64,000 nucleotides of DNA from the NCBI RefSeq assembly GCF_009791395.1, contig NZ_WSZK01000026.1, positions 1 through 64,000 on the forward strand, read 5' to 3'. The DNA is from Halomarina oriensis (GTDB taxonomy: Archaea; Halobacteriota; Halobacteria; Halobacteriales; Haloarculaceae). The translations under genes were made by a program, and so were the position numbers. Numbering within the stretch: the first letter of the stretch is position 1; the number at the start of each line of letters is the position of its first letter. Positions 1 through 64,000 of this stretch are shown piece after piece. A model generated the notes under the pieces. The model searched no databases and was not told the origin of the DNA. It saw only the letters and a program-made list of their open reading frames with translations.

Positions 1-214
1 CCGCGTCGTCGGCGATACCCCACCACGTCTCGCGGTCCAGCACGTCGCCGTCGAGGAAGAGCATCGTGTCGAGGTCCGGACTGACCAGGTGGCCCGATAT
101 CTCCACGTCGTCGCCGGTGTTGCCCACCACCGTCGTCTCGGCCACGGGGAACACCTCGTCGGCCCCGGACAGCAGTTTGGGCGTCCCCGTCCCGCCCGCG
201 AGAAACGTCGTCAT
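1..214 (-). CDS. cofD: 2-phospho-L-lactate transferase CofD, N-terminal part (runs off the window)
   Basis: Only the first 71 codons lie in the window. The frame opens on ATG at 214-212 and begins [15 protein letters not shown], the nucleotide-binding N-terminus of CofD, followed by [11 protein letters not shown] and [12 protein letters not shown], both typical of the family. CofD transfers the phospholactyl (or phosphoenolpyruvyl) moiety from an activated guanylyl donor to the deazaflavin Fo, making F420-0, the cytoplasmic precursor of coenzyme F420. The gene is divergent from the small gene at 318 and has no visible F420 partner in the window. The identification is secure; the missing C-terminus prevents any statement about integrity. 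Confidence 0.93.
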
Positions 215-317
215 GAGTCGTCGTTGTGTGGTTGCGGGCTTGTATCTGCCCCTCGACCGGTCGGCCTTGCGACTGCCGGCCATCACGCCTACAGTGGGGG
301 CGGGAGTGTCGCCCGGT

Positions 318-635
318 ATGTCGCTCGAAACCTATCGGCTCGTCGTCGACGAGACGGAGACGACCGACGAGATGACGGTCGACCTCTACGACGAGGACGA
401 CCTGCTCGAAGCCTCGACGCGGGTCCCGTACGAGGAGTTCGGTCTGCTCGCCATCCGCGACGAGGACCGACCGGACCCCATCGAACACGAGACGACGGCC
501 GACGTGATGACCGTCTCGCTCGACATCCAGCGCCAGCAGGGAGCCTTCGAGATTCGTGTGCTGGGCGACACCGACGAGCGCCTGCTGACCGAACGCGTCA
601 CCGACAGCGACTGGAACCTCGCCGCCGCGGAGTAG
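318..635 (+). CDS. conserved acidic haloarchaeal protein of unknown function
   Basis: A 105-residue acidic protein beginning [19 protein letters not shown]. The frame is open further upstream, but that part is arginine- and proline-rich and overlaps cofD, so ATG 318 is the sensible start: acidic composition begins exactly there. Predicted beta-rich pattern ([26 protein letters not shown]), no cysteine, no signal peptide and no membrane segment, so probably a small soluble cytoplasmic protein. It lies 71 nt upstream of the first HD phosphohydrolase and may be cotranscribed with it. I do not recognise a named family. Confidence 0.7.
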
Positions 636-706
636 GCGTTCGATGTCGGCCGAGCGACCGGCCGACGGAACGGGACGCCTTTGCCCTCGGAGGCGAACGT
701 CGGCGC

Positions 707-1870
707 ATGAACACGGTCAAGGACGGCGTCCACGACCACATCGCCCTCGACCCGCTCGCCGAGGCGCTGGTCGATACGCCTGCCTTCCAGCGACTCCGCC
801 ACATCAAACAGCTCTCGACGGTCCGACTCGTCTACCCCTCCGCGAACCACACGCGTTTCGAGCACTCGCTGGGCGTCTACCACCTCGCCAGCCAGGCACT
901 CGACTCGCTGGGCGTCCGCGACGAACGAGCACGGCACGTCCGGGCGGCGGCCGTCCTCCACGACATCGGCCACGGGCCGTACGGCCACCAGACCGAGGAC
1001 GTCATCATGCGCCACACCGGCGAACACCACGACGAGATTCACGACCTGCTCTCGGGAACCGAGGCCGCGGCCGCCCTCCGCGACCACGACTGCTCGCCCG
1101 AACGGGTCGCGGATCTCGTCGCGGGTGACGGCGAACTCGGGCAACTCGTCTCGGGTGAACTGGACGTCGACCGGATGGACTACCTCGTCCGGGACGCCCA
1201 CCACACCGGCGTCCCCTACGGCACCATCGACACCGGCCGACTCGTCCGGCAACTGCGTGTCCGCGACGGTGAACTGGTGCTCGCGGAGGGGAACGTCCAG
1301 ACCGCCGAGTCGATGCTGCTGGCCCGGTCGCTCATGAACGGCGTCGTCTACCGCCACCACGTCTCGCGTATCGCGGGGGCGATGCTCGAACGCGGGGCCG
1401 AGCGCATCGTCGACGGCGGCGTCCCCATCGAGGCGTTCCGGCGGTTCGCCGACCACGACCTGCTGTTCGCGCTCCGTGAGCACGCCCCGACGCTCGGCCG
1501 GCGCATCGAGGAGCGCGACCTGTTCAAACGCGCGCTCTGGGTCGGTCAGGAGACGGTCCCCGCCGGTGTCGCGGAGTTCCCACGCGAGTCGATTCGAGAG
1601 GCGGAAGCGGACGTGGCGGAGCGAGCGGACGTCCCCGAGGAACAGGTACTGCTCGACGTGCCCTCGCTCCCGTCGATGCGGGAGGCGAACGCACGCGTCG
1701 TCGTCGGGGGGGTCGTCCAGCGCCTGGAGACAGCCTCCGAACTGGTCGCGGCGTTGCGAGCGGGCGAGCGGTCACGGTGGCGACTCGGCGTCTACACACC
1801 GGGAGAGCACGTCGACGACGTGGCGAGCGCGGCACGGGACGTGCTCGGTATCGCCGAGAAGGACGCGTGA
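707..1870 (+). CDS. HD-domain phosphohydrolase (dGTPase/SAMHD1-like), copy 1
   Basis: 387 residues. The start MNTVKDGVHDHIAL aligns with the start of the paralogue at 4145, so the longer upstream open frame is not used. HD-superfamily metal ligands are visible: H53 (FEHSLG), H85-D86 (LHDIGHG) and the D-x-D of LDVDRMDYL at about 153-155. This is the COG1078 group of metal-dependent phosphohydrolases related to dNTP triphosphohydrolases; cytoplasmic hydrolysis of (deoxy)nucleotides is the family expectation, but the substrate cannot be read from sequence. It is a paralogue of the 4145 gene, with a 92-nt tract of complete identity. Convergent with the cytochrome b gene. Confidence 0.9.
   Translation: MNTVKDGVHDHIALDPLAEALVDTPAFQRLRHIKQLSTVRLVYPSANHTRFEHSLGVYHLASQALDSLGVRDERARHVRAAAVLHDIGHGPYGHQTEDVIMRHTGEHHDEIHDLLSGTEAAAALRDHDCSPERVADLVAGDGELGQLVSGELDVDRMDYLVRDAHHTGVPYGTIDTGRLVRQLRVRDGELVLAEGNVQTAESMLLARSLMNGVVYRHHVSRIAGAMLERGAERIVDGGVPIEAFRRFADHDLLFALREHAPTLGRRIEERDLFKRALWVGQETVPAGVAEFPRESIREAEADVAERADVPEEQVLLDVPSLPSMREANARVVVGGVVQRLETASELVAALRAGERSRWRLGVYTPGEHVDDVASAARDVLGIAEKDA
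1157..1248 (+). repeat. 92-nt identical tract shared with 4595-4686 (gene-conversion candidate)
   Basis: Every base from 1157 to 1248 matches 4595-4686, about 30 codons including all third positions, inside two paralogous HD phosphohydrolase genes that differ at many wobble positions elsewhere. It covers the LDVDRMDYLVRDAHHTG active-site segment. A shorter identical stretch of about 32 nt lies at the FEHSLGVYHLA segment. Confidence 0.9.
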
Positions 1871-1923
1871 GGGCCGCCGTCGGGTCGGGGAGCGACGTCT
1901 CGTCCCCTCGCCGGCCAACCGAG

Positions 1924-2739
<816 letters not shown>

Positions 2740-2772
2740 CGGCCACCCCCCGCTGCTCCCGTGACCCTCGGC

Positions 2773-3072
2773 TCAGTCCGTCGCATGCGCCTCCTCCGTG
2801 GAGCGTGGCTGAGCACGAACGTCCCACGCGGTCCGCCACTCGCACGCGCCGACGAGCGCGAGCCCCCAGAGCACGGACAGCGCCGACCACGTCGTGGGGA
2901 GGCCGGAGGTGATGGGGTCGAACACCGACGCCACGGGGAGCGTGACGGCCAGCAGTGCTGCCCCGTAGGCGGCGAACCGACGACCACGGGTCTGGACGGC
3001 GGCCAGCGCGGCGAGGCCGAGGACGTTGCGAGTGGTCGACGGCTCCGGTGTCGTGTGTGCGTGTGATACCAT
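2773..3072 (-). CDS. small membrane protein upstream of cytochrome b
   Basis: 99 residues from ATG 3072 (MVSHAHTTPEPSTTRN). An in-frame ATG at 3102 would add ten residues but would remove the AT-rich promoter at 3099-3112 from the right distance, so I prefer 3072. Two to three hydrophobic segments are visible (about 17-28, 35-52 and 61-78), followed by a charged cytoplasmic tail. Same strand as, and 33 nt upstream of, the cytochrome b gene, so probably first in that operon and possibly an accessory of the quinol-oxidising complex. No family recognised. Confidence 0.65.
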   Translation of the reverse strand: MVSHAHTTPEPSTTRNVLGLAALAAVQTRGRRFAAYGAALLAVTLPVASVFDPITSGLPTTWSALSVLWGLALVGACEWRTAWDVRAQPRSTEEAHATD

Positions 3073-3098
3073 GACGGCCAGAGATAGCCCGAACGTCA

Positions 3099-3112
3099 GC
3101 ATAATGATATTT
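3099..3112 (-). promoter_or_regulatory. AT-rich promoter for the cytochrome b operon
   Basis: On the minus strand AAATATCATTATGC forms an AT-rich island in G+C-rich DNA about 27-40 nt before the ATG at 3072, as expected for a haloarchaeal TATA element of a nearly leaderless transcript. Confidence 0.5.
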
Positions 3113-3254
3113 AGTGAAACTCTTTCACGCCGTGCAACCCCCCCTGTCGCCCGCCCCCCCAGAGCGAGGAGGGGGAGCGTGAACTTCGGCCCTCTCCGTT
3201 TCGAGTCAACCTCCGGACAGGTATTTACCCGCGGACGCTCTACCCCGTGCAGTC

Positions 3255-4061
3255 ATGGGCGACCCGAGTCCACTCGACGACGTGGAGTTCCTCGCCCGGT
3301 CGGGCCACCGCGTCGAAGTGCTTCGGACACTCGCCTCGGGACCACGGACACGGCCGGAGGTTCACCGAGAGACGGGCGTCTCACAACCGACGCTCGGCCG
3401 CATCCTCGGGTCGTTCGAGGAGCGTCACTGGGTCGAGCGACGGGGGTCGGAGTACACCCTGACACCGTCCGGGACGCTCGTCTGGGAACAGTTCGACGAC
3501 CTGCTCGACACCGTCGAGACCGCCCAGCGTCTCGCGGACGTGGTCGAGTATCTCCCGACGGACGAACTCGGGTTCGACGTTCGGGAACTCGCCGAGGCGA
3601 CGATTACGACGCCGGTGCCGGGTGACGGCCTCCGCCACCTGCGGCGACTGGAGGAGGTCGTCTACACGGCCGACGTGGTGCGGAACGTCGCTCCGACCGC
3701 GCCGCCCGGCGCACGGGCCGACTTCGAGAACCGGTTCGAGGCGTTCATGCGAAGCGACCAGCAGGTCGAGGCGATCGTCTCGACGGGGGCGCTACGGGTG
3801 TCGGCCGACGCCGAGATGATGGGGCGGTTGCGGACGGCCCTCGGAACGAACCGCGTCGACCTCTATCGCTACGACGGGCCGGTGCCGGTCATGCTCGCAC
3901 TCGTCGACGGCACCGCCGTCCTCGCACCGCTCGACGACGACGGTGTCCCGACGGCGACCATCGAGAGCGACGACGAGGCCGTCCGCGCGTGGGTGGCGTC
4001 GAGACTCGACGAGTACCGCGAACGGGCGACGAGAATCTCTCCGGACGACCTGCCGTCGTGA
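3255..4061 (+). CDS. winged-helix transcriptional regulator with FilR1-type middle domain
   Basis: 268 residues. The N-terminal winged helix (about 14-78) contains HRVEVLRTLASGP, recognition-helix residues VSQPTLGRILGSFEE and a wing ending YTLTPSG. The region from about 125 to 250 resembles the FilR1/MOM middle domain of COG4742 regulators (LRHLRRLEEVV, VSTGALRVSADAEMMGRL, LYRYDGPVPVMLALVDG). This family binds DNA as dimers and has regulatory roles in archaea; the effector is unknown. It is divergent from the cytochrome b operon and 83 nt upstream of the second HD gene, so it may regulate either neighbour. A TATA-like GTATTTACC lies about 30 nt before the ATG. Confidence 0.85.
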   Translation: MGDPSPLDDVEFLARSGHRVEVLRTLASGPRTRPEVHRETGVSQPTLGRILGSFEERHWVERRGSEYTLTPSGTLVWEQFDDLLDTVETAQRLADVVEYLPTDELGFDVRELAEATITTPVPGDGLRHLRRLEEVVYTADVVRNVAPTAPPGARADFENRFEAFMRSDQQVEAIVSTGALRVSADAEMMGRLRTALGTNRVDLYRYDGPVPVMLALVDGTAVLAPLDDDGVPTATIESDDEAVRAWVASRLDEYRERATRISPDDLPS

Positions 4062-4113
4062 GGAGACGACGGACGGCCTCACGAGAGCGCCGACGGTCGG
4101 AGGAGTGCGACGG

Positions 4114-4121
4114 TTTTTAAG
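4114..4121 (+). promoter_or_regulatory. TATA-like box for the second HD phosphohydrolase
   Basis: TTTTTAAG lies 24-31 nt before the ATG at 4145, the spacing of a leaderless haloarchaeal promoter. It separates this gene from the regulator upstream, so the HD-amidohydrolase pair has its own promoter. Confidence 0.6.
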
Positions 4122-4144
4122 CGAACCCGACCCAACGCCGACCA

Positions 4145-5371
4145 ATGATTTCCATCAAGGACAGCGTCCACGACCACATCGAGGTCGACGGCGTGGCCGA
4201 GGCGCTCCTCGACACGCCCATCGTCCAGCGACTCAGGCGCATCCGACAGCTAGGGACCGTTTCGTTCGTCTATCCCTCCGCGAACCACACCCGCTTCGAG
4301 CACTCGCTGGGCGTCTACCACCTCGCGGACCGTGCCCTCTCGAACCTCGACATCGAGGGGGCGAACGCCGACCGCATCCGGGCGGCGGCGCTCCTCCACG
4401 ACACCGGTCACGGCCCGTACTCGCACAACCTCGAAGACCTCATCTACCGCCAGACGGGTCGCTACCACGACGAGATAGACGACCTGCTGACCGAGGGGCA
4501 GGTCGGCGAGGTGCTCCGGGAGTACGGCCTCTCGCCGTCGGCCGTCGCGGACCTCGTCCGTGGCGACGGGAAGTACGGGCAGTTGGTCTCGGGGGAACTG
4601 GACGTCGACCGGATGGACTACCTCGTCCGGGACGCCCACCACACCGGCGTCCCCTACGGCACCATCGACACCGGCCGACTCGTCCGCGAACTCGACTTCA
4701 CCGAGGGCGAACTCGTCCTCGGCGAGGGCAACGTCCAGACGGGCGAGTCCCTGTTGCTCGCGCGGGCGCTGATGAACCCGACCGTCTACAGCCACCACGT
4801 CGCCCGCATCTCGAAGTCGATGCTGCGTCGGGCGGCCGAGGGCCTGCTCCGGGCGGGGGCGACCGACGCGTGGGAACTGCGACGGATGGACGACCGGGAC
4901 CTCACCGTGGCTCTCCGCCAGTGCGAGGAAACCGCCGAGTACGCCCGTCGTCTCGACACGCGGGACCTCTACAAACGCGCGGTGTGGGCGGAGTTCGACG
5001 CCGTCGACGACGCGCTCATCGACGCCGACCACGACACCATCCGCGAGTACGAACGCGACGTCGCCGACGAGGCCGACGTCGACCCGGAGCACGTCGTCCT
5101 CGACATCCCGTCGCGGCCCTCCATCCCCGAGTCGACCAGTCGGGTCGTCGTCAACGGCCAGGTGCGCCGCCTGCGTGACCAGTCGACCCTGGTCCAGGCC
5201 GTCCTCCGCGTGCAGGAAGACCAGTGGCGACTCGGCGTCTACGCCCCCCGCGACGTGACCGAGCGGGTCGGTCACGCCGCCGAGCGCGTCCTCGGACTCG
5301 ACCTCGACGCGCTGGTCAGCGACATCCGTGGCTCGCGCCCCGCGACGCTCGACGAGTTCGAGGGACACTGA
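4145..5371 (+). CDS. HD-domain phosphohydrolase (dGTPase/SAMHD1-like), copy 2
   Basis: 408 residues, beginning MISIKDSVHDHIEV and colinear with the copy at 707. The metal-binding residues are H53 (FEHSLG), H85-D86 (LHDTGHG) and the D-x-D of LDVDRMDYL. It is about 20 residues longer at the C-terminus than copy 1 (ending RPATLDEFEGH). Expected activity is metal-dependent hydrolysis of nucleotide phosphoesters or triphosphates in the cytoplasm; substrate unknown. The stop codon is one base before the ATG of the amidohydrolase, so the two are almost certainly cotranscribed from the TATA at 4114. Contains the 92-nt tract identical to copy 1. Confidence 0.9.
   Translation: MISIKDSVHDHIEVDGVAEALLDTPIVQRLRRIRQLGTVSFVYPSANHTRFEHSLGVYHLADRALSNLDIEGANADRIRAAALLHDTGHGPYSHNLEDLIYRQTGRYHDEIDDLLTEGQVGEVLREYGLSPSAVADLVRGDGKYGQLVSGELDVDRMDYLVRDAHHTGVPYGTIDTGRLVRELDFTEGELVLGEGNVQTGESLLLARALMNPTVYSHHVARISKSMLRRAAEGLLRAGATDAWELRRMDDRDLTVALRQCEETAEYARRLDTRDLYKRAVWAEFDAVDDALIDADHDTIREYERDVADEADVDPEHVVLDIPSRPSIPESTSRVVVNGQVRRLRDQSTLVQAVLRVQEDQWRLGVYAPRDVTERVGHAAERVLGLDLDALVSDIRGSRPATLDEFEGH
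4595..4686 (+). repeat. 92-nt identical tract shared with 1157-1248
   Basis: Second member of the identical pair described at 1157-1248. Identity begins and ends abruptly: the bases just outside (T versus G before, G versus C after) already differ, which is the pattern expected from recent local recombination between paralogues rather than codon-level selection alone. Confidence 0.9.
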
Positions 5372-5372
5372 G

Positions 5373-6446
5373 ATGCCGGCCAGTCACACACCGGCCGGCG
5401 ACCCGGACGTGGTGACGACGACGGGCGAGACGGTCCTCGAAGGCACCGTCCTCCGTGGTCGTGAGTTCGACCCCGTCGAGGGGAGAGTCGTCGTCGAAGA
5501 CGGCGAAATCGTGGCTCTCGAGGAGGACCCCGTCGAGTCGGACGGTATCGTCCTCCCCGCGTTCGTCAACGCCCACACGCACAGCGGTGACTCCATCGCC
5601 AAGGAGGCCGGCGGTGGTCTCTCGCTCGAAGCACTCGTCGCGCCGCCCGACGGTCTGAAACACCGCCTCCTGCGTGCGGCCGACGGCGACGAACTGGTCG
5701 CCGGGATGGTCCGCTCGCTGCGGTACATGGAGCGCTCGGGGACCGGCGCGTTCCTCGAGTTCCGGGAGGGTGGCGTCGAGGGCGTCGAACGGCTTCGCCG
5801 GGCGCTCGACGGCCTCTCGCTCGACGCGACGGTTTACGGTCGCGGTGATAGCGAGGTGCTGGACGTGGCCGACGGCTACGGCGCGAGCGGCGCGAACGAC
5901 ACCGACTTCACCGAGGAACGGGCGGCCGCTCGTGCGGCCAACAAACCGTTCGCCATCCACGCCGGCGAGGTGAACGCCAGTGACATCGACCCGGCGCTCG
6001 CGCTCGACCCGAACCTGCTCGTCCACATGGTCCACGCCGACGAGAACCACCTGCGGCGGGTCGCCGACGCCGGGATACCGGTCGCGGTCTGTCCGCGCTC
6101 GAACCTCGTCACGGACGTGGGGCTGCCGCCCGTCGAGGACCTGCTGGAGCACACCACCGTCGCGCTCGGGACGGACAACGTCTTCCTGAACGCGCCGTCG
6201 ATGTTCCGCGAGATGGAGTTCACGGCGAAACTCTACGACGTCTCGGCGACCGAGGTGCTGGCGATGGCGACCCACGCCGGCGCGGACGCGGCGGGGCTGA
6301 ACTGCGGCGTCGTCGAACCGGGCCGCGACGCGCGACTGCTGGTGCTCGACGGCGACTCGGACAACCTCACCGGCGCACAGGAGGTCGTCCGCGCCGTGGT
6401 GCGGCGGGCGGGGACGAGCGACGTCGAGCGGGTCGTGCTCGCGTAG
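5373..6446 (+). CDS. amidohydrolase-superfamily metal hydrolase (aminohydrolase/deaminase-like)
   Basis: 357 residues from ATG 5373. Metal ligands of the amidohydrolase TIM barrel are present: H68 and H70 (NAHTHSGDS), H196 (AIHAGEV), a histidine in LVHMVHADENH at about 218-221, and D268 (ALGTDNVF). The short beta-sandwich N-terminus (GTVLRGREFDPVEG) and the one-metal HxH-H-H-D pattern place it with the TRZ/ATZ and MTA/SAH deaminase branch, which removes amino groups from purine or pterin-type rings; I cannot fix the substrate. It follows the HD phosphohydrolase after one base, which suggests joint nucleotide or nucleoside metabolism. Confidence 0.85.
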   Translation: MPASHTPAGDPDVVTTTGETVLEGTVLRGREFDPVEGRVVVEDGEIVALEEDPVESDGIVLPAFVNAHTHSGDSIAKEAGGGLSLEALVAPPDGLKHRLLRAADGDELVAGMVRSLRYMERSGTGAFLEFREGGVEGVERLRRALDGLSLDATVYGRGDSEVLDVADGYGASGANDTDFTEERAAARAANKPFAIHAGEVNASDIDPALALDPNLLVHMVHADENHLRRVADAGIPVAVCPRSNLVTDVGLPPVEDLLEHTTVALGTDNVFLNAPSMFREMEFTAKLYDVSATEVLAMATHAGADAAGLNCGVVEPGRDARLLVLDGDSDNLTGAQEVVRAVVRRAGTSDVERVVLA

Positions 6447-6454
6447 CCGGTCTC

Positions 6455-7456
6455 CTACTCGTCCGGCTCCGAGACCGGCCGCAGATGCTCGCAGTCGCCC
6501 GCGCTCACGCGAACCGTCTCGCCGTCGTCGCGTCGGACGACGAGCGTCCCCGGTCGCTCGACGTCGACCGCCTCGCCGACCACCTCGCCGCCGGGCGTCT
6601 CGACACGGACGCGCTGGCCGAGCGTCAGCGCCAGTTCCCGCCACGCCGGGACCACCGCGTCCAGGTCGGCTCGGAGCGCGTCGAACTCCGAGAGCAGGCG
6701 CTGGACGAACGCTCGCCGGTCGACGGCCCCTGTCTCCGCGCGGACGCTGGTCGCGCCGTCGGGAAGTCCCTCCGCCGTCACCTCGGCGTTGACGCCGATG
6801 CCGACGACCAGCCAGCCCACGCGGTCGGCCTCCCCCTGCATCTCGGTGAGGATGCCCGCGAGTTTGGCGTACCGGGTCTCGTCCCGTGGGGCGACGACGT
6901 CGTCGGACTCCGTCCGACTGGCAGTCGTCCCACGGGGGACGACGACGTCGTTCGGCCACTTGATGTGGGCGTCGACGCCCTGTTCGCGGGCGGCACGGGC
7001 CGTCGCCACCGCCGCGGCGAGCGTGAACAGCGGTGCGTCCCGAATCGGAACGTCGGGTCGGACGACGAGGCTCAGGTAGACACCACCCGGCGGAGCCTCC
7101 CACGAGCGGTCCAGTCGACCGCGAGCACCAGTCTGTGCGTCGGCGACGACGACCACCTCCTCGGCTCCGTCCTCGGCGAGTTCGCGGGCACGGCGGTTCG
7201 TGGAGTCGATACTGTCGTGTGACTCGACGGCGAACGGTGCGTCGAGGCCGAGCGACAGCGACAGTTCGTGGAGCGGTGGCATCGCGTCGAGCGTGTAGCC
7301 CGCGCCCCCGCTCGTCACCTCGAAGTCGTCCTCCCGGAGCGCCTCGACGTGTTTCCAGACCGCGTTCCGGGAGACGTCGAGGCGCTCGGCGAGGGCGGGA
7401 CCGGACACCGGTCCGTCGGCCAGCGCGTCGAGCACTCGCAGGCGCGTGTCGTTCAT
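6455..7456 (-). CDS. birA: bifunctional biotin-protein ligase / regulator BirA
   Basis: 333 residues. The N-terminal HTH (about 3-55, LAERLDVSRNAVWKHVEAL) is followed by the ligase domain with the biotin/ATP loop GARGRLDRSW, then VYLSLVVRP, KWPNDV, KLAGILTEM and VGIGVNAEV, and a C-terminal SH3-like cap (GEAVDVERPGTLVVRRDDG). It attaches biotin to the AMKM lysine of carboxylase carrier domains, here presumably PccA encoded 1.5 kb away. ATG 7456 overlaps the stop of the upstream lipoprotein gene by 4 nt. Odd feature: about 25 extra residues between WPNDV and KLAGIL that contain an internal repeat (see 6881-6950). Confidence 0.93.
   Translation of the reverse strand: MNDTRLRVLDALADGPVSGPALAERLDVSRNAVWKHVEALREDDFEVTSGGAGYTLDAMPPLHELSLSLGLDAPFAVESHDSIDSTNRRARELAEDGAEEVVVVADAQTGARGRLDRSWEAPPGGVYLSLVVRPDVPIRDAPLFTLAAAVATARAAREQGVDAHIKWPNDVVVPRGTTASRTESDDVVAPRDETRYAKLAGILTEMQGEADRVGWLVVGIGVNAEVTAEGLPDGATSVRAETGAVDRRAFVQRLLSEFDALRADLDAVVPAWRELALTLGQRVRVETPGGEVVGEAVDVERPGTLVVRRDDGETVRVSAGDCEHLRPVSEPDE
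6881..6950 (-). repeat. imperfect direct repeat inside birA
   Basis: Two roughly 23-25-nt copies, 6881-6903 and 6926-6950, share the pattern gtccc-(gtggg or acggggg)-gacgacgtcgt. They encode DVVVPRGTT and DVVAPRDET in the extra loop next to the WPNDV motif, suggesting the loop grew by local duplication. Confidence 0.7.
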
Positions 7457-8313
7457 ACCGTCGCTTCCGCCGGTCGGGCAATGAGGCTGTTCGTCTGCGG
7501 TCCCTGCCGTCCCGTCGTCACGTTCAGCGCCTCGGGGACCCACGCCGGCCGTTCGACTGACGTGTTCCCGACGTCCGCGAACCGGAGTTCGTACGTCCCG
7601 GCGACGGGTATCGACGGGCCGCTCGCCGACGCGTTGCCCGTGTACTCGATGCGGAGCAGGCGAATCCGACCGTCCGGTTCGACGACGAGCGTCTGGTTCC
7701 ACGTCTCGATGCTCGTCAGTCGCTGCGTGAACGTACTGAACAGTGCCGGCACCTCGGCGGTGTGGACGCGGTAGGCCGTCGCGTTCGCCGTCGTCTCGCC
7801 CGTACGCATCGACGCGAGCAGGGAGTAGAGCCGTTCGCGGAAGACGGCGTCCCGTGGCGGCGACCCGGCGACGTACTCGACCCCCGCCTCCGACGAGAGT
7901 CGGCGGACGGCGACGGTGTCGTTCGTCCACACCTCCTCGACGCCACCGGTCGCGGCGAAGAAAGAGACCGTCCGCTCACCGTAGACGGTCCGCGCGTACG
8001 TCTCCCCCGGCGCGTGGCGGACGGTCTGGTCGAACCGACTCATCACCGTGCCGTTCCGGTAGCGGACGACCGACGCCAGTCGTCGGGTGAAACTCCGGGC
8101 CTCCAGCGTCTCGGCGTGTCCGTCCGCCACCTCGATGGGGTCGGAGAGACCGTTCCGACCGACTCCGGGCGGCCGGTCGTCCATCGGGTGGTCCGTCGGG
8201 ACGGCCGCTGGCGTCGGCCCGTCCGGGGCACCGTCGCCACCGGGTGCCGTCACGCCGCCACAGCCAGCGACGACGACGGCGAGGACGAGCAGTGCCGAGT
8301 GGCCCGTTCGCAT
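7453..8313 (-). CDS. predicted lipoprotein of unknown function
   Basis: 286 residues. The N-terminus MRTGHSALLVLAVVVAGCGG has a hydrophobic stretch and a lipobox ending at C18, so the mature protein should be lipid-anchored outside the cell. The mature part begins with a proline/glycine-rich linker and continues as a beta-rich domain (VVRYRNGTVMSRFDQTVRH, VWTNDTVAVRR, WNQTLVVEPDGRIRLLRIEYTG) reminiscent of haloarchaeal LolA/DUF-type lipoproteins, with several N-x-S/T sequons. Same strand as birA and overlapping it by 4 nt. No cofactor motif visible; function unknown. Confidence 0.75.
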   Translation of the reverse strand: MRTGHSALLVLAVVVAGCGGVTAPGGDGAPDGPTPAAVPTDHPMDDRPPGVGRNGLSDPIEVADGHAETLEARSFTRRLASVVRYRNGTVMSRFDQTVRHAPGETYARTVYGERTVSFFAATGGVEEVWTNDTVAVRRLSSEAGVEYVAGSPPRDAVFRERLYSLLASMRTGETTANATAYRVHTAEVPALFSTFTQRLTSIETWNQTLVVEPDGRIRLLRIEYTGNASASGPSIPVAGTYELRFADVGNTSVERPAWVPEALNVTTGRQGPQTNSLIARPAEATV

Positions 8314-8336
8314 ACCGGACGGTCGGCCAACCTGTG

Positions 8337-8342
8337 AAAAAA
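8337..8342 (-). terminator. T-tract after the NifU-like gene
   Basis: Six consecutive T on the minus strand about 20 nt after the stop of the NifU-like gene and before the lipoprotein start; a plausible archaeal oligo-T terminator separating the two transcription units. Confidence 0.4.
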
Positions 8343-8362
8343 GCGTTCCGCCGATGCGACGC

Positions 8363-8677
8363 TCAGAACGGGACGTCGTCGGGGTCGAAGCCGCGGCCCT
8401 CCGCGGAGAACGTGTCGCTCGTCTCCGCCTGGACGCGCTGAATCTCCGGAATCTCGCGCGGGAGTCGCGCTTCGAGCGCCTGAATCGTCATCGGCGAGAC
8501 GCCACAGCCTTCACACGCGCCGCCGAGCGCGATGGTGACCGACCCTTCTTCGACGTCCAAATCCAGAATCTCGTGGCTTCCGCCGTGGCCCTCTATCTGC
8601 GGGAAGTTCCGCATCAGGAACTGGGTGATGCGCTCGCGGAGGTCGTTCTCGTCGACTGCGGAGGCGTCACTACTCAT
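8363..8677 (-). CDS. NifU C-terminal-domain iron-sulfur scaffold protein
   Basis: 104 residues from ATG 8677 (MSSDASAVDENDLRERI). The NifU-like C-terminal domain has the cluster-binding pair C55-x-x-C58 in GGACEGCGVSPMTIQALE. Proteins of this type (Nfu family) carry and deliver [4Fe-4S] clusters to apo-enzymes in the cytoplasm. The frame is open another 80 codons upstream, but that stretch is basic, rich in Ser and Arg, and covers the hairpin after pccA, so it is not coding. Stands alone without suf or isc genes in view. Confidence 0.9.
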   Translation of the reverse strand: MSSDASAVDENDLRERITQFLMRNFPQIEGHGGSHEILDLDVEEGSVTIALGGACEGCGVSPMTIQALEARLPREIPEIQRVQAETSDTFSAEGRGFDPDDVPF

Positions 8678-8859
8678 TGTCGAACCCAGGTGCCGACGCG
8701 GTTTAGCGTCGGCGGTCGGGCGGTGGTCGGGTGCTGTGCTGGTGCGGTCGGATCTGGTGAGTCGTGCCGTGAGCGAGAGAGCGATAGCGAACGAGCGAGC
8801 GGGGTGAGGACCGAACGGAACGCTCGAAGAGCGTGCAGAGAGGGACGAATCCTTCTGGT

Positions 8860-8924
8860 CCAGCTTTTGCCAAGGAGCCGCTGACGGCCGAAGGCCGTCA
8901 GCACGCGACTGCAGCAAAAGGTGG
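8860..8924 (-). terminator. large stem-loop just after pccA
   Basis: An inner perfect hairpin (8881-8901: CTGACGGCC, loop GAA, GGCCGTCAG) sits inside an outer 11-bp imperfect stem (8860-8870 CCAGCTTTTGC against 8914-8924 GCAAAAGGTGG, one mismatch). It begins 7 nt after the pccA stop codon on the minus strand. It could end or protect the pccA transcript, or be a copy of a dispersed intergenic element. The remaining sequence up to 8678 shows no gene. Confidence 0.6.
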
Positions 8925-8930
8925 TGGTGA

Positions 8931-10727
8931 CTAATCGATGACGACCAGCACGTCGCCCATGTTGACCGACTCCCCCTCGCCGATGGCGACTTCGGTGACG
9001 GTGCCGGAGCGTTCGGCGACGACGTCGTTCTCCATCTTCATCGCTTCGAGGACACAGAGCACGTCGCCCGCGTCCACCTCGTCGCCCTCACTGACCCCGA
9101 CGGAGAGGATGGTACCCTGCATCTCCGCCGTGACGCTGTTGCCGGCGGCGCTGGACGACGACCCGCCCGAGGAGCCGCCCGAACCGCCCGAGCGCTTCTT
9201 GGGCGTGCTGCCGGAGCCACCACCGGACCCGGCGGCCGCGACGGCCAACTCGCCGCGCTCTTCGAGCGACACTTCGAAGCGCTTGCCGTTGACCTCGACG
9301 GTGAACTCGCGTTCGACGACGTCCTCGTCGTCCTCGCTCGCGTCCGAGGCCGACCCCCACTTCTCCTGGGCCTCCTCGATACGCGAGGTGTCGAGTTCCT
9401 CGTCGAGGTAGTCCGTCGTGTGGGTGCCGGCGACGAACTGCTCGTCGGTGAGCATCAGGCGGTGGAACGGGACGATGGTCGTGACGCCCTCGATGTTGTA
9501 CTCTTCGAGCGCGCGTTTCGAGCGCGCGATGCACTCCTCGCGGTCCGACCCGTAGACGATGAGTTTGGCGATCATCGAGTCGTAGTCGCCGCCGATGGTG
9601 TCACCCTGTCGGAGCGCGTCGTCCATCCGGACGCCGATACCGCCCGGCGGGTCGTACGCCGTCAGTTTACCCGTCGCGGGCGCGAAGTCGTTGGCGGCGT
9701 TCTCCGCGTTGATACGGAACTCCATCGCGTGGCCCTCGATGTCGACGTCGTCCTGCGAGAAGTCGAACGCCTCGCCGGCGGCGACCCGAAGCTGCCACTT
9801 CACGATGTCGATACCCGTAATCTCCTCGGTGACGGTGTGTTCGACCTGGATGCGGGTGTTGACTTCGAGGAAGAAGAACTCCCCGTCGGCGACGAGGAAC
9901 TCGACGGTCCCGGCGTTCCGGTAGTCGGCCTCGGCGACACCCTGCCGGGCGGCCTCGCGGATCTCCTCGGCCATCTCCTCGTCGAGTGCGGGCGAGGGGC
10001 CCTCCTCGATGACCTTCTGGTGGCGGCGCTGGAGCGAGCAGTCGCGCTCGCCGAGGTGGCGGACGTTGCCCGAGTGGTCGGCGATGACCTGCACCTCGAT
10101 GTGACGCGGGTGGTCGAGGTAGCGTTCGAGGTAGACGGAGTCGTTGTCGAAGTACGCCTCGCCCTCGCGTTTGGCCGTCTCGAACTGGTCTTCCGCCTCG
10201 CTCTCGTCCCAGACGACCTTCATCCCGCGACCACCGCCGCCGCCTTCCGCCTTGATTGCGACGGGGTAGCCGTACTCCTCGCCGAACTGCTTCACTTCCT
10301 CGGCGGACTCGGCGGGGTCGGTCGTCCCCGGAACGATGGGGACGTCGGCGGCCTGCATCACCTTGCGCGCCTTCGTCTTCTCGCCCATCTGTTCCATCGA
10401 CTCGCTGGCCGGGCCGACCCAGGTGACCCCCTCCGTCTCCTCGACGAGGGCGGCGAAGTCGGCGTTCTCCGCGAGGAAGCCGTAGCCGGGGTGGATAGCG
10501 TCCGCGCCGGCCTGCTCCGCGGCGTCGACGATAGCCTCCTGGTCGAGGTAGGAGTCCGCGGCGCGCGCCGGGCCGACGTTGTACGCTTCGTCCGCGTACC
10601 TGACGTGTCCAGCGTTCTTGTCCGCCTCGGAGTAGACGGCGACGGTCTCTACGCCGAGTTCTTCGCAGGCGCGCATGACGCGCACCGCGATCTCCCCTCG
10701 GTTCGCCACGAGTACCTTGTCGAACAT
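8931..10727 (-). CDS. pccA: acyl-CoA carboxylase alpha subunit (biotin carboxylase + biotin carrier)
   Basis: 598 residues. Biotin carboxylase domains occupy about 1-450: [20 protein letters not shown], the ATP-grasp glycine loop [12 protein letters not shown], and [25 protein letters not shown] Gly/Ser-rich linker at about 500-525 leads to a biotinyl domain ending in EAMKM, with K564 the biotin site. The enzyme carboxylates biotin with ATP and bicarbonate for transfer to propionyl- or acetyl-CoA by PccB. Partners PccX and PccB are encoded 1.4-3.2 kb away on the same strand, separated by two genes on the opposite strand; BirA is nearby. Substrate preference (propionyl versus acetyl) cannot be told from sequence. 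Confidence 0.95.
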
Positions 10728-10877
10728 TCTTGGAGTCCACTATTCCCAACGGCTACGTGTTTCTATCGGTCCAGGGCGTTCGGCCACGACCGTCACCCCT
10801 CCCCACGACCGACCGGGCGGTTCGCCGCCACCGTGTCGTCGGGCGTTATTTGGTCGTCGCCGTCGACCGTCCGAGCG

Positions 10878-11558
10878 ATGCAGGTCATCGGGCATCGTGG
10901 CTGTGCCGACCGTGCCCCCGAGAACACGCGACTCGCGGTTCGTCGGGCGGCCTCGCACGTCGACATGGTCGAGATCGACGTCCGGCGCTGTGGCTCCGGC
11001 GAACTCGTCGTCGTCCACGACGACCGTCTGCGGCGACTGACCGGCGCGCGCGGCCGGGTCTCCGAGACGCCCTACTCGCGCCTCCGGTCTCTCAGGGTGC
11101 TGGGGAGCGAACAGTCCATCCCGCTGCTCGCGGACCTCCTCGCGGACGTCCCCGACGGCGTCGGCGTCAACGTCGAACTGAAACACGCCGGAATGGCCGC
11201 CGACCTCCTCGCGGTCCTCGACGGCGTGGACAACGAGGTACTCGTCTCCTCGTTCGAGCGGGCAGCGCTCCGGGAGGTCGGCGAACACGCCGACCTGCCG
11301 CTCGCGTTCCTGTTCCACCAGGAACTCAAGCGACTCGGGCGGGACTGGCGACACGGTCTCGCTCGTGCGCGGCACCTCGACTGTGCGGCGGTCCACCCCT
11401 CGGTCGGACTGTGTGAGGACGCCCCCGAGCACGTCGCCGCCGCCCGCGACGAGGGGTTCACCGTCAACGTCTGGACGGTCAAACGGTCCGCGACCGCTCG
11501 ACGACTCCACGAGATGGGCGTCGACGGTCTCATCGTCGACGACTGGGCGGTCGTCTGA
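10878..11558 (+). CDS. glycerophosphodiester phosphodiesterase
   Basis: 226 residues from ATG 10878. GDPD TIM-barrel motifs: GHRG with H6 and R7, then APENT (metal ligand E15), the E and D of VEIDVRRC, and the general acid region VVHDD. The C-terminal part has FTVNVWTVK and DGLIVDD, both typical. It would hydrolyse glycerophosphodiesters to sn-glycerol-3-phosphate (or the archaeal glycerol-1-phosphate equivalent) plus an alcohol. There is no signal peptide, so probably cytoplasmic. Divergent from pccA with about 150 nt between, and 59 nt before the MOSC gene. Confidence 0.92.
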   Translation: MQVIGHRGCADRAPENTRLAVRRAASHVDMVEIDVRRCGSGELVVVHDDRLRRLTGARGRVSETPYSRLRSLRVLGSEQSIPLLADLLADVPDGVGVNVELKHAGMAADLLAVLDGVDNEVLVSSFERAALREVGEHADLPLAFLFHQELKRLGRDWRHGLARARHLDCAAVHPSVGLCEDAPEHVAAARDEGFTVNVWTVKRSATARRLHEMGVDGLIVDDWAVV

Positions 11559-11617
11559 GACGCGACACGGCACCGAGGCACGGAAACCGTTACCACGGTG
11601 CTCGCCGACCGACCGGT

Positions 11618-12121
11618 ATGGAGGAACACGAGACGGCGGCGGACGCCGCCCGGTCGAGCGGGCGGGTCGTCGCCATCCACGTCGCCCCCGAGTCGGCCGC
11701 CCCCGTCGAACCCCGCGACCGGGTCGAGGCCGTCGCGGACCGCGGCCTGCGTGGCGACCGGTACTTCGCGGAGGCGGGGACGTTCTCGCAGTCGGCCAGC
11801 GAGACGCCGAAGCACCTGACGCTCATCGAACACGAGGCGCTGGTGGCCGTCGAGGACGACTACGACGTCGCCGTCGCCCCCGGCGAACACCGCCGGAACG
11901 TCACCGTCGAGGGCGTCGCGCTGAACCACCTCGTCGGCGAGCGCTTCCGGGTGGGCGACGCCGTCTGTGAGGGTGTCGAACTCTGTGAACCCTGTTCGTA
12001 CCTCGAGCGGTCCCTGGAGAAACGTGGCATCAGGGAGGCGCTGGTCCACCGCGGTGGCCTGCGCGCTCGCGTCGTCGAGTCCGGCGAGATAGCGACCGGC
12101 GACGGCGTCACCTCGGTCTGA
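11618..12121 (+). CDS. MOSC-domain protein
   Basis: 167 residues. MOSC (molybdenum cofactor sulfurase C-terminal) signatures: IHVAPESAAPVEPRDRVEAV, the GLRGDRY(F) loop, LTLIEHEAL, RRNVTVEGVALNHLVG and the cysteine-bearing segment CEGVELCEPCSYLE. Stand-alone MOSC proteins bind or transfer molybdenum cofactor or sulfur equivalents and are often oxidoreductase accessory or detoxification proteins. No molybdoenzyme gene is nearby. Convergent with pccX, with 31 nt between stops. Confidence 0.88.
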   Translation: MEEHETAADAARSSGRVVAIHVAPESAAPVEPRDRVEAVADRGLRGDRYFAEAGTFSQSASETPKHLTLIEHEALVAVEDDYDVAVAPGEHRRNVTVEGVALNHLVGERFRVGDAVCEGVELCEPCSYLERSLEKRGIREALVHRGGLRARVVESGEIATGDGVTSV

Positions 12122-12152
12122 ACGCCGCCAACGGGGGCGGGAGCGCCCGCAG

Positions 12153-12413
12153 TCAGAACCGGTCGGAACGGCCCGAGGCCGCCCACGCGTCGCGCGGCGC
12201 ACTGCTCGGGACACGACGGCGACGCCCACGCCGGCCCGTCGCTTCGAGGCGGCCGGCGTACGCCCAGCGTTCGCCGTCCCACGTCGCCTCGCCGTCGTCG
12301 CTCGCGGCGGCCGCGGCGGCCGCCTGCGCACGCAGGTGCGCACGGACGGCGGCGACGATGGCAGCGGCTTCCTCCGCGTCGGCGTCGGCCAGTCCGCCGA
12401 GTTCGGCCTCCAT
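12153..12413 (-). CDS. pccX: PccX-like small subunit of acyl-CoA carboxylase
   Basis: 86 residues beginning [20 protein letters not shown], an alanine-rich helical N-terminus, then a short C-terminal module ([25 protein letters not shown]). This architecture matches the acyl-CoA carboxylase epsilon-type subunit (ACC_epsilon) and the PccX protein known to be required for propionyl-CoA carboxylase activity in Haloferax mediterranei. It begins 2 nt after the pccB stop codon, so it is translationally coupled. The C-terminal stretch between the two modules is unusually arginine-rich (RRGRRRRV) for a halophile. Confidence 0.82.
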
Positions 12414-12415
12414 GG

Positions 12416-13966
12416 TCAGAGCGGGATGTTACCGTGTTTCTTCGACGGGGCGTCGACGCGCTTGCTCCGGAGCATCTCCAGGTCGTCGATGAGTCGTCGC
12501 CGCGTCGCCGGCGGTTCGAGGACGTCGTCGACGTACCCCCGGTCGGCGGCGGTGTAGGGGTTGGCGAACTCCTCGCGGTACTCGTCGATGAGTTCCTGGC
12601 GGCGCGTGTCGGGGTCGTCGGCCTCGTTCAACTCGCCGCGATAGAGGATGTTGACCGCTCCCTGCGGGCCGACGACGGCGATCTCGGCGGTGGGCCACGC
12701 GTAGTTGACGTCCGCGCCGATGTGCTTGGAGGCCATCACGCAGTACGCCCCGCCGTAGGCCTTCCGGGTGATGACGGTCATCAGGGGGACGGTGGCCTCG
12801 CTGAACGCGTAGAGCAGTTTCGCACCGTGCTTGATGATGCCGTTGTGCTCCTGGTCGGTACCGGGCATGAACCCCGGCACGTCGACGAACGTGACGATGG
12901 GGACGTTGAACGCGTCACAGAACCGGACGAAGCGCGCGCCCTTCAGCGAGGCGTCGATGTCGAGCGTCCCCGCGTTGGCGCGTGGCTGGTTGCCGACGAC
13001 GCCCACCGAGTGCCCGTCGAGGCGGGCGAACCCGACGACCATGTTCCGGGCGTAGCTCTCCTGGACCTCGAAGAAGGAGTCCCGGTCGAGCACGCCGTCG
13101 ATGACCTCGTGCATGTCGTAGGGCTTCTGTGGACTGTCCGGGACGATGCCGTTCAGTTCCTCGTCGGCCCGGTCGGGGTCGTCCCACGGGTCGACGCGCG
13201 GCGGGTCCTCGACGTTGTTCTGTGGCAGGTACGACAGCAGGTGTGCCACGTCGTCGAGCGCCGTCTCCTCGTCGGGTTCCGAGAAGTGTGCGACGCCCGA
13301 GGTGCCGGTGTGCGTGCCCGCGCCGCCGAGTTCGTCGAAGCCCACCTCCTCGCCGGTGACCGTCTCGATGACGTCCGGGCCGGTGATGAACATGTGGCTG
13401 GTGTCCTCGACCATGAACGTGAAGTCCGTGATGGCCGGTGAGTAGACCGACCCGCCCGCACACGGTCCCATGATGGCCGATATCTGCGGGACGACGCCGC
13501 TGGCCTGCTGGTTGCGGTGGAAGACGTCCGCGTAGCCACCGAGGGCGGTCACCCCCTCCTGGATGCGTGCGCCCGCCGAGTCGTTCAGACCGACGATGGG
13601 GGCACCGACCTCCATCGCCTTGTCCATCAGTTTGCACTGCTTCTCGGCGAACACCTCGCCGAGCGACCCGCCGAAGACGGTGAAGTCGTGGGCGAAGACG
13701 AAGGTGGTTCGCCCGTCCACCTCGCCGTAGCCGGTGACGATGCCGTCGCCGGGTATCTGGCGGTCTTCCATCCCGAACTTCTTCGCCCGGTGGGTCCGCA
13801 GTTGGTCGAGTTCCCGGAACGTGCCGTCGTCCAGGAAGTAGTCGATGCGCTCGCGGGCGGTCATCTTGCCCTTGTCGTGCTGGGACTCGATGCGGTCCTC
13901 GCCGCCGCCGAGTTCCGCGCGGGCCTTGCGCTCGCGTAACTCCTCGATGCGCTCCTCCATCGTCAT
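12416..13966 (-). CDS. pccB: acyl-CoA carboxylase beta (carboxyltransferase) subunit
   Basis: 516 residues, the usual length. Both crotonase-like halves are present: oxyanion-hole glycines in GGSLGEV and [18 protein letters not shown], later [32 protein letters not shown] and [16 protein letters not shown]. It transfers the carboxyl group from biotin on PccA to propionyl- or acetyl-CoA. Followed after 2 nt by pccX. Start is ATG 13966 ([10 protein letters not shown]); the ATG six bases later is equally possible. Upstream 13967-14089 is the divergent promoter region shared with a tiny acidic gene. Confidence 0.95.
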
Positions 13967-14089
13967 TGATTGTCGGTGGTTCTCCGACTCGAAGCAAAAG
14001 GATACCGGGAGCGGTCGAACCGGCCGCCCCCCCCCCGCACGGCACCCGCGAGGTGAACGCCTAACCGACAGCCGAGAGGAGCGCCAGAC

Positions 14090-14248
14090 ATGTCTGATAC
14101 GGCCGAGGACGACGGGCGACTGCCGCCACTCGTCGACGTCCGGGACACGCTCGACGACATCGAACGGGAGGCCGACGACGGTGACGACTCCGGGGGGAGA
14201 AACGAGGACGGGGACCGCTCCGCTCGGGAGAACGCCGGCGAGGACTGA
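14090..14248 (+). CDS. very small acidic protein
   Basis: 52 codons, ATG 14090 to TGA 14246-14248. The product (MSDTAEDDGRLPPLVDVRDT..., ending SARENAGED) is about one third Asp and Glu, has no hydrophobic core and may be disordered. Haloarchaeal codon and amino acid bias is fully developed, and the frame lies neatly between pccB (divergent) and the HTH_10 gene (convergent, 31 nt away), which supports it as real. No family recognised. Confidence 0.55.
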   Translation: MSDTAEDDGRLPPLVDVRDTLDDIEREADDGDDSGGRNEDGDRSARENAGED

Positions 14249-14279
14249 CCGGGAGGGGCACTCGCGTTCCCGCCCGAGC

Positions 14280-14945
14280 CTACTTCTGTCGGCTGTTTCC
14301 GATGAGGAGCGTCTCGCTCACGAGACTGTCCATCCCGCGACGGATGCGTTCGGAGACGGCCTGGTGTGAGAGGTCCAGGTCCTCGCCGATGGCGTCGAGG
14401 TTCGTCTCGCGCGGGACCCGGAAGTAGCCCCCTTCACACGCCGCTTCGAGTGCGGCGAACTGCCCCTCGGTGATGCCGTACTGTCCGGCGGGTTCCTCGT
14501 CCATCTCGTAGACCTTCCGGATGTCGAAGGTGACGTCGTTCTCCGTACAGTAGTCGTAGGTCTTCGAGAGTTCGTCGTGGGTCGGGTAGAGCAGTCGGAG
14601 CGACCAGTGTTCGGCGTCGCTGGCCACCTCCGCGTCGAGCAGAGTCGCGTGCGAGTCCAGCAGCATCTGGAGGACGAGGTGGACGCGGTCGGTCCAGCGC
14701 ATCCGGTAGAGCCACTCGTCCTCGAGGTCGACGAGCAGTTCCGCCTCCTCGGTCGACGGGTCGTCTTCGAGCGCCGCTTGGACCGCCGCTCGCTCACCAC
14801 CTCGTCCCCAGATGACGGGGACGACCTCGTCCTCGGCGGACTGGACGATACGCCCACCGTTGAACTCCACGTCGGGCACCGCCGAGAGCGTCTCTTCGAG
14901 TGCGAACTCCGCCACGGGAACCCGACCGACGACGACGACAGCCAT
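14280..14945 (-). CDS. HTH_10 (Bat-type) transcriptional regulator
   Basis: 221 residues from ATG 14945 (MAVVVVGRVPVAEFALEETL); the upstream extension to 15029 is low in acidic residues and overlaps the divergent gene's promoter. The C-terminal 60 residues form the HTH_10 domain of bacterio-opsin-activator-like regulators: GQFAALEAACEGGYF, VPRETNLDAIGEDLDLSHQA and VSERIRRGMDSLV. The N-terminal region (about 1-150) is an uncharacterised beta-rich sensory part typical of this haloarchaeal family. Divergent from the UDG-like gene at 15044 and likely to act on that shared intergenic region. Confidence 0.88.
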   Translation of the reverse strand: MAVVVVGRVPVAEFALEETLSAVPDVEFNGGRIVQSAEDEVVPVIWGRGGERAAVQAALEDDPSTEEAELLVDLEDEWLYRMRWTDRVHLVLQMLLDSHATLLDAEVASDAEHWSLRLLYPTHDELSKTYDYCTENDVTFDIRKVYEMDEEPAGQYGITEGQFAALEAACEGGYFRVPRETNLDAIGEDLDLSHQAVSERIRRGMDSLVSETLLIGNSRQK

Positions 14946-15043
14946 ACTCCGCGGGTCGGAGAGCGGTGGCAAAGCGTTGGGGGTTGCGGAAGCAGGCACG
15001 CTCGAACCGCACGGCATTTGCCGTGCCACGTCTACCGTCCCCC

Positions 15044-15742
15044 GTGGAGAACGTCACCGACCGGACGAACAACCCGTTCGGCATGCGTCCGCCCTGTGAG
15101 CAGTACGTCCCCGGGTACGGCGACGCCAACGCCGCCTTCCACGTCGTCGGCGACCACCCCGGCGTCCACGGCGGGGCGTCGCGTCCGGACGGCGGAACGA
15201 CGACGGCCGAGACGGCCCCGACCGACGAGGACGACGGGACCGGCCTCGACGGCAGCGGCGTCCCGTTCACGAACGACGCCGGAGTGCGCCTCCAGCGGGC
15301 GCTCGTCGAGGCCGGACTGCTCGACGAGGCCGGTCCCCGACCGACCGTTCGCGGGACGTTCCTCTCGTACCTGCACATGTGTGTCCCCGACGGGACGCCG
15401 ACCGAGCGTGAGTACGCCGAGATGGAGCGGTACTTCGACGCCGAGTTGCGTGCCATCGCCGCTCACGTCCTCCTCCCGGTCGGCGAGCGTGCGACGCGCC
15501 ACGTCCTCTCCGAGTACACCGCGCAGGCCGCCAAGACCGACGACGACGTGGCCGCCCTCCACGGCACCGAGATACGGGGGAGCGGCTTCCTCGTCTACCC
15601 CGTCCGCGACCCGAGCGAGTGGGACGACGGCGACGAGGAGCGACTCGTCCAGGCGCTCCGGGCGCTCCAGTCGACTGACTTCCGCCGCGAGGTCGACCTC
15701 GGTCGGTTCCTCCCCGGCGAGGACACCTGGCGCGTCCGCTGA
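15044..15742 (+). CDS. uracil-DNA-glycosylase-superfamily-like protein
   Basis: 232 residues. I choose GTG 15044 (MENVTDRTNNPFGMRPPCEQ) because composition turns haloarchaeal there. Motif 1 of UDG-like folds is suggested by FHVVGDHPGVHGG with downstream GVPFTNDAGVRLQRALVEAG, and the LLPVGERATRHVL segment corresponds to the usual central strand-helix. The final HPS-type DNA-intercalation motif is replaced by GSGFLVYPVRDPSEW. A central acidic/threonine-rich insert (about 47-68) interrupts the domain. It may be a divergent base-excision enzyme; the activity is unproven. Divergent from an HTH_10 regulator. Confidence 0.7.
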   Translation: MENVTDRTNNPFGMRPPCEQYVPGYGDANAAFHVVGDHPGVHGGASRPDGGTTTAETAPTDEDDGTGLDGSGVPFTNDAGVRLQRALVEAGLLDEAGPRPTVRGTFLSYLHMCVPDGTPTEREYAEMERYFDAELRAIAAHVLLPVGERATRHVLSEYTAQAAKTDDDVAALHGTEIRGSGFLVYPVRDPSEWDDGDEERLVQALRALQSTDFRREVDLGRFLPGEDTWRVR

Positions 15743-15860
15743 CGACCCTTCGGCGTGCAGACGGCGCTCCGACTATCGCGTGTGGACGTGGGTCGTGGTG
15801 CATCCGCGGTGAGTCGGGCGGAGAGCGACGGGGCGACAGCGGCGACGGGGCGAGCGTCGG

Positions 15861-16304
15861 TCAGAGCATCGTACCGCCCACGTAGAGCGCCCCCGTCGCC
15901 ACGCCGGCGACGAGCAGCGAGAAGACCGTCACCTTCGCCGCCGAGACGGTGTCGGCCCGTCGGTTCGCCGACGCGGTCACCCGTCCCGAGTCGCCGCCGG
16001 ACCCGGTGAAGTCATAGCGGCCGCGGAGGGCGAACCGCACGCAGAACTGCGTCCGTGCCTGAATCGAGAACTCGACGGCCAGCGCCAGCGGCGCGAACGC
16101 GCCGAGGACGAGACCCGTCGGTGCGTCGGTGACGACGAGCGCGGCGAGGTAGCCGAGCGTCACGAGCGCCCCGACTGCGGCGTATCGGTAGCGTCTGCGC
16201 TGTTCGGTTCGGCCGATGTTGCAGACGCCGGGTCGGTACTCGGTCCGGTCGTCCGAGCGCGAGTCGTCCGCCGTCGCTCGATACCGGGCGCTCGGGGATA
16301 CCAT
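15861..16304 (-). CDS. membrane protein of unknown function
   Basis: 147 residues from ATG 16304. An N-terminal soluble segment with the motif RPGVCNIGRTEQRRR precedes two closely spaced hydrophobic helices (about 41-58 and 62-79), then a loop with RTQFCVRFALRGRYDFTG and a third helix near the C-terminus (VFSLLVAGVATGALYVGG). The CNIGRTEQ(R)RR element looks conserved-family-like, but I do not recognise it. Convergent with the UDG-like gene; 15743-15860 between them holds nothing recognisable. Confidence 0.7.
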   Translation of the reverse strand: MVSPSARYRATADDSRSDDRTEYRPGVCNIGRTEQRRRYRYAAVGALVTLGYLAALVVTDAPTGLVLGAFAPLALAVEFSIQARTQFCVRFALRGRYDFTGSGGDSGRVTASANRRADTVSAAKVTVFSLLVAGVATGALYVGGTML

Positions 16305-16413
16305 GTCTTCGAACGTAGGGGGCTGGACGGTTTACGTCACTCGCCACCGGCAGGGCGTCCGGCGCGGGTCGCCGGAGAGTCGGAGCGACGACCGGACCGA
16401 CGGCGTGGCCCGG

Positions 16414-17796
16414 CTACAGACCGGGCGGGACGATGAAGTAGTCGCCGGCCTCGGGCGTCAGGAACAGGTCGTAGAAGTTCAGGCCGACGACGACGAGGAT
16501 GGCGAGCAACACGACGGTCCGGAGGCTCCAGAGCCAGACCATCGGGAGCAGCGTCCCACCGCTCGTCCCCTGTCGGAGTTCGTCGACGGCCTCGCCGCCG
16601 AGCTCCCAGCCGACGAACAGCACGACCAGCAGGACGACGACGGGGAGGAACAGCGAGACGCTGATACCGTCGAACCAGGTGAGCCACGCCGTGTCGAGCG
16701 CCGAGGGGACGCCGAGCAGGAAGACGACGCCGCCGAGGCCGGCCGCGGTGGGCGCACGCGGCAGCGCGTAGTTGTCCACGAGATACGAGACGACGGCTTC
16801 GAGCAGGCTGATGGACGAGGAGATGGCCGCGATGAGGACCGTCCCGAAGAACAGTGCGCCGACGACGCGTGCGGCCAGCCCCGGCAGGTCGACGAGCGCC
16901 GTGGTGACGCCGATGAACACCGCACCCGCGCCGCCGCTCCCGCTGACGAGACTCCCCTCGCCGCCGATGGTGATGCCCGCGGCGAACAGCAGCGGGATGA
17001 CGACGAGGCCCGCGAGGAAGCCGACGAACGAGTTCGAGACGGCGATGGTGAGGCCGTCGGCGGGCAGGCTGTCGTCCTTCGAGAGGTACGACGCGTACGT
17101 AATCATCACCGCGAACCCGACCGAGAGGCTGAACAGCGCCTGTCCCGCCGCGGCCGGAACGACCGTCGTCCAGTTCTCGACGACGGTAGCGAAGTCGGGT
17201 GAGAGGTAGAACTCGTAGCCCGCGCCCGACCCGGGGAGGGTGAACGCGTAGACGGCCAGCCCGAGCAACAGGACGACGATGCTCGGCACCATGAACTTCG
17301 TCGCCAGTTCGATACCGTCCTCGATACCCAGCGCGACGATACCCGCCGTGACGAGCATGAACAGACCGTGGAGCGCGACGGCGTCGAGGCCCGTCGCCGC
17401 CACGTCGGTGAAGTACGTCTGTGGCTGGTCGAGGACGACGCCGGAGGCGAAGCCGTAGATGAACCGGAGGACCCACCCCCCGACGACGCTGTAGTACGAC
17501 AGCGTCCAGAACGAGCCGAGGACGCCGATGGCACCGACGAACGCCCACTGTGGGCGGCCGAGCTTGTTGAACGCCTCGATGGCGTTGATGTTCGCCCGCC
17601 GGCCGACGACGAACTCCCCGAGCAGTGCCGGGATGCCGATGACCAGCACTGCGACGAGATAGACGAGGAGGAACGCCGACCCGCCGTTGGTCGCCGTCTG
17701 GAACGGGAACCGCCAGATGTTCCCCAACCCGACGGCACTCCCGATAGCCGCGAGGATGAACCCCGCACGCGTCGCCCACGTCTCACGTTCTACCAT
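16414..17796 (-). CDS. sodium-dependent neurotransmitter:sodium symporter (NSS) family transporter
   Basis: 460 residues, about 11-12 membrane helices. Helix 1 has the unwound Na+/substrate site GSAVGLGNIWRFP, followed by NGGSAFLLVYL, and later FFSLSVGFAVMITYASY-type and SSSISLLEAVVSYLVD segments, all LeuT-fold signatures. Start ATG 17796 (MVERETWATRAGFIL) fits the family N-terminus; the upstream open frame is unconvincing. It imports an amino acid or similar solute with Na+ across the cytoplasmic membrane; substrate unknown. Stands alone, with nothing recognisable in 17797-17966 upstream. Confidence 0.92.
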   Translation of the reverse strand: MVERETWATRAGFILAAIGSAVGLGNIWRFPFQTATNGGSAFLLVYLVAVLVIGIPALLGEFVVGRRANINAIEAFNKLGRPQWAFVGAIGVLGSFWTLSYYSVVGGWVLRFIYGFASGVVLDQPQTYFTDVAATGLDAVALHGLFMLVTAGIVALGIEDGIELATKFMVPSIVVLLLGLAVYAFTLPGSGAGYEFYLSPDFATVVENWTTVVPAAAGQALFSLSVGFAVMITYASYLSKDDSLPADGLTIAVSNSFVGFLAGLVVIPLLFAAGITIGGEGSLVSGSGGAGAVFIGVTTALVDLPGLAARVVGALFFGTVLIAAISSSISLLEAVVSYLVDNYALPRAPTAAGLGGVVFLLGVPSALDTAWLTWFDGISVSLFLPVVVLLVVLFVGWELGGEAVDELRQGTSGGTLLPMVWLWSLRTVVLLAILVVVGLNFYDLFLTPEAGDYFIVPPGL

Positions 17797-17966
17797 GTGT
17801 GCGGTGTGGCGACTCACGGCCTCACAATAAACGCCACGGTAGTTTCCCGACGACGTTCGTGCCACCGAGGCGACGAGTCGTCCGTATTCCGGCGTGTCGT
17901 TCAACTGTCGTGTGATTCACGGCACTGGGTCGGACGGCGAGAAGCGACGGGTGACCCCCGGCCCGT

Positions 17967-18920
17967 TCAGGGTTCGACGACGAGTTTCCCGAGGAACGAC
18001 TCCTCCATCACCGTCCGGTGGGCGTCGGCCGTCTCCGCCAGCGGGAACGTCTCTGCGACTTCGGGGACGACCTCACCCGCGACGACGAGGTGGCCCAGTC
18101 GGTCGAGAATCGGCCCGTACGCCTCGACGTTGAACATCGACATCACCTGGAAGTCGAGGTCCTTCGACTTCGCCGGCCCCAGCGGGATGCGGGCCTCGTC
18201 GCTCGTGTTGCCGATGCCGACGATGCGCGCGCCGTGGGCGGCGACTCGCGCGTCGAGCGGGAAGTACTCGTCCATGAACGTGTCGAGAATCACGTCGGGC
18301 GCGCCGGCCTCCGCGATGGCCGATTCGAGGTCCTCGCGGTGGTAGTCGAGGACGACGTCCGCCCCCAGATCCCGGAGGTGGTCGTGGTACTGCTCGCTGG
18401 CGGTCGCCACGACCCGTGCGCCCGTCGCCTCGGCGAGTTGGACGGCGACGTGACCGACGCCGCCGCTCGCACCGTGGACCAGACACGTCTCGGCGGGTTC
18501 GAGGTCGGCGTACCCGACGAGCGCCCGCCACGCGGTGACGCCGACGAGTGCGACGGCCGCCCCCTCGTTGAACGACACGTCGTCGGGCAGCACCGCGACG
18601 TGGTCGACGGGGGCGACGACCTGTTCGGCGTGACTCCCCTGGACGGTCCGGCCGAGGCCGGTTCCGAACACCCGGTCGCCGACCGTGAACGCCTCCACAC
18701 CGGGACCGACCGCACCGACGACGCCCGCGAGGTCCGACCCGGGAGTCCACGGGAGTTCGGGGACGGGGTACGCGCCGGTCCGGAAGTAGGTGTCGACGGG
18801 GTTGACGCCGGCGGCGTGGACGTCGACGAGGACCTCGCCCTGGCCGGGGTCCGGCGGGTCGACGTCGTCGACCTGTAGTACGTCGGGACCACCAGTCTCG
18901 TGGTAACGAACTGCGTGCAT
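17967..18920 (-). CDS. NADPH:quinone reductase / zinc-less MDR oxidoreductase
   Basis: 317 residues of the medium-chain dehydrogenase/reductase fold: MHAVRYHETGGPDVLQ, a GroES-like N-terminal half with GVNPVDTYFRTGAYP and GSDLAGVV, and the Rossmann motif VHGASGGVGHVAVQLAEATGA. Catalytic and structural zinc cysteines are absent, as in the quinone oxidoreductase (Qor) branch. It should reduce quinones or activated alkenes with NADPH in the cytoplasm. Start ATG 18920; the upstream extension overlaps the divergent zinc-ribbon gene. Confidence 0.9.
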   Translation of the reverse strand: MHAVRYHETGGPDVLQVDDVDPPDPGQGEVLVDVHAAGVNPVDTYFRTGAYPVPELPWTPGSDLAGVVGAVGPGVEAFTVGDRVFGTGLGRTVQGSHAEQVVAPVDHVAVLPDDVSFNEGAAVALVGVTAWRALVGYADLEPAETCLVHGASGGVGHVAVQLAEATGARVVATASEQYHDHLRDLGADVVLDYHREDLESAIAEAGAPDVILDTFMDEYFPLDARVAAHGARIVGIGNTSDEARIPLGPAKSKDLDFQVMSMFNVEAYGPILDRLGHLVVAGEVVPEVAETFPLAETADAHRTVMEESFLGKLVVEP

Positions 18921-19005
18921 ACCGGGAGGTCGTCGCCCCGTGGCAAAAGCGTAGGTGGCGCGAGTGAGGTCAACAGTTTTTGCCCGAGGGCGACGAGCGT
19001 GTCGC

Positions 19006-19221
19006 ATGGCCCCTCCAGTGGACCGACGCTGTCCGGACTGTGGCGTGACGCTCGAATCGATGACGGTGCGGACCGACGATGGGTTCACCGTCCGCGTCGT
19101 CTCCGACGAGAACCGCGAGGGACTCCTCGGGAGCCTCGGTGTCAAGGAGAAACACCCCCTCGGTGCGGCGGTCTGCCCGGAGTGCGGACTGGCGCGCATG
19201 TACGCCGACCTCGACGACTGA
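19006..19221 (+). CDS. small zinc-ribbon protein
   Basis: 71 residues: MAPPVDRRCPDCGVTLESMT, a middle with REGLLGSLGVKEK, and AVCPECGLARMYADLDD. Two C-x-x-C knuckles (C9/C12 and the CPEC near residue 58) make a treble or ribbon zinc site with the cysteine pairs far apart. Haloarchaeal genomes carry many such proteins of unknown role, probably nucleic-acid or protein-interaction modules. Divergent from the quinone reductase; the 134 nt after it contain no gene. Confidence 0.75.
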   Translation: MAPPVDRRCPDCGVTLESMTVRTDDGFTVRVVSDENREGLLGSLGVKEKHPLGAAVCPECGLARMYADLDD

Positions 19222-19355
19222 CGAGTTCGTCCCCGGACAGGTCCGGAGACGAGTCAGTCGCCCGATAGGTTCACGTCGTTGGGTACCGACTCTCACGACG
19301 AGTCGGGGTGTGACGAGCGGCCGCGCCCACCGTCGCGCTTCCGTCGAGGTGCAAC

Positions 19356-19961
19356 ATGAGTCAACAGCAGTTACCGGAGGAGTGGTTCGTCAGGGATCGG
19401 CGGGTGAACGCGGTTATCGCGTGGTTCTTCACGGTACTGATGGTGCTCGGAACGGTCGTCTACCTCCTGGAGGGACTGTTGGTCGACACGGTACTGGCGG
19501 CGGCGACGGCCGCGGTGGCGCTCGTCCCGCCGCTGGTCTACCGGTCGTGGAAGCGGACCGTCCCGTGGTTCTTGCTGTTCGTCGCCACGATACCGGTGGG
19601 GGCCGGCGCGTACGGGCCGACGTTCCTCGGGGACGTCGTCGACGGTGTCGGGATAGCGACGCTCGCGTTGCTCGCCATCGTGGCGCTCCAGTCGACGACG
19701 GCCCTCAGGATGACGCCCAACGTCGCCGTCGGGTTCGTCGTCGTCACGACGCTCGCGTTCACGGGGTTCTGGGCGCTCGGGTCGGCCGCCTCCGCACGGT
19801 TCCTCGGAACGACGTTCCTGGAGACGAACGACGAGTTGATGACCGTCTTCACCGCCGCACTGCTGGCGAGTCTCGTCGCTGGCGGCGTCTTCCGGTGGTA
19901 CTTCCGCCGGAAACTCCGTGCGACACTGGACGCCGAGGGTATCGAGGGGGTCGCGGCATGA
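19356..19961 (+). CDS. polytopic membrane protein of unknown function
   Basis: 201 residues with about six hydrophobic helices (for example VIAWFFTVLMVLGTVVYLL, VPWFLLFVATIPVGAGAYG and MTVFTAALLASLVAGGVF) and a basic cytoplasmic tail (RWYFRRKLRATL). Start MSQQQLPEEWFVRDRRVN. Its stop overlaps the ATG of the following membrane protein gene by 4 nt, so the two are translationally coupled and may form a complex. No catalytic motif recognised. Confidence 0.72.
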   Translation: MSQQQLPEEWFVRDRRVNAVIAWFFTVLMVLGTVVYLLEGLLVDTVLAAATAAVALVPPLVYRSWKRTVPWFLLFVATIPVGAGAYGPTFLGDVVDGVGIATLALLAIVALQSTTALRMTPNVAVGFVVVTTLAFTGFWALGSAASARFLGTTFLETNDELMTVFTAALLASLVAGGVFRWYFRRKLRATLDAEGIEGVAA

Positions 19962-20644
19962 GCGAACGCACCCCCAGCACCGAGGCGGCCCGACGACGTC
20001 GGCTCTCACCGGCCCGTGAGAGCGCACTCGTCCGCGTCCTCCAGGTGCTCATCGCCGGGATGTTCCTCGTCGGCCTCCTGACGGGCAACGGCGGCGTCGC
20101 GGTCAACGCCGGCGTCGGCTTGCTCGTGACGTTCCTCCCGAACCTGCTGGCACGACGGTTCGACCTGACGCTCGGGGTCGGTCTCGTCCTCTGGATTACG
20201 GCGGCGATGTTCCTCCACGCGCTGGGGACGCTGGCGATTCCCGGCATCGACTTCACGCTCTACGCCGGGACCTGGTGGTGGGACCACCTGACCCACGCGA
20301 TGTCCTCGTCGCTGGTCGCCGGGGCCGCCCTGGCGACGCTGCTGGCACTCCAGCAGTACTCGACGGCCATCCGGTTGCCGCCACGGTTCATGTTCCTCGC
20401 CATCCTGCTGTTCGTGATGGCGTTCGGCGTCGTCTGGGAACTGCTGGAGTTCTACATCGGTGTCGTCTCGTCGCTGTTGGGGGCGAACGAGGTGCTCACG
20501 CAGTACGGCCTGGGCGACACGGTCCTCGACCTGTTCTACAACACGATGGGCGGACTCGTCGTCGCCGCGCTGGGCGCGTCACGGCTGTCGAGCGTCTCGA
20601 CGCAGTTGGCCGACCGGATGCGGACACGCTCGTCCGGGCAGTAG
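19958..20644 (+). CDS. polytopic membrane protein (DUF2238/YjdF-like pattern)
   Basis: 228 residues beginning MSERTPSTEAARRRRLSP. Five to six helices; conserved polar residues lie in WWWDHLTHAMSSSLVAG, FGVVWELLEFYIG and GDTVLDLFYNTMGGLVVA. The order D-x-x-x-H, E-x-x-E and D-x-x-x-D within helices resembles DUF2238/YjdF-type inner-membrane proteins and could form an intramembrane metal or proton site. Overlaps the previous gene by 4 nt. The best comparison is by pattern only, so the family is tentative. Confidence 0.72.
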   Translation: MSERTPSTEAARRRRLSPARESALVRVLQVLIAGMFLVGLLTGNGGVAVNAGVGLLVTFLPNLLARRFDLTLGVGLVLWITAAMFLHALGTLAIPGIDFTLYAGTWWWDHLTHAMSSSLVAGAALATLLALQQYSTAIRLPPRFMFLAILLFVMAFGVVWELLEFYIGVVSSLLGANEVLTQYGLGDTVLDLFYNTMGGLVVAALGASRLSSVSTQLADRMRTRSSGQ

Positions 20645-20714
20645 CCAAGCGGTTTCTCTCGGATGGTGACGAACCCTGCCAGGAGGTCGTATCGTGCGCT
20701 CGTCCCCAGGACCG

Positions 20715-21127
20715 TCAGCGTTCGGCAGGTCGGTCGACGCCGGTGAACTCGGCGAGGCCGACGACGAACACGCGCCGGCGGTTGCGACCCAGAGGCCGGC
20801 CGCGACCACGACGACACTATCCACTTCCGGGGCTCCGTCGAGGAGGTCCAACACCGGGAGTCCCAACAGGTACATCTCGTAGCGTATCGACACGCTCAGG
20901 AGCATGAACGCGAGTCCCCGTCCAGGGCCTTCGATGCTGGCCTCGTTCGACAGCGACGGTGAGAACAGTCGTTTTCCCACGACGCCGACGAGGAGGGTGA
21001 GCCCCAGTGCGGTGAAGAGCCACCAGGCCGCTGCCGGAGTACCGGCGACGAACAGTACCGCACCGACCGAGAGGAGCGCCACGCCGACCACGAGCGAGAA
21101 CTCCGAGAACGGCTGTTTCTCGGTCAC
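20715..21127 (-). pseudogene. membrane protein gene with probable 1-nt frameshift
   Basis: A GTG-started frame (21127, MTEKQPFSEFSLVVGVALLS) encodes about four hydrophobic helices up to VVVVAAGLW, then becomes Ser/Pro-rich and runs on antisense to the neighbouring gene as far as 20579. If one G is added to the GGG run at 20788-20790 (CCC on the plus strand), the frame instead continues LWGRNRRRVFVVGLAEFTGVDRPAER and stops at 20715, giving a natural 137-residue protein that ends 70 nt before the convergent gene's stop. I therefore mark it as frameshifted: an assembly indel or a recently damaged gene. Function unknown. Confidence 0.6.
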
Positions 21128-21232
21128 GGGTCCGGTTGATGGGTTTCGTCATCAGTCTACCGCGGTGGCGAACTCGGGAGCAGGGCCGTCGTGAGGCCAC
21201 GGGGAGACGCGAACCATACCGGAACCGTCGGG

Positions 21233-21238
21233 ATTTAA
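21233..21238 (+). promoter_or_regulatory. TATA-like box for sucCD
   Basis: ATTTAA (within GGATTTAAGC) lies 27-32 nt before the sucC ATG, suggesting a very short or absent 5' leader. Confidence 0.6.
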
Positions 21239-21264
21239 GCGGGGTCCGAACGCGCCTACAGGCG

Positions 21265-22419
21265 ATGAAACTCCACGAGTATCAGGCGAAGCAGGTCTTC
21301 GCCGACGCGGGGCTTCCGGTACCCGATTCGGAACTCGCCGCGAGCGTCGACGAGGTCGTCGAGGCGGCCGACCGCGTGGGTTACCCGGTCGCCATCAAGG
21401 CGCAGGTACAGGTCGGCGGCCGGGGGAAGGCCGGCGGTATCGAACTCGTCGACTCCGAGGAGGAGGCACGCGAGGCCGCAGACCGCATCCTCGGCATGGA
21501 CCTCAAGGGCCTGCACGTCGACCGCGTGCTCGTCGAGGCGGCCGTCGACTTCGTCAACGAACTCTACGTCGGCGTCACGATGGACCGCAACGAGGGCAAA
21601 CCGGTCGCCATGGTCTCGACGAAAGGCGGCGTCGACATCGAGTCGGTCGCCGAGGAGACGCCCGAGGCCATCTCGCGCGTCCACGTCGACCCGTCGTTCG
21701 GGATGCACCCGTTCCAGGCGCGCAAGGCCGTCTACGACGCCGGCGTCGAGCGCGACGTGGCGATGGACGTCGCGAGCGTCCTGACGACGCTGTATCAGCT
21801 CTGGGACGACAAGGACTCGACGGACATCGAGGTCAACCCGGTGATGATCACGAGCGACCGCGAGGTCGTCTGTGCGGACGCCGTGATGAACATCGACGAC
21901 GACGCGCTGTTCCGCCACGCCGACCTGCGGGAGATGGAAGAGGAGGGCGACACCGCTCAGGACGACCTCGAAGCGAAGGCCGACGAGTACGGCTTCGACT
22001 ACGTCCGACTCTCGGGCAACACGGGTATCATCGGCAACGGCGCGGGCCTCGTCATGACGACGCTGGACCTCGTCGACTATTATGGAGGAGAGCCCGCCAA
22101 CTTCCTCGACATCGGGGGCGGCGCGAAGGCGTCCCGTGTCGCGAACGCACTGGACATGGTGTTCTCCGACGAGAACGTCGACAGTGTCGTGTTCAACATC
22201 TTCGGCGGCATCACCCGTGGTGACGAGGTGGCGAAGGGTATCAACGAAGCGCTCGAATCGTTCGACGAGATTCCCAAACCCGTCGTCGTCCGTCTCGCCG
22301 GGACGAACGCCGAGGAGGGAATGGAGATCCTGAACACCGACCTCGTGACGGTCGAGAAGACGCTGGAGGACGCCGTCCAGCGCGCCGTCGAGTACGCGGA
22401 CACGGAGGCAGACAAATGA
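21265..22419 (+). CDS. sucC: succinate-CoA ligase (ADP-forming) beta subunit
   Basis: 384 residues starting [20 protein letters not shown], the invariant SucC N-terminus. The ATP-grasp domain includes [17 protein letters not shown] and DIEVNPVMI; the CoA-ligase domain has [20 protein letters not shown] and [14 protein letters not shown]. With SucD it interconverts succinyl-CoA and succinate with formation of a nucleoside triphosphate in the TCA cycle. The last codons overlap the sucD ATG by 4 nt (ATGA). Confidence 0.97.
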
Positions 22420-23285
22420 GCATTCTCGTAGACGACGACACGCGCGTAGTGGTACAGGGCATCACCGGTGGGGAAGGCAAGTTCCACACCCAGCAGATGG
22501 TCGACTACGGGACGAACGTCGTCGCCGGTGCGGTCCCCGGCAAGGGCGGGCAGGAGGTCGACGGCATCCCGGTCTACGACACGGTCTCGACCGCCGTCGA
22601 CGAGGAGGACGCCGACGCGAGCGTCGTCTTCGTCCCGCCGGCGTTCGCATCCGACGCAATGTTCGAGGCGCTCGACACGGACCTCGACCTCGTCGTCGCC
22701 ATCACCGAGGGCGTCCCCCAGCAGGACATGGCGCGGGTCTACAAGCGCCTCTCGGAGACCGACACGCACCTCGTCGGTCCCAACTGCCCCGGTCTCATCA
22801 CGCCCGGCGAGGCGAAACTCGGCATCCTGCCGGGCAACATCTTCTCGTCGGGCAACGTCGGTCTCGTCTCCCGCTCGGGGACGCTGACCTACCAGGTCGT
22901 CGACAGTCTCACCCAGCGCGGTATCGGTCAGACCACCGCCGTCGGTATCGGTGGCGACCCCATCATCGGGACGGACTTCGTCGACGCCCTCGGCCTGTTC
23001 GAGGACGACCCCGACACCGACGCCGTCGTGATGTGCGGTGAGATCGGTGGCGAGGACGAGGAGGAGGCCGCCGCGTTCATCGGCGAACACATGGACACGC
23101 CCGTCGCCGGCTTCATCGCCGGTCGAACGGCACCCCCCGGAAAGCGCATGGGCCACGCGGGCGCTATCGTCTCCGGCAGCGGAACCGGGACGGCGGAGTC
23201 GAAGATTTCGGCACTACAGGACGCGGGCGTCCCCGTCGGCGACACCCCCGAGGAGGTCGCCGACAACGTCGAAGACCTGCTCTGA
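22416..23285 (+). CDS. sucD: succinate-CoA ligase (ADP-forming) alpha subunit
   Basis: 289 residues. The CoA-binding Rossmann domain starts [43 protein letters not shown] and [14 protein letters not shown] follow. The phosphohistidine loop is [19 protein letters not shown] near residue 243. It carries the phosphohistidine intermediate of the SucCD complex. Second gene of a two-gene operon and of standard length. Confidence 0.97.
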
Positions 23286-23327
23286 GCGGGCGTCGCAGCT
23301 CTCACGTTCTGCCGTTCTCGCGGGTCG

Positions 23328-24356
23328 TCACTCGAACGTAATCATCCCCTTCACCACCGCTGGCTCCTGCGCTCGCTGGAACGCATCGTCTACGTCGTCC
23401 AGCCCCATCTCGAAGTCGACCAACCCGCCCACGTCCACGGCACCGTCCGCGAGCAGGTCGATGGCGGCCGGGTAGGTGTTCTCGTAGCGGAACGACCCAC
23501 GCACGTCGAGTTCGTTGTCCACCACGTCCAGCACGTCGAACGGAACCGTCGCCTCGCTGGCGAGGCCGACGAGGACGACGACGCCCCCGCGTCGAACCAC
23601 GTCGAGCGTCGAGCGAATCGACGGTTCCGCGCCGGAGGCCTCGATTACCACGTCTACCCCCTCACCGTCGGTGCACTCCGTGACGACCGGTTCGAGGTCC
23701 GCCTCGGCGACGTTCACGGTGCGGTCGGCCCCACGCTCGTCGGCGAACGCGAGTTTCTCGTCGACGACGTCGGTGACGAGCACGTCCGTCGCACCCGCCG
23801 CTCGTGCTGCGGCGAGCACCAGCAGCCCGATAGGACCCGCACCGGCGACGAGGACGGTGTCACCCGTCTCGACCTCACCACGCCGACAGGCGTGGATGCC
23901 CACCGAGAGCGGTTCGCAGAGCGCCCCCTCGGTGGTCGAGACGTGGTCGGGCAGTCGGTACGTGAAGTCGGCGGGCCACGCGACGAACTCGGCGAACGCG
24001 CCGTCGTGCGGTGGTGTCGCCATGAACGTCACGTCGGGACAGAGGTTGTACTCGCCGCGCTTGCAGTGCGCACAGCGCCGACAGGGGACTCCCGGTTCGA
24101 GGGCGACCCGGTCGCCGGCTTCGAGCGAGGTGACGTCGTCGCCCACCGCGACCACCTCACCGGCCGCTTCGTGACCGAGGACGAGCGGTTCCTCGACGAC
24201 GTAGTCGCCGATGCGGCCGTGTTCGTAGTAGTGGACGTCCGACCCGCAGATGCCGACGTCGCCGATGGCGACGAGCACCTCGTCTACGGCCGGGTCGGGC
24301 CGCGGACGGTCTTCGAGTCGGAACTCGTGTGGTTCGGTGAGGACGGCAGCGCGCAT
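23328..24356 (-). CDS. zinc-dependent medium-chain polyol/alcohol dehydrogenase
   Basis: 342 residues from ATG 24356 (MRAAVLTEPHEFRLEDRP). Catalytic zinc ligands C37 (GICGSD), H62 and E63 (GHEAAGE); structural zinc cysteines C92, C95, C98 and C106 (PCRRCAHCKRGEYNLC). The Rossmann loop is GAGPIGLLVLAAARAAGA, with an acidic residue after strand 2 (VTDVVDEK) that favours NAD+. Closest in pattern to sorbitol/xylitol dehydrogenases; the substrate remains open. Divergent from the SDR gene across 67 nt. Confidence 0.92.
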   Translation of the reverse strand: MRAAVLTEPHEFRLEDRPRPDPAVDEVLVAIGDVGICGSDVHYYEHGRIGDYVVEEPLVLGHEAAGEVVAVGDDVTSLEAGDRVALEPGVPCRRCAHCKRGEYNLCPDVTFMATPPHDGAFAEFVAWPADFTYRLPDHVSTTEGALCEPLSVGIHACRRGEVETGDTVLVAGAGPIGLLVLAAARAAGATDVLVTDVVDEKLAFADERGADRTVNVAEADLEPVVTECTDGEGVDVVIEASGAEPSIRSTLDVVRRGGVVVLVGLASEATVPFDVLDVVDNELDVRGSFRYENTYPAAIDLLADGAVDVGGLVDFEMGLDDVDDAFQRAQEPAVVKGMITFE

Positions 24357-24423
24357 GGTCGGGACTCGCGGGCCACCCACAAAAGCCCGAACGTGTTATC
24401 ACGGCACGCTCTGTCACTGGACC

Positions 24424-25203
24424 ATGACCGTTCTCGACAGGTTCAGACTCGACGGGCAGACGGCCATCGTCACCGGCGGGAACCGCGGTATCGGCCGAGC
24501 CATCGCGCAGGCACTCGCCGAGGCGGGCGCGGACATCGTGGTCGCCAACCGGGACGTCGAGTCGGGTGAGGAAACGGCCACCGAAATCGCCGAGGAGACG
24601 GGTGTCGAGACGCTCGCCGTCGAGGTGGACGTGGCCGACGAGGAGAGCGTCGAGTCGATGGTCGCCGCCGTCGTCGAGGCGTTCGACAGTATCGACGTAC
24701 TCGTCAACAACGCGGGTATCGTCGTCCACGAGGCGGCGGAGACGATGACCGTCGAGGAGTGGGACTCGGTGGTCGACGTCAACCTCCGCGGGGCGTTCTG
24801 CTGCTCGAAACACGTCGGCCGCGAGATGATAGAGTCGGGCGGTGGGACCATCCTCAGCGTCTCCTCGATGTCGGCGCTCGTCGCCAACTACCCGCAGCGA
24901 CAGGTCGCGTACAACGCCTCGAAGGGCGGTGTCGAGGCGTTCACGCGCCAACTGGCCTCCGAGTGGGCCGAACACGACATCCGCGTCAACACCGTGGCAC
25001 CGGGGTACGTCCGGACGGACAACACCGACCAGGCCGACGCGGTGGACCCGAACATCGACGAGGTGTGGAGCGACGAGATGCTGATGGACGACATCGCCGG
25101 GCCGGAGGACGTCGCCCCCGTGGCGCTGTTTCTCGTCAGCGACGCCTCGCGGTACATGACGGGGGCGTGTGTCGTCGTCGACGGTGGCTACACCGTTCGG
25201 TGA
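24424..25203 (+). CDS. short-chain dehydrogenase/reductase (SDR)
   Basis: 259 residues. Cofactor motif TGGNRGIG (17-24), NNAG at 95-98, catalytic serine near 147-148 (SVSSMSA), Y163 and K167 (VAYNASKGG), and the PGYVRTD loop: a complete classical SDR. Substrate unknown, but proteins of this group often act as glucose, gluconate or 3-oxoacyl reductases. Divergent from the zinc polyol dehydrogenase, so the two oxidoreductases may share control and serve one sugar or polyol route. Followed by a P450 with its own TATA box. Confidence 0.92.
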   Translation: MTVLDRFRLDGQTAIVTGGNRGIGRAIAQALAEAGADIVVANRDVESGEETATEIAEETGVETLAVEVDVADEESVESMVAAVVEAFDSIDVLVNNAGIVVHEAAETMTVEEWDSVVDVNLRGAFCCSKHVGREMIESGGGTILSVSSMSALVANYPQRQVAYNASKGGVEAFTRQLASEWAEHDIRVNTVAPGYVRTDNTDQADAVDPNIDEVWSDEMLMDDIAGPEDVAPVALFLVSDASRYMTGACVVVDGGYTVR

Positions 25204-25275
25204 GCGCAGACCGGCGGACGTCCCCACCATCCGTCCCCACCGAAACCACACTACCGAACCCCGACCGAACCAACC

Positions 25276-25281
25276 CTTATC
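25276..25281 (+). promoter_or_regulatory. TATA-like box for the P450 gene
   Basis: CTTATC, 24-29 nt before the ATG at 25305; spacing fits a leaderless transcript and separates the P450 from the SDR. Confidence 0.55.
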
Positions 25282-25304
25282 GCCCGCTGGACCGTCCTTT
25301 CTCT

Positions 25305-26636
25305 ATGGACACCCAGCCGCCCGGACCGCCGGAACCGCCGGTGGTGGGCAGCACGTTCGACTACGCGCGTGACCCGTTCCGGTTCATGGACGCGGTCCGT
25401 CGCGCGTACCGCGACATCGCCAAATTCCAACTCGGGCCGCTCGATACGTTCATCCTCATGAACCCCGACGACGTCGAGACGGTGCTGATGAACGACGAGG
25501 CGGCGTTCCGGAAGGCGGACTTCCAGGACGACGCGCTGACGGGACTGCTGGGCGACGGCCTCCTCCTCTCGACGGGCGACTACTGGGAACAACAGCGGTC
25601 TATCGCCCAGCCGGCGTTCAACATGGGCCGCATCGCCAGCCTCGTCGAGACGATGGGCGAGAAGACGACGGACGCCCTCGACGACTGGCCGGTCGAAGAG
25701 CCGTTCGACGTCCAACTCCCCCTCGCCCGCCTCACCGTCGACGTCATCGTCGGCGCGATGTTCGGGGTCGACCCCGACGAGGAGACGGTCTACGCCGTCC
25801 AGGACAACCTCGAACCGCTGGGAACTCGGTTCGAACCGGACCCGATTCGCTTCCTGACGCCGGCGTGGGTGCCGACGCCGAGCAACCGCGAGTACAACGA
25901 GTCGCTGGCGACGCTGGAGGGAATCGTCGAGGACCTCATCGACCGGCGTCGCGCGGGCGACGTCGACGGCGAGGACTTCCTCTCGCGGCTCCTCCGGGCC
26001 GAAGCGGCGGGCGACCAGACGACCGAGCAGGTCCGCAACGAGATGATGACGATGCTGCTGGCGGGCCACGACACCACCGCGCTGACGCTCACCTACGCGT
26101 TTCACCAGGTCGGCCAGCTCCCGGACGTGCTCGAACGCCTCCACGAGGAGGTCGATTCGGTCCTCGACGAGGGCGAACTGCCGGGGATGAGCGACCTGCG
26201 TGACCTCTCGTACACCGAACGGGTACTCAAAGAGACGATGCGCGTCCTGCCGCCGGTCTACACGCTGTTCCGACAGTCGAACGTCGACGTGCGACTGAGC
26301 GGGTATCGCGTCCCGGCGGACTCGCTGCTGATGGTCCCCCAGTGGGTGCTCCACCGCCATCCCGACTACTGGGAGGCCCCCGAGAGGTTCGACCCCGAGC
26401 GCTGGACGCCCGAACGGGTCCGCGAACGCCACCCCTACGCGTACTTCCCGTTCGGGGCCGGCCCACGGGCGTGCATCGGCCGGCAGTTCTCGCTGGTCGA
26501 GGCGAAGATCATCATGAGCCTGATACTGCGGCGCTACTCGCCGGAACTGGTGTCGGACCCCGACCTCGAACTGCGACCGTCGCTCACGATGCACCCGCGA
26601 GACCCCGTCGACGTCGTGTTCCACGAGCGCGACTGA
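25305..26636 (+). CDS. cytochrome P450
   Basis: 443 residues. The I-helix oxygen-activation motif AGHDTTALT, the K-helix KETMR (E-x-x-R), PERWTPERV and the haem-binding loop FGAGPRACIGRQFS with the cysteine thiolate C390 are all present, so the enzyme should be functional. No signal or anchor helix: it is soluble. Haloarchaeal P450s of this length resemble the CYP174 group; the substrate (terpenoid, fatty acid or xenobiotic) cannot be deduced. A redox partner is not adjacent, although a [2Fe-2S] ferredoxin gene is 1.1 kb downstream. Start supported by the TATA at 25276. Confidence 0.94.
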   Translation: MDTQPPGPPEPPVVGSTFDYARDPFRFMDAVRRAYRDIAKFQLGPLDTFILMNPDDVETVLMNDEAAFRKADFQDDALTGLLGDGLLLSTGDYWEQQRSIAQPAFNMGRIASLVETMGEKTTDALDDWPVEEPFDVQLPLARLTVDVIVGAMFGVDPDEETVYAVQDNLEPLGTRFEPDPIRFLTPAWVPTPSNREYNESLATLEGIVEDLIDRRRAGDVDGEDFLSRLLRAEAAGDQTTEQVRNEMMTMLLAGHDTTALTLTYAFHQVGQLPDVLERLHEEVDSVLDEGELPGMSDLRDLSYTERVLKETMRVLPPVYTLFRQSNVDVRLSGYRVPADSLLMVPQWVLHRHPDYWEAPERFDPERWTPERVRERHPYAYFPFGAGPRACIGRQFSLVEAKIIMSLILRRYSPELVSDPDLELRPSLTMHPRDPVDVVFHERD

Positions 26637-26757
26637 GCGGCCGACCGCTCGACGCACCCGTCTCCTCGGCGTTCGCGGTGGTCTCCGCCGAGTGGCGGCC
26701 AGTATCTCCGGCAGTTGAGCGACTAAATACGCGGCTGGCGAACCTCTCGAACCGACA

Positions 26758-27147
26758 ATGACCGATTCAGACATCGCCGAGGAAGTCGAAATCGAGGAGA
26801 TAGAGCGAGGCGGCGGGAAGGTGAAAGGCGTCGTCGGCGCGCTGGGTCTGCTGGCGGTCCTGTTCGTCGTGCTCAAGCTTCGTGGCCGGAGCAAGGGGTC
26901 GTCGTCGAGCGACACCGAGGACGCCGTCGAGCGCGTCGACGACGAGGACGAGGACCCCATCGACAGGGTCTCGACGCAGGGCGACGAGGACGACGAGAGC
27001 GACGAGGCGCTCGAAGTGCAGACGTCGAGCGCGAGTCGCGTCGCCAGCGACCGACTGGAGGACCTCGACGTCGTCGACTACCTCGCCATCTTCGCCGCGG
27101 CGCTCCAGGCCGCGCGCGACGAGTACCGCATCCGAACCGAGCGCTGA
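26758..27147 (+). CDS. single-pass membrane protein with acidic tail
   Basis: 129 residues: short acidic N-terminus (MTDSDIAEEVEIEEIERGGG), one hydrophobic helix (VVGALGLLAVLFVVLKL, about 24-40), a basic stop-transfer (RGRSKG), then a low-complexity acidic/serine linker and a C-terminal amphipathic helix (VVDYLAIFAAALQAARDEYRI). A TATA-like CTAAATAC at 26723-26730 supports the start. No family recognised; the ordered C-terminal helix suggests a protein-interaction role. Confidence 0.7.
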   Translation: MTDSDIAEEVEIEEIERGGGKVKGVVGALGLLAVLFVVLKLRGRSKGSSSSDTEDAVERVDDEDEDPIDRVSTQGDEDDESDEALEVQTSSASRVASDRLEDLDVVDYLAIFAAALQAARDEYRIRTER

Positions 27148-27177
27148 GTGGCCGAGCGCGGTCCGTCTCTCTCGCCG

Positions 27178-27633
27178 TCACACCCGCTTTTCCATCCGAA
27201 CGTGAGGGATACCAGCGTCCACGAACTCCGTCTCGTCGACTACCTCGTAGCCGAGGCGCTCGTAGAACCCGCGGGCCTGTGTCTGGACGTCGAGGGTGAG
27301 CCGTTCGTAGCCACGCTCCCGCGCCAGCGTCTCGACCCGTCTCATCAGTCGGCTTCCCCACCCATCGCCCCGCCGGTCGGCGAGGACGGCGACCCGCTGG
27401 ACCTTCCCCACCGGGTCGGGGGCCGCCGTCCCGGAGGGGCGCAGTCGGGCCGTCCCGACGGCCGTCTCGCCGTCGTAGGCGACGACGTGGTCGGTGTCGG
27501 GGGCGTCGTCGTACTCGTCCAGTTCCAGTTCCTCGGGCACGTCCTGCTCCTCGACGAACACCGCCCGTCGGATGTCGAGGGCCGCCTCGCGGTCGTCGTC
27601 GACGACGACCCGCGGACCACGCTCGTCGGTCAT
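27178..27633 (-). CDS. GNAT-family N-acetyltransferase (ElaA/YjcF-like)
   Basis: 151 residues from ATG 27633. Features: IRRAVFVEEQDVPEELELD, typical of the ElaA-like branch, then DHVVAYDGETAVGTARLRP and the acetyl-CoA loop VQRVAVLADRRGDGWGSRLM, with LDVQTQARGFYERLGY near the end. It would acetylate an amine or amino group using acetyl-CoA; the acceptor is unknown. Divergent from the ferredoxin gene with 93 nt between starts. Confidence 0.9.
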   Translation of the reverse strand: MTDERGPRVVVDDDREAALDIRRAVFVEEQDVPEELELDEYDDAPDTDHVVAYDGETAVGTARLRPSGTAAPDPVGKVQRVAVLADRRGDGWGSRLMRRVETLARERGYERLTLDVQTQARGFYERLGYEVVDETEFVDAGIPHVRMEKRV

Positions 27634-27726
27634 GGCGGAGGGTCGGCCGTGCCCCCCGAAAACTCGTCGGATTCGGGCGGCGGCGCGACCGGCAAGGCGT
27701 AACTCGTCGGCGACCGAACGACGACC

Positions 27727-28104
27727 ATGACCGGCGAATCGACGGGTGCGGACGACGCGACGGGCGACGGGGGAGCGCCGGTGACGCTGACCGTCGACCA
27801 CGACGGCGAGACGACGGTGCTGTCGGTCACGCCGGGGACGAACCTCCGCCGGGCGCTACTGGACGCCGGCCGCTCGCCGTACACGTCGGTCACCGAACGC
27901 GTCAACTGCGGCGGTCGGGGGCTGTGTGCGACCTGTGGCGTTCGTGTACTCACTCCACGTGCGCCCGAGCACTGGCACGACCGACTGGCCGCCCGCTTTG
28001 GCTACCCACGCCTCTCCTGTCAGCTCACCGTCGAGCACGATACCCACGTCCGCATCCCCGAGAAACTGGTGTGGGGTGACCGCGCCCACGACCCACGGGA
28101 GTGA
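27727..28104 (+). CDS. [2Fe-2S] ferredoxin domain protein
   Basis: 125 residues. After a 20-residue acidic leader the plant-type ferredoxin fold begins (TLTVDHDGETTVLSV). Cluster ligands are C61, C67, C70 (CGGRGLCATC) and C98 (RLSCQL): C-x5-C-x2-C-x27-C. It lacks the large insertion of halophilic plant-type ferredoxins and has a short C-terminus (RIPEKLVW). It could hand electrons to the P450 or another oxygenase, but that is inference from proximity only. Confidence 0.88.
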   Translation: MTGESTGADDATGDGGAPVTLTVDHDGETTVLSVTPGTNLRRALLDAGRSPYTSVTERVNCGGRGLCATCGVRVLTPRAPEHWHDRLAARFGYPRLSCQLTVEHDTHVRIPEKLVWGDRAHDPRE

Positions 28105-28170
28105 GCGGGTCGTCCCAGGGTCCCGTGACACAGCGCGGTGGGGCTCTCTCGCCCGTGTTCGTCCGCTCGT

Positions 28171-28914
28171 TCACTCCGCGTCCGGGTCGTCCTCCTCGCC
28201 GTCGTCGTACTTGTCGAGGACGTCCTCGTACCCCTGGCGCGCGAGTTCGTAGGTCTCCTTGAGGTCGGCGACGGGCGTCTCGCTGGCGTCGACGCGCAGG
28301 TCGTCGTAGTACGGCGAGTAGTCCCGTGGCTCGTCCGAGACGACGCGCAACGCCGCGCTCTGGATGGGGAGGTCCTCGCGTCTGTCGCCACCCTCGGCGT
28401 GTCCCGCGGCGAGCGCGTCGACGAGGCGCTCGGCGAGCGGTCGCTCGTCGTCGTTCGCGGTGGCCTCGTACGCCTCGGCGACCGCCTCGACGACCGACTC
28501 CCCGGTGAGCAGGTTCCCCGCGACCGTGTAGTTCTCCCCGACGTGGTGGCCGTACCAGTCGTTGCACTCCTCGCCGGAGAACGCGAACGTCCCGTCCCGG
28601 TCGACGCCGTGGAGCTGTCGCTGTGCACGCCCATCGTCGGCGTCGAGCAGCGCCTCCAGTGCGGCGTCGATAGCGAGTCCGTCGTCGAGGTAGGCGATCC
28701 CCTTCCGGCCCAGTCGGACGTTGACGAGACTCTGGGTGGCGATAGCACCGTTCTCGCCGACGAACGGACAGAGCGTTCCGACGCCGGGGAGTCTGGTGGT
28801 GACGGCCACGCCGAAGCGCGTGTAGTGGTCGGCCGAGTCCTCCTCGTCGAGCAACGCGGCCGCCTCCCCATCGGCGGGCCGGTACTCCTCTCTGACACAG
28901 ATGGAAAACGTCAC
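28171..28914 (-). CDS. DUF1028 family protein
   Basis: 247 residues if translation begins at GTG 28914 (MTFSICVREEYRPADG), which matches the family's TFSI N-terminus and lies 24-30 nt after a TATA box, so I prefer it to the longer upstream frame. The body has TRLPGVGTLCPFVGENGAIATQ-like Ntn-type features, RLGRKGIAYLDDGLAIDAAL, and DGTFAFSGEECNDWYGHHVG followed by NYTVAGNLLTGESVV. DUF1028 proteins resemble N-terminal-nucleophile hydrolases; their substrate is unknown. The C-terminus is a charged tail (KYDDGEEDDPDAE). Confidence 0.85.
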   Translation of the reverse strand: MTFSICVREEYRPADGEAAALLDEEDSADHYTRFGVAVTTRLPGVGTLCPFVGENGAIATQSLVNVRLGRKGIAYLDDGLAIDAALEALLDADDGRAQRQLHGVDRDGTFAFSGEECNDWYGHHVGENYTVAGNLLTGESVVEAVAEAYEATANDDERPLAERLVDALAAGHAEGGDRREDLPIQSAALRVVSDEPRDYSPYYDDLRVDASETPVADLKETYELARQGYEDVLDKYDDGEEDDPDAE

Positions 28915-28937
28915 GCACGGACCGAGGGCGGGAGTCC

Positions 28938-28944
28938 CTATAAC
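28938..28944 (-). promoter_or_regulatory. TATA-like box for the DUF1028 gene
   Basis: GTTATAG on the minus strand, 24-30 nt before GTG 28914; it selects the GTG start and implies a leaderless mRNA. Confidence 0.6.
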
Positions 28945-29115
28945 TGACTCCGCCGACGGGAGACACGGGACCGAACGCGGCCCGACAGCGCGAGACGGAC
29001 GCTCCGGCGGTCGCCGCCGTTCGGACCCGAGAGAGGCGCGCGTCGAGCGAACAGGTATCTCTCGCAACCACAGTCATCGTTCGATGAGACTCACTACCGT
29101 GTGACTTTTTGTCAA

Positions 29116-29123
29116 CATATTTA
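29116..29123 (+). promoter_or_regulatory. TATA-like box for the PGF-CTERM protein gene
   Basis: CATATTTA, 26-33 nt before ATG 29149. An ATG at 29131 would be too close to this box, which decides the start. Confidence 0.55.
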
Positions 29124-29148
29124 CAACGGGATGGTGAACCGAACGATT

Positions 29149-31617
29149 ATGCGCCGTAGAAGACCGACTGAGAAGTCGGACAGTTCCCGCGCCCGGGTTG
29201 CTCTCCAACGAATCGCTGCTCTCTCCGTAGCCCTGCTCGTCGTCGCCAGCGGCGCGTTCGGGGTCGTCGGCCTCGGCGCGAGTGCCGCGCTCCAGGACGC
29301 CGGTAACGACTCGACCAGCGTCCAGTTGGGCCAGGAGTACAGCGACTCGCTGTCGGAGAACGACACGAGAGACGTCTACACGTTCGAGGCGGAACAGGGC
29401 GAGTACCTGCGTGTCGGCACGTACAACGGCGCAGCGACCGGCGTCGACATGACCATCCTCGGGCCGTCCGGGCAGGAACTCGAGACGTTCGAGCTCTACC
29501 CCGAGTGGATTCTTCGGGGTGCAGAGGCACCCGAGACCGGCGAGTACCGCGTCGTCTTCGAGGGCGGTTCCGCGTACTCCGAAGCGACCCCCGTCGAGTA
29601 CGACTTCGAGGTGAACGTCGTCGCCCCCGACGACTACGAACCGAACGGCGGAACGGGTTCGGCGGCCACGCTCCAGGAGACGACGACCGTCGACGCCGAA
29701 CTCGGCGAGGGTGAGGAGGACTGGTACAGCTTCGAGGCCGCGGAAGGGACGGCCATCGTCGCCGACCTCGACCGTGACGAGAACCTCCTCGACAACTCCT
29801 ACTCGGTCCAGATACTGGACGGGAGCGGCACCGTCCTCGCCGAGACGGAGAGCGTCTGCACGCCCGGTGCCGGGCCGTGCAACCCACAGGGTATCTCGAC
29901 GACCGCCCCGTCGGACGGCACCTACTACGTCCGTGTCGCTCCCGGCGAGGACGGCATCCGCGGCTACGACGCCTACTCGATGTACACGAGCTTCGAAGCA
30001 CCGAGCGAGGAGCCACAGCAGGTCGACGACGGTGACCCCAAGGACGCGACGGTCGGTTCGGAGCAGACCGACACGCTCTCGACGGGCGACACCAGCGACA
30101 CCTACACCTTCGACGTCGAACAGGGGGACTACGTCCGCGTCTCCGCACTCGTCGGCCAACCCGACGTCGTCTCGGCGACCGTCTACGGTCCCGACGGCGA
30201 GGAGTTCGCCACCGAGAACGGCGAGTTCGTCGACCCCGAACTGTTCGGTGGACAGGCCGCACAGGGCGGCGAGTACACCGTCGAGTTCACGTACTCCGGC
30301 AGCCTGCCGGAAGAGGACGCCCAGGAGTACCGCTTCACCGTCGACACGGCCGCCCCCGACGACTACGAGTCGAACGACCAGACGAGTAGCGCCGCGTCGC
30401 TCTCCGGGTCCGCGACCATCGACGCCGTCCTCGGTGAGGGCGACGAGGACTACTACGTCGTCTCCGCCGCCGAAGGCTCGACCATCACCGCCGACGTGGA
30501 CCGTGGCGTCGGTCGTATCGGCAACTCCTACGACGTCCGCATCCTCACCGCGGACGGCACGGTCCTCGACGAAGTCGAGACGAGCTGCACGCCCGGTGCC
30601 GGGCCGTGCGACCCGCCCGAACTCTCGGCCACCGCACCTGCCGACGGCGAGTACTACATCGAAGTGAGCGGCGGTATGACCGGCTTCGACGCCTACTCGC
30701 TCGCGGTCAGCGCCGACGCGCCGGTAGAGGACACCGAGACACCCGACGAGACCGAGACACCCGACGACACCACGGACTCACCCGACGAGACGGAGTCTCC
30801 CGACGACACGACCGAGTCGCCGGACTCCGGTGACGGAAGTGCATCCGACGGCGACCAGTCCGACGAGTCGGACGACGGCGACACTGGCGGTGCCGACGAC
30901 GGAACGACCACCCCCGACGAGTCCGACGACAGCGACACCGACGACACCGACGACACCGAGGCGGAAGACGACGACACCGACGAGAGCACCAGCGACGACT
31001 CGGACTCGTCGGACGACTCCTCGACGGACGCCGGCGACTCCGAGACGAGCGACGATTCGTCGACCGACGACGGGTCGGAGTCGACCGACGACGGCGACGA
31101 CTCCACGAACGACGGGTCGACGGACGACTCCAGTCAGTCCGCTGACGATGGTGACGACTCCTCGGCGGGAGGCGACGACACCGACTCGTCCGACGACTCC
31201 GATTCCTCGGCCGACGATGGGGGTAGCGACTCCGACTCGGCCAGCGATGGCGGAAGCGACGACTCGGACTCGTCGACCGACGAGAGCGGCGACACGGACC
31301 AGTCGACGACCGAACCGAGCGGGTCCGACGACACCGACACGCCGACCGAAGCCGACGACGGCACGTCGACAGACGACGGAACACCGACCGACGACGGAAC
31401 ACCGACCGACGACAGCGAGTCGCCCGTGACCACCACCGACGGTGAGGAGGCCGCCGCCGGGCCGGGCGCACCGGTCAACAACTCCTCCGACGAGGCAGGC
31501 ATCGTGCAGGGTGGCGAGGAGACGGACTCCTCCAGTGGTTTCGGCCCCGGCTTCGGTGTCGTGGTGGCCGTGGTCGCGCTACTGGCTGTCGCCCTCCTCG
31601 CACGCCGCGAGCAGTAA
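29149..31617 (+). CDS. large secreted PGF-CTERM surface protein with duplicated PPC-like domains
   Basis: 822 residues from ATG 29149. A basic N-terminus and hydrophobic signal (about 21-47) precede a tandem duplication (about 54-285 and 300-525). Each half has SD(S/T)LS..D..D.YTF(E/D), a (V)APDDYE(P/S)N hinge, a second beta-sandwich (LGEG(E/D)ED(W/Y)Y) and a CTPGAGPC loop, as in bacterial pre-peptidase C-terminal domains. Residues about 527-764 are a Ser/Asp/Thr stalk likely to be O-glycosylated. The tail GPGFG plus a helix and RREQ is a PGF-CTERM signal for archaeosortase A processing and lipid attachment. Function unknown: cell-surface adhesion or S-layer association is plausible. Long low-complexity DNA of GAC and TCG codons is expected here. 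Confidence 0.85.
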   Translation: MRRRRPTEKSDSSRARVALQRIAALSVALLVVASGAFGVVGLGASAALQDAGNDSTSVQLGQEYSDSLSENDTRDVYTFEAEQGEYLRVGTYNGAATGVDMTILGPSGQELETFELYPEWILRGAEAPETGEYRVVFEGGSAYSEATPVEYDFEVNVVAPDDYEPNGGTGSAATLQETTTVDAELGEGEEDWYSFEAAEGTAIVADLDRDENLLDNSYSVQILDGSGTVLAETESVCTPGAGPCNPQGISTTAPSDGTYYVRVAPGEDGIRGYDAYSMYTSFEAPSEEPQQVDDGDPKDATVGSEQTDTLSTGDTSDTYTFDVEQGDYVRVSALVGQPDVVSATVYGPDGEEFATENGEFVDPELFGGQAAQGGEYTVEFTYSGSLPEEDAQEYRFTVDTAAPDDYESNDQTSSAASLSGSATIDAVLGEGDEDYYVVSAAEGSTITADVDRGVGRIGNSYDVRILTADGTVLDEVETSCTPGAGPCDPPELSATAPADGEYYIEVSGGMTGFDAYSLAVSADAPVEDTETPDETETPDDTTDSPDETESPDDTTESPDSGDGSASDGDQSDESDDGDTGGADDGTTTPDESDDSDTDDTDDTEAEDDDTDESTSDDSDSSDDSSTDAGDSETSDDSSTDDGSESTDDGDDSTNDGSTDDSSQSADDGDDSSAGGDDTDSSDDSDSSADDGGSDSDSASDGGSDDSDSSTDESGDTDQSTTEPSGSDDTDTPTEADDGTSTDDGTPTDDGTPTDDSESPVTTTDGEEAAAGPGAPVNNSSDEAGIVQGGEETDSSSGFGPGFGVVVAVVALLAVALLARREQ

Positions 31618-31630
31618 CGACCGCTTCGGC

Positions 31631-31636
31631 TTTTTT
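31631..31636 (+). terminator. T6 terminator after the surface protein gene
   Basis: Six T residues 14 nt after the stop codon, following CCGCTTCGGC; a simple archaeal oligo-T terminator. Confidence 0.5.
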
Positions 31637-31741
31637 GCACTCGGTGAGTAGCGAGACGCACGCACCGCAACGCGAAGACGGCCGAGGCGGACCGTGAACC
31701 ACGGACCGCTCGCTTCGCTCACGGCCGTTGTGACGCGAGGA

Positions 31742-31816
31742 TGGGTTGGGGCGGATTTGAACCGCCGACTTCCTCCGTGTGAAGGAGGTATCATAACCGG
31801 CCTAGATCACCAACCC
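31742..31816 (-). tRNA. tRNA-Val (anticodon CAC)
   Basis: On the minus strand the sequence folds into a full cloverleaf: acceptor GGGTTGG/CCAACCC with discriminator A, anticodon stem CCTCC/GGAGG around loop TTCACAC (anticodon CAC, reading GUG), variable loop AAGTC and T-arm GGCGG-TTCAAAT-CCGCC. Length 75 nt, no intron, and no encoded CCA. No flanking direct repeat or integrase suggests an integrated element at its 3' end. Confidence 0.96.
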
Positions 31817-31868
31817 GCAGTCGTGAAAAATCGGTCGCGGGACTTAACGATTCCCTTGTCCGGTGACC

Positions 31869-32402
31869 TCAGTACGTCGGTGACTCCTCGGGGACGCCCT
31901 CTCGCTTGTTCACGACGCGACCGAAGACGAACAGCGCGTCCGACAGGCGGTTGAGGTACGCGATGGCCTCGGCGTTGACGGGGTCGCTCGCGGCCAACTC
32001 CACCGCTCGGCGTTCGGCCCGGCGGACCACCGCTCTGGCGTGGTGGAGTTTCGCGCCCGGTTCGCTCCCGCTGGGGAGGATGAACGACGACAGCGGGTCG
32101 AGTTCGTCGTCGTAGCCGTCCATCCACGCCTCCAGTTCGTCGACCGCCGCCTCGCCGATGCGGGGGACGTCGCTGTCGTCGTCCGGGTCCGCGAAGTCCG
32201 CCTGGATGATGTGGAGGTGGTTCTGGATGGCTCGGAGGTGCTCGTCGACGTCGTCGTGGCCCGACGGACGGACGACGCCGATGAGCGCGTTGGCCTCGTC
32301 GACCGTACCGTAGGCCTCGATGCGTGCGCTGGTCTTCGAGACGCGGGACATGTTCCGGAGGTCGGTCATCCCCTCGTCGCCACGGCCGGTGTAGATCTTC
32401 AT
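31869..32402 (-). CDS. pduO: cob(I)yrinic acid a,c-diamide adenosyltransferase (PduO type)
   Basis: 177 residues. The start MKIYTGRGDEGMTDLRNMSRV carries the ATP-binding TGRGDEG loop; RIEAYGTVDEANALIG, FILPSGSEPGAKLHHARAVV(R)RAERR and YLNRLSDALFVFGR complete the PduO/MMAB family. It attaches the adenosyl group from ATP to cob(I)alamin to make coenzyme B12 in the cytoplasm. A B12-dependent methylmalonyl-CoA mutase acting after the propionyl-CoA carboxylase would be one natural user, but none is encoded in this window. Confidence 0.94.
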   Translation of the reverse strand: MKIYTGRGDEGMTDLRNMSRVSKTSARIEAYGTVDEANALIGVVRPSGHDDVDEHLRAIQNHLHIIQADFADPDDDSDVPRIGEAAVDELEAWMDGYDDELDPLSSFILPSGSEPGAKLHHARAVVRRAERRAVELAASDPVNAEAIAYLNRLSDALFVFGRVVNKREGVPEESPTY

Positions 32403-32528
32403 ACGCCGTCCTCACGCGCCATCGACTTATAGCCGACCGCGCTCGGCCGCCCGGCGCGTGCGCCGCTCGGCCGGGGCAGGTGTCGGCGAAAGCGAAGCGT
32501 GAAGTGCGACGCGGGAGGAGACGGGAGT

Positions 32529-32702
32529 ATGAGCCTCGAGACCCAACATTACTGCCCGGAGTGCGGTGAAGAACGGACGTTCTGGCGGACGGCGAGCACG
32601 CTCGTCCACCTCGGCGAGAAGACGAAGTGGAGCTGTAGCGAGTGTGACTACGGCTTCGTCCGCATCGGTGACATCGAGAGCGACGCCGACGTACAGGCCT
32701 GA
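32529..32702 (+). CDS. small zinc-ribbon protein
   Basis: 57 residues: MSLETQHYCPECGEERTFWR, then ASTLVHLGEKTKWSCSECDY and GFVRIGDIES. Two C-x-x-C knuckles (C9/C12 and C36/C39) form a compact zinc ribbon of a type common in haloarchaea. Likely a nucleic-acid or protein-interaction micro-protein. Lies 126 nt from the divergent cobalamin adenosyltransferase and is convergent with the CCGP membrane protein, 21 nt between stops. Confidence 0.75.
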   Translation: MSLETQHYCPECGEERTFWRTASTLVHLGEKTKWSCSECDYGFVRIGDIESDADVQA

Positions 32703-32723
32703 CCGGTATCGACGGGAGAGTTC

Positions 32724-33341
32724 TCACGACGAGTCGAACGAGTCACGAGCGGTCGCGCCGCCCGGCGAGACGTATCGACCGACGAGAACGAGACTCACGA
32801 GCAACGACAGCGTCGAGACCGGAACGAGCACGGAGAACGCCGAGAGGAGGAGTCCCGACGCCTGAACGCCGAGGACGAGCAGCACCGTCGGCCCACAGCA
32901 CGCCGCCCCCGAGAGCAGACCGGGCACGGCGGCGAGCACGCCGGTCGACGGCGAGAGCCCACACGCGGTCGGTTGGCGGACGGCGAGCGACGACAGCGAG
33001 AGGTTGACGCCGACGAGTGCCGCGAGGACGCCACCGACCGCGAGCGTCAGCGGCGCGACGAGCAGTCTCACCGGCCCGGCAGCGAGACCGGCGACCGGTT
33101 CGAACCGGAACGCGCCACGGGGGCGGAGCGCTCGTGACAGCGGGTCCGAGACGACCGTCACCCCCCACGTACCGTCACCGGGACCGAGGTGTCCGACGAC
33201 GACGAGGTACGCGAGGAGGTAGGCGGCGGTGACGACGCCGAACACTGCCACGCCGTCCCGACGAGAGAGCGCGAACGCGACCGCACGGCGAGTGTGACCG
33301 ACGGTCCGTCGGGACCGCGTGACGACGGTGGCGTCAGGCAT
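32724..33341 (-). CDS. membrane protein with CCGP motif
   Basis: 205 residues from ATG 33341 (MPDATVVTRSRRTVGHTRR). Five or so helices: VAVFGVVTAAYLLAYLVVVG, LLVAPLTLAVGGVLAALVGV and others. The key element is LLSGAACCGPTVLLVLGV, a vicinal cysteine pair at a helix start, as in membrane redox or metal-transfer proteins such as MerT-like transporters. The gene overlaps the end of the DUF3179 lipoprotein gene by 8 nt, so the two should be made together. A role in thiol redox or metal handling at the membrane is inference. Confidence 0.7.
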   Translation of the reverse strand: MPDATVVTRSRRTVGHTRRAVAFALSRRDGVAVFGVVTAAYLLAYLVVVGHLGPGDGTWGVTVVSDPLSRALRPRGAFRFEPVAGLAAGPVRLLVAPLTLAVGGVLAALVGVNLSLSSLAVRQPTACGLSPSTGVLAAVPGLLSGAACCGPTVLLVLGVQASGLLLSAFSVLVPVSTLSLLVSLVLVGRYVSPGGATARDSFDSS

Positions 33342-34392
33342 GGACCTCCGTCTCGGGGTAGAAACCGACCCACGCGAACCACATCGCGTCGAACGTCGTC
33401 GTCGCGGGCAGCGGTACCGCCGACGGGGCGTACGTCCCGTCGGGGCCACGGACCCGACCGTCCGTCCACGAGAACGCTCCGGGGTCGGGTGTGTCCGGAC
33501 CGGTCCGGTAGAGGTAGCCCGTGTCGAGAGTGGGGTCGGAGACGGCGAGGGACCGGCCGGCCGCGAGGACGCCACGCTCGCGGAGCGTCGCCTTGTGGAC
33601 GGCGACCGACGGTCGGTCGGTGGCCTCCGACGACGGCCCTCGGGTCACGAGGAACGGCACCTTCGGCTCGAAGCGGTCGTCCTCGTGGAGCGGGGCGAAC
33701 AGGGTGCCGGAACTCGCGTAGTAGCCGGTCGTCGGGTTGTACCCTCCGTACGGGTCGTCGTCGTAGTTCCGGACGTATCCGGTGTCCGTCGAGAGCACGT
33801 CGGTGTCGGGGTACGCCGTTCGCCAGCGACCCCACGTCGTCCAGACGACCGGGAACTGGCGGAGCGAGTCGCCTTCGAGCGGACCGTCGATGGCCGTGGC
33901 GACGACCTGGGGCCACCGGCTGTCGGTGGCACGGTCGTACATCACGAGGTTGGAGTTGACGAGGTCCCCGGAGACGCCGAACGACGTGTCGCCGCGCTCG
34001 AAGCCGAGTGCGGTCCCCGTCAGCGGGCAGTAGGTGACGCTCACCGGACGCCCGCCGACGGTGTCGTTGACGATCTCGTGCCAGACGAGCACGTCCTGCG
34101 GGTACGCGCGGGCGTCGCCATCGATTTCGACCCCGAACACGACGTCGCCGTCGTCGAGGGCCGGGGCCGTCGCGTCGACGAACCGTGGCTCGTCGATGGC
34201 CGGAATGCCGTCCTTGCCGGGGCCACCCGAGACGGTGTGTTCGCGGAGCAAGGCAGGGCTGTGAGCGAGTGGGAGCGGGGCGTCCGTCGACGGCGGTCCC
34301 GACCCGCCCTCGGACTCGCGTCCGGCACCGAGACAGCCGGCGAGCGCCCCCAGTGCGACTCCGGTCGCCGCGAGGAACGTCCGTCGGTTCAT
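33334..34392 (-). CDS. DUF3179 protein, Tat/lipoprotein exported
   Basis: 352 residues from ATG 34392. The N-terminus MNRRTFLAATGVALGALAGC has a twin-arginine motif and a lipobox ending at C20, so the product is exported folded and lipid-anchored. DUF3179 signatures: AYPQDVLVWHEIVND, VSVTYCPLTGTALGF, TSFGVSGDLVNSNLVMYDR and the C-terminal aromatic run DAMWFAWVGFYPET. The conserved histidine and cysteine hint at metal or redox chemistry, but the family has no assigned function. Overlaps the CCGP membrane protein gene by 8 nt. A second DUF3179 gene is at 38523. Confidence 0.88.
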   Translation of the reverse strand: MNRRTFLAATGVALGALAGCLGAGRESEGGSGPPSTDAPLPLAHSPALLREHTVSGGPGKDGIPAIDEPRFVDATAPALDDGDVVFGVEIDGDARAYPQDVLVWHEIVNDTVGGRPVSVTYCPLTGTALGFERGDTSFGVSGDLVNSNLVMYDRATDSRWPQVVATAIDGPLEGDSLRQFPVVWTTWGRWRTAYPDTDVLSTDTGYVRNYDDDPYGGYNPTTGYYASSGTLFAPLHEDDRFEPKVPFLVTRGPSSEATDRPSVAVHKATLRERGVLAAGRSLAVSDPTLDTGYLYRTGPDTPDPGAFSWTDGRVRGPDGTYAPSAVPLPATTTFDAMWFAWVGFYPETEVHA

Positions 34393-34553
34393 ATCCGCCC
34401 GGAAGCGGCCCGACGGGTTAACGCTCGACCGGACGTGCGAACGTCTCGCACAGACCGAACGGCGTCGGTATCGGGTGTGTGCCGTCGGGTGACGATGTGT
34501 GGACCCGACACACGAGAGTAGAAGACTTATGCTACTCCATGACATACTATCGA

Positions 34554-34766
34554 ATGTCGAACGGTTCGACGACGAAAGACGAATCCCCAACAATGAGCAC
34601 ACGGACGTACGACGAGTCGCGGACGGAATCGACGACGGAACCGGACTGTGTCGCCCTCGAACTGGAAGACGGGCAGGTCATCATCTACGACCCGGAAGCG
34701 AACGGAGCGTGGATCCAGTCCGACGTCGCCTACCCTATCGAACGCACGAAGCCACAGGACGCCTGA
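34554..34766 (+). CDS. small haloarchaeal protein (DUF7331-like)
   Basis: 70 residues. Four in-frame ATGs are possible; ATG 34554 (MSNGSTTKDESP) lies about 26 nt after the AT-rich GACTTATGC at 34524-34532 and is preferred. A threonine/serine-rich disordered N-terminus leads to a conserved C-terminal core (CVALELEDGQVIIYDPEAN, AWIQSDVAYPIE). I recall this core from a widespread haloarchaeal small family; function unknown. Strong TATA and small size suggest an abundant transcript. Confidence 0.72.
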   Translation: MSNGSTTKDESPTMSTRTYDESRTESTTEPDCVALELEDGQVIIYDPEANGAWIQSDVAYPIERTKPQDA

Positions 34767-34884
34767 ACGGCTTCGTACCGACCCTTCTCCGTTTTCGGAA
34801 CCGGTGACGAGCGGTGGCGCTGGTGACGTGTCCCCGCCCGCACGAGGGCCGAAGCGCTAAGCGGGTTCCCGACGGTCCTCTGTT

Positions 34885-36345
34885 ATGACACGTGTCGTCA
34901 TCATCGGGGCCTACGGGAGCGCCGGGGTCGCCGTCGCGGACGCACTGGCCGACGAACCGGACGTCGAACTCGTCCTCGCGGACAACGGCGACCCCGGCGG
35001 CGGCCTCTGTATCCTCCGGGGCTGTATGCCATCGAAGGACGTCTACTCCGCCGCCGCCCACCACTACCAGACGCGCGTCGACGACCGACTCCCCGGTGAC
35101 CCTCCCGACGTCGACCTCGAACGGGTCGTGGCGACGAAAGACGAACACGTCTCGACGTTCGCGGCCCACCGACGGGCCGCCGTCGACGACCTCGCCGACC
35201 GCGAGAACGTCACCTTCCGCCACGAGACGGCGACGCTGACCGGCGAAGGGACGGTCCGAATCGGCGAGGAGACGGTCGACGCGGACTACGTCGTCGTCGC
35301 CACCGGTTCGACCGCGAACGTCCCCGACCTCCCCGGACTCGACTCGGTTCCCTACCGGACCAGCGCGGACGTGCTCGACGCGACCGAGTTCGGCGACTCG
35401 GCGCTCGTGATGGGCTTTGGCTACATCGGCCTGGAGATGGTGCCGTATCTCTCGGAGGTCGGCGGGATGGACGTCACCGTCGTCGAACACGACGAGCGAC
35501 CGCTCGACGAGGCTGACGCCCCCTTCGGCGACGAACTGCTCGACATGTACCGCGAGGAGTTCGACGTCGACGTCCTGACGAACGCGTACGAGCAGTCGGT
35601 CGCTCCCGTGGGGACCGGCGACACCGACGAGGCGGGAACCGCCGACCCGACGGACGAGGGCGTCCGTCTCACCTACGAACAGGGCGGTGAGGAGCGGCAG
35701 GTCGAGGCCGACGAACTGTACCTGTTCACGGGCCGTCGCCCCGCCCTCGACGGACTCGGCCTGGACGCGTGGGGTGTCGGAACCGACGACGAGTGGGTCG
35801 GTGCGACGATGCAGGCACGCGACGACGAGCGGGTGTTCGTCGTGGGCGACGCGAACGGCCGTGAACCCATCCTCCACGTCGCCAAGGAACAGGCGCAGGT
35901 CGCCGCCGCGAACGTCCTGCGCCACCGTGACGGTGAGTCGCTCGTCGAGTACCACAACACCCACCACCACGTCGTCTTCTCGGGGCTGTCGGTCTACCCC
36001 TACGCCCGCGTCGGCCACTCCGAGACGTCGGCGGCCGAAGCGGGTCTCGACGCGTTCAGCGTCACCCGCGAGGCGAGTTCCGACGGCGTCTTCAAGACCA
36101 AGGACACACCACGAGGCCTCGCTCGCCTCGTCGTCGGCGAGGACGGGACGGTGCTGGGCTACCAGGGCCTGCACTACCACGCGGACGTGATGGCGAAGAC
36201 GATGCAGGTGGTCGTCGAGGGAGGCCTCGACGTCCGGACGGTTCCCGACCGCGCCTACCACCCCACGACACCGGAGATCCTGGACGGCCTGTTCCGCGAA
36301 GCGAAAGAAGAACTCGACGTACCGGACCCGACCGAACCGATCTGA
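34885..36345 (+). CDS. FAD-dependent pyridine-nucleotide disulfide oxidoreductase (Lpd/mercuric-reductase-like)
   Basis: 486 residues. The redox-active disulfide is C42-x4-C47 in GGGLCILRGCMPSK; FAD and NAD(P) sites include YVVVATGSTANVP, LVMGFGYIGLEM and DERVFVVGDANG, and the C-terminal active-site histidine/glutamate is in YHPTTPE. The first dinucleotide motif is GAYGSAG rather than GxGxxG, which is unusual. It should transfer electrons from NAD(P)H to a disulfide substrate. It is not next to the 2-oxoacid dehydrogenase or glycine cleavage genes; it could be the L-protein of GCS or a stand-alone thiol reductase. Confidence 0.88.
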   Translation: MTRVVIIGAYGSAGVAVADALADEPDVELVLADNGDPGGGLCILRGCMPSKDVYSAAAHHYQTRVDDRLPGDPPDVDLERVVATKDEHVSTFAAHRRAAVDDLADRENVTFRHETATLTGEGTVRIGEETVDADYVVVATGSTANVPDLPGLDSVPYRTSADVLDATEFGDSALVMGFGYIGLEMVPYLSEVGGMDVTVVEHDERPLDEADAPFGDELLDMYREEFDVDVLTNAYEQSVAPVGTGDTDEAGTADPTDEGVRLTYEQGGEERQVEADELYLFTGRRPALDGLGLDAWGVGTDDEWVGATMQARDDERVFVVGDANGREPILHVAKEQAQVAAANVLRHRDGESLVEYHNTHHHVVFSGLSVYPYARVGHSETSAAEAGLDAFSVTREASSDGVFKTKDTPRGLARLVVGEDGTVLGYQGLHYHADVMAKTMQVVVEGGLDVRTVPDRAYHPTTPEILDGLFREAKEELDVPDPTEPI

Positions 36346-36361
36346 AGTTCGCGCCGCGCGG

Positions 36362-36886
36362 TCAGTGGTCGACGTGGCCCGCTTCGACCGGTCGGCGGTC
36401 GTCGCCGGGGTCGTCCTCGCTCCCCGTGGCGGTCGTGCCGTCGAGTTCGGCGAGTCGGTCGAGGACGCCGACGAGTTCGCCCGCGTCGGGGTCGCGAGAC
36501 GGTGCGAGGGAGACCAGTTCGTCGTCGACGAACTCCGCGAGCGCGATTTCGGGGAAGCGAACTTCGGTCCACGACTCGTCGGTGATGGCGCACTCACACT
36601 CCACCTCGCGGTAGATGCCGTCGAGCGAGTAGCCGTCGCGCTCCGCCCACCGCTCGATGCGTGCGAGTCGGTCCTGGACGTGCCGACCGTCGGCGGTTCG
36701 AGCGGTCGCCGAGGCGTGCCGGATGCGGTCGCCCCAGACGCGCACGTCGTACGCCCCGATGACTCCAGCGTCGAGGAGGTCGTCGAGTCGACGGACGACG
36801 GTGTCCTGCTGGCGATGCGTTCCACCCGGTGCGAGCGACCGAACGTACAGTTCGACGCGTCGCTCGCCGCTGTTGGTTGCTCCCAT
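36362..36886 (-). CDS. conserved haloarchaeal protein of unknown function
   Basis: 174 residues from ATG 36886 (MGATNSGERRVELYVRSLAP). The conserved-looking N-terminal core reads VELYVRSLAPGGTHRQQDTV, then RRLDDLLDAGVIGAYDVRVWG, an alpha/beta arrangement seen repeatedly in haloarchaeal genomes without function. A middle CECAI pair (EVECECAITDE) might bind a metal. The C-terminus is acidic and low complexity. Convergent with the flavoprotein gene, 16 nt apart. No family name that I can defend. Confidence 0.7.
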   Translation of the reverse strand: MGATNSGERRVELYVRSLAPGGTHRQQDTVVRRLDDLLDAGVIGAYDVRVWGDRIRHASATARTADGRHVQDRLARIERWAERDGYSLDGIYREVECECAITDESWTEVRFPEIALAEFVDDELVSLAPSRDPDAGELVGVLDRLAELDGTTATGSEDDPGDDRRPVEAGHVDH

Positions 36887-36989
36887 ACTGTCCCTACTAT
36901 GGCGACGAGTTGCATCGAACAAGAACTTTTCTCAGCGTGACGTGACTGACGAGCGAGACGTTATCTCCGTGCGACGCCGACACACGGTG

Positions 36990-37106
36990 ATGACGGACGA
37001 CTCGAACGAGACGACGGACGAGCACGCGTGTACGGCCTGCGAACGGACGTTCGAGAGCTCTGTGGCCCTCGAGAGACACGTCCACGACGTGGGACTCGTC
37101 GACTGA
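36990..37106 (+). CDS. C2H2-type zinc-finger micro-protein
   Basis: 38 residues from ATG 36990 (MTDDSNETTDEHACTACERT). One zinc finger: C14-x2-C17, a 12-residue spacer with FESSVALER, then H30 and H32. The final pair is H-x-H rather than H-x3-H, so the site is slightly non-classical. It occupies the space between two minus-strand genes, and similar tiny zinc fingers are abundant and often regulatory in haloarchaea. Function unknown. Confidence 0.6.
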   Translation: MTDDSNETTDEHACTACERTFESSVALERHVHDVGLVD

Positions 37107-37159
37107 GTGACACCGACCGCCCGAACGCACCGCCCGAACGCGTCGGCCACGTGGTCGGA

Positions 37160-37843
37160 CTACCCGCCGAGCAGTCGGTCGGCGAACGCGCGAATCGACG
37201 GCACTTCGAGCGTCGGCTCCCCGTCGAACGGCTCCCACGGCCCGTTCTCGCGGTTCAGCCAGACGCCCTGTAGCCCGGCGTGGGTCGCTCCCTGCACGTC
37301 CAGCCACAGCGCGCTCACGTGAGTCAGTTCCTCGGTCGGTTCGCCCACCTGCTCGGCCGCGTACTCGTACAGTTCCGCGGCGGGTTTGAACGTCTCCACT
37401 TCGTGAGCGCTGACGACGCCGTCGAGCAGGTCCCCGATACCGGCGTGTTCGACCATCGAGTCGAGCATCTCGGGGTTCCCGTTCGAGACGACGTGACACG
37501 GGTAGCCCGCGTCGTGCAGGCGCTCGATGCTCTCGCGGACGTCCTCGAACACGTCGAGTTCGTGGTAGGTGGCGAGGATGTCGTCGCGCTCCGCCTCGCT
37601 CACGTCGACGTCGTGGACGTCGAGGGCGTAGGTCAGGGCGTCGCGGTTCATCTCGTAGAACGGCTGGTAGGCGTCGACGTGGTTGGCGACGAGCGTGTAC
37701 TCCAGCGAGCGCGCACGCCACAGTCGGGAGACGGGCGTCGGGTCGTCGACCCGGTCGGCGAGCGCCTGCTCGACCGAATCGACGTCGACGAGCGTGCTGT
37801 AGGAGTCGAACGTGACGGCGCTGACGCGGTCGGCGTCGAACAT
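37160..37843 (-). CDS. HAD-superfamily hydrolase (haloacid dehalogenase type II-like)
   Basis: 227 residues from ATG 37843 (MFDADRVSAVTFDSYSTLVD). Nucleophile D13 is in TFDSYSTLVD; motif II is HVVSNGN; the motif III lysine is in ETFKPAAELY; motif IV is LWLDVQGATHAG. The D-S-Y-S-T nucleophile loop and the cap length fit the dehalogenase II/phosphatase group. It hydrolyses a 2-haloacid or phosphomonoester; family members in archaea are mostly general phosphatases. Upstream in-frame codons to 37951 overlap the next promoter and are excluded. Confidence 0.9.
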   Translation of the reverse strand: MFDADRVSAVTFDSYSTLVDVDSVEQALADRVDDPTPVSRLWRARSLEYTLVANHVDAYQPFYEMNRDALTYALDVHDVDVSEAERDDILATYHELDVFEDVRESIERLHDAGYPCHVVSNGNPEMLDSMVEHAGIGDLLDGVVSAHEVETFKPAAELYEYAAEQVGEPTEELTHVSALWLDVQGATHAGLQGVWLNRENGPWEPFDGEPTLEVPSIRAFADRLLGG

Positions 37844-37988
37844 ACGCGGACCACGGAGGCGAGGGGGATAGCTGTGCGGTCCGTCTGGCCCGAATCGCTC
37901 GTACCCCACGGGACGAGGCCGCGCGGACACCTCCGTCCTCGTTTCGTCCATCGGTGATTACTTGTCGACTGTCGTGGGAGTCGACGGT

Positions 37989-38444
37989 ATGACCCGGACA
38001 CGGAACGAGCCGTGGGCGTGGCTGTTCGGCCGGGACCGCCGTGTCACCGACCGGTTCCTCCTCGTGGTCGGAGCCGTGTACCTCGCGGTCGTCCTGTCGT
38101 CGCACGGTCTCGGAAGCGCGCCGACCGAACCGTTCCGCTCGTGGCGCTACTCACAGGGCGTGGTCGTCGCCGCAGTCGTCAGCGTGAGCGGACTCCACGG
38201 CTATCTCAACGACGGGCTCGTCACGGGCGTCGCACTCGCGTACGTCCTGCTGGTCGGCGTCGGTGCCGCGGGACTGGTTCGTGTCGGCGTCTCCCCCGAG
38301 TCGGGAGCGAACGCCTACGTCTACGTGCTGCTGGTTCTGCCGTTCGCGTTCGCGGCGGTGCTCGGGACCGCCGGATTCGTCGTCGGTGCTGGTGGCAGGC
38401 GACTCCTGAGGCGGGGTCGGGAGCAATCGCCCCCGTCACGGTGA
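37989..38444 (+). CDS. membrane protein of unknown function
   Basis: 151 residues from ATG 37989 (MTRTRNEPWAWLFGRDRRVT). About four helices: FLLVVGAVYLAVVL, GVVVAAVVSVSGLHGYL, VTGVALAYVLLVGVGAAGLV and VYVLLVLPFAFAAVLGTAGF, with a basic tail (GRRLLRRGRE). The earlier in-frame ATG (37962) lies on the TATA-like GATTACTTG, so it is rejected. No conserved polar signature recognised. Confidence 0.7.
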   Translation: MTRTRNEPWAWLFGRDRRVTDRFLLVVGAVYLAVVLSSHGLGSAPTEPFRSWRYSQGVVVAAVVSVSGLHGYLNDGLVTGVALAYVLLVGVGAAGLVRVGVSPESGANAYVYVLLVLPFAFAAVLGTAGFVVGAGGRRLLRRGREQSPPSR

Positions 38445-38522
38445 CGACGGCGACCCCGAGAGTGTGTCCGCTCCTCGCCAACCCGAGGGGAGGGTTTTAC
38501 TCGGGGCGCTCGTCATCCCGAC

Positions 38523-39528
38523 ATGGACGTCAGACAGGTCGTCCCACGCGACGCCATCCCGAGCGTCGACGACCCGACCTACGAAGCGACGTACGACGGC
38601 GACAGCGACGACGAGGTCATCGTCGTCGAGGGGGCCCCGACTCGCGCGTACCCGGTTCGCTACCTCCACTACCACGAAATCGTCAACAGCGAGGTCGAAC
38701 GCGACGACGAGCGCGTCCCCATCGCCGTCACGTGGTGTCCGCTCTGTGGCAGTGCCGTCGTCTACGACCGCCGGGTCGAGACCGACGACGGGGTCCGCGA
38801 ACTCACCTTCGGCGTCTCGGGGAAACTCGCCGACGACGACCTGGTGATGTACGACCGCGAGACGGAGTCGGAGTGGAAACAGTCGCTCGGGACGGCCATC
38901 GCCGGGCCACTGGCGGGAACCGACCTCGACGTGCTGCCCGCCGCGCTCGTGTCGTTCGAGCGGTTCGCCGCGGAGTACGCGCTCGACGACGGAGCGGACG
39001 TCGGGGACGGCCGCCCACGCGGCGAGGTGCTGGCCCCACCGGGTGGGGCGAGCGAGGCCGCGAGCGACGGCGACGACCCGGCCCCCATCGACTACGACAC
39101 GGGACCGTACGAGCGCTACTTCGAGGTGGACGGCTTCGGACTGGCCGCCCACCGAGAGACCGGTTCGGGCCGCGAGTGGGGCCGCGAGGACCTGGCACCC
39201 AAAGCCGTCGTCCTCGGACTGGAACGCGACGGGGAGGCCCTCGGGTTCTCAGAGGGTCGCGTCGAGACGGCCGGTGGCGTCGTGCAGGCCACCGTCGGCG
39301 ACGAGTCGGTCGTCGTGTTCGCCAGCGAGGGACTCCACGCGTTCGCGGACCCCGGCTACGCGTTCACGGTCGACGATGACGGTCGGGTCACGGCCGACGG
39401 GACGACCTGGAACCCCACGACGGGGGGACGCCGAGGACGGGCGGCGACTGGACCGACTCCCGGCCCGACGGCTGTTCGCGTTCACCTGGCAGGACGACCA
39501 CGGTGCGGACGCGTTCTGGTCGGGATGA
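38523..39528 (+). pseudogene. second DUF3179 gene, frameshifted near the 3' end
   Basis: From ATG 38523 the frame encodes an intracellular-looking DUF3179 protein (no signal peptide): AYPVRYLHYHEIVNS, IAVTWCPLCGSAVVYDR, LTFGVSGKLADDDLVMYDR. At the G6 run 39422-39427 the reading becomes basic and proline-rich and continues to 39734. Removing one G restores the DUF3179 C-terminus (TTGDAEDGRRLDRLPARR, then LFAFTWQDDHGADAFWSG) and a stop at 39526-39528, giving about 334 residues. Sequencing error or true lesion cannot be separated here. A TATA-like GGTTTTACTC lies about 30 nt upstream. Paralogue of 33334-34392, but cytoplasmic. Confidence 0.75.
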
Positions 39529-39596
39529 ACGGCGTGCGGGGTCGGAGGACGGACCCTGCGTCGCCACGCGCGACGGACCGAGGGAGAGTCCCGCGT

Positions 39597-39740
39597 TCAG
39601 AAGGGGTTGACGTTGTGGTCGCCACAGACCGGGCAGACGGGTCCCTCGGTGGCCTCCGACTCGAACACCTCTCTACACGCCGAGCACTGATAGCGCGGCG
39701 TCGGCTCGCTTCCTCTCATGACGCGACTGAGTAGTCCCAT
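39597..39740 (-). CDS. small zinc-ribbon protein
   Basis: 47 residues from ATG 39740 (MGLLSRVMRGSEPTPRYQCS). Two knuckles, C-S-A-C and C-P-V-C, flank an acidic loop (REVFESEATEGP); the C-terminus is GDHNVNPF. A rubredoxin-like or ribbon zinc site is expected. The longer frame to 39782 begins inside the upstream spacer and is not needed. Function unknown; convergent with the DUF3179 gene. Confidence 0.68.
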   Translation of the reverse strand: MGLLSRVMRGSEPTPRYQCSACREVFESEATEGPVCPVCGDHNVNPF

Positions 39741-39872
39741 GGTGCACCGACAGGTAGGTGACGAGGTGTGATAACGAGCCACGACCGTTGCGGTCGCGTT
39801 GCGACGGTTGCGACGGTTTCGGGCCGGGAACCGACCCGTTCCGTGACCGACTGAAGAGGTGACGCGTCGCCG

Positions 39873-41294
39873 CTACTGCTCGTCCGCGTCCAGCGCCTGC
39901 CACGAGAGCCGTGGCGAGCGTGCTGCGGACACCTGGTCGATACGACGTGCGGCGGTGTTCTCGGGTGCGCGTTCGATGGTGTCGACGTCCTCGTTCGCCA
40001 CGGCGTCGAACGCGGTGGCGAGCTGGTCGAGCGACCGCCGGTTCTCGACTTCGGTCGGTTCGGTCATCAGCGCCTCGGAGACGGCCTCGGGCCACTTCGT
40101 CGTCGGCGGGTGGACGCCGTAGTCGAGCATCCGCTTGGCGACGTCGGCGGCGTCCTCGTCGGCGCTGGCGACGAACTCGTGGTGGAACGGCCCGAACGGG
40201 ATGTCGTAGTCGATCTGTGAGGCGAGGTAGTTGGCGTTGAGGACGGCCTTCGCCGAGGCGTCCGAGAGGCCGACGTCGCCCAGCCGGGCGATGTAGGCGT
40301 AGGCGCGGACGAGCACCAGCCAGTTCCCGCCGTAGCCGTGGACCTTCCCGATGGAGTGCTCGGGGGCGTACTCCTCGAACCCGCCGTTGGTCTCGCGGAC
40401 GTGCGGGTCCGGCAGGAACGCGGCGAGTTCGTCTGTGACGCCGACCGGGCCGGCACCGGGGCCGCCGCCGCCGTGGGGCGTGGCGAACGTCTTGTGGACG
40501 TTGTAGTGCATGATGTCGAAGCCCATGTCACCGGGACGGGCACGGCCGAGCAGCGCGTTCAGGTTCGCGCCGTCGTAGTAGAGCAGGCCACCGGCGTCGT
40601 GGACGAGGTCCGCGATGGCCTCGATGTCGCGCTCGAACAGGCCCAGCGTGTTGGGGTTGGTGAGCATCAGCGCCGCTGTGTCCTCGCTGACGGCGGCTTC
40701 CAGTGCCTCTACGTCGACGCGGCCGTCCTCCGCGCCGGGGAGCGTGACCACGTCGTAGCCCGCCATCGCCGCCGTGGCGAAGTTCGTCCCGTGTGCGGAG
40801 TCGGGGACGACGACCTCCGAGCGCTCGTCGCCGCGCGACTGGTGGTAGGCCTTGGCGACGAGGATGCCCGTGAACTCGCCGGCCGCGCCGGCGGGCGGTT
40901 GGAGCGTCACCGCGTCCATCCCACCGATACGCCCGAGCACGTCCTGCAGGTGATAGCGCAGTTCGAGCGTCCCCTGGCGGGTGCTGGCCGGACGGTCGGG
41001 GTGGGTCGCAGCCTTCGGGTGCCCCGCCACGTCGTCGGTGAACTTCGGGTTGTACTTCATCGTACACGACCCGAGCGGGAACGGCCCCGTCTCGACGCCG
41101 TAGTTCATCTGCGAGAGCCGTGTGTAGTGACGGGCGAGTTCGGGTTCCGACAGGTCGGGGAGTTCGACCGAGTCGCGGGTGAGGTGGTCGGGGAGGTCCG
41201 AGTCGACCTCGACCTCGCGGGTGTGCTTCTCCGAGAGCAGCGGTTCGTACAGTTCCTCCGAGTCGTCGGTCCAGCGTGCTTGCTCGTACTTCAT
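39873..41294 (-). CDS. gcvPB: glycine dehydrogenase (decarboxylating) subunit 2
   Basis: 473 residues. Motifs of the PLP half of split P-protein: [55 protein letters not shown] and the cofactor lysine K268 in [18 protein letters not shown]. With GcvPA it decarboxylates glycine and loads aminomethyl onto GcvH. The ATG overlaps the gcvPA stop by 4 nt, so the subunits are coupled. Standard length. Confidence 0.96.
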
Positions 41295-42628
41295 GCGACG
41301 TCCTCCAGTGCTTCGACCAGCGCATCGCGCTGCGTGTCGTTGCGTTCGGTCGTACAGAGCTGAATCCGGTGCTCGCCGACGACGTGGACGGCGAACCCCT
41401 CGTCGGCGAGGTCCGAGGCGACGGCCGCCGCTGGCTGGTCGGTGTGGGCGACGAACTCCCGGAAGTGGTGGCGGTCGTAGACGGGTGCGCGCATCCCGCT
41501 GATGTCGTCGACGCGTTCGGCGAGGGCCGCCGCGGCCGTCACGCAGTCGTCGGCCAGGTCGACCAGCCCCTCCGGACCGAGCGACGCCGCGTGGATGGCC
41601 GTCCGCAGGGCGACCCACGCCTGGTTCGTACAGATGTTCGAGGTGGCGCGTTCCCGGCGGATGTGCTGTTCGCGCGTCTGGAGCGTCAGCGTGTACGCAC
41701 GCATTCCCGCCGAGTCCTCGCTGGCCCCGACGAGTCGCCCCGGAACCTGCCGGAGGAACGACTCGTCGCAGGCGAACAGCCCCATGCCCATCCCGTCGGC
41801 GTAGCCGACGCCGAGCGAAGCGGCCTCGCCGACGACGACGTCCGCGCCGACGCTCGCGGGTTCCTGCAGGAGCGCGAGCGCGACGATGTCCGTCCCGAGA
41901 CAGAACAGCGCGTCGTGGTCGTCGGTCAGGTCACCGAGGTCCGCGAGGCGTTCTTCGATGGTCCCGGCGAGCGTCGGGTTCTCGGCGTAGACCATGGCGA
42001 CGTCCTCGTCCATCCGCTCGCGGAGGGCGTCGACGTCGACGTTCCCGTCGTCCATCGGGTAGGACTCGACGCGGAGGTCCGAGCCGTCGACGTAGTTCTC
42101 CAGCGTGCCGCGACGCCCCTCGTGGAGCAACTCGGGGACGAGCACGACGGCCCCCGAGACGCTGCGGACGCGAGTGGCGAGCGTCGCCGCCTCGCCGAGT
42201 GCGGTGGCGGCGTCGTACATCGAGCAGTTCGCCACGTCGAGACCCGTCAGTTCGACGAGCATCGACTGGTACTCGAACAGCGCCTGCAGGAAGCCCTGAG
42301 CGACCTCCGGCTGGTACTGCGTGTAGCTGGTGAGGAACTCCGAACGGTGGGAGATAGCGTCGACCAGCGAGGGGACGTAGTGGTCGTAGTGGCCGCGGCC
42401 GAGGAACTCGACGACGTCCTCGTTGCGCGAGAGGACCGTCTCGAGGTGGCGACGCGTGTCGCGTTCACTGCGTGCGGGGATGTCGAACGACCCGTCGAAG
42501 CGGACGGCCTCGGGGATGTCGAACAGGTCCTCCTCGCTGTCGACACCCAGTACGTCGAGCATCGCGGCCGTCTCGCTCGGCGTGTGCGGGGCGAAGGGAC
42601 TGCCGTCGGGGGTGTGTTCACTACTCAT
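41291..42628 (-). CDS. gcvPA: glycine dehydrogenase (decarboxylating) subunit 1
   Basis: 445 residues. Family motifs: [58 protein letters not shown] and [10 protein letters not shown]. It forms the alpha partner of the heterotetrameric P-protein with GcvPB; it has no PLP lysine of its own. First gene of the gcvPA-gcvPB unit. The partners gcvT and gcvH lie 11 kb away in the opposite orientation. The 178 nt upstream hold no gene and no glycine riboswitch that I can recognise. Confidence 0.96.
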
Positions 42629-42806
42629 GGTGTTGGAGAATCGGGCGTCCGTCGGCGGGACATCTGATGGGAGACACTACCGGGACGGTGCATATCATAC
42701 TCTCGGTTAGCGTCCACGACCGGCCCGACGATGCGCGTTCGTGGATATCCCCGTCCGGAGCGCGTCCACGGAGGAGCGAGCGACGGCGGCCGGGTGCGGC
42801 GTGTCG

Positions 42807-44147
42807 TTACTCGACGTAGCGGTACTTGCGCTCGCCCATGCGACCCCAGCCGTCGAAGACGAACTCGTCGGCCGGCGAGGTGAACTCCTCGACGTCCTCG
42901 GCCTGCTTGTCGTGGTTGTGGACGTCGTGGACGCGCTCGTACTCCTCGAAGCTGATGTCCCTGCGTGCCTCGATCTGCTCGTCGATGGTGAGCGCCGCTA
43001 TCTCTTCGGCCCAGTCCTCCTGGACGGTCTCGGCGTGAATCTCGGCCTGTGCGCCGGAGCCGTACGACCCGACGAGCAGACGCTCGCCCGCGAGGTCCTG
43101 GTCGGCTTCGAGCGCGGCCTTCAGCCCGCTCGCGCGGGCGATGTGGACCGACCCGGTGTACCAGTTGCCGACCTCACGCGAGATCTCGAGCGTCGGCGCG
43201 ATGGTGTCGTCGTACCACGCCTGGTACGTCTCGGTCCCCTTCAGCTTGTCAGTGTACTCGCTGATGGCGTCGAGGTATGCCTCGTCGGAGTCGAACGCTT
43301 CGGGCCGGGGCTGGCGACCGATTTCGTCGGCCAACTGTTCCTCGATTTCGGTGTCACGGATCATGTGCCGGAAGCCGAGCAGGCCCGCCTTGCGGACCAT
43401 GCCGGGGAACGGCGTGTGGAACGGGATGAGTTCGAAGTCGTCGGGGTGGGTGTCGCCGGCGACCGACTCGAAGTCCTCCAGCGCCTCGCGCATGCGTGCG
43501 AGGTACACCTGCACCGAACGCTTGCCGTCGACGCTCGGGAACTGCTGGTTGGGCTTGAGGAAGTCCGTCTCGTCGGCACTGCCGTAGCCCTGTTCGGTCG
43601 AGAGTTCGACGAGGTCCGGGTTCTCGCTGATGAGCATGGCGACCGCACCCGCACCTTGGGTCGCCTCGCCGGCGTCACCGCGGGCGTAGAGTGCCGTGTC
43701 GGTGGCGATGACGAGCGCGCTCCGACCGCGGTGGCGGCCCGCGCGAATCCAGTTGTACGCGTCGTCGAGGCTCTGGGTACCCGAGATGCAGGCGAACTTG
43801 CGCTCGCCCTTGTTGGCGTGGTGGAAGTCGCCGTCGAACACCTGTTCGAGACAGCCCGCGATGTACGTCGAGACGGGCTTGGAGTTGTCGAACGAGGACT
43901 CGGTGGCGACGTCGATACGGCCGATGTCCTGTGGCGACAGGTCACGGCGCTTCATCAACTGATAGGCGGCGTTCGCGCCCATCGTGACGATGTCCTCGTA
44001 GGTGTCGGGAAAGGAGGAGGCCGCGAGGCCGATACCCTTCGTATAGTACTCGGGGTCCTTGTCCTTGACCGGTGCGAGCGTCTCGGCAAGGTCGAACTTG
44101 AGCTTGCCGGTGTGGATCTCGATGGCGTCGATGCCGACGGCTGTCAT
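42807..44147 (-). CDS. hmgB: hydroxymethylglutaryl-CoA synthase
   Basis: 446 residues from ATG 44147 (MTAVGIDAIEIHTGKLKFDL). The thiolase-fold active-site cysteine is C120 in KFACISGTQSLDDAYN, with HTPFPGMVRKAGLLG later for the catalytic histidine, and GSYGSGAQAEIHA near the C-terminus. It condenses acetyl-CoA with acetoacetyl-CoA to HMG-CoA, the first committed step toward mevalonate and archaeal isoprenoid lipids. A TATA box at 44171 puts transcription at or very near the ATG. Only the enzyme itself is here; reductase and thiolase are elsewhere. Confidence 0.96.
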   Translation of the reverse strand: MTAVGIDAIEIHTGKLKFDLAETLAPVKDKDPEYYTKGIGLAASSFPDTYEDIVTMGANAAYQLMKRRDLSPQDIGRIDVATESSFDNSKPVSTYIAGCLEQVFDGDFHHANKGERKFACISGTQSLDDAYNWIRAGRHRGRSALVIATDTALYARGDAGEATQGAGAVAMLISENPDLVELSTEQGYGSADETDFLKPNQQFPSVDGKRSVQVYLARMREALEDFESVAGDTHPDDFELIPFHTPFPGMVRKAGLLGFRHMIRDTEIEEQLADEIGRQPRPEAFDSDEAYLDAISEYTDKLKGTETYQAWYDDTIAPTLEISREVGNWYTGSVHIARASGLKAALEADQDLAGERLLVGSYGSGAQAEIHAETVQEDWAEEIAALTIDEQIEARRDISFEEYERVHDVHNHDKQAEDVEEFTSPADEFVFDGWGRMGERKYRYVE

Positions 44148-44170
44148 TGCTGTGGGGGTAGTTCGTCTGG

Positions 44171-44176
44171 TATAAG
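44171..44176 (-). promoter_or_regulatory. TATA-like box for HMG-CoA synthase
   Basis: CTTATA (in CACTTATACC) on the minus strand, 24-29 nt before ATG 44147: a clean leaderless promoter. Confidence 0.65.
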
Positions 44177-44321
44177 TGTTTGACGACGACGAGTTCGTCG
44201 ATTGTCGAACTACTGCGTCGACCGACCGAACCGTCGGCGACTCGGACGCGACGCTCGGTCGGTCCGGAGAGCCGAGCATCGAATCGCGCTTCGTCGGCCG
44301 TGGTGTCCCCGTCGAGGCGAG

Positions 44322-44903
44322 TTACTCGTCGTCTTCCTCGATGACTTCGGGGTCGCGCATCGCCTCGTAGAGGCTGTCGAGACCGTTGACCCACTCGGCG
44401 ACGAGGCCGTACTCCATCTCCTCTAAGTCCATCTCGAACTCCTCGCCGTCGAGGATGAGCGTCCCCGCCTGCACGCAGTGGACGTGGGCGGTGTCGAGGT
44501 CCTCCTCGGTCTCGGCGGCCTGCGCGGCCTCGACGTGCTGCTGGATGTCTCCTTCATCGGCGGGACCGGCCGCGACGTACTCCTGTGCGGAGTGGAAGAC
44601 ACAGACCATCGCGGTCTGGACGGCGTCGACGAGCATCAGCGTGTCCTCGTCGTCGAACTGGTCGATTTCGGTGAGGACGATGGCGCTGACGTCTTCGAGT
44701 TCGCCCATCGCCTCCTCCTGGGAGAGGTGGTCGTCGTCGTACGCCGAGACGATCTTGGCGACGGCGATGACGACGTCGTCCTGCATGTTCAGGCGCAGGC
44801 GCGCGGAGTCCTCGTCTTCGAGGTCGACACCCTCGTCGTCCAGTCTGTCGAGCCAGTTCTGCCATCGTTCGTCGGTGTAGAACTCGCCTTCGGGAGTGCT
44901 CAT
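44322..44903 (-). CDS. DUF2150 family protein
   Basis: 193 residues beginning MSTPEGEFYTDERWQNWLDR. Very acidic, helical protein with RLRLNMQDDVVIAVAKIVSA, the segment AMGELEDVSAIVLTEI, and a Glu-rich C-terminus (MEYGLVAEWVNGLDSLYEAM). DUF2150 is confined to archaea; no function is assigned. The in-frame ATG three codons upstream (44912) is possible but less family-like. 174 nt separate it from HMG-CoA synthase upstream. Confidence 0.85.
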   Translation of the reverse strand: MSTPEGEFYTDERWQNWLDRLDDEGVDLEDEDSARLRLNMQDDVVIAVAKIVSAYDDDHLSQEEAMGELEDVSAIVLTEIDQFDDEDTLMLVDAVQTAMVCVFHSAQEYVAAGPADEGDIQQHVEAAQAAETEEDLDTAHVHCVQAGTLILDGEEFEMDLEEMEYGLVAEWVNGLDSLYEAMRDPEVIEEDDE

Positions 44904-44970
44904 ATCTCTCACCTACGACCGACTGCTGATATTCCTTTTCGTTGTTCGGATGCGGACGCCACCCGCTGTC

Positions 44971-45810
44971 TCACGAGAGCGTGCCACGAGTGTCGATACC
45001 GTACACCAGGCGAGGCGTCTCGACGTGCGCCCGCTCCAGCGCCTCGTCGTAGCCCTCCTCGCGGAGCCACCGCGTCCGCCGTGGAACCGTCTTCGGGCCG
45101 AGCACCGCGCCCGGCCGGTCCGGGTCGTCGATGAAGTCCGTCTCCATCATGAACGGGACGTCGCGCTCGATGGCCCGCACGAGTTCCTCTTTGTCCGCGA
45201 GCACGCTCGGTGTCGGTCCCTCGACCCCGCCCGTCGAGTAGTGCTTGACGACGTGCTCGCGGGCCATCCCCTCGTGCTCGGCCCACCGTGCGACCTGCTC
45301 GAACTCCTCGCCACCCTCGGTGTGGAGTTGGACCGCGCAGTCCTCACGCGCGCCCAGCGCGAACGCGTGGCGCATCACGTCGTTCGACGCGTCCCACACC
45401 GCCTCGTCGACGTCGTAGTGTGGTCGACCCGACTTGACGGCGAGAGCGTCGCCCGACGAGACGTACTCGGCGGCGACGTCCAGTCCCGTGCACATCAGGT
45501 CCCGAGCGGCCTCGGGCGAGAACCCTCGTTCGACGAGTTGCGAGACGAGCGCCGGGTGGACGCCGAGGACGGGCCACGCCTTCCCCGGAAGGACGTCGTT
45601 CGAGTCGGCCACCACGTCGAGCGTGTGGTCGTAGGCGACCCGGAAGTCGTCGGCGTCGCTCACCTGCACGTCGTAGTGCCAGGAGGGCTTGTTGAGCACG
45701 AGCAGGTGGGTGCCGCCGTGGTCGGCGAACGCCTCGGCCGCCTCCACCCCCCGACCGTTCACCGGGTCGAGGTGGAGGTGGTCGTCGAGGACGGGGTCGA
45801 CGTCGTTCAT
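44971..45810 (-). CDS. TatD-related metal-dependent TIM-barrel hydrolase
   Basis: 279 residues from ATG 45810 (MNDVDPVLDDHLHLDP). H11 and H13 give the HxH of metallo-dependent hydrolases; further ligands are in VLGVHPA, CAVQLHTEGGEEFEQ, VVKHYSTGGVEG and the aspartate of MMETDFIDDP. This is COG1099, the archaeal TatD relative; DNA-end or other phosphodiester hydrolysis is possible, but the substrate is not known. Intergenic 45811-45882 lacks features. Confidence 0.87.
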   Translation of the reverse strand: MNDVDPVLDDHLHLDPVNGRGVEAAEAFADHGGTHLLVLNKPSWHYDVQVSDADDFRVAYDHTLDVVADSNDVLPGKAWPVLGVHPALVSQLVERGFSPEAARDLMCTGLDVAAEYVSSGDALAVKSGRPHYDVDEAVWDASNDVMRHAFALGAREDCAVQLHTEGGEEFEQVARWAEHEGMAREHVVKHYSTGGVEGPTPSVLADKEELVRAIERDVPFMMETDFIDDPDRPGAVLGPKTVPRRTRWLREEGYDEALERAHVETPRLVYGIDTRGTLS

Positions 45811-45882
45811 GTACGGTGGTGTGAGCCCGGCCGGCAAAACGAGGGCGGTTCGGCGGCGAGTTCCGAGCGGTCAGTCCGGCGT

Positions 45883-46050
45883 TCACCCACGAAGCCCGGT
45901 CGAGACGAGCACACAGCCGACGACGAGCAGGCCGCCGGCGACGACGGTGACGGCGTCGACGCCGTAGTCCGCGGCCAGCACGAGGAACACCGCCACGAGC
46001 GAGAGTTGGACGCCGGCGATGGCTCGCCGTCCCGAGGGCTCGACGCTCAT
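45883..46050 (-). CDS. tiny two-helix membrane protein
   Basis: 55 residues from ATG 46050: MSVEPSGRRAIAGVQLSLVA and a second helix, VTVVAGGLLVVGCVLVSTG. The start overlaps the acetyltransferase stop by 4 nt, which strongly supports translation and an operon. Two hydrophobic helices in a hairpin with almost no loop. No family recognised. Confidence 0.6.
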   Translation of the reverse strand: MSVEPSGRRAIAGVQLSLVAVFLVLAADYGVDAVTVVAGGLLVVGCVLVSTGLRG

Positions 46051-46604
46051 CGGTCGTCTCGCTCCCACTCCTCGCGCAGGAGTCCGTACCAGAGCATGTC
46101 GTGGTACGCCCCCCGGAACCACGCCGCCTCGCGCTGTGTCCCCTCGCGTTCGAACCCGAGCGATTCGAGCAGCCCCACCGACGCGTCGTTGAAGCTCCCG
46201 ACACGCGCCGTGATACGCCGGAGGTTCCGGTCCTCGAAGGCGTACCGGACCATCCGACGCGCGGCGTCCGACCCGTAGCCCTCTCCGTGGTGGTCGGGGT
46301 GGAGCCAGTAGGCGAGTTCGGCGTTCCGGGCACGCGCCGTCTCGCTCGGCCCGTACTCCGAGCCGGTGAGCGTGACGATGCCCAGCGGCTCCTCGTCCAG
46401 ACACACGAGACAGTGGACGCTCTCCTCGTTCGAGAGGACGTCCTCGAAGAACTCCGTCCCGAGTTCCTCGTTCATCGGGTTCACGTCGAGAGCGGGTCGC
46501 CAGACGCGTGGGTCGTTCATACAGCGCTGGACGAACGGGACGTCCTCCCGTTCGGGTGGCCGGAGGGTCACGCGGTCGGCGTGCAGGAAGACTGGACCGG
46601 GCAT
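46047..46604 (-). CDS. GNAT-family N-acetyltransferase (RimJ/RimL-like)
   Basis: 185 residues. Motifs: VTLRPPEREDVPFVQRCMND, LGIVTLTGSEYGPSE, ELAYWLHPDHHGEGYGSDAA (acetyl-CoA loop), and RRITARVGSFNDASVGLLESLGFEREGTQREAA(W). These match ribosomal-protein-type acetyltransferases. It transfers acetyl from acetyl-CoA to an amine of a protein or small molecule. Forms a coupled pair with the downstream tiny membrane protein gene. Confidence 0.92.
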   Translation of the reverse strand: MPGPVFLHADRVTLRPPEREDVPFVQRCMNDPRVWRPALDVNPMNEELGTEFFEDVLSNEESVHCLVCLDEEPLGIVTLTGSEYGPSETARARNAELAYWLHPDHHGEGYGSDAARRMVRYAFEDRNLRRITARVGSFNDASVGLLESLGFEREGTQREAAWFRGAYHDMLWYGLLREEWERDDR

Positions 46605-46663
46605 GACTCGGCGTTCGCTCCCTCAGGTAAGTGCTTTTCCGAACCGTGAGGCCGGAACGCGCC

Positions 46664-47122
46664 TCAGTCGCCGATGGTGACCGACTCGTGGGCCGTCCGC
46701 TGGAGGGCGTCCGAGCGGCCGTGGGCTCCCGGCGCGATGGCGAGCGTCGTCACGCCGCGACGGGCGGCGACTTCGAGGGCGGGCTTGAAGTCCATGTCAC
46801 GGGAGGCGATGGCGAGCACGTCGAACTCGCCGGCGACCGATCCCGCGACGGCGTCCACGGCGAGTTTCACGTCCACGTCGCCGCTCGTCGTCAGCACCTC
46901 GAAGCCGTGGGCCTCGGCGGCCTGAATCAGCCCTGCAGGGGCGTGCTCGTTCAGATAGAGTCGAGCGACGGCGACCCGACCACGCTCCTCGGCGACCCGT
47001 CGGAGGTCCGCGAGGTCGACGTCGAACTCGTCGCGGAACACGTTCGGTCCGTCCACGAACAGTCCGACCGAGCGTTCGTGGTCGTCGGCTATCGGGACGA
47101 GACGCTTCAGGAGCCCGCTCAC
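46664..47122 (-). CDS. NYN-domain (PIN-like) ribonuclease family protein
   Basis: 152 residues from GTG 47122 (MSGLLKRLVPIADDHERSVG). NYN catalytic aspartates occur in LFVDGPNVFRDEF, GDVDVKLAVDAV and LAIASRDMDFKPALEVA, the order seen in LabA/TIGR00288 proteins. It should cleave RNA with a metal ion; targets unknown. Divergent from the protease gene with 130 nt between. It stands alone, without an antitoxin-like partner. Confidence 0.88.
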   Translation of the reverse strand: MSGLLKRLVPIADDHERSVGLFVDGPNVFRDEFDVDLADLRRVAEERGRVAVARLYLNEHAPAGLIQAAEAHGFEVLTTSGDVDVKLAVDAVAGSVAGEFDVLAIASRDMDFKPALEVAARRGVTTLAIAPGAHGRSDALQRTAHESVTIGD

Positions 47123-47223
47123 GAGCGTCTCTCGTCACCCTCGCCGAAAGCAGTACCGATTCGAGAGCCGACGCACCATTCAGATATGTGCTCCAAAGTG
47201 TAATTTTTTAGGTTAATTTTGAG

Positions 47224-47230
47224 ATAATAA
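47224..47230 (+). promoter_or_regulatory. AT-rich promoter for the halolysin-like protease
   Basis: ATAATAA lies 23-29 nt before ATG 47253 within a wider AT-rich stretch (47200-47240) that also has a TAATTTTTTA segment; this could hold regulatory sites for both divergent genes. Confidence 0.5.
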
Positions 47231-47252
47231 GATTGAAATAGCGTCTCGTGTC

Positions 47253-48842
47253 ATGAGTAGTCGCATGGGAGAAGATAACACGTTCGACCGTCGCATGTTC
47301 CTGCGCCTCACGGGGCTCGCAGGCGCTGCGGGTCTGACTGGTATGGCAAGCGCGACCCCCGGACGCGAACCTGGGGCGAAAGCGGACGAACTCCTCGTCG
47401 GCGTCACCGGGACGAAAGACGTCAAGGAGACCATCGGCCTGCCGAAGCAGGCGAAGATGGTCCACGTCAACGAGACGCTCGGCTACGCGGCCGTCCAGTT
47501 CCCCGGCAAGGGCAACGCGAAGGCCCGCGAGAACTTCATGGAGGCGATGCAGAAGAAGAGCGACGTGAAGTACGTCGAGGAGAACGCGACGTTCCAGTCG
47601 CTCCAGGTGCCCAACGACCCGCGGTTCGGCGACCAGTACGCCGACCAGCAGGTCAACGCCCCCGAGGCGTGGGACACGACGTTCGGTGACTCGGGCGTCA
47701 CCGTCGCCGTCGTCGACCAGGGTGTGAAGTACGACCACCCGGACCTCGACGGCAACATGGCGTCGAACCCCGGCTACGACTTCGTCGACGACGATTCGGA
47801 CCCGTATCCGGACTCGCTCGCGGACGAGTACCACGGCACGCACGTCGCCGGTATCGCCGCCGCCGAGACCAACAACGGCGAGGGCGTCTCCGGCATCGGG
47901 AACTCCAGCATCATCTCGGGGCGGGCGCTCTCCGAGCAGGGCTCCGGGTCGACGTCCGACATCGCCGACGCCGTCCAGTGGGCGGCCGACCAGGGTGCGG
48001 ACGTCATCAACCTCTCGCTCGGTGGCGGTGGCTACACCAACACCATGAAGAACGCCGTCAGCTACGCGACGAACAACGGGGCGCTCGTCGTCGCCGCTGC
48101 GGGGAACGACTCGGGCCAGCCCGTCTCGTACCCCGCGGCGTACTCCGAATGTCTCGCCGTGTCCGCGCTGGACCCCGACGAGACCATCGCCAGCTACTCC
48201 AACGTCGGCTCGGAGATCGAACTCGCCGCACCGGGGACGAACGTCCTCTCGACGTGGTCCGACGACGGCTACCGCAAGATCTCGGGCACCTCGATGGCGA
48301 CACCCGTCGTCGCCGGGGTCGCCGGCCTCACGCTGGCCGCCCACGACCTCACGAACAGCGAACTCCGCAGTCACCTCAAAGCGACGGCCGTCGACGTCGG
48401 CCTCCCGGCCGACGAGCAGGGTAGCGGTCGTGTCGACGCCGGGAACGCGGTCACCACGACGCCCGGTAGCGGCGGCGGTGGCGGCGACGACGGTGGCGAC
48501 GGCGGCGGCGGCGGTGGCGGTGACTCCACGTCGGCCAGCGCCGACGGGTCGCTCGCTGGCTACTACGACGACATGTGCTACAACTACGGGTTCAGCTACT
48601 CCAGTCCGAGCCAGGTCGTCGTCGAACTCGACGGCCCGTCGGACGCCGACTTCGACCTCTACGTCAGCGACGGCACGGGTAGCTGTCCGACCACGTCGAG
48701 CTACGACTACCGCTCGTGGACGACGAACAGTCAGGAGACCATCACCATCGACAACCCCGACACGTCGACGGACCTCACCATCCTGGTGGACTCTTACAGC
48801 GGCAGCGGTTCGTACACGGTCACCATCACCGAGTACCAGTAG
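47253..48842 (+). CDS. Tat-exported subtilisin-like serine protease (halolysin type)
   Basis: 529 residues. A twin-arginine-like signal (DNTFDRRMFLRLTG) and an Ala-rich h-region end near residue 36. An I9-type propeptide (about 48-112, LLVGVTGTKDVKETI) precedes the S8 domain with catalytic D155 (VVDQGVKYDHPDL), H194 (YHGTHVAG) and S347 (GTSMATP). A Gly/Asp linker leads to a C-terminal PPC-like beta domain (SSPSQVVVELDGPSDADFDL) with a cysteine pair. It is exported folded and is autoprocessed. Note the RM instead of RR twin context (R-R-M): RRMFLRL is acceptable. Confidence 0.93.
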   Translation: MSSRMGEDNTFDRRMFLRLTGLAGAAGLTGMASATPGREPGAKADELLVGVTGTKDVKETIGLPKQAKMVHVNETLGYAAVQFPGKGNAKARENFMEAMQKKSDVKYVEENATFQSLQVPNDPRFGDQYADQQVNAPEAWDTTFGDSGVTVAVVDQGVKYDHPDLDGNMASNPGYDFVDDDSDPYPDSLADEYHGTHVAGIAAAETNNGEGVSGIGNSSIISGRALSEQGSGSTSDIADAVQWAADQGADVINLSLGGGGYTNTMKNAVSYATNNGALVVAAAGNDSGQPVSYPAAYSECLAVSALDPDETIASYSNVGSEIELAAPGTNVLSTWSDDGYRKISGTSMATPVVAGVAGLTLAAHDLTNSELRSHLKATAVDVGLPADEQGSGRVDAGNAVTTTPGSGGGGGDDGGDGGGGGGGDSTSASADGSLAGYYDDMCYNYGFSYSSPSQVVVELDGPSDADFDLYVSDGTGSCPTTSSYDYRSWTTNSQETITIDNPDTSTDLTILVDSYSGSGSYTVTITEYQ

Positions 48843-48928
48843 TCGCGCCGACTCGCGGCCGCGTGAACCCTTCTTTTGACACCGAATCGATAGCCGACGG
48901 TACGGTCTCCGTCTGGGCCGGCCACTCG

Positions 48929-48934
48929 CTTATC
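48929..48934 (+). promoter_or_regulatory. TATA-like box for the CPA1 antiporter
   Basis: CTTATC, 24-29 nt before ATG 48958; fits a leaderless transcript. Confidence 0.55.
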
Positions 48935-48957
48935 AGTGGGCCACGAGTTGGAGGCGT

Positions 48958-50730
48958 ATGGAACTCGGCTTCGTCTCGCTGGTCGTGCCGCTCCTCGTCC
49001 AGGCGAGCGAGCAGGCACCGAACATCGAGGGGATCCTCATCGACCTGTTGCCTATCGCGCTCATCGCCGCCGCGGTCGGCGTGTTCGTCGCCAAGGTCGG
49101 GCGGTTCCCCTACACCATCGCGCTGCTGCTCGCGGGTATCGCCGTCTCCATCGTCCGCTTCGCCACCGGCGAGTTCGACATCCAGATCGAACTGTCACAC
49201 GACCTCATCCTGCTCGTCCTCCTCCCGCCGTTGCTGTTCGAGGGGGCGGCGACGACGGACTTCGAACGACTGCGCCGGAACCTCGGGCCGGTTCTGGCGC
49301 TCGCCGTCGTCGGCCTCATCGTCTCGGTCACGTTGCTCGGTGTCGCCGGGCATTACGCCTTCGGCTTCCCGTGGCTCATCTCGCTGCTGTTCGCGGCGAT
49401 GATACTCCCGACCGACCCGGTCAGCGTCCTCGCCCTCTTCAAGGAACTGGGTGCGCCCGACCGCCTCTCCGTACTCGTCGAAGGCGAGAGCCTCATCAAC
49501 GACGGGGTGGGCGTCGTGCTGTTCTCCGCACTGCTCGCACTCGTCGAGAGCGGTGCGAGTCCCGACGACCTGCTGACCGCGAGCGGCGTCGGCGGTCTCG
49601 CGGTCGACATCGTCGTCGTGAGCCTCGGTGGTCTCGCCGTCGGCCTCGTCGCGGGCTACGCCGTCTACACCGTGATGTACAACCTCGACGACCACATGAC
49701 CGAGATCGTCCTGACGCTCATCCTCGCGTACGGGTCGTTCCTCCTCGCGGAACACTACCTCCACGTCTCGGGAGTCATCGCCACCGTCGTCGCCGGTCTC
49801 TTCATCGGGAACCGCGGTGCGGAGTACGCGATGAGTCCCCGGACGAAGGTCTCGGTGTTCAACTCCCTGGAGACGTTCGCGTTCCTCGTCAACACGTTCA
49901 TCTTCCTGATGATCGGCGTGACGACGCCCGTGAACCAGTTGGTGCGCCACGCGCCGCTCATCCTGCTGGCTATCCCGCTCGTGCTCCTCGCGCGCGGGGC
50001 CGTCGTCTACCCCATCACCACCGTCGTCAACCGGTTCATCCAGCCGACGGTCTCCCGCTCGTATCAGCACGTGATGCTCTGGGGTGGCCTCCACGGGTCG
50101 ATTCCCATCGCGCTCGTCCTGGGGCTCCCCGCTACCGTCGAGTCGGGAGGACCGTTCCCGTACCGCGAGGAACTGCGTGCGATGGTGTTCGGTGTCGCCG
50201 CGTTCTCGCTCGTCGTCCAGGGACTGACGATGGAGCGGCTGCTCGACGGCCTCGGCGTCATCACCCGCTCGGACGCCGAGGAACTGTACGAACTGCTCGT
50301 CGGCAGACGGCGGGCGGTCACCGCCGCGCTCGACGCCGCAGACCGGCTCAAACGCGAGGGAGACCTGCCACGCGAGGTCTACCAGGACTTCACCAACGAG
50401 TACGAACAGGAGCAGACGGAACTCCAAGAGACCATCGCGGCGTTGCTCTCGAAGAACCCCGAACTCCGCCGCGAACGGCTGCTCGTCGGCGAACGGCAGG
50501 TGCTCCAGCGAGAGAAGAGCGCCATCCTCGACGCCGTCCGCACGGGCGTCATCACCGACGACGTGGGTGACCAGCTGATGGACGAGGTCGACCTGAAACT
50601 CGACGAGGTGCGCAGCGGCGACTCGACCGTCGAGACCGGAGAAGAGGGCTACGACGAGTTCTGGCGGACCCGAGCCAGCGAGTTCGGCCTCGACGTCGAC
50701 TCCGACGGCGACTCACGCATGAGCGACTGA
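48958..50730 (+). CDS. nhaP: Na+/H+ antiporter, CPA1/NhaP family
   Basis: 590 residues with about 12 helices up to residue 415. The ion site includes LPPLLFEGA, PTDPVSVLALFKE and GESLINDGVGVVLFS (the ND motif), then WGGLHGSIPIALVLGLP. A long cytoplasmic tail (about 430-590, rich in Glu/Arg: LVGRRRAVTAALDAADRLKR, EYEQEQTELQETIAALLSK) is probably regulatory. It exchanges cytoplasmic Na+ for external H+ across the membrane, a basic need in hypersaline medium. Stands alone. Confidence 0.93.
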   Translation: MELGFVSLVVPLLVQASEQAPNIEGILIDLLPIALIAAAVGVFVAKVGRFPYTIALLLAGIAVSIVRFATGEFDIQIELSHDLILLVLLPPLLFEGAATTDFERLRRNLGPVLALAVVGLIVSVTLLGVAGHYAFGFPWLISLLFAAMILPTDPVSVLALFKELGAPDRLSVLVEGESLINDGVGVVLFSALLALVESGASPDDLLTASGVGGLAVDIVVVSLGGLAVGLVAGYAVYTVMYNLDDHMTEIVLTLILAYGSFLLAEHYLHVSGVIATVVAGLFIGNRGAEYAMSPRTKVSVFNSLETFAFLVNTFIFLMIGVTTPVNQLVRHAPLILLAIPLVLLARGAVVYPITTVVNRFIQPTVSRSYQHVMLWGGLHGSIPIALVLGLPATVESGGPFPYREELRAMVFGVAAFSLVVQGLTMERLLDGLGVITRSDAEELYELLVGRRRAVTAALDAADRLKREGDLPREVYQDFTNEYEQEQTELQETIAALLSKNPELRRERLLVGERQVLQREKSAILDAVRTGVITDDVGDQLMDEVDLKLDEVRSGDSTVETGEEGYDEFWRTRASEFGLDVDSDGDSRMSD

Positions 50731-50811
50731 ACCCCGCGGGCAGGATCGCTCGGAGAACGGCTTGCCAGGGCCGCCCCAGCGCATATGCGGCCGGCCCGAG
50801 AGCCGAGGGAT

Positions 50812-51036
50812 ATGGCAGACGAACACGAACGCGACCGGACGATGGCGAAGGAGAAAGACGAAGAGGAGGCAGAGGACATCGAGGAGGCCGAGGCCGAGGC
50901 CAAGGAGGGTGCCCGAGAGCAGCGCAACGAGGAGATAGAGGAGGAGGTCGAACGCAAGTCGGAGGTCCGCGAGGAGGAGGCCGCCGAACAGGAGAACGTC
51001 GACAACCACCGCGACGACGAACCGTTCGACGGCTAA
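50812..51036 (+). CDS. small highly charged coiled-coil protein
   Basis: 74 residues from ATG 50812 (MADEHERDRTMAKEKDEEEA). Extremely rich in Glu, Lys, Arg and Asp; EEAEDIEEAEAEAKEGAREQ looks like a continuous charged helix or coiled coil, with no hydrophobic core. Haloarchaeal codon use supports it, but composition alone would allow chance. No family recognised. Confidence 0.5.
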   Translation: MADEHERDRTMAKEKDEEEAEDIEEAEAEAKEGAREQRNEEIEEEVERKSEVREEEAAEQENVDNHRDDEPFDG

Positions 51037-51108
51037 CCCGGCCCGGCGGCTTCTCTCACGTGTTCTTCGAGTCACAGTTGAGTCGTAGTGCCGACTGGGG
51101 GCCGACGC

Positions 51109-51507
51109 TCAGTTCGGTGTCGGTGTGACGCGGTCGGAGATGTACGCCGTCAGGTCGGTCGTCGTGACGACGCCGATGACCGTCTCGCCGTCGACGACCG
51201 GGAGGTGGTGGAACCCGTGTTCGATGACGAGGTTCGCGGCCGTCTGGATGTGTTCGTCGGCGGTGACGGTGACGAGGTCCGTACTCATCACGTCACCGAC
51301 GGTCGCGTCGGTGTCGTCGGACTCCGCGACGATGCGGACGAAGTCGGTCGCGGTGAGGATTCCTTCGAGGCGGCCCTCCTCGTCGACGACGATCGCCGAC
51401 CCGATGCCGCGGTCGAGCATCGTCGAACCGACGACCTGCACGGCCGTGTCCGGTCGAACGGTGTACACTGGCGAAGACATCAGGCTCCCGACGAAGACAT
51501 CGTCCAT
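51109..51507 (-). CDS. tandem CBS-domain protein
   Basis: 132 residues from ATG 51507 (MDDVFVGSLMSSPVYTVRPD). Two CBS units: about 8-62 (MLDRGIGSAIVVDEEGRLEG) and about 74-130 (VIEHGFHHLPVVDGETVIGV), ending TTDLTAYISD. CBS pairs bind adenine nucleotides and act as energy or ligand sensors; the target is unknown because it stands alone. A strong TATA box lies 24-32 nt upstream. Confidence 0.92.
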   Translation of the reverse strand: MDDVFVGSLMSSPVYTVRPDTAVQVVGSTMLDRGIGSAIVVDEEGRLEGILTATDFVRIVAESDDTDATVGDVMSTDLVTVTADEHIQTAANLVIEHGFHHLPVVDGETVIGVVTTTDLTAYISDRVTPTPN

Positions 51508-51530
51508 CGGTCTTCGTTGTAGGCAGCGGA

Positions 51531-51539
51531 AAATAAGCC
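51531..51539 (-). promoter_or_regulatory. TATA-like box for the CBS protein
   Basis: GGCTTATTT on the minus strand, 24-32 nt before ATG 51507; leaderless spacing. Confidence 0.6.
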
Positions 51540-51573
51540 TTGTTCTCACACCCCGATACGCTCGGTGTGGCCC

Positions 51574-53142
51574 TCAGGAGACGATGAACTGACTGGCGAT
51601 GTCGACGACCTCCTCCATCGAGCGGGCCGGGTCGAACGCGCCGCCGAACGGGGGCGCGCCGCCGTTGCGCTGGAGCATGATGTAGGTGGCGTGACGGGCC
51701 TCGACACTGTGGATGGAGGCCGCCGCGGCCAGTATCTCGTCGTTCTCGATGAGCGGTGCCGCACCGGCGTACGCGGAGACGCCGACGTTCTCGATGGTCG
51801 CCGACAGGTTCACGAACTCCTCGATGGACGAGTACGGGAACTCGTACTCGGCGGCCTCGACGGGCGTCCCACCGAGGTCCTTGATGGTCGCGCGGAGCGC
51901 TTCGACGTGAGCCACCTCGTGGTCGCGGATCTTCTCGTACTGCTGGTAGGTGCCGTAGCGCGGGCGACCGCCGCTGAACGTCTCCATCCCCGGACTGCCG
52001 AAGCCCTCGAAGTCGTCCTCGCTGTAGATCTTCAGCGCCTCGGTGTAGTAGTTCGCTTCGAGGTGTTCGAGCGTCAGCGCGAAGTTCAGGATGTCGACGT
52101 CCGTGACGTCGCCCATACCGCCCTTGTCGTCACCGACGCGGGAGGCGAGGCCCGTCATCAGGTCGACGGTGTAGAGTTCGCTCGCACCGTCGACGACGAA
52201 CAGGGCGTAGGCCGTCCCGTCGCTCCCCGAGATGTCGAAGCCGTTGACGGCCCCGACGTCGACGCCGAGCGACCCGATGGTCGTCAGGGCGCTGGTGTCG
52301 GGGGAGTCCGGGTTCGCGTTCTGCTGGACGAGCACGTCGAGGTTGCTGTCGATGTCGTACAGCATCGTCGTCTCCGGGTCGGGGACGCTGTTCGTGTACC
52401 CGGCGGCGCTGAGTTGCGGGTCGGTACCCGCGTTCGCGTCGCCCTCCGCGTAGAACGTGTCCGGGTCCTGCCTGATGATGGTCCCGTCGTCGGCGTTCGT
52501 GACGAAGCTGTCGCCATCGGTCGTGACGACGCGAATCGCGTCGGCGACCGGGTTGAAGTCGAAGCCGATGCCGGCCGAGAGGTCCGTGTCGGGGTAGTCC
52601 GCCGGCGACCCCACCGTGTGCGCCGAGACGGACGACGCCCCGCTCGACGGGACGTCCATCCGATAGAGCTGTCCGTGACCGTCGAGCGAGTACAGCATCC
52701 CGTCGGACGGTCGGTAGTCGAGACCGAGGAGTGTGCGCCCGTCCGCGACACCCTGGACGTGGACCGCGTGGTCCGTCTTTATCGTCCCGGAGTCGAGGTC
52801 GACACCGACGACCGCGTTCCCGTCGTCGGTCGCCAGCAGGGCGAGACCCATCTCCGAGTCCTCGTGCGGGACGAGCGTCAGTCCGTAGATGGGTGGTTCG
52901 TGGTCCGCGGCCGCGACGCCGCTGCCGACGACCGAGAGCGCCACAGCCCCGAGGCCCGCGGCACCTACTCCGTGCATGAACGAGCGTCTGCTGAGCGCGC
53001 TCCCGACGCGCCCGAGCAGTTCCGTCGGTGACTCGTCGCGGTGGGCGTCGTTCGTCCGGTCCCGGTCGCTCCCGTCGTCGACGAGATCGGCGAAGCTCTC
53101 TCCCGACTCGATTCGTGATTCGATGGTGTCCTGGTCCGTCAT
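51574..53142 (-). CDS. Tat-exported DUF4394 / ferritin-like fusion protein
   Basis: 522 residues. An unusual 50-residue acidic leader precedes the twin-arginine signal (S-R52-R53-SFMHGVG) with an Ala/Gly h-region, so export by Tat is likely. Residues about 82-340 carry a DUF4394-type beta repeat (YGLTLVPHEDSEMGLALLAT, LLGLDYRPSDGMLYSLDGHG, GVDVGAVNGFDISGSD). Residues about 348-515 form a Ferritin_2-like bundle: DVDILNFALTLEHLEANYYT, DHEVAHVEALRATIKDLGG and SIHSVEARHATYIML. Putative metal ligands are E359/E362, E409/H412 and E481/H484. The combination is rare as far as I know; iron or stress-related surface function is inference. Confidence 0.85.
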   Translation of the reverse strand: MTDQDTIESRIESGESFADLVDDGSDRDRTNDAHRDESPTELLGRVGSALSRRSFMHGVGAAGLGAVALSVVGSGVAAADHEPPIYGLTLVPHEDSEMGLALLATDDGNAVVGVDLDSGTIKTDHAVHVQGVADGRTLLGLDYRPSDGMLYSLDGHGQLYRMDVPSSGASSVSAHTVGSPADYPDTDLSAGIGFDFNPVADAIRVVTTDGDSFVTNADDGTIIRQDPDTFYAEGDANAGTDPQLSAAGYTNSVPDPETTMLYDIDSNLDVLVQQNANPDSPDTSALTTIGSLGVDVGAVNGFDISGSDGTAYALFVVDGASELYTVDLMTGLASRVGDDKGGMGDVTDVDILNFALTLEHLEANYYTEALKIYSEDDFEGFGSPGMETFSGGRPRYGTYQQYEKIRDHEVAHVEALRATIKDLGGTPVEAAEYEFPYSSIEEFVNLSATIENVGVSAYAGAAPLIENDEILAAAASIHSVEARHATYIMLQRNGGAPPFGGAFDPARSMEEVVDIASQFIVS

Positions 53143-53386
53143 GGTAGTGTTGTCAACTCGCACCAGACTCTGCTCCGTAGCGGGCAAAAGGGATATTCCG
53201 GATTCGTACCCGACCGAGACCCAAATTCTGTCACCACAGTGATACTGTTCGAGTGTGGAGTATTCACAGTGGAACCGCCGAGCACGAGCGCGTGCCTCCG
53301 CCCGACTTCGTATCTCGATATACGGTTTACACCCGAGACCAGCGCGATTACCAAATCATTACGTCGTTCGCCGCGAGGATGCCGAT
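53143..53386 (+). other. intergenic divergent region between the fusion gene and gcvT
   Basis: 244 nt without a convincing gene. AT-rich segments: GCGATTACCAAATCATTACG near 53343-53362 for gcvT, and a TATCCCTTTTGCC-like stretch on the minus strand near 53185-53197 for the fusion gene. Short openings here start in odd contexts and run into gcvT in the wrong frame. Confidence 0.5.
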
Positions 53387-54463
53387 ATGGCCCTTCGGAT
53401 GCCGCCGCTACGCGAGAGACACGCCGAGCGTGGCGCTACGTTCACGGAGTTCGGCGGGTGGGAGATGCCGGTGGAGTTCGACTCCATCCGCACGGAACAC
53501 ACCGCCGTCCGCGAGGCCGCGGGGGTCTTCGACGTCTCGCACATGGGCGAGATCCGCGTCGGCGGCCCCGACGCCCTCGAACTGATGCAGCGGCTGACGA
53601 CCAACGACGTGACACGCCTCTCGCCCGGCGAGGGCCAGTACTCGGCCGTCGTCGACGACCGGGGAGTCGTCCTCGACGACACCGTCGTCTACGACCTCCC
53701 CGAGGAGGCGGGCTACCTGTTCGTCCCGAACGCCGGCCACGACGTCCGGATGTACGAGCGGTGGACCGACCACCGTGAGGAGTGGGGCCTCGACGCCACC
53801 GTCGAGGACGCCACCGAGGAGTACGGCATGTTCGCGGTCCAGGGGCCGGACGCCGAGGCCCTCCTCGCCGACGCGGCCGACGAGTCCGTCCGGGACGTGG
53901 GTCGGTTCGAGATCGCCACGACCACCGTCGCGGACGTCCCGGTCCTCGCCGCGCGGACGGGGTACACCGGCGAAGACGGCTTCGAGATACTCTGCCCGGC
54001 CGACGAGAGCAAGGCGGTCTGGTCGGCGTTCGACTGCCAGCCGTGTGGTCTCGGCGCACGCGACACGCTGCGCATCGAACACGGGTTCCTGCTCTCCGGG
54101 CAGGACTTCGACCCCGAGGACGAGCCACGAACCCCCTACGAGGCGGGAATCGGGTTCGTCGTGAAACTCGACGCCGAACCCGCGTTCGTCGGGCGTGACA
54201 CGCTCGCGGAGGGGACCGACCCCGAGATGCGGTTCGTCGGCGTCGAACTGCTGGACCGTGGCGTCCCGCGCCACGGCTACGACGTCGCCGACGACGGCGA
54301 GGTCATCGGCCACCTCACCAGCGGGACGATGAGTCCCACCCTCGACAGACCGGTCGGCCTCGGCTACGTCCCGGCCGAGTACGCGGACCCCGGCACGCGC
54401 GTGCAGGTCGTGGTTCGCGGGAAACACAAACAGGCACGCATCAGCGACACACCGTTCCAATGA
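53387..54463 (+). CDS. gcvT: aminomethyltransferase (glycine cleavage T protein)
   Basis: 358 residues from ATG 53387 ([20 protein letters not shown]). Tetrahydrofolate-type motifs: [46 protein letters not shown], and the C-terminal [20 protein letters not shown]. It moves the methylene group from aminomethyl-GcvH to a pterin acceptor (tetrahydrofolate or halophilic counterpart), releasing ammonia. The gcvH gene overlaps its stop by 4 nt. Confidence 0.96.
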
Positions 54464-54858
54464 GCTTCGAGACACCGGACGACCTTCGATATCTGGAAAC
54501 GCACGAGTGGGCCCGCGTCGAGAGCGCAGAGGAGTCCGCGACCACCGCTCGAATCGGCATCTCCGACTTCGCACAGGACGAGTTGGGCGACGTCGTCTTC
54601 GTCGAACTCCCCGAACCGGGCGAGAGCCTCGACCAGGACGCACAGTTCGGCGTCATCGAGTCCATCAAGGCGGTCTCGGACCTCTACGCCCCGCTCTCGG
54701 GCACCGTCAGTGCCGTCAACGAGACGCTGTTCGACGAACCGGAACTCGTCAACGACGACCCCTACGGCGACGGCTGGATGCTCGAACTGGAGGACGTCGA
54801 CGAGAGCGAACTCGACGCTCTCCTCGCCGCCGACGCCTACGCCGAACAGATCGACTGA
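54460..54858 (+). CDS. gcvH: glycine cleavage system H protein
   Basis: 132 residues. Lipoyl-domain fold: [31 protein letters not shown], the lipoylation site K70 in [16 protein letters not shown] and [11 protein letters not shown]. It shuttles aminomethyl between P-, T- and L-proteins. Coupled to gcvT by an ATGA overlap. Standard length and complete. No lipoate ligase gene is close. Confidence 0.96.
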
Positions 54859-55105
54859 CCAGTAGAACGACGTCGAGACGCCGTCTTTCTGCCGCTACGG
54901 ACCGACGAGCGGTCGCTCCGGCACACCGCCGGTAAACCGTATTCGGCGATAGCAAACCGCGGTCGGCGCGTTCGATTCCGCTCGCTCCGTCCGGCACCGA
55001 CGTGAGCACCGGGTCGACGGAGGCCGAGGATGCTGGCGAGGAATCGGGGTGGCAGACGCTCGACGTGCTGTCGTCCGTCCTCGCGGGTCGGCGCGCGCCG
55101 GTCGC

Positions 55106-55807
55106 TCAGGCGACCTCCCGCATCGCGTCCAGCATCGCGCTCGTCTCCCGGTCGGTCACCGCCAACGAGTAGCCCTCCGCTCGCGCGAGGGCGGCGGCGT
55201 GCTCCCACACCGCATCCTCCTCGATGTCGTGGAGGACGACGGCCGTCGGCGTCGGCGTGACCACCCGCAACGCGACGAGCGGCGACTCCCCGCGTGTCAC
55301 GTTCGTGAACACGAGCGCCCGGTTCGTCGACTGGCCGTACAGTCGGTAGAACTCCTCGGAGGAGAGTCGCGTGATGGCTTCGATGGAGTCGATGACGGTG
55401 TGGCCGGCGATGGTCGTCGCGGTTCCGGCGACGAGTTCGGTGGCGTCGATGGCGTCGTAGAACCGCTCCAGCGGGATGGCCGTCGGGTACTCCCGCAGGT
55501 CGAGGACGGCGTCGCTGTCGAACCCCGCCGTGAGGACTCGTGCGTGCTGGCGAATCCGGCCACCGCCACGCGACTCGTCGATGTCGAGCAGGCCGTCGAC
55601 CATCCGGCGGACGACGGCGATACCGGGGTTCTGTCGCCGGCCGGACTCGTAGTCCGAGACGACCGACGGCGAGACGTCGAGGTGGTCGGCGAGCGTCGTC
55701 TGGGCCACGTCGAAGTCCGTCCGCCACTTCCGGAGCGTCCCGCCGGGGTCGTCGCTCGTCACGACTTCGCCGGCCATCTGCTGTGCGAGCGTCCGTCGCG
55801 GGTCCAT
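55106..55807 (-). CDS. XRE-like helix-turn-helix regulator with C-terminal sensor domain
   Basis: 233 residues from ATG 55807 (MDPRRTLAQQMAGEVVTSDD). The HTH at about 25-75 reads LRKWRTDFDVAQTTLADHLD, then VSPSVVSDYESGRRQNPGI, which is a lambda-repressor-type fold. The C-terminal domain (about 95-225: YPTAIPLERFYDAIDAT, TRGESPLVALRVVTPTPTA) matches COG1709 archaeal regulators. Probably dimeric, with an unknown ligand. Divergent from radB, 123 nt apart. Convergent with gcvH; 54859-55105 shows only a doubtful 56-codon frame. Confidence 0.85.
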   Translation of the reverse strand: MDPRRTLAQQMAGEVVTSDDPGGTLRKWRTDFDVAQTTLADHLDVSPSVVSDYESGRRQNPGIAVVRRMVDGLLDIDESRGGGRIRQHARVLTAGFDSDAVLDLREYPTAIPLERFYDAIDATELVAGTATTIAGHTVIDSIEAITRLSSEEFYRLYGQSTNRALVFTNVTRGESPLVALRVVTPTPTAVVLHDIEEDAVWEHAAALARAEGYSLAVTDRETSAMLDAMREVA

Positions 55808-55898
55808 GCCGGGAGCGGGCGGGCGGGCCGGAAAGGCGTGCCGACTCCACACCGTCCGACCGTCGCCGTCGGGTGGTCGACCGGCACGTATCGGGGAG

Positions 55899-55908
55899 GT
55901 TTTTATCG
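55899..55908 (+). promoter_or_regulatory. TATA-like box for radB
   Basis: GGTTTTTATC lies 23-32 nt before GTG 55931 and fixes the GTG as the start of a leaderless message. Confidence 0.6.
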
Positions 55909-55930
55909 TCACCTCACCAAGCCGCGAGCA

Positions 55931-56623
55931 GTGAGCGACCACATCTCGACCGGGTGTGCGCCCGTCGACGACCTGCTGGGTGGCGGTCTCGAACGCGGCG
56001 CGGTGACGCAGGTGTACGGCGCGCCCGCCGCCGGCAAGACGAACATCGCCCTCTCGGCGGCCGTCGGCGTCGCCGCCTCGGGGTCGAGTGTGCTCTACAT
56101 CGACACCGAGGGCATCTCCCCCGACCGCTTCGAGCAGTTGGCCCGGTCGGTCGCCGGCGACGAGGGAGTCGACGAACTCGCCTCGCGGGTCATCGTCAGC
56201 GACGCACTCGACTTCGAGGAGCAGGAGGAGGCCGTCAAGGACGCCGCAGAGGTGGCCTCGCAGGTCGACCTCGTCGTCCTCGACAGTGCCACCGGCTTCT
56301 ACCGCCTCGAACGCGACAACGACGACGAGGGAGCCACCCTCCGGAAGGTCGTCCGCCAGATAACCCACCTGCTGAGCCTCGCGCGGCGACACGACGTCGC
56401 GGTGCTCATCACGAACCAGGTGTTCACCGACCCGGACAGCGACCGCTCGCGTGGGCTCGGCGGCCACACGCTGAGTCACTGGTCGGCGGCCGTCGTCCGT
56501 CTCGAACGGTTCCGCGGCGGGAACCGCCGGGCGACGCTGGAGAAACACCGCTCGAAACCCGCCGGCGGGTCCGCCCGGTTCCGTATCACCGACGACGGCC
56601 TGGTCGCGGCGGACGACACGTAG
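55931..56623 (+). CDS. radB: DNA repair and recombination protein RadB
   Basis: 230 residues from GTG 55931 (MSDHISTGCAPVDDLLGGGL). Walker A is GAPAAGKT (30-37), Walker B is VDLVVLDSATGFY, and LLSLARRHDVAVLITNQVFT and GLGGHTLSHWSAAVVRLERF follow. It lacks the N-terminal helix-hairpin-helix domain of RadA, as expected of RadB. It is a recombination mediator that assists RadA in homologous recombination in archaea such as Haloferax. Stands 76 nt upstream of the IDPG-motif gene. Confidence 0.93.
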   Translation: MSDHISTGCAPVDDLLGGGLERGAVTQVYGAPAAGKTNIALSAAVGVAASGSSVLYIDTEGISPDRFEQLARSVAGDEGVDELASRVIVSDALDFEEQEEAVKDAAEVASQVDLVVLDSATGFYRLERDNDDEGATLRKVVRQITHLLSLARRHDVAVLITNQVFTDPDSDRSRGLGGHTLSHWSAAVVRLERFRGGNRRATLEKHRSKPAGGSARFRITDDGLVAADDT

Positions 56624-56670
56624 CGTCGAGTCGGGGGCCGGTCGGCCCGAACACGGCGAACGCGGGAGAG

Positions 56671-56676
56671 TTTTTA
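56671..56676 (+). promoter_or_regulatory. TATA-like box for the IDPG-motif gene
   Basis: TTTTTA, 24-29 nt before GTG 56700; the gene has its own promoter despite following radB closely. Confidence 0.5.
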
Positions 56677-56699
56677 CTGGTCGGCGGGCAACGTCGCTC

Positions 56700-57449
56700 G
56701 TGATAGTCGTCGCCACGACGGACTTCGAGGTGTACCACGGCGTCGTCAACGAGTTGCGCGACCGGTCGGTCGAGTTCACCACACAGGAGGTCGAAGAGCC
56801 ACTGCCCGAAGCGACGACGCTGCTCGTCACCGGTCCCGACGACGAGGTGTACCCCGAACAGCTATCGGTCGACGTGGTCCGTGCCGACCCCGAGGACCCC
56901 CGCCGGGCGGTCGAGGAGGCGCTGGCGCTCATCCGCGACGGCGAGGACCGGGTCGTCGTCGGCATCGACCCCGGCGACAGACCGGGGGTCGCCGTTCTCG
57001 TCGGCGACACCGTCGTCGCGGCGTTTCAGGTGCCCGTCTCGGAGGTGGCGGCCGTCGTCGAGCGCGAACTGGAGGACACCGTCGACCCGACGGTCCGCAT
57101 CGGTGACGGGGCGCGACTCGACGGGTCGCGTATCGTCGAGGACCTGGGCGACGTGCCGCTGGAACTCGTCGACGAGACGGGGACGACGCCGTACCTCGGG
57201 ACCGGTGCGCGAGGCATGGGCGACGTGCTCGCGGCGGTCAACATCGCCCGACGCTCGGGCGAGCGTATCGAGGGCCGGGACATCACGCCGACGAAAGGCG
57301 AGATTCAGGTCATCAAACGCCGGTCGCGCGAACAGAGCGAGGGCGACCGGACCATCACCGAGGGCCTCGCACGCCGAGTGGCACGCGGTGAACTGACGAT
57401 GGACGAGGCGCTCGACGAACACCGAAGCGACGAGGACGGCGAGACGTAG
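56700..57449 (+). CDS. conserved protein with RuvC/RNase H-like IDPG motif
   Basis: 249 residues from GTG 56700 (MIVVATTDFEVYHGVVNELR). After an N-terminal 60-residue alpha/beta segment, VVVGIDPGDRPGVAVLVG (D90) matches the first strand of RuvC/YqgF-like nucleases, and AAVVERELEDTVDPTVRIGD and IGDGARLDGSRIVEDLGD follow. A C-terminal charged helix contains PTKGEIQVIKRRSREQ. A structure-specific nuclease or nucleotide-binding role is suggested only by this motif. Next to radB on the same strand; convergent with larC. Confidence 0.72.
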   Translation: MIVVATTDFEVYHGVVNELRDRSVEFTTQEVEEPLPEATTLLVTGPDDEVYPEQLSVDVVRADPEDPRRAVEEALALIRDGEDRVVVGIDPGDRPGVAVLVGDTVVAAFQVPVSEVAAVVERELEDTVDPTVRIGDGARLDGSRIVEDLGDVPLELVDETGTTPYLGTGARGMGDVLAAVNIARRSGERIEGRDITPTKGEIQVIKRRSREQSEGDRTITEGLARRVARGELTMDEALDEHRSDEDGET

Positions 57450-57463
57450 TCGGGACGCCCGGC

Positions 57464-58786
57464 TCACCGGTCCCGTGCCACCGTCTCTGCCCGGTCCATC
57501 ACCTCACGGACGGGGAGCCCCGTCTCGCGAGCGACGGCGAGTGCGTCGTCGAACTCCGCGCTCACGTCGAAGCGCTCCTCGCCCGCGCTAGCGAGTTTCA
57601 CCGACACCTCGTAGCGCTCGCCGTCGACGGCGAGCGTGACCGTCTCGAACTCCCGGTCGGCGACGAAGCGGTGACTGACGCCCGTCTCGCGGACGCCGAG
57701 CGTGCCCGTCTCCTCGGCGAGTCGCCGGGCGACGCGTTCGGCGTCCTCGGCTTTCACCACGACCTTCACGAGGTGGCCGGGGCGGGACTTCTTCATCGTC
57801 GTCGGGAGCACCGTCACGTCGCGTGCGCCGACCTCGGCGAGCGTCTCGTGGAGACTGCCGAGCACCTCGGGGGTCACGTCGTCGACGTTCGTCTCCAGCA
57901 CCCGGACGGGGTCGCGGCGCAGGCCGCCCGCCGCCTCGCCGACGATGCCCCGGAGAACGTTCGGGTACTCGGGGACGTCGTAACCGCCCGCGCCGTACCC
58001 GGAGGTCTCGACGCGCATCGTGGGAAGCGTCTCGACGCCCTCGGCGAGATGTGCGAGCAGCGCCGCACCCGTCGGCGTGAGCAGTTCCATCTCGACGGGG
58101 CCGCCACGGAGCGACCACGACGCGTCGTCCGCGAGGTTCAGCGTCGCGGGCGTCGGGACCGGGTAGGTGCCGTGACTCATCGTCACCTCGCCGCCGCCGG
58201 TGGCGAGCGGCGTCGTCACGACGCGTTCGACTCCGAGGTCGTCGAGCAGGAGACAGACGCCGACGACGTCCGCGACGGCGTCGTCCGCGCCGACCTCGTG
58301 GAAGTGCGTCTCGTCGAGGTCGGTGCCGTGGACCCGCGCTTCGGCCTCCCCGAGTCGCTCGAAGACGGCGAGTACGTCGTGCTCGACAGAGGCGGAGAGG
58401 GCCATCCCCTCGACCAACTCGACGACTTCGGGGTAGGTCCGGAGTGCGCCCCGGCCCTCCGCGTGGTCACCTCCGTGAGCGTGGTCGTGGCTGTGCTCAT
58501 GGTGGTGAGCGTGGTCGTGGTCCTCGTCGTCGCCGTGGTGGTGGGCGTCGGACACTCCTTCGTCGTCGCCGTGGTCCACACCGTCTCCCACGTCGCCCCC
58601 GTCGAGTCGGACGACGACCCGCGTGGCGAGGATGCCGTTCTTCTCGGTCGCACCGACGTCGTAGTGGACCGGGAGCGCCGCTTCGACCGAGTCGAGGACG
58701 GCCGGGTCCGCGCCGGCGGCGAGCAGTGCACCGAGGAGCATGTCGCCGCTGGCACCCATCCGACCGTCGAAGGCGAGCGTTCGCAT
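57464..58786 (-). CDS. larC: LarC nickel-pincer cofactor biosynthesis protein
   Basis: 440 residues from ATG 58786 (MRTLAFDGRMGASGDMLLGA). LarC signatures: DGRMGASGDM, HFHEVGADDAVADVVGVC, GGGEVTMSHGTYPVPTPATL, ELLTPTGAALLAHLAEGV and LETNVDDVTPEVLGSLHETL. Residues about 72-108 are an extreme His/Asp/Glu-rich stretch, good for nickel storage. LarC inserts nickel into the pincer cofactor of lactate racemase and related LarA enzymes. No larA, larB or larE is in the window. The C-terminal part is complete, without the frameshift used by some bacterial larC genes. Confidence 0.92.
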   Translation of the reverse strand: MRTLAFDGRMGASGDMLLGALLAAGADPAVLDSVEAALPVHYDVGATEKNGILATRVVVRLDGGDVGDGVDHGDDEGVSDAHHHGDDEDHDHAHHHEHSHDHAHGGDHAEGRGALRTYPEVVELVEGMALSASVEHDVLAVFERLGEAEARVHGTDLDETHFHEVGADDAVADVVGVCLLLDDLGVERVVTTPLATGGGEVTMSHGTYPVPTPATLNLADDASWSLRGGPVEMELLTPTGAALLAHLAEGVETLPTMRVETSGYGAGGYDVPEYPNVLRGIVGEAAGGLRRDPVRVLETNVDDVTPEVLGSLHETLAEVGARDVTVLPTTMKKSRPGHLVKVVVKAEDAERVARRLAEETGTLGVRETGVSHRFVADREFETVTLAVDGERYEVSVKLASAGEERFDVSAEFDDALAVARETGLPVREVMDRAETVARDR

Positions 58787-59081
58787 GGGTGCTCTCGGAC
58801 CGGACGGGGCTAAAGCGCCGCGACACGCCGGGGAGTACCCACCGAGCAGGGCCGGTAGCGACGGACTACCACGGCGAACGGGTCGGAGAGCGGCCGGACG
58901 AGTCGTCGCGGTGGTGAACGACACGGTTCGCAAGCCCGGGTGACTTGCCCGGTAGCGACCCAATTACGAGACGGGAGACCGACGTTCTCGGTCGTATCGA
59001 CCGTCACATTCGCGTACGTGTGTGACACATGAGCAAAAGGGATATGTCCGGCGACACCGGATTCCCACACACAACCCCGTA

Positions 59082-61301
59082 ATGAACGAAGTCCAACTAG
59101 AGGTGGCGAAGGCGTACCCGAACGACTCGGGCCGCGGCATCGCACGCCTCGACCCGGATACGCTGTTACACCTGAAGCTGAGCCCAGGAGATATCATCGA
59201 GATAGAGGGCGGCGAGCGCACCGCCGCGAAGGTCTGGCGGGCCGACCGTCAGGACTGGAACACCGACACCGTCCGCATCGACGGCTTCACCCGCCAGAAC
59301 GCCGACGTCGGTATCGGCGAGCGCGTCACCATCCGCAAGGCCGAGGCGACGAAGGCCGACAAACTCGTCCTCGCGCCACCCGAGGAGGCGTCTGTCCAGT
59401 TCGGCTCCGACGCCGCCGGCATGGTCAAACGCCAGATTCTCAAGCGACCCGTCGTCGAACGCGACATCGTGCCGGTGATGTCCTCCACGAACCACCCGTT
59501 CATGCGCTCGCCCGGGCAGGCGATTCCGCTCATCGCCGTCGAGACCGACCCGGAGGGCGTCTGTCTCATTACCGAAGATACGGAAGTCGAACTCCGAGAG
59601 GAGCCGATTTCGGGCTTCGAGAAGACCGGCGGCGGCATCACCTACGAGGATATCGGCGGTCTCCAGGGCGAGATCCAGCGCGTCCGCGAGATGGTCGAAC
59701 TGCCGATGAAACACCCCCAGATATTCAAGAAACTCGGCATCGAGCCGCCACAGGGGGTGCTCCTGCACGGTCCGCCCGGCACCGGGAAGACGCTGCTGGC
59801 GAAGGCCGTCGCCAACGAGACGTCGGCGAGTTTCTTCTCCATCGCCGGCCCGGAGATCATCTCGAAGTACTACGGCGAGTCCGAACAGCAGTTGCGCGAG
59901 ATATTCGAGGACGCCAGCGAGGAGTCGCCCTCCATCATCTTCATCGACGAACTCGACTCCATCGCCCCCAAACGCGAGGACGTGACGGGCGAGGTCGAAC
60001 GCCGCGTCGTCGCCCAGTTGCTGACGATGATGGACGGTCTCGAATCGCGTGGCCAGGTCATCGTCATCGCGGCGACGAACCGTGTCGACTCCGTCGACCC
60101 CGCCCTCCGTCGTCCGGGTCGCTTCGACCGCGAGATCGAGATCGGCGTCCCCGACGAGGTGGGTCGCAAGGAGGTCCTCCAGATTCACACCCGCGGGATG
60201 CCGCTCTCGGACGACGTGAGCCTCGACCACCTCGCCGACGAGACCCACGGGTTCGTCGGGGCGGACATCGAGAGCCTGACGAAGGAGGCGGCGATGAAGG
60301 CACTTCGACGCTACCTCCCCGAAATCGACCTCGACGAGGAGGACATCCCGCCGAGCCTCATCGACAAGATGATCATCAAACGGGACGACTTCCGCGGCGC
60401 GCTCAACGAGGTCGACCCGTCGGCGATGCGGGAGGTGCTGGTCGAACTCCCGAAGATCACTTGGGACCACGTCGGTGGGCTGGACCACGCCAAACAGCAG
60501 GTCCAGGAGTCCGTCGAGTGGCCGATGAACTCCCCCGAGCGGTTCGCCCGGATGGGCGTCAGTCCGCCGTCGGGCGTGTTGCTCTACGGGCCGCCGGGGA
60601 CCGGCAAGACGCTGATGGCGAAGGCCGTCGCCAACGAGACGAACGCGAACTTCATCTCGGTGCGTGGCCCGCAGCTGCTCTCGAAGTGGGTCGGGGAGAG
60701 CGAGAAGGCCATCCGGCAGACGTTCCGGAAGGCCCGGCAGGTGGCCCCGACGGTCATCTTCTTCGACGAACTCGACTCGCTGGCCCCCGGTCGGGGCGGC
60801 GACGTCGGGTCGAACGTCTCCGAACGGGTCGTCAACCAGCTCCTGACCGAACTCGACGGGCTGGAGGAGATGGAGAACGTGATGGTCATCGGCGCGACGA
60901 ACCGCCCGGACATGATCGACCCGGCGCTCATCCGCTCGGGCCGGTTCGACCGTCTGGTGTTCATCGGCGAACCCGAACTCGAAGGTCGAGAACAGATCCT
61001 CCGTATCCACACGGACGACACGCCGATGGCTCCCGACGTGAGCCTGCGTGAACTCGCCGAACTCACCTCCGGCTACGTCGGGTCGGACATCGAGTCCATC
61101 GCCCGCGAGGCGGCCATCGAAGCGCTCCGGGAGGACCACGACGCCGACGAGGTCGAGATGCGTCACTTCCGGACCGCCATGGAGTCGGTCCGCCCGACCA
61201 TCAACGACGACATCCGGGCGTACTACGAGGACATCGCCGACCAGTTCCGCGGCGGCACGCGCGGCCCCGAGCAGTCGACGGGCCGCATCGGCTTCCAGTA
61301 G
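59082..61301 (+). CDS. cdc48: Cdc48/VCP-type AAA+ ATPase
   Basis: 739 residues from ATG 59082 ([20 protein letters not shown]). N-terminal double-psi barrel and cap (about 1-185), then D1 with Walker A G230PPGTGKT and Walker [13 protein letters not shown], and D2 with Walker A G503PPGTGKT and [13 protein letters not shown]; the NxR-type arginine fingers are in LRRPGRFD and IRSGRFD. The unfoldase extracts and unfolds proteins, feeding the proteasome or working in disassembly. The C-terminus ends STGRIGFQ. One of several Cdc48 paralogues normally found in haloarchaea. Confidence 0.95.
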
Positions 61302-61644
61302 GACACCACCACTGTTTCCGTCGGGGACCTCCCTCGCTCGCGGTTCCGCGAAGCGGAACACGCTCGCTCGGTCGAACCCCGAGCAGAAACGTGGGAAAAA
61401 CTGCGCTCGCGTCGGCGCACGCTGTCGCGGTGCGCCTCGCTCGCGTGAACCGGCGCTCGCTACCGTTCACGCCGGACGTAAGCTACTGCGCCGCTTGAGG
61501 TGACCACTCGGCAGACGCCGTTCTGAAGAGCTTTGCCGAGTTTCGTACGTAGCCTCGGACATCATGGGTTAGGGCACACTCGAAACCGTGGATGGGGAGG
61601 GGAAACGTCCGCGAGCGACGGAACCCTCCGCAGAAAAAGTGGTT
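61302..61644. other. intergenic region with several inverted repeats between cdc48 and phoU
   Basis: 343 nt between convergent genes; no convincing gene. Perfect hairpin GTTCCGC-GAA-GCGGAAC at 61343-61359; GCGCAC and GTGCGC arms flank CTGTCGCG further on; a third imperfect hairpin has CGTGAACCGG (61444-61453) against CCGTTCACG (61463-61471). A T5 tract on the minus strand at 61634-61638 lies just after the phoU stop and may end its transcript. The rest looks like decayed spacer. Confidence 0.6.
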
Positions 61645-62316
61645 TTAGTAGATCAGTTCGTCGCTGTTCTCGACCATGTAGAGGGTCCGGGCGGCGATGT
61701 TGACCGCGTGGTCGCCGACGCGTTCGAGGTCCCGAATCGTCAGGAGGAGCCGCGAGACGTCGGCCATCATCTGTTCGACGTCCTCGCCGTCTTCGAGTTC
61801 CGTCTCGATGAGGTCCCGCACGACCGTCTCGGAGGCGCGTTCGCACATCCGGTCGAGTTCGTCGTCCCACTCCGCGATGTCGAAACACGCCTCCACGTCG
61901 CGCTCCTCGTAGGCGTCCATCGCGGCGTCGAGCATCGCCAGCGTGGTGTCGCCGATGGTCTGGATGTCGACCTCGGGGAACATGTCGCGCTCGGCGTCGA
62001 GCGTGTACGTCCCGAGGTTCGTTGCGAGGTCACCGACACGTTCGAGGTCGGTGATGATCTTGAACGACGACGCGACGAACCGGAGGTCGCCGGCGACCGG
62101 CTGCTGGAGGGCCAGCAGGTCGATACAGTCGCTCTCCAGATCGAGGTAGACGCCGTTGATCTCGTCGTCGCCCTCGATGACGTCCATGGCGAGTTCGTGG
62201 TCCTTCTGTTCGAGCGCGCTCAACCCCATCCGGAGTCGGTCGGCGACCAACTCACTCATGTAGAGGACGTCCTCTCCGAGCGAATCGAGCTGGTCCTGGA
62301 ACCCCTGTCGTGCCAT
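61645..62316 (-). CDS. phoU: phosphate uptake regulator PhoU
   Basis: 223 residues from ATG 62316 (MARQGFQDQLDSLGEDVLYM). Two three-helix PhoU bundles, each with the metal-binding E/D-x-x-x-D pattern: DLRFVASSFKIITDLERVGD and SRLLLTIRDLERVGDHAVNI. It acts in the cytoplasm with the Pst transporter to restrain phosphate uptake. No pst gene is in the window. Two ATGs are possible (62325 and 62316); the second begins the family-like sequence. Confidence 0.93.
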   Translation of the reverse strand: MARQGFQDQLDSLGEDVLYMSELVADRLRMGLSALEQKDHELAMDVIEGDDEINGVYLDLESDCIDLLALQQPVAGDLRFVASSFKIITDLERVGDLATNLGTYTLDAERDMFPEVDIQTIGDTTLAMLDAAMDAYEERDVEACFDIAEWDDELDRMCERASETVVRDLIETELEDGEDVEQMMADVSRLLLTIRDLERVGDHAVNIAARTLYMVENSDELIY

Positions 62317-62561
62317 CAGTGGCACACCTCGTCTGCGTTCATACAGCCTCCAAACCGGCCACGGTACAAAAGGTTGACTCCTTCAAAACGTATGAGACAG
62401 TTTAGCACACAGCTGCTATATAGTGATGGAGAGTCCGCAGCGCCCGACGCAGTCGGCCCCCAGCGGCCCTCGTACGACTCCGCACACCGGGAACTCCAAT
62501 CGACGCCGTCGAATCACGTCTCGTCGGGTCTGGAAGACAATCGACCCGTCGACTCCGACGT

Positions 62562-62570
62562 AGTATATAG
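62562..62570 (+). promoter_or_regulatory. TATA-like box for the AbrB-PhoU gene
   Basis: AGTATATAG ends 17 nt before ATG 62587 in the most A+T-rich part of this intergenic stretch (62560-62590, including AATTGTTTTATATGG). The closer than usual spacing leaves the exact transcription start uncertain. A second TATA-like GCTATATAG lies near 62412-62420. Confidence 0.5.
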
Positions 62571-62586
62571 AAATGAATTGTTTTAT

Positions 62587-63606
62587 ATGGCAACGGCCGA
62601 GAAACCCGACATGGAAACCCGGAAGGTGCAGGTGACTGGTGGGTCGACGTACACCGTATCACTGCCCAAGACGTGGGCGACGGACAACGGCATCAGCGCC
62701 GGGAGCGTCGTCGAGTTCTATCCGGAGGAGGACTCGCTCCTGTTGACTCCGCAGGGGGAGGAAGACCGGACTGAAGGGACCCTCGACATCACCGACATCG
62801 AGGGTGAGCAGTTGATGCGGGCCGTCGTGACGATGTACGTCAGCGGCTTCGACATCATCAACTTGGAGACTGCGCGTGTGACTGCCGCACAGCGCCGTGC
62901 CATCCGCGAGGCCGCACAGCGTCTCGTGGGGCTGGAGGTCATCGGCGAGACCGGCGAGACGGTCATCCTCCAGGACCTGCTCGACTCCTCGGAGCTCTCC
63001 ATCGTCAACGCCATCACGCGCATGCGACTGGTCGCGCTGTCGATGCTGTCGGACGCCATCACCGCACTCGTCGAGGACGACGACGACCTGGCGAGCGACG
63101 TCGTCGAGCGTGACGACGACGTGGACCGGCTCTGGTACATGACCTCCCGCGTCTTCCGCGGTGTGTTGCGCGACCCGTCGACGGCGACGGAGGTCGGCAT
63201 CGCCCGCGAGGTCTGTTTCGACTACCACACGAGCGCCCGACAGCTCGAGCGGGTCGCGGACCACGCGACGAAGATCGCCGAACTCGCGCTCGAACTCGAC
63301 GAGATACCCGACGAGGCCGCCGAGAGCATCCAGAGCCTGCTCTCACAGAGCACCGAGGTCATCGAGACGGCGATGGACGCACTGCTCGAAGACGAGAGCG
63401 ACGTCGCAACCCAGCAGGCGAACGCGACACGACGGCGGGTCGACGACGTCGACGAGTTCACACGCGAGGTCGACAACCTCGTCCGGGAACTGGACCCACA
63501 GCAGGCACAGCTGCTCGGACTGGTCGTCGACTCCCTCGGCCGCAGCGCCGACTACGGGGGCAACATCGCCGAGACCGCCCTCCAGAAGGCCGCCCCCAAA
63601 CCGTAG
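62587..63606 (+). CDS. AbrB-PhoU fusion phosphate regulator
   Basis: 339 residues from ATG 62587 (MATAEKPDMETRKVQVTGGS). An AbrB/SpoVT-like swapped-hairpin DNA-binding domain (about 10-55: YTVSLPKTWATDNGISAGSV, VEFYPEEDSLLLTPQ) precedes two PhoU bundles (about 105-215 and 230-335: CFDYHTSARQLERVADHATK, LLGLVVDSLGRSADYGGNIA). This is an archaeal class of phosphate-responsive transcription factor. Divergent from phoU, with shared control likely. An ATG at 62611 could also serve. Confidence 0.88.
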   Translation: MATAEKPDMETRKVQVTGGSTYTVSLPKTWATDNGISAGSVVEFYPEEDSLLLTPQGEEDRTEGTLDITDIEGEQLMRAVVTMYVSGFDIINLETARVTAAQRRAIREAAQRLVGLEVIGETGETVILQDLLDSSELSIVNAITRMRLVALSMLSDAITALVEDDDDLASDVVERDDDVDRLWYMTSRVFRGVLRDPSTATEVGIAREVCFDYHTSARQLERVADHATKIAELALELDEIPDEAAESIQSLLSQSTEVIETAMDALLEDESDVATQQANATRRRVDDVDEFTREVDNLVRELDPQQAQLLGLVVDSLGRSADYGGNIAETALQKAAPKP

Positions 63607-63639
63607 CCGTCGTGCGCCTCCGAGACCACGGACGGCGTC

Positions 63640-64000
63640 TCACGACCGCGGAACGTACTGCTCGAAGTTGGGGTCGCCCGACAGCGCCGTCGGTCTGAAC
63701 ACCGGGGTACCACCCACACGGAACGAGTCGACGAGCGACTGCGCCGGTCCCGTCAGGAACCCCAGATACGCCATCGCCTCGGGATACGCCACGTCGTGGC
63801 GTGCCGGGTTGACCGCGATAGCGCCGTACTCGTTGCGCAACAGCGGGTGCGGGTCGTCGAGGCCCGTGTCGACGTGCGCCACGAGGCCGATACGACCGGC
63901 CAGCGACCGGAACGTACCGCGGTCGGCCAGCGTGTACGCCCCCTGCTGGTCGGCCGCGACGAGCGTGTTGCCCATACCCTGACCGGTCTCGCGGTACCAC
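63640..64000 (-). CDS. tupA: tungstate ABC transporter substrate-binding protein, C-terminal part
   Basis: The gene enters from beyond the window's right edge; about 120 C-terminal codons are visible. The frame reads WYRETGQGMGNTLVAADQQG, YTLADRGTFRSLA, NPARHDVAYPEAMAYLGFLT and ends FEQYVPRS, matching TupA-type tungstate/molybdate-binding proteins (WYRE-GQGMG and the NP(A/V)-H motif). Exported, lipid-anchored capture of tungstate for a TupBC transporter is expected. The N-terminal TTTS motif and signal lie outside. The partner genes are not seen. Confidence 0.85.
   Translation of the reverse strand, partial: WYRETGQGMGNTLVAADQQGAYTLADRGTFRSLAGRIGLVAHVDTGLDDPHPLLRNEYGAIAVNPARHDVAYPEAMAYLGFLTGPAQSLVDSFRVGGTPVFRPTALSGDPNFEQYVPRS

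What the first reader, a model, noticed from the sequence alone, without database searches (positions are those of the whole stretch)
51574..53142. DUF4394-ferritin fusion with a Tat signal after a long acidic leader
One polypeptide joins a DUF4394 beta-rich domain to a Ferritin_2-like four-helix bundle with E/H metal-ligand candidates (E359/E362, E409/H412, E481/H484). About 50 acidic residues precede the twin-arginine motif, unusual for a Tat substrate. I am not aware of a characterised protein with this order. It could be an extracellular metal-binding or peroxide-consuming protein with a built-in scaffold.
Basis: partly seen in the sequence, partly recalled or inferred. Interest (0 to 1): 0.6.

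Follow-up and report, generated by a model that had tools for sequence, protein, structure and literature searches.

The report
Exported propeller–ferritin-like fusion metalloenzyme
A salt-loving archaeon appears to export a protein that joins a beta-propeller of unknown function to a ferritin-like enzyme domain whose relatives in tardigrades and Deinococcus are linked to surviving drying; the combination is rare but real, and it is one of a larger set of such proteins with interchangeable parts.

Summary
Window 53142-51574 (-) encodes 522 aa: a 51-residue acidic leader, a Tat motif (SRRSFM), DUF4394 (E 4e-59) and Ferritin_2/PF13668 (E 2e-44). The genome is a Halomarina. The fusion is rare: 5 of 391 Halobacteria genomes and one Haladaptatus plasmid, and none of 794 sampled Actinomycetota and Pseudomonadota genomes.

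The ferritin-like part belongs to the family of the tardigrade metabolite phosphatase RvFeMP-1 and Deinococcus DRB0118. Every predicted metal ligand (E359, E362, E409, H412, E451, E481, plus H484) matches DRB0118. It is therefore most likely an exported two-metal enzyme, plausibly a phosphatase; activity is untested. DUF4394 models as a beta-propeller.

The fusion is one of a modular set. Related haloarchaea carry Tat-exported Ferritin_2 proteins joined to CHRD, Lamin-tail, DUF302, DUF7282 or spondin-like domains, or to a second Ferritin_2. The six fusions' DUF4394 domains form one clade, but their ferritin-like domains do not (AU p 9e-38), so the enzyme module has been exchanged. The leader is not specific to the fusion: a DUF4394-less paralogue has the same one.

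Verdict: a new architecture built from known families.

The parts
51574..53142 (-). Fusion gene, 522 aa: leader, Tat signal, DUF4394, Ferritin_2
   Evidence: ORF and Pfam; conserved start and full-length homologues
52990..53142 (-). Acidic N-terminal leader, residues 1-51 (14 D/E, 5 K/R)
   Evidence: conserved in five fusions and in a DUF4394-less paralogue
52894..52989 (-). Twin-arginine signal (RRSFM + hydrophobic stretch, AxA-type end, no lipobox Cys), residues 52 to about 83
   Evidence: sequence; TIGR01409 15.2 bits against cut-off 16.7
52126..52776 (-). DUF4394 (PF14339), residues 123-339; beta-propeller model covers about residues 83-336
51679..52104 (-). Ferritin_2 domain (PF13668), residues 347-488; ligand candidates E359, E362, E409, H412, E451, E481, H484
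51580..52124 (-). Module shared with own-genome stand-alone paralogue G000:C24 (87% DNA identity over 554 columns, limited to linker plus Ferritin_2)

Best explanation
The gene encodes a Tat-exported two-metal enzyme of the PF13668 family (FeMP / Pcc13-62 / DRB0118). The four-helix domain folds and loads its metals in the cytoplasm, is exported folded by the Tat pathway, and hydrolyses phosphorylated metabolites such as nucleotides and sugar phosphates at the cell surface or outside. The DUF4394 propeller in front of it acts as the binding or positioning module. It is one architecture in a haloarchaeal set in which a Ferritin_2 catalytic module is combined with different extracellular accessory domains and has been exchanged between paralogues. 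Shown here: architecture, ligand conservation, propeller-type fold model, distribution, phylogenetic conflict between the two domains. Inferred: export, metal loading in the cytoplasm, phosphatase activity, role of the propeller.
For: phmmer finds only RvFeMP-1 (8KCE, 8WAI, 8W9K, 8X1K) in the PDB below E 0.1. Ligand columns are identical to DRB0118: E359/E362/E409/H412/E451/E481/H484, with G454 where RvFeMP-1 has D135, exactly as in DRB0118. Both RvFeMP-1 and DRB0118 dephosphorylated metabolites in vitro, and D135 mutants of RvFeMP-1 lost activity (PMC11616004). DUF4394 is modelled as a propeller with pLDDT mostly 70-89, matching five-bladed glutaminyl cyclases and other propellers. Bacterial DUF4394 proteins seen here are not fused to Ferritin_2, and the two Sphingomonas ones end in a PEP-CTERM-like PEPATWAMM, which fits an extracellular role. 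Modular partners. Module exchange.
Against: No activity data were found for any haloarchaeal member. DRB0118 and RvFeMP-1 activities are one to two orders of magnitude below known metabolite phosphatases and their native metals are unresolved (PMC11616004). The residue shown to be essential in RvFeMP-1 (D135) is glycine here, as in DRB0118. Exporting an enzyme meant for cleaning up damaged intracellular nucleotides makes little sense, so the physiological substrate must be different or is unknown. The structure model of the ferritin-like part is of low confidence, because only two sequences covered it.
Confidence: 0.45

Rival explanations
1. Exported redox enzyme: the site holds iron or manganese and consumes peroxide or oxygen (manganese-catalase- or rubrerythrin-like).
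For: The ligand set E...ExxH...E...ExxH is the canonical carboxylate-bridged diiron/dimanganese pattern (family knowledge). A Tat route would fit cytoplasmic loading of Mn or Fe. Relatives are linked to desiccation and UV, both oxidative stresses (PMC11616004).
Against: No match to classical ferritin, rubrerythrin or Mn-catalase profiles for this protein. The only characterised relatives found are phosphatases, with zinc or magnesium in the RvFeMP-1 crystals. The tardigrade Mn-dependent peroxidase g12777 is a different, beta-sandwich protein and gives no support (PMC9145152).
Confidence: 0.27
2. Structural or metal/phosphate-binding surface protein without important catalysis: both domains serve as binding modules in the cell envelope, protecting it during drying.
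For: The accessory partners in the set (CHRD, Lamin-tail, spondin-like, DUF4394) are extracellular binding or structural domain types (family knowledge). [quoted passage not shown]
Against: All metal ligands are retained in all six fusions, in spite of ferritin-domain identities down to 44%, which argues for a functional site.
Confidence: 0.2
3. The fusion is an accidental or decaying join with no special joint function; the two domains act independently.
For: It is rare: 2 of 8 Halomarina and 3 of 10 genomes of the other genus. A degraded copy with only the last ~60 residues of DUF4394 exists in H. caseinilyticus.
Against: Five genomes and a plasmid keep both domains intact and in the same order, the DUF4394 domains form one clade (99/94), and the Halomarina neighbourhood (gcvT-gcvH, fusion, CBS) is kept.
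Confidence: 0.08

Closest known systems
RvFeMP-1 (RvY_06210), tardigrade ferritin-like metabolite phosphatase, PDB 8KCE
   Same: PF13668 domain, E/ExxH/E/(D or E)xxH ligand frame, N-terminal signal, extra beta-rich domain fused to the ferritin-like domain
   Different: RvFeMP-1 carries an IgG-like domain at the C-terminus, not an N-terminal DUF4394 propeller; it has D135 where this protein has G454; its signal is eukaryotic, not Tat
DRB0118 of Deinococcus radiodurans
   Same: all seven ligand-region residues identical, including E362 (E76) and glycine at the D135 position; exported-type protein; demonstrated phosphatase in vitro; knock-out survives drying less well (as reported in PMC11616004)
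   Different: stand-alone, no DUF4394; lipobox-like LAGC rather than an AxA-type end; about 33% identical
Haloarchaeal Tat-Ferritin_2 proteins with other partners (DUF302 x2, Lamin-tail, CHRD, DUF7282, spondin-like, tandem Ferritin_2)
   Same: same Tat-exported catalytic module, same genomes in part, same modular logic
   Different: partner domain at the C-terminus in all but one (L066) of those seen; DUF4394 sits between the Tat signal and the module
Bacterial DUF4394 proteins (Deinococcus, Sphingomonas, Solirubrobacter)
   Same: same PF14339 domain with conserved GFDFNPVADAIR region
   Different: not fused to Ferritin_2 in the 794 bacterial genomes sampled; sometimes duplicated in one chain or with other tails

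Membership tests
PF13668 Ferritin_2 / FeMP (Tar-fer-related) | profile match above curated cut-off | tested here: met
   151.2 bits against 24.7
PF13668 Ferritin_2 / FeMP (Tar-fer-related) | two-metal ligand frame on four helices | tested here: met
   E359, E409, H412, E451, E481 align with RvFeMP-1 E51, E90, H93, E132, D162; identical to DRB0118. By sequence only; the model of this domain was too weak to check geometry
PF13668 Ferritin_2 / FeMP (Tar-fer-related) | Asp at RvFeMP-1 position 135, needed for its activity | tested here: not met
   Gly454; DRB0118 also has Gly here and is active (PMC11616004), so this does not exclude the broader family, only the RvFeMP-1 type
PF13668 Ferritin_2 / FeMP (Tar-fer-related) | metal-dependent phosphatase activity | not testable with these tools
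   needs purified protein
Tar-fer clade 1 | C-terminal IgG-like domain | tested here: not met
   nothing follows Ferritin_2; DUF4394 precedes it
PF14339 DUF4394 | profile match above curated cut-off | tested here: met
   200.1 bits against 29.6
Tat substrates | twin-arginine motif followed by a weakly hydrophobic stretch and cleavage-type end | tested here: inconclusive
   SRRSFM + AGLGAVALSVVGSGVAAA by eye; TIGR01409 15.2 bits, cut-off 16.7
Classical ferritin, rubrerythrin, Mn-catalase | profile match | tested here: not met
   no such hit for the window protein at E <= 1 in Pfam

The most novel reading that the evidence does not exclude
Haloarchaea run a modular set of exported two-metal enzymes in which one catalytic module (Ferritin_2) is paired with interchangeable extracellular domains, and in the DUF4394 fusions the propeller has stayed constant while the catalytic module behind it was repeatedly replaced by, or made alike to, the resident paralogues.
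Probability: 0.5. Interest if true: 0.6.

Novelty: new variant of a known kind. Interest (0 to 1): 0.45.

Why it matters
PF13668 is found from archaea to plants and animals, is tied to survival of drying, and has only recently received a first structure and activity. A family of exported archaeal members with different attached domains would let one ask what the substrate is outside the cell and what the accessory domains do. DUF4394 is mentioned in no paper of the library searched, so a fusion partner from a known enzyme family is a first functional clue for it.

Tried and rejected
Viral origin or phage copies: three scans of viral contigs found no relative. Relation to the tardigrade Mn-dependent peroxidase g12777: rejected, different fold. 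Pseudogene, frameshift or assembly join: rejected, five other intact full-length homologues. Recent foreign DNA by base composition: no sign, GC3 92% in both domains, GC 66-68% like the window's 68%. 'DUF4394 was inserted into a leader-bearing ferritin precursor': plausible from the G184 paralogue, but loss of DUF4394 from a fusion explains it as well, so not claimed (my checkpoint note 2 overstated this). Gene conversion inside Halomarina: the tree pairs each species' fusion with its own stand-alone copy (96/77 and 95/71) but the alternative is not rejected (AU p 0.13 and 0.19). Structure of the ferritin-like domain: two jobs, both low confidence there, so metal-site geometry was not checked.

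Full report
WHAT IS THERE. On the minus strand, ATG at 53142 to a stop at 51574 encodes 522 residues. Pfam finds DUF4394 (residues 123-339, E 4.3e-59) and Ferritin_2 (347-488, E 2.4e-44), both far above cut-off. Residues 1-51 are an acidic leader (14 D/E, 5 K/R), followed by RRSFM and a hydrophobic stretch ending in VAAADHE. The Tat model is just below its cut-off. No Cys at a lipobox position is present, so a soluble or otherwise attached exported protein is expected rather than a lipoprotein (sequence). The window's genome is a Halomarina: another genome of the same genus (G055) carries the locus on a contig of the same length as Halomarina rubra NZ_JALXFV010000008, at the same place.

IS IT REAL AND HOW RARE. 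Full-length homologues exist in H. rubra (77% identical), in three genomes of one genus in another family of the order (63%; unnamed handles G184, G353, G401) and on a plasmid of Haladaptatus caseinilyticus (56%). Among 391 Halobacteria genomes, five have a strong DUF4394 match and all five are this fusion; four weaker matches are other long proteins in which no Ferritin_2 domain was found. In the genus Halomarina 2 of 8 genomes have it, and in the other genus 3 of 10. A profile of the fusion found only separate DUF4394 or Ferritin_2 proteins in 396 Actinomycetota and 398 Pseudomonadota genomes (at most three candidates per genome were scored, so rare misses are possible). The gene order gcvT-gcvH / fusion / CBS-domain gene is the same in H. 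rubra.

THE FERRITIN-LIKE PART. The only significant relatives among solved structures are the entries of RvY_06210 = RvFeMP-1, a tardigrade protein shown to be a metal-dependent metabolite phosphatase, together with its homologue DRB0118 of Deinococcus radiodurans (PMC11616004). Aligned on these, the window protein has E359, E409, H412, E451 and E481 at the positions of RvFeMP-1 E51, E90, H93, E132 and D162. It has E362 and G454 at the positions of DRB0118 E76 and G194, and H484 is shared too. All are invariant in the six fusions. Because the same E/ExxH/E/ExxH frame also serves iron and manganese redox enzymes, sequence alone does not decide between phosphatase and redox chemistry; the phosphatase reading is preferred because it is the only activity I found measured in the family.

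THE DUF4394 PART. With a six-sequence alignment AlphaFold2 gave block means mostly of 70-89 pLDDT over residues 81-340, about 20 strands in sequence. The listed Foldseek matches are mostly propellers, the best by target-normalised score being five-bladed glutaminyl cyclases (3nol TMt 0.60, 2faw 0.56). A five-bladed propeller is likely, though the blade number is my reading of the strand list. No paper in the library mentions DUF4394 or PF14339.

THE LEADER. Among 47 related precursors the median distance from the chosen Met to RR is 26 residues; the window's 51 is at the upper end, with six others at 50-54. The leader is conserved in five of the six fusions (RIEAGESFADL, and LLxRVGxAL before RR), and also in a stand-alone Ferritin_2 protein of G184 (L041:2304-3152, 70% identical to that genome's fusion leader) that lacks DUF4394. 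So it goes with this precursor type and not with the fusion as such. It is longer than usual but not a unique feature.

A MODULAR SET. Ferritin_2 occurs in 52 of 145 Halobacteria genomes. In G184 and G206 the Tat-Ferritin_2 module is followed by two DUF302 domains (L052, L055), a Lamin-tail domain (L053, L063), a DUF7282 domain (L041), a CHRD domain (L064) or a weakly matched spondin-like domain (L054, L056); other genomes have tandem Ferritin_2 (L063 and L056 assigned by their similarity to L053 and L054). The DUF4394 fusion is therefore one item in a set with one constant enzyme module.

MODULE EXCHANGE. The six DUF4394 domains form one clade against 36 bacterial ones (99/94). The six ferritin-like domains do not: holding them together costs 300 log-likelihood units (AU p 9e-38), and even the five without H. 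caseinilyticus are rejected as a clade (p 3e-6). Likewise, domains with the same partner in G184 and G206 group by genome and not by partner (Lamin-tail pair p 1e-5, DUF302 pair p 9e-5), though the two spondin-like ones do group by partner. These groups were partly chosen after seeing the tree, so the p values are indicative. At the DNA level the window's module is 87% identical to the stand-alone copy on contig 24 over 554 columns limited to linker plus Ferritin_2, against about 83% to the same module of the H. rubra fusion. Within Halomarina the pairing of each fusion with its own stand-alone copy is only suggested. Either replacement or homogenisation by resident paralogues, or repeated joining of a travelling leader+DUF4394 segment to resident genes, would explain this.

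HOW IT LIKELY WORKS. Shown: architecture, ligand conservation, propeller model, distribution, conflict between domain histories. Inferred: the enzyme folds and takes up metals in the cytoplasm, is exported folded by Tat, and acts outside on phosphorylated metabolites, with the propeller binding a surface or ligand. An extracellular role sits awkwardly with the proposal that relatives clean up damaged nucleotides inside cells; scavenging of phosphate from dissolved nucleotides in brine would fit export better, but this is conjecture.

VERDICT. A real, rare and previously undescribed (as far as could be searched) arrangement of two known families. Of moderate interest by itself; more interesting as part of the modular set.

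Noticed in passing
L062:7311-8006 (own genome, contig 24); also L134:4965-5606, L135:4983-5624, L015, L017, L027, L059, L060, L054, L056: A pair of small genes, an ArsR-like winged-helix protein and a ~102-aa presumed membrane protein without a Pfam match, lies next to many Tat-Ferritin_2 genes, often directly upstream; it is absent beside the window fusion. Only three close copies of the winged-helix gene exist in the own genome.
   Followed up: partly
L073:5379-6577 (own genome, contig 7): A further copy of the small membrane gene, with a winged-helix copy just upstream, sits beside a Tat protein whose sequence resembles the spondin-like domain of the Ferritin_2 fusions, hinting that the gene pair serves exported stress-type proteins in general.
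   Followed up: no
L015:5001-5771: Second, apparently decayed copy of the fusion in H. caseinilyticus: only about 60 residues of DUF4394 are seen in frame with Ferritin_2 (the locus frame begins there).
   Followed up: no
L029, L031, L036, L040, L043, L044, L049: Tandem Ferritin_2 proteins in many haloarchaea, several with lipobox-like LAGC, whose two halves form two sister clades, i.e. one old duplication.
   Followed up: partly
L012:2606-15044: On its plasmid the H. caseinilyticus fusion lies among genes for exported proteins: halocyanin, CopD, a second ferritin-like protein, DUF547, spondin and DM13 domains.
   Followed up: no
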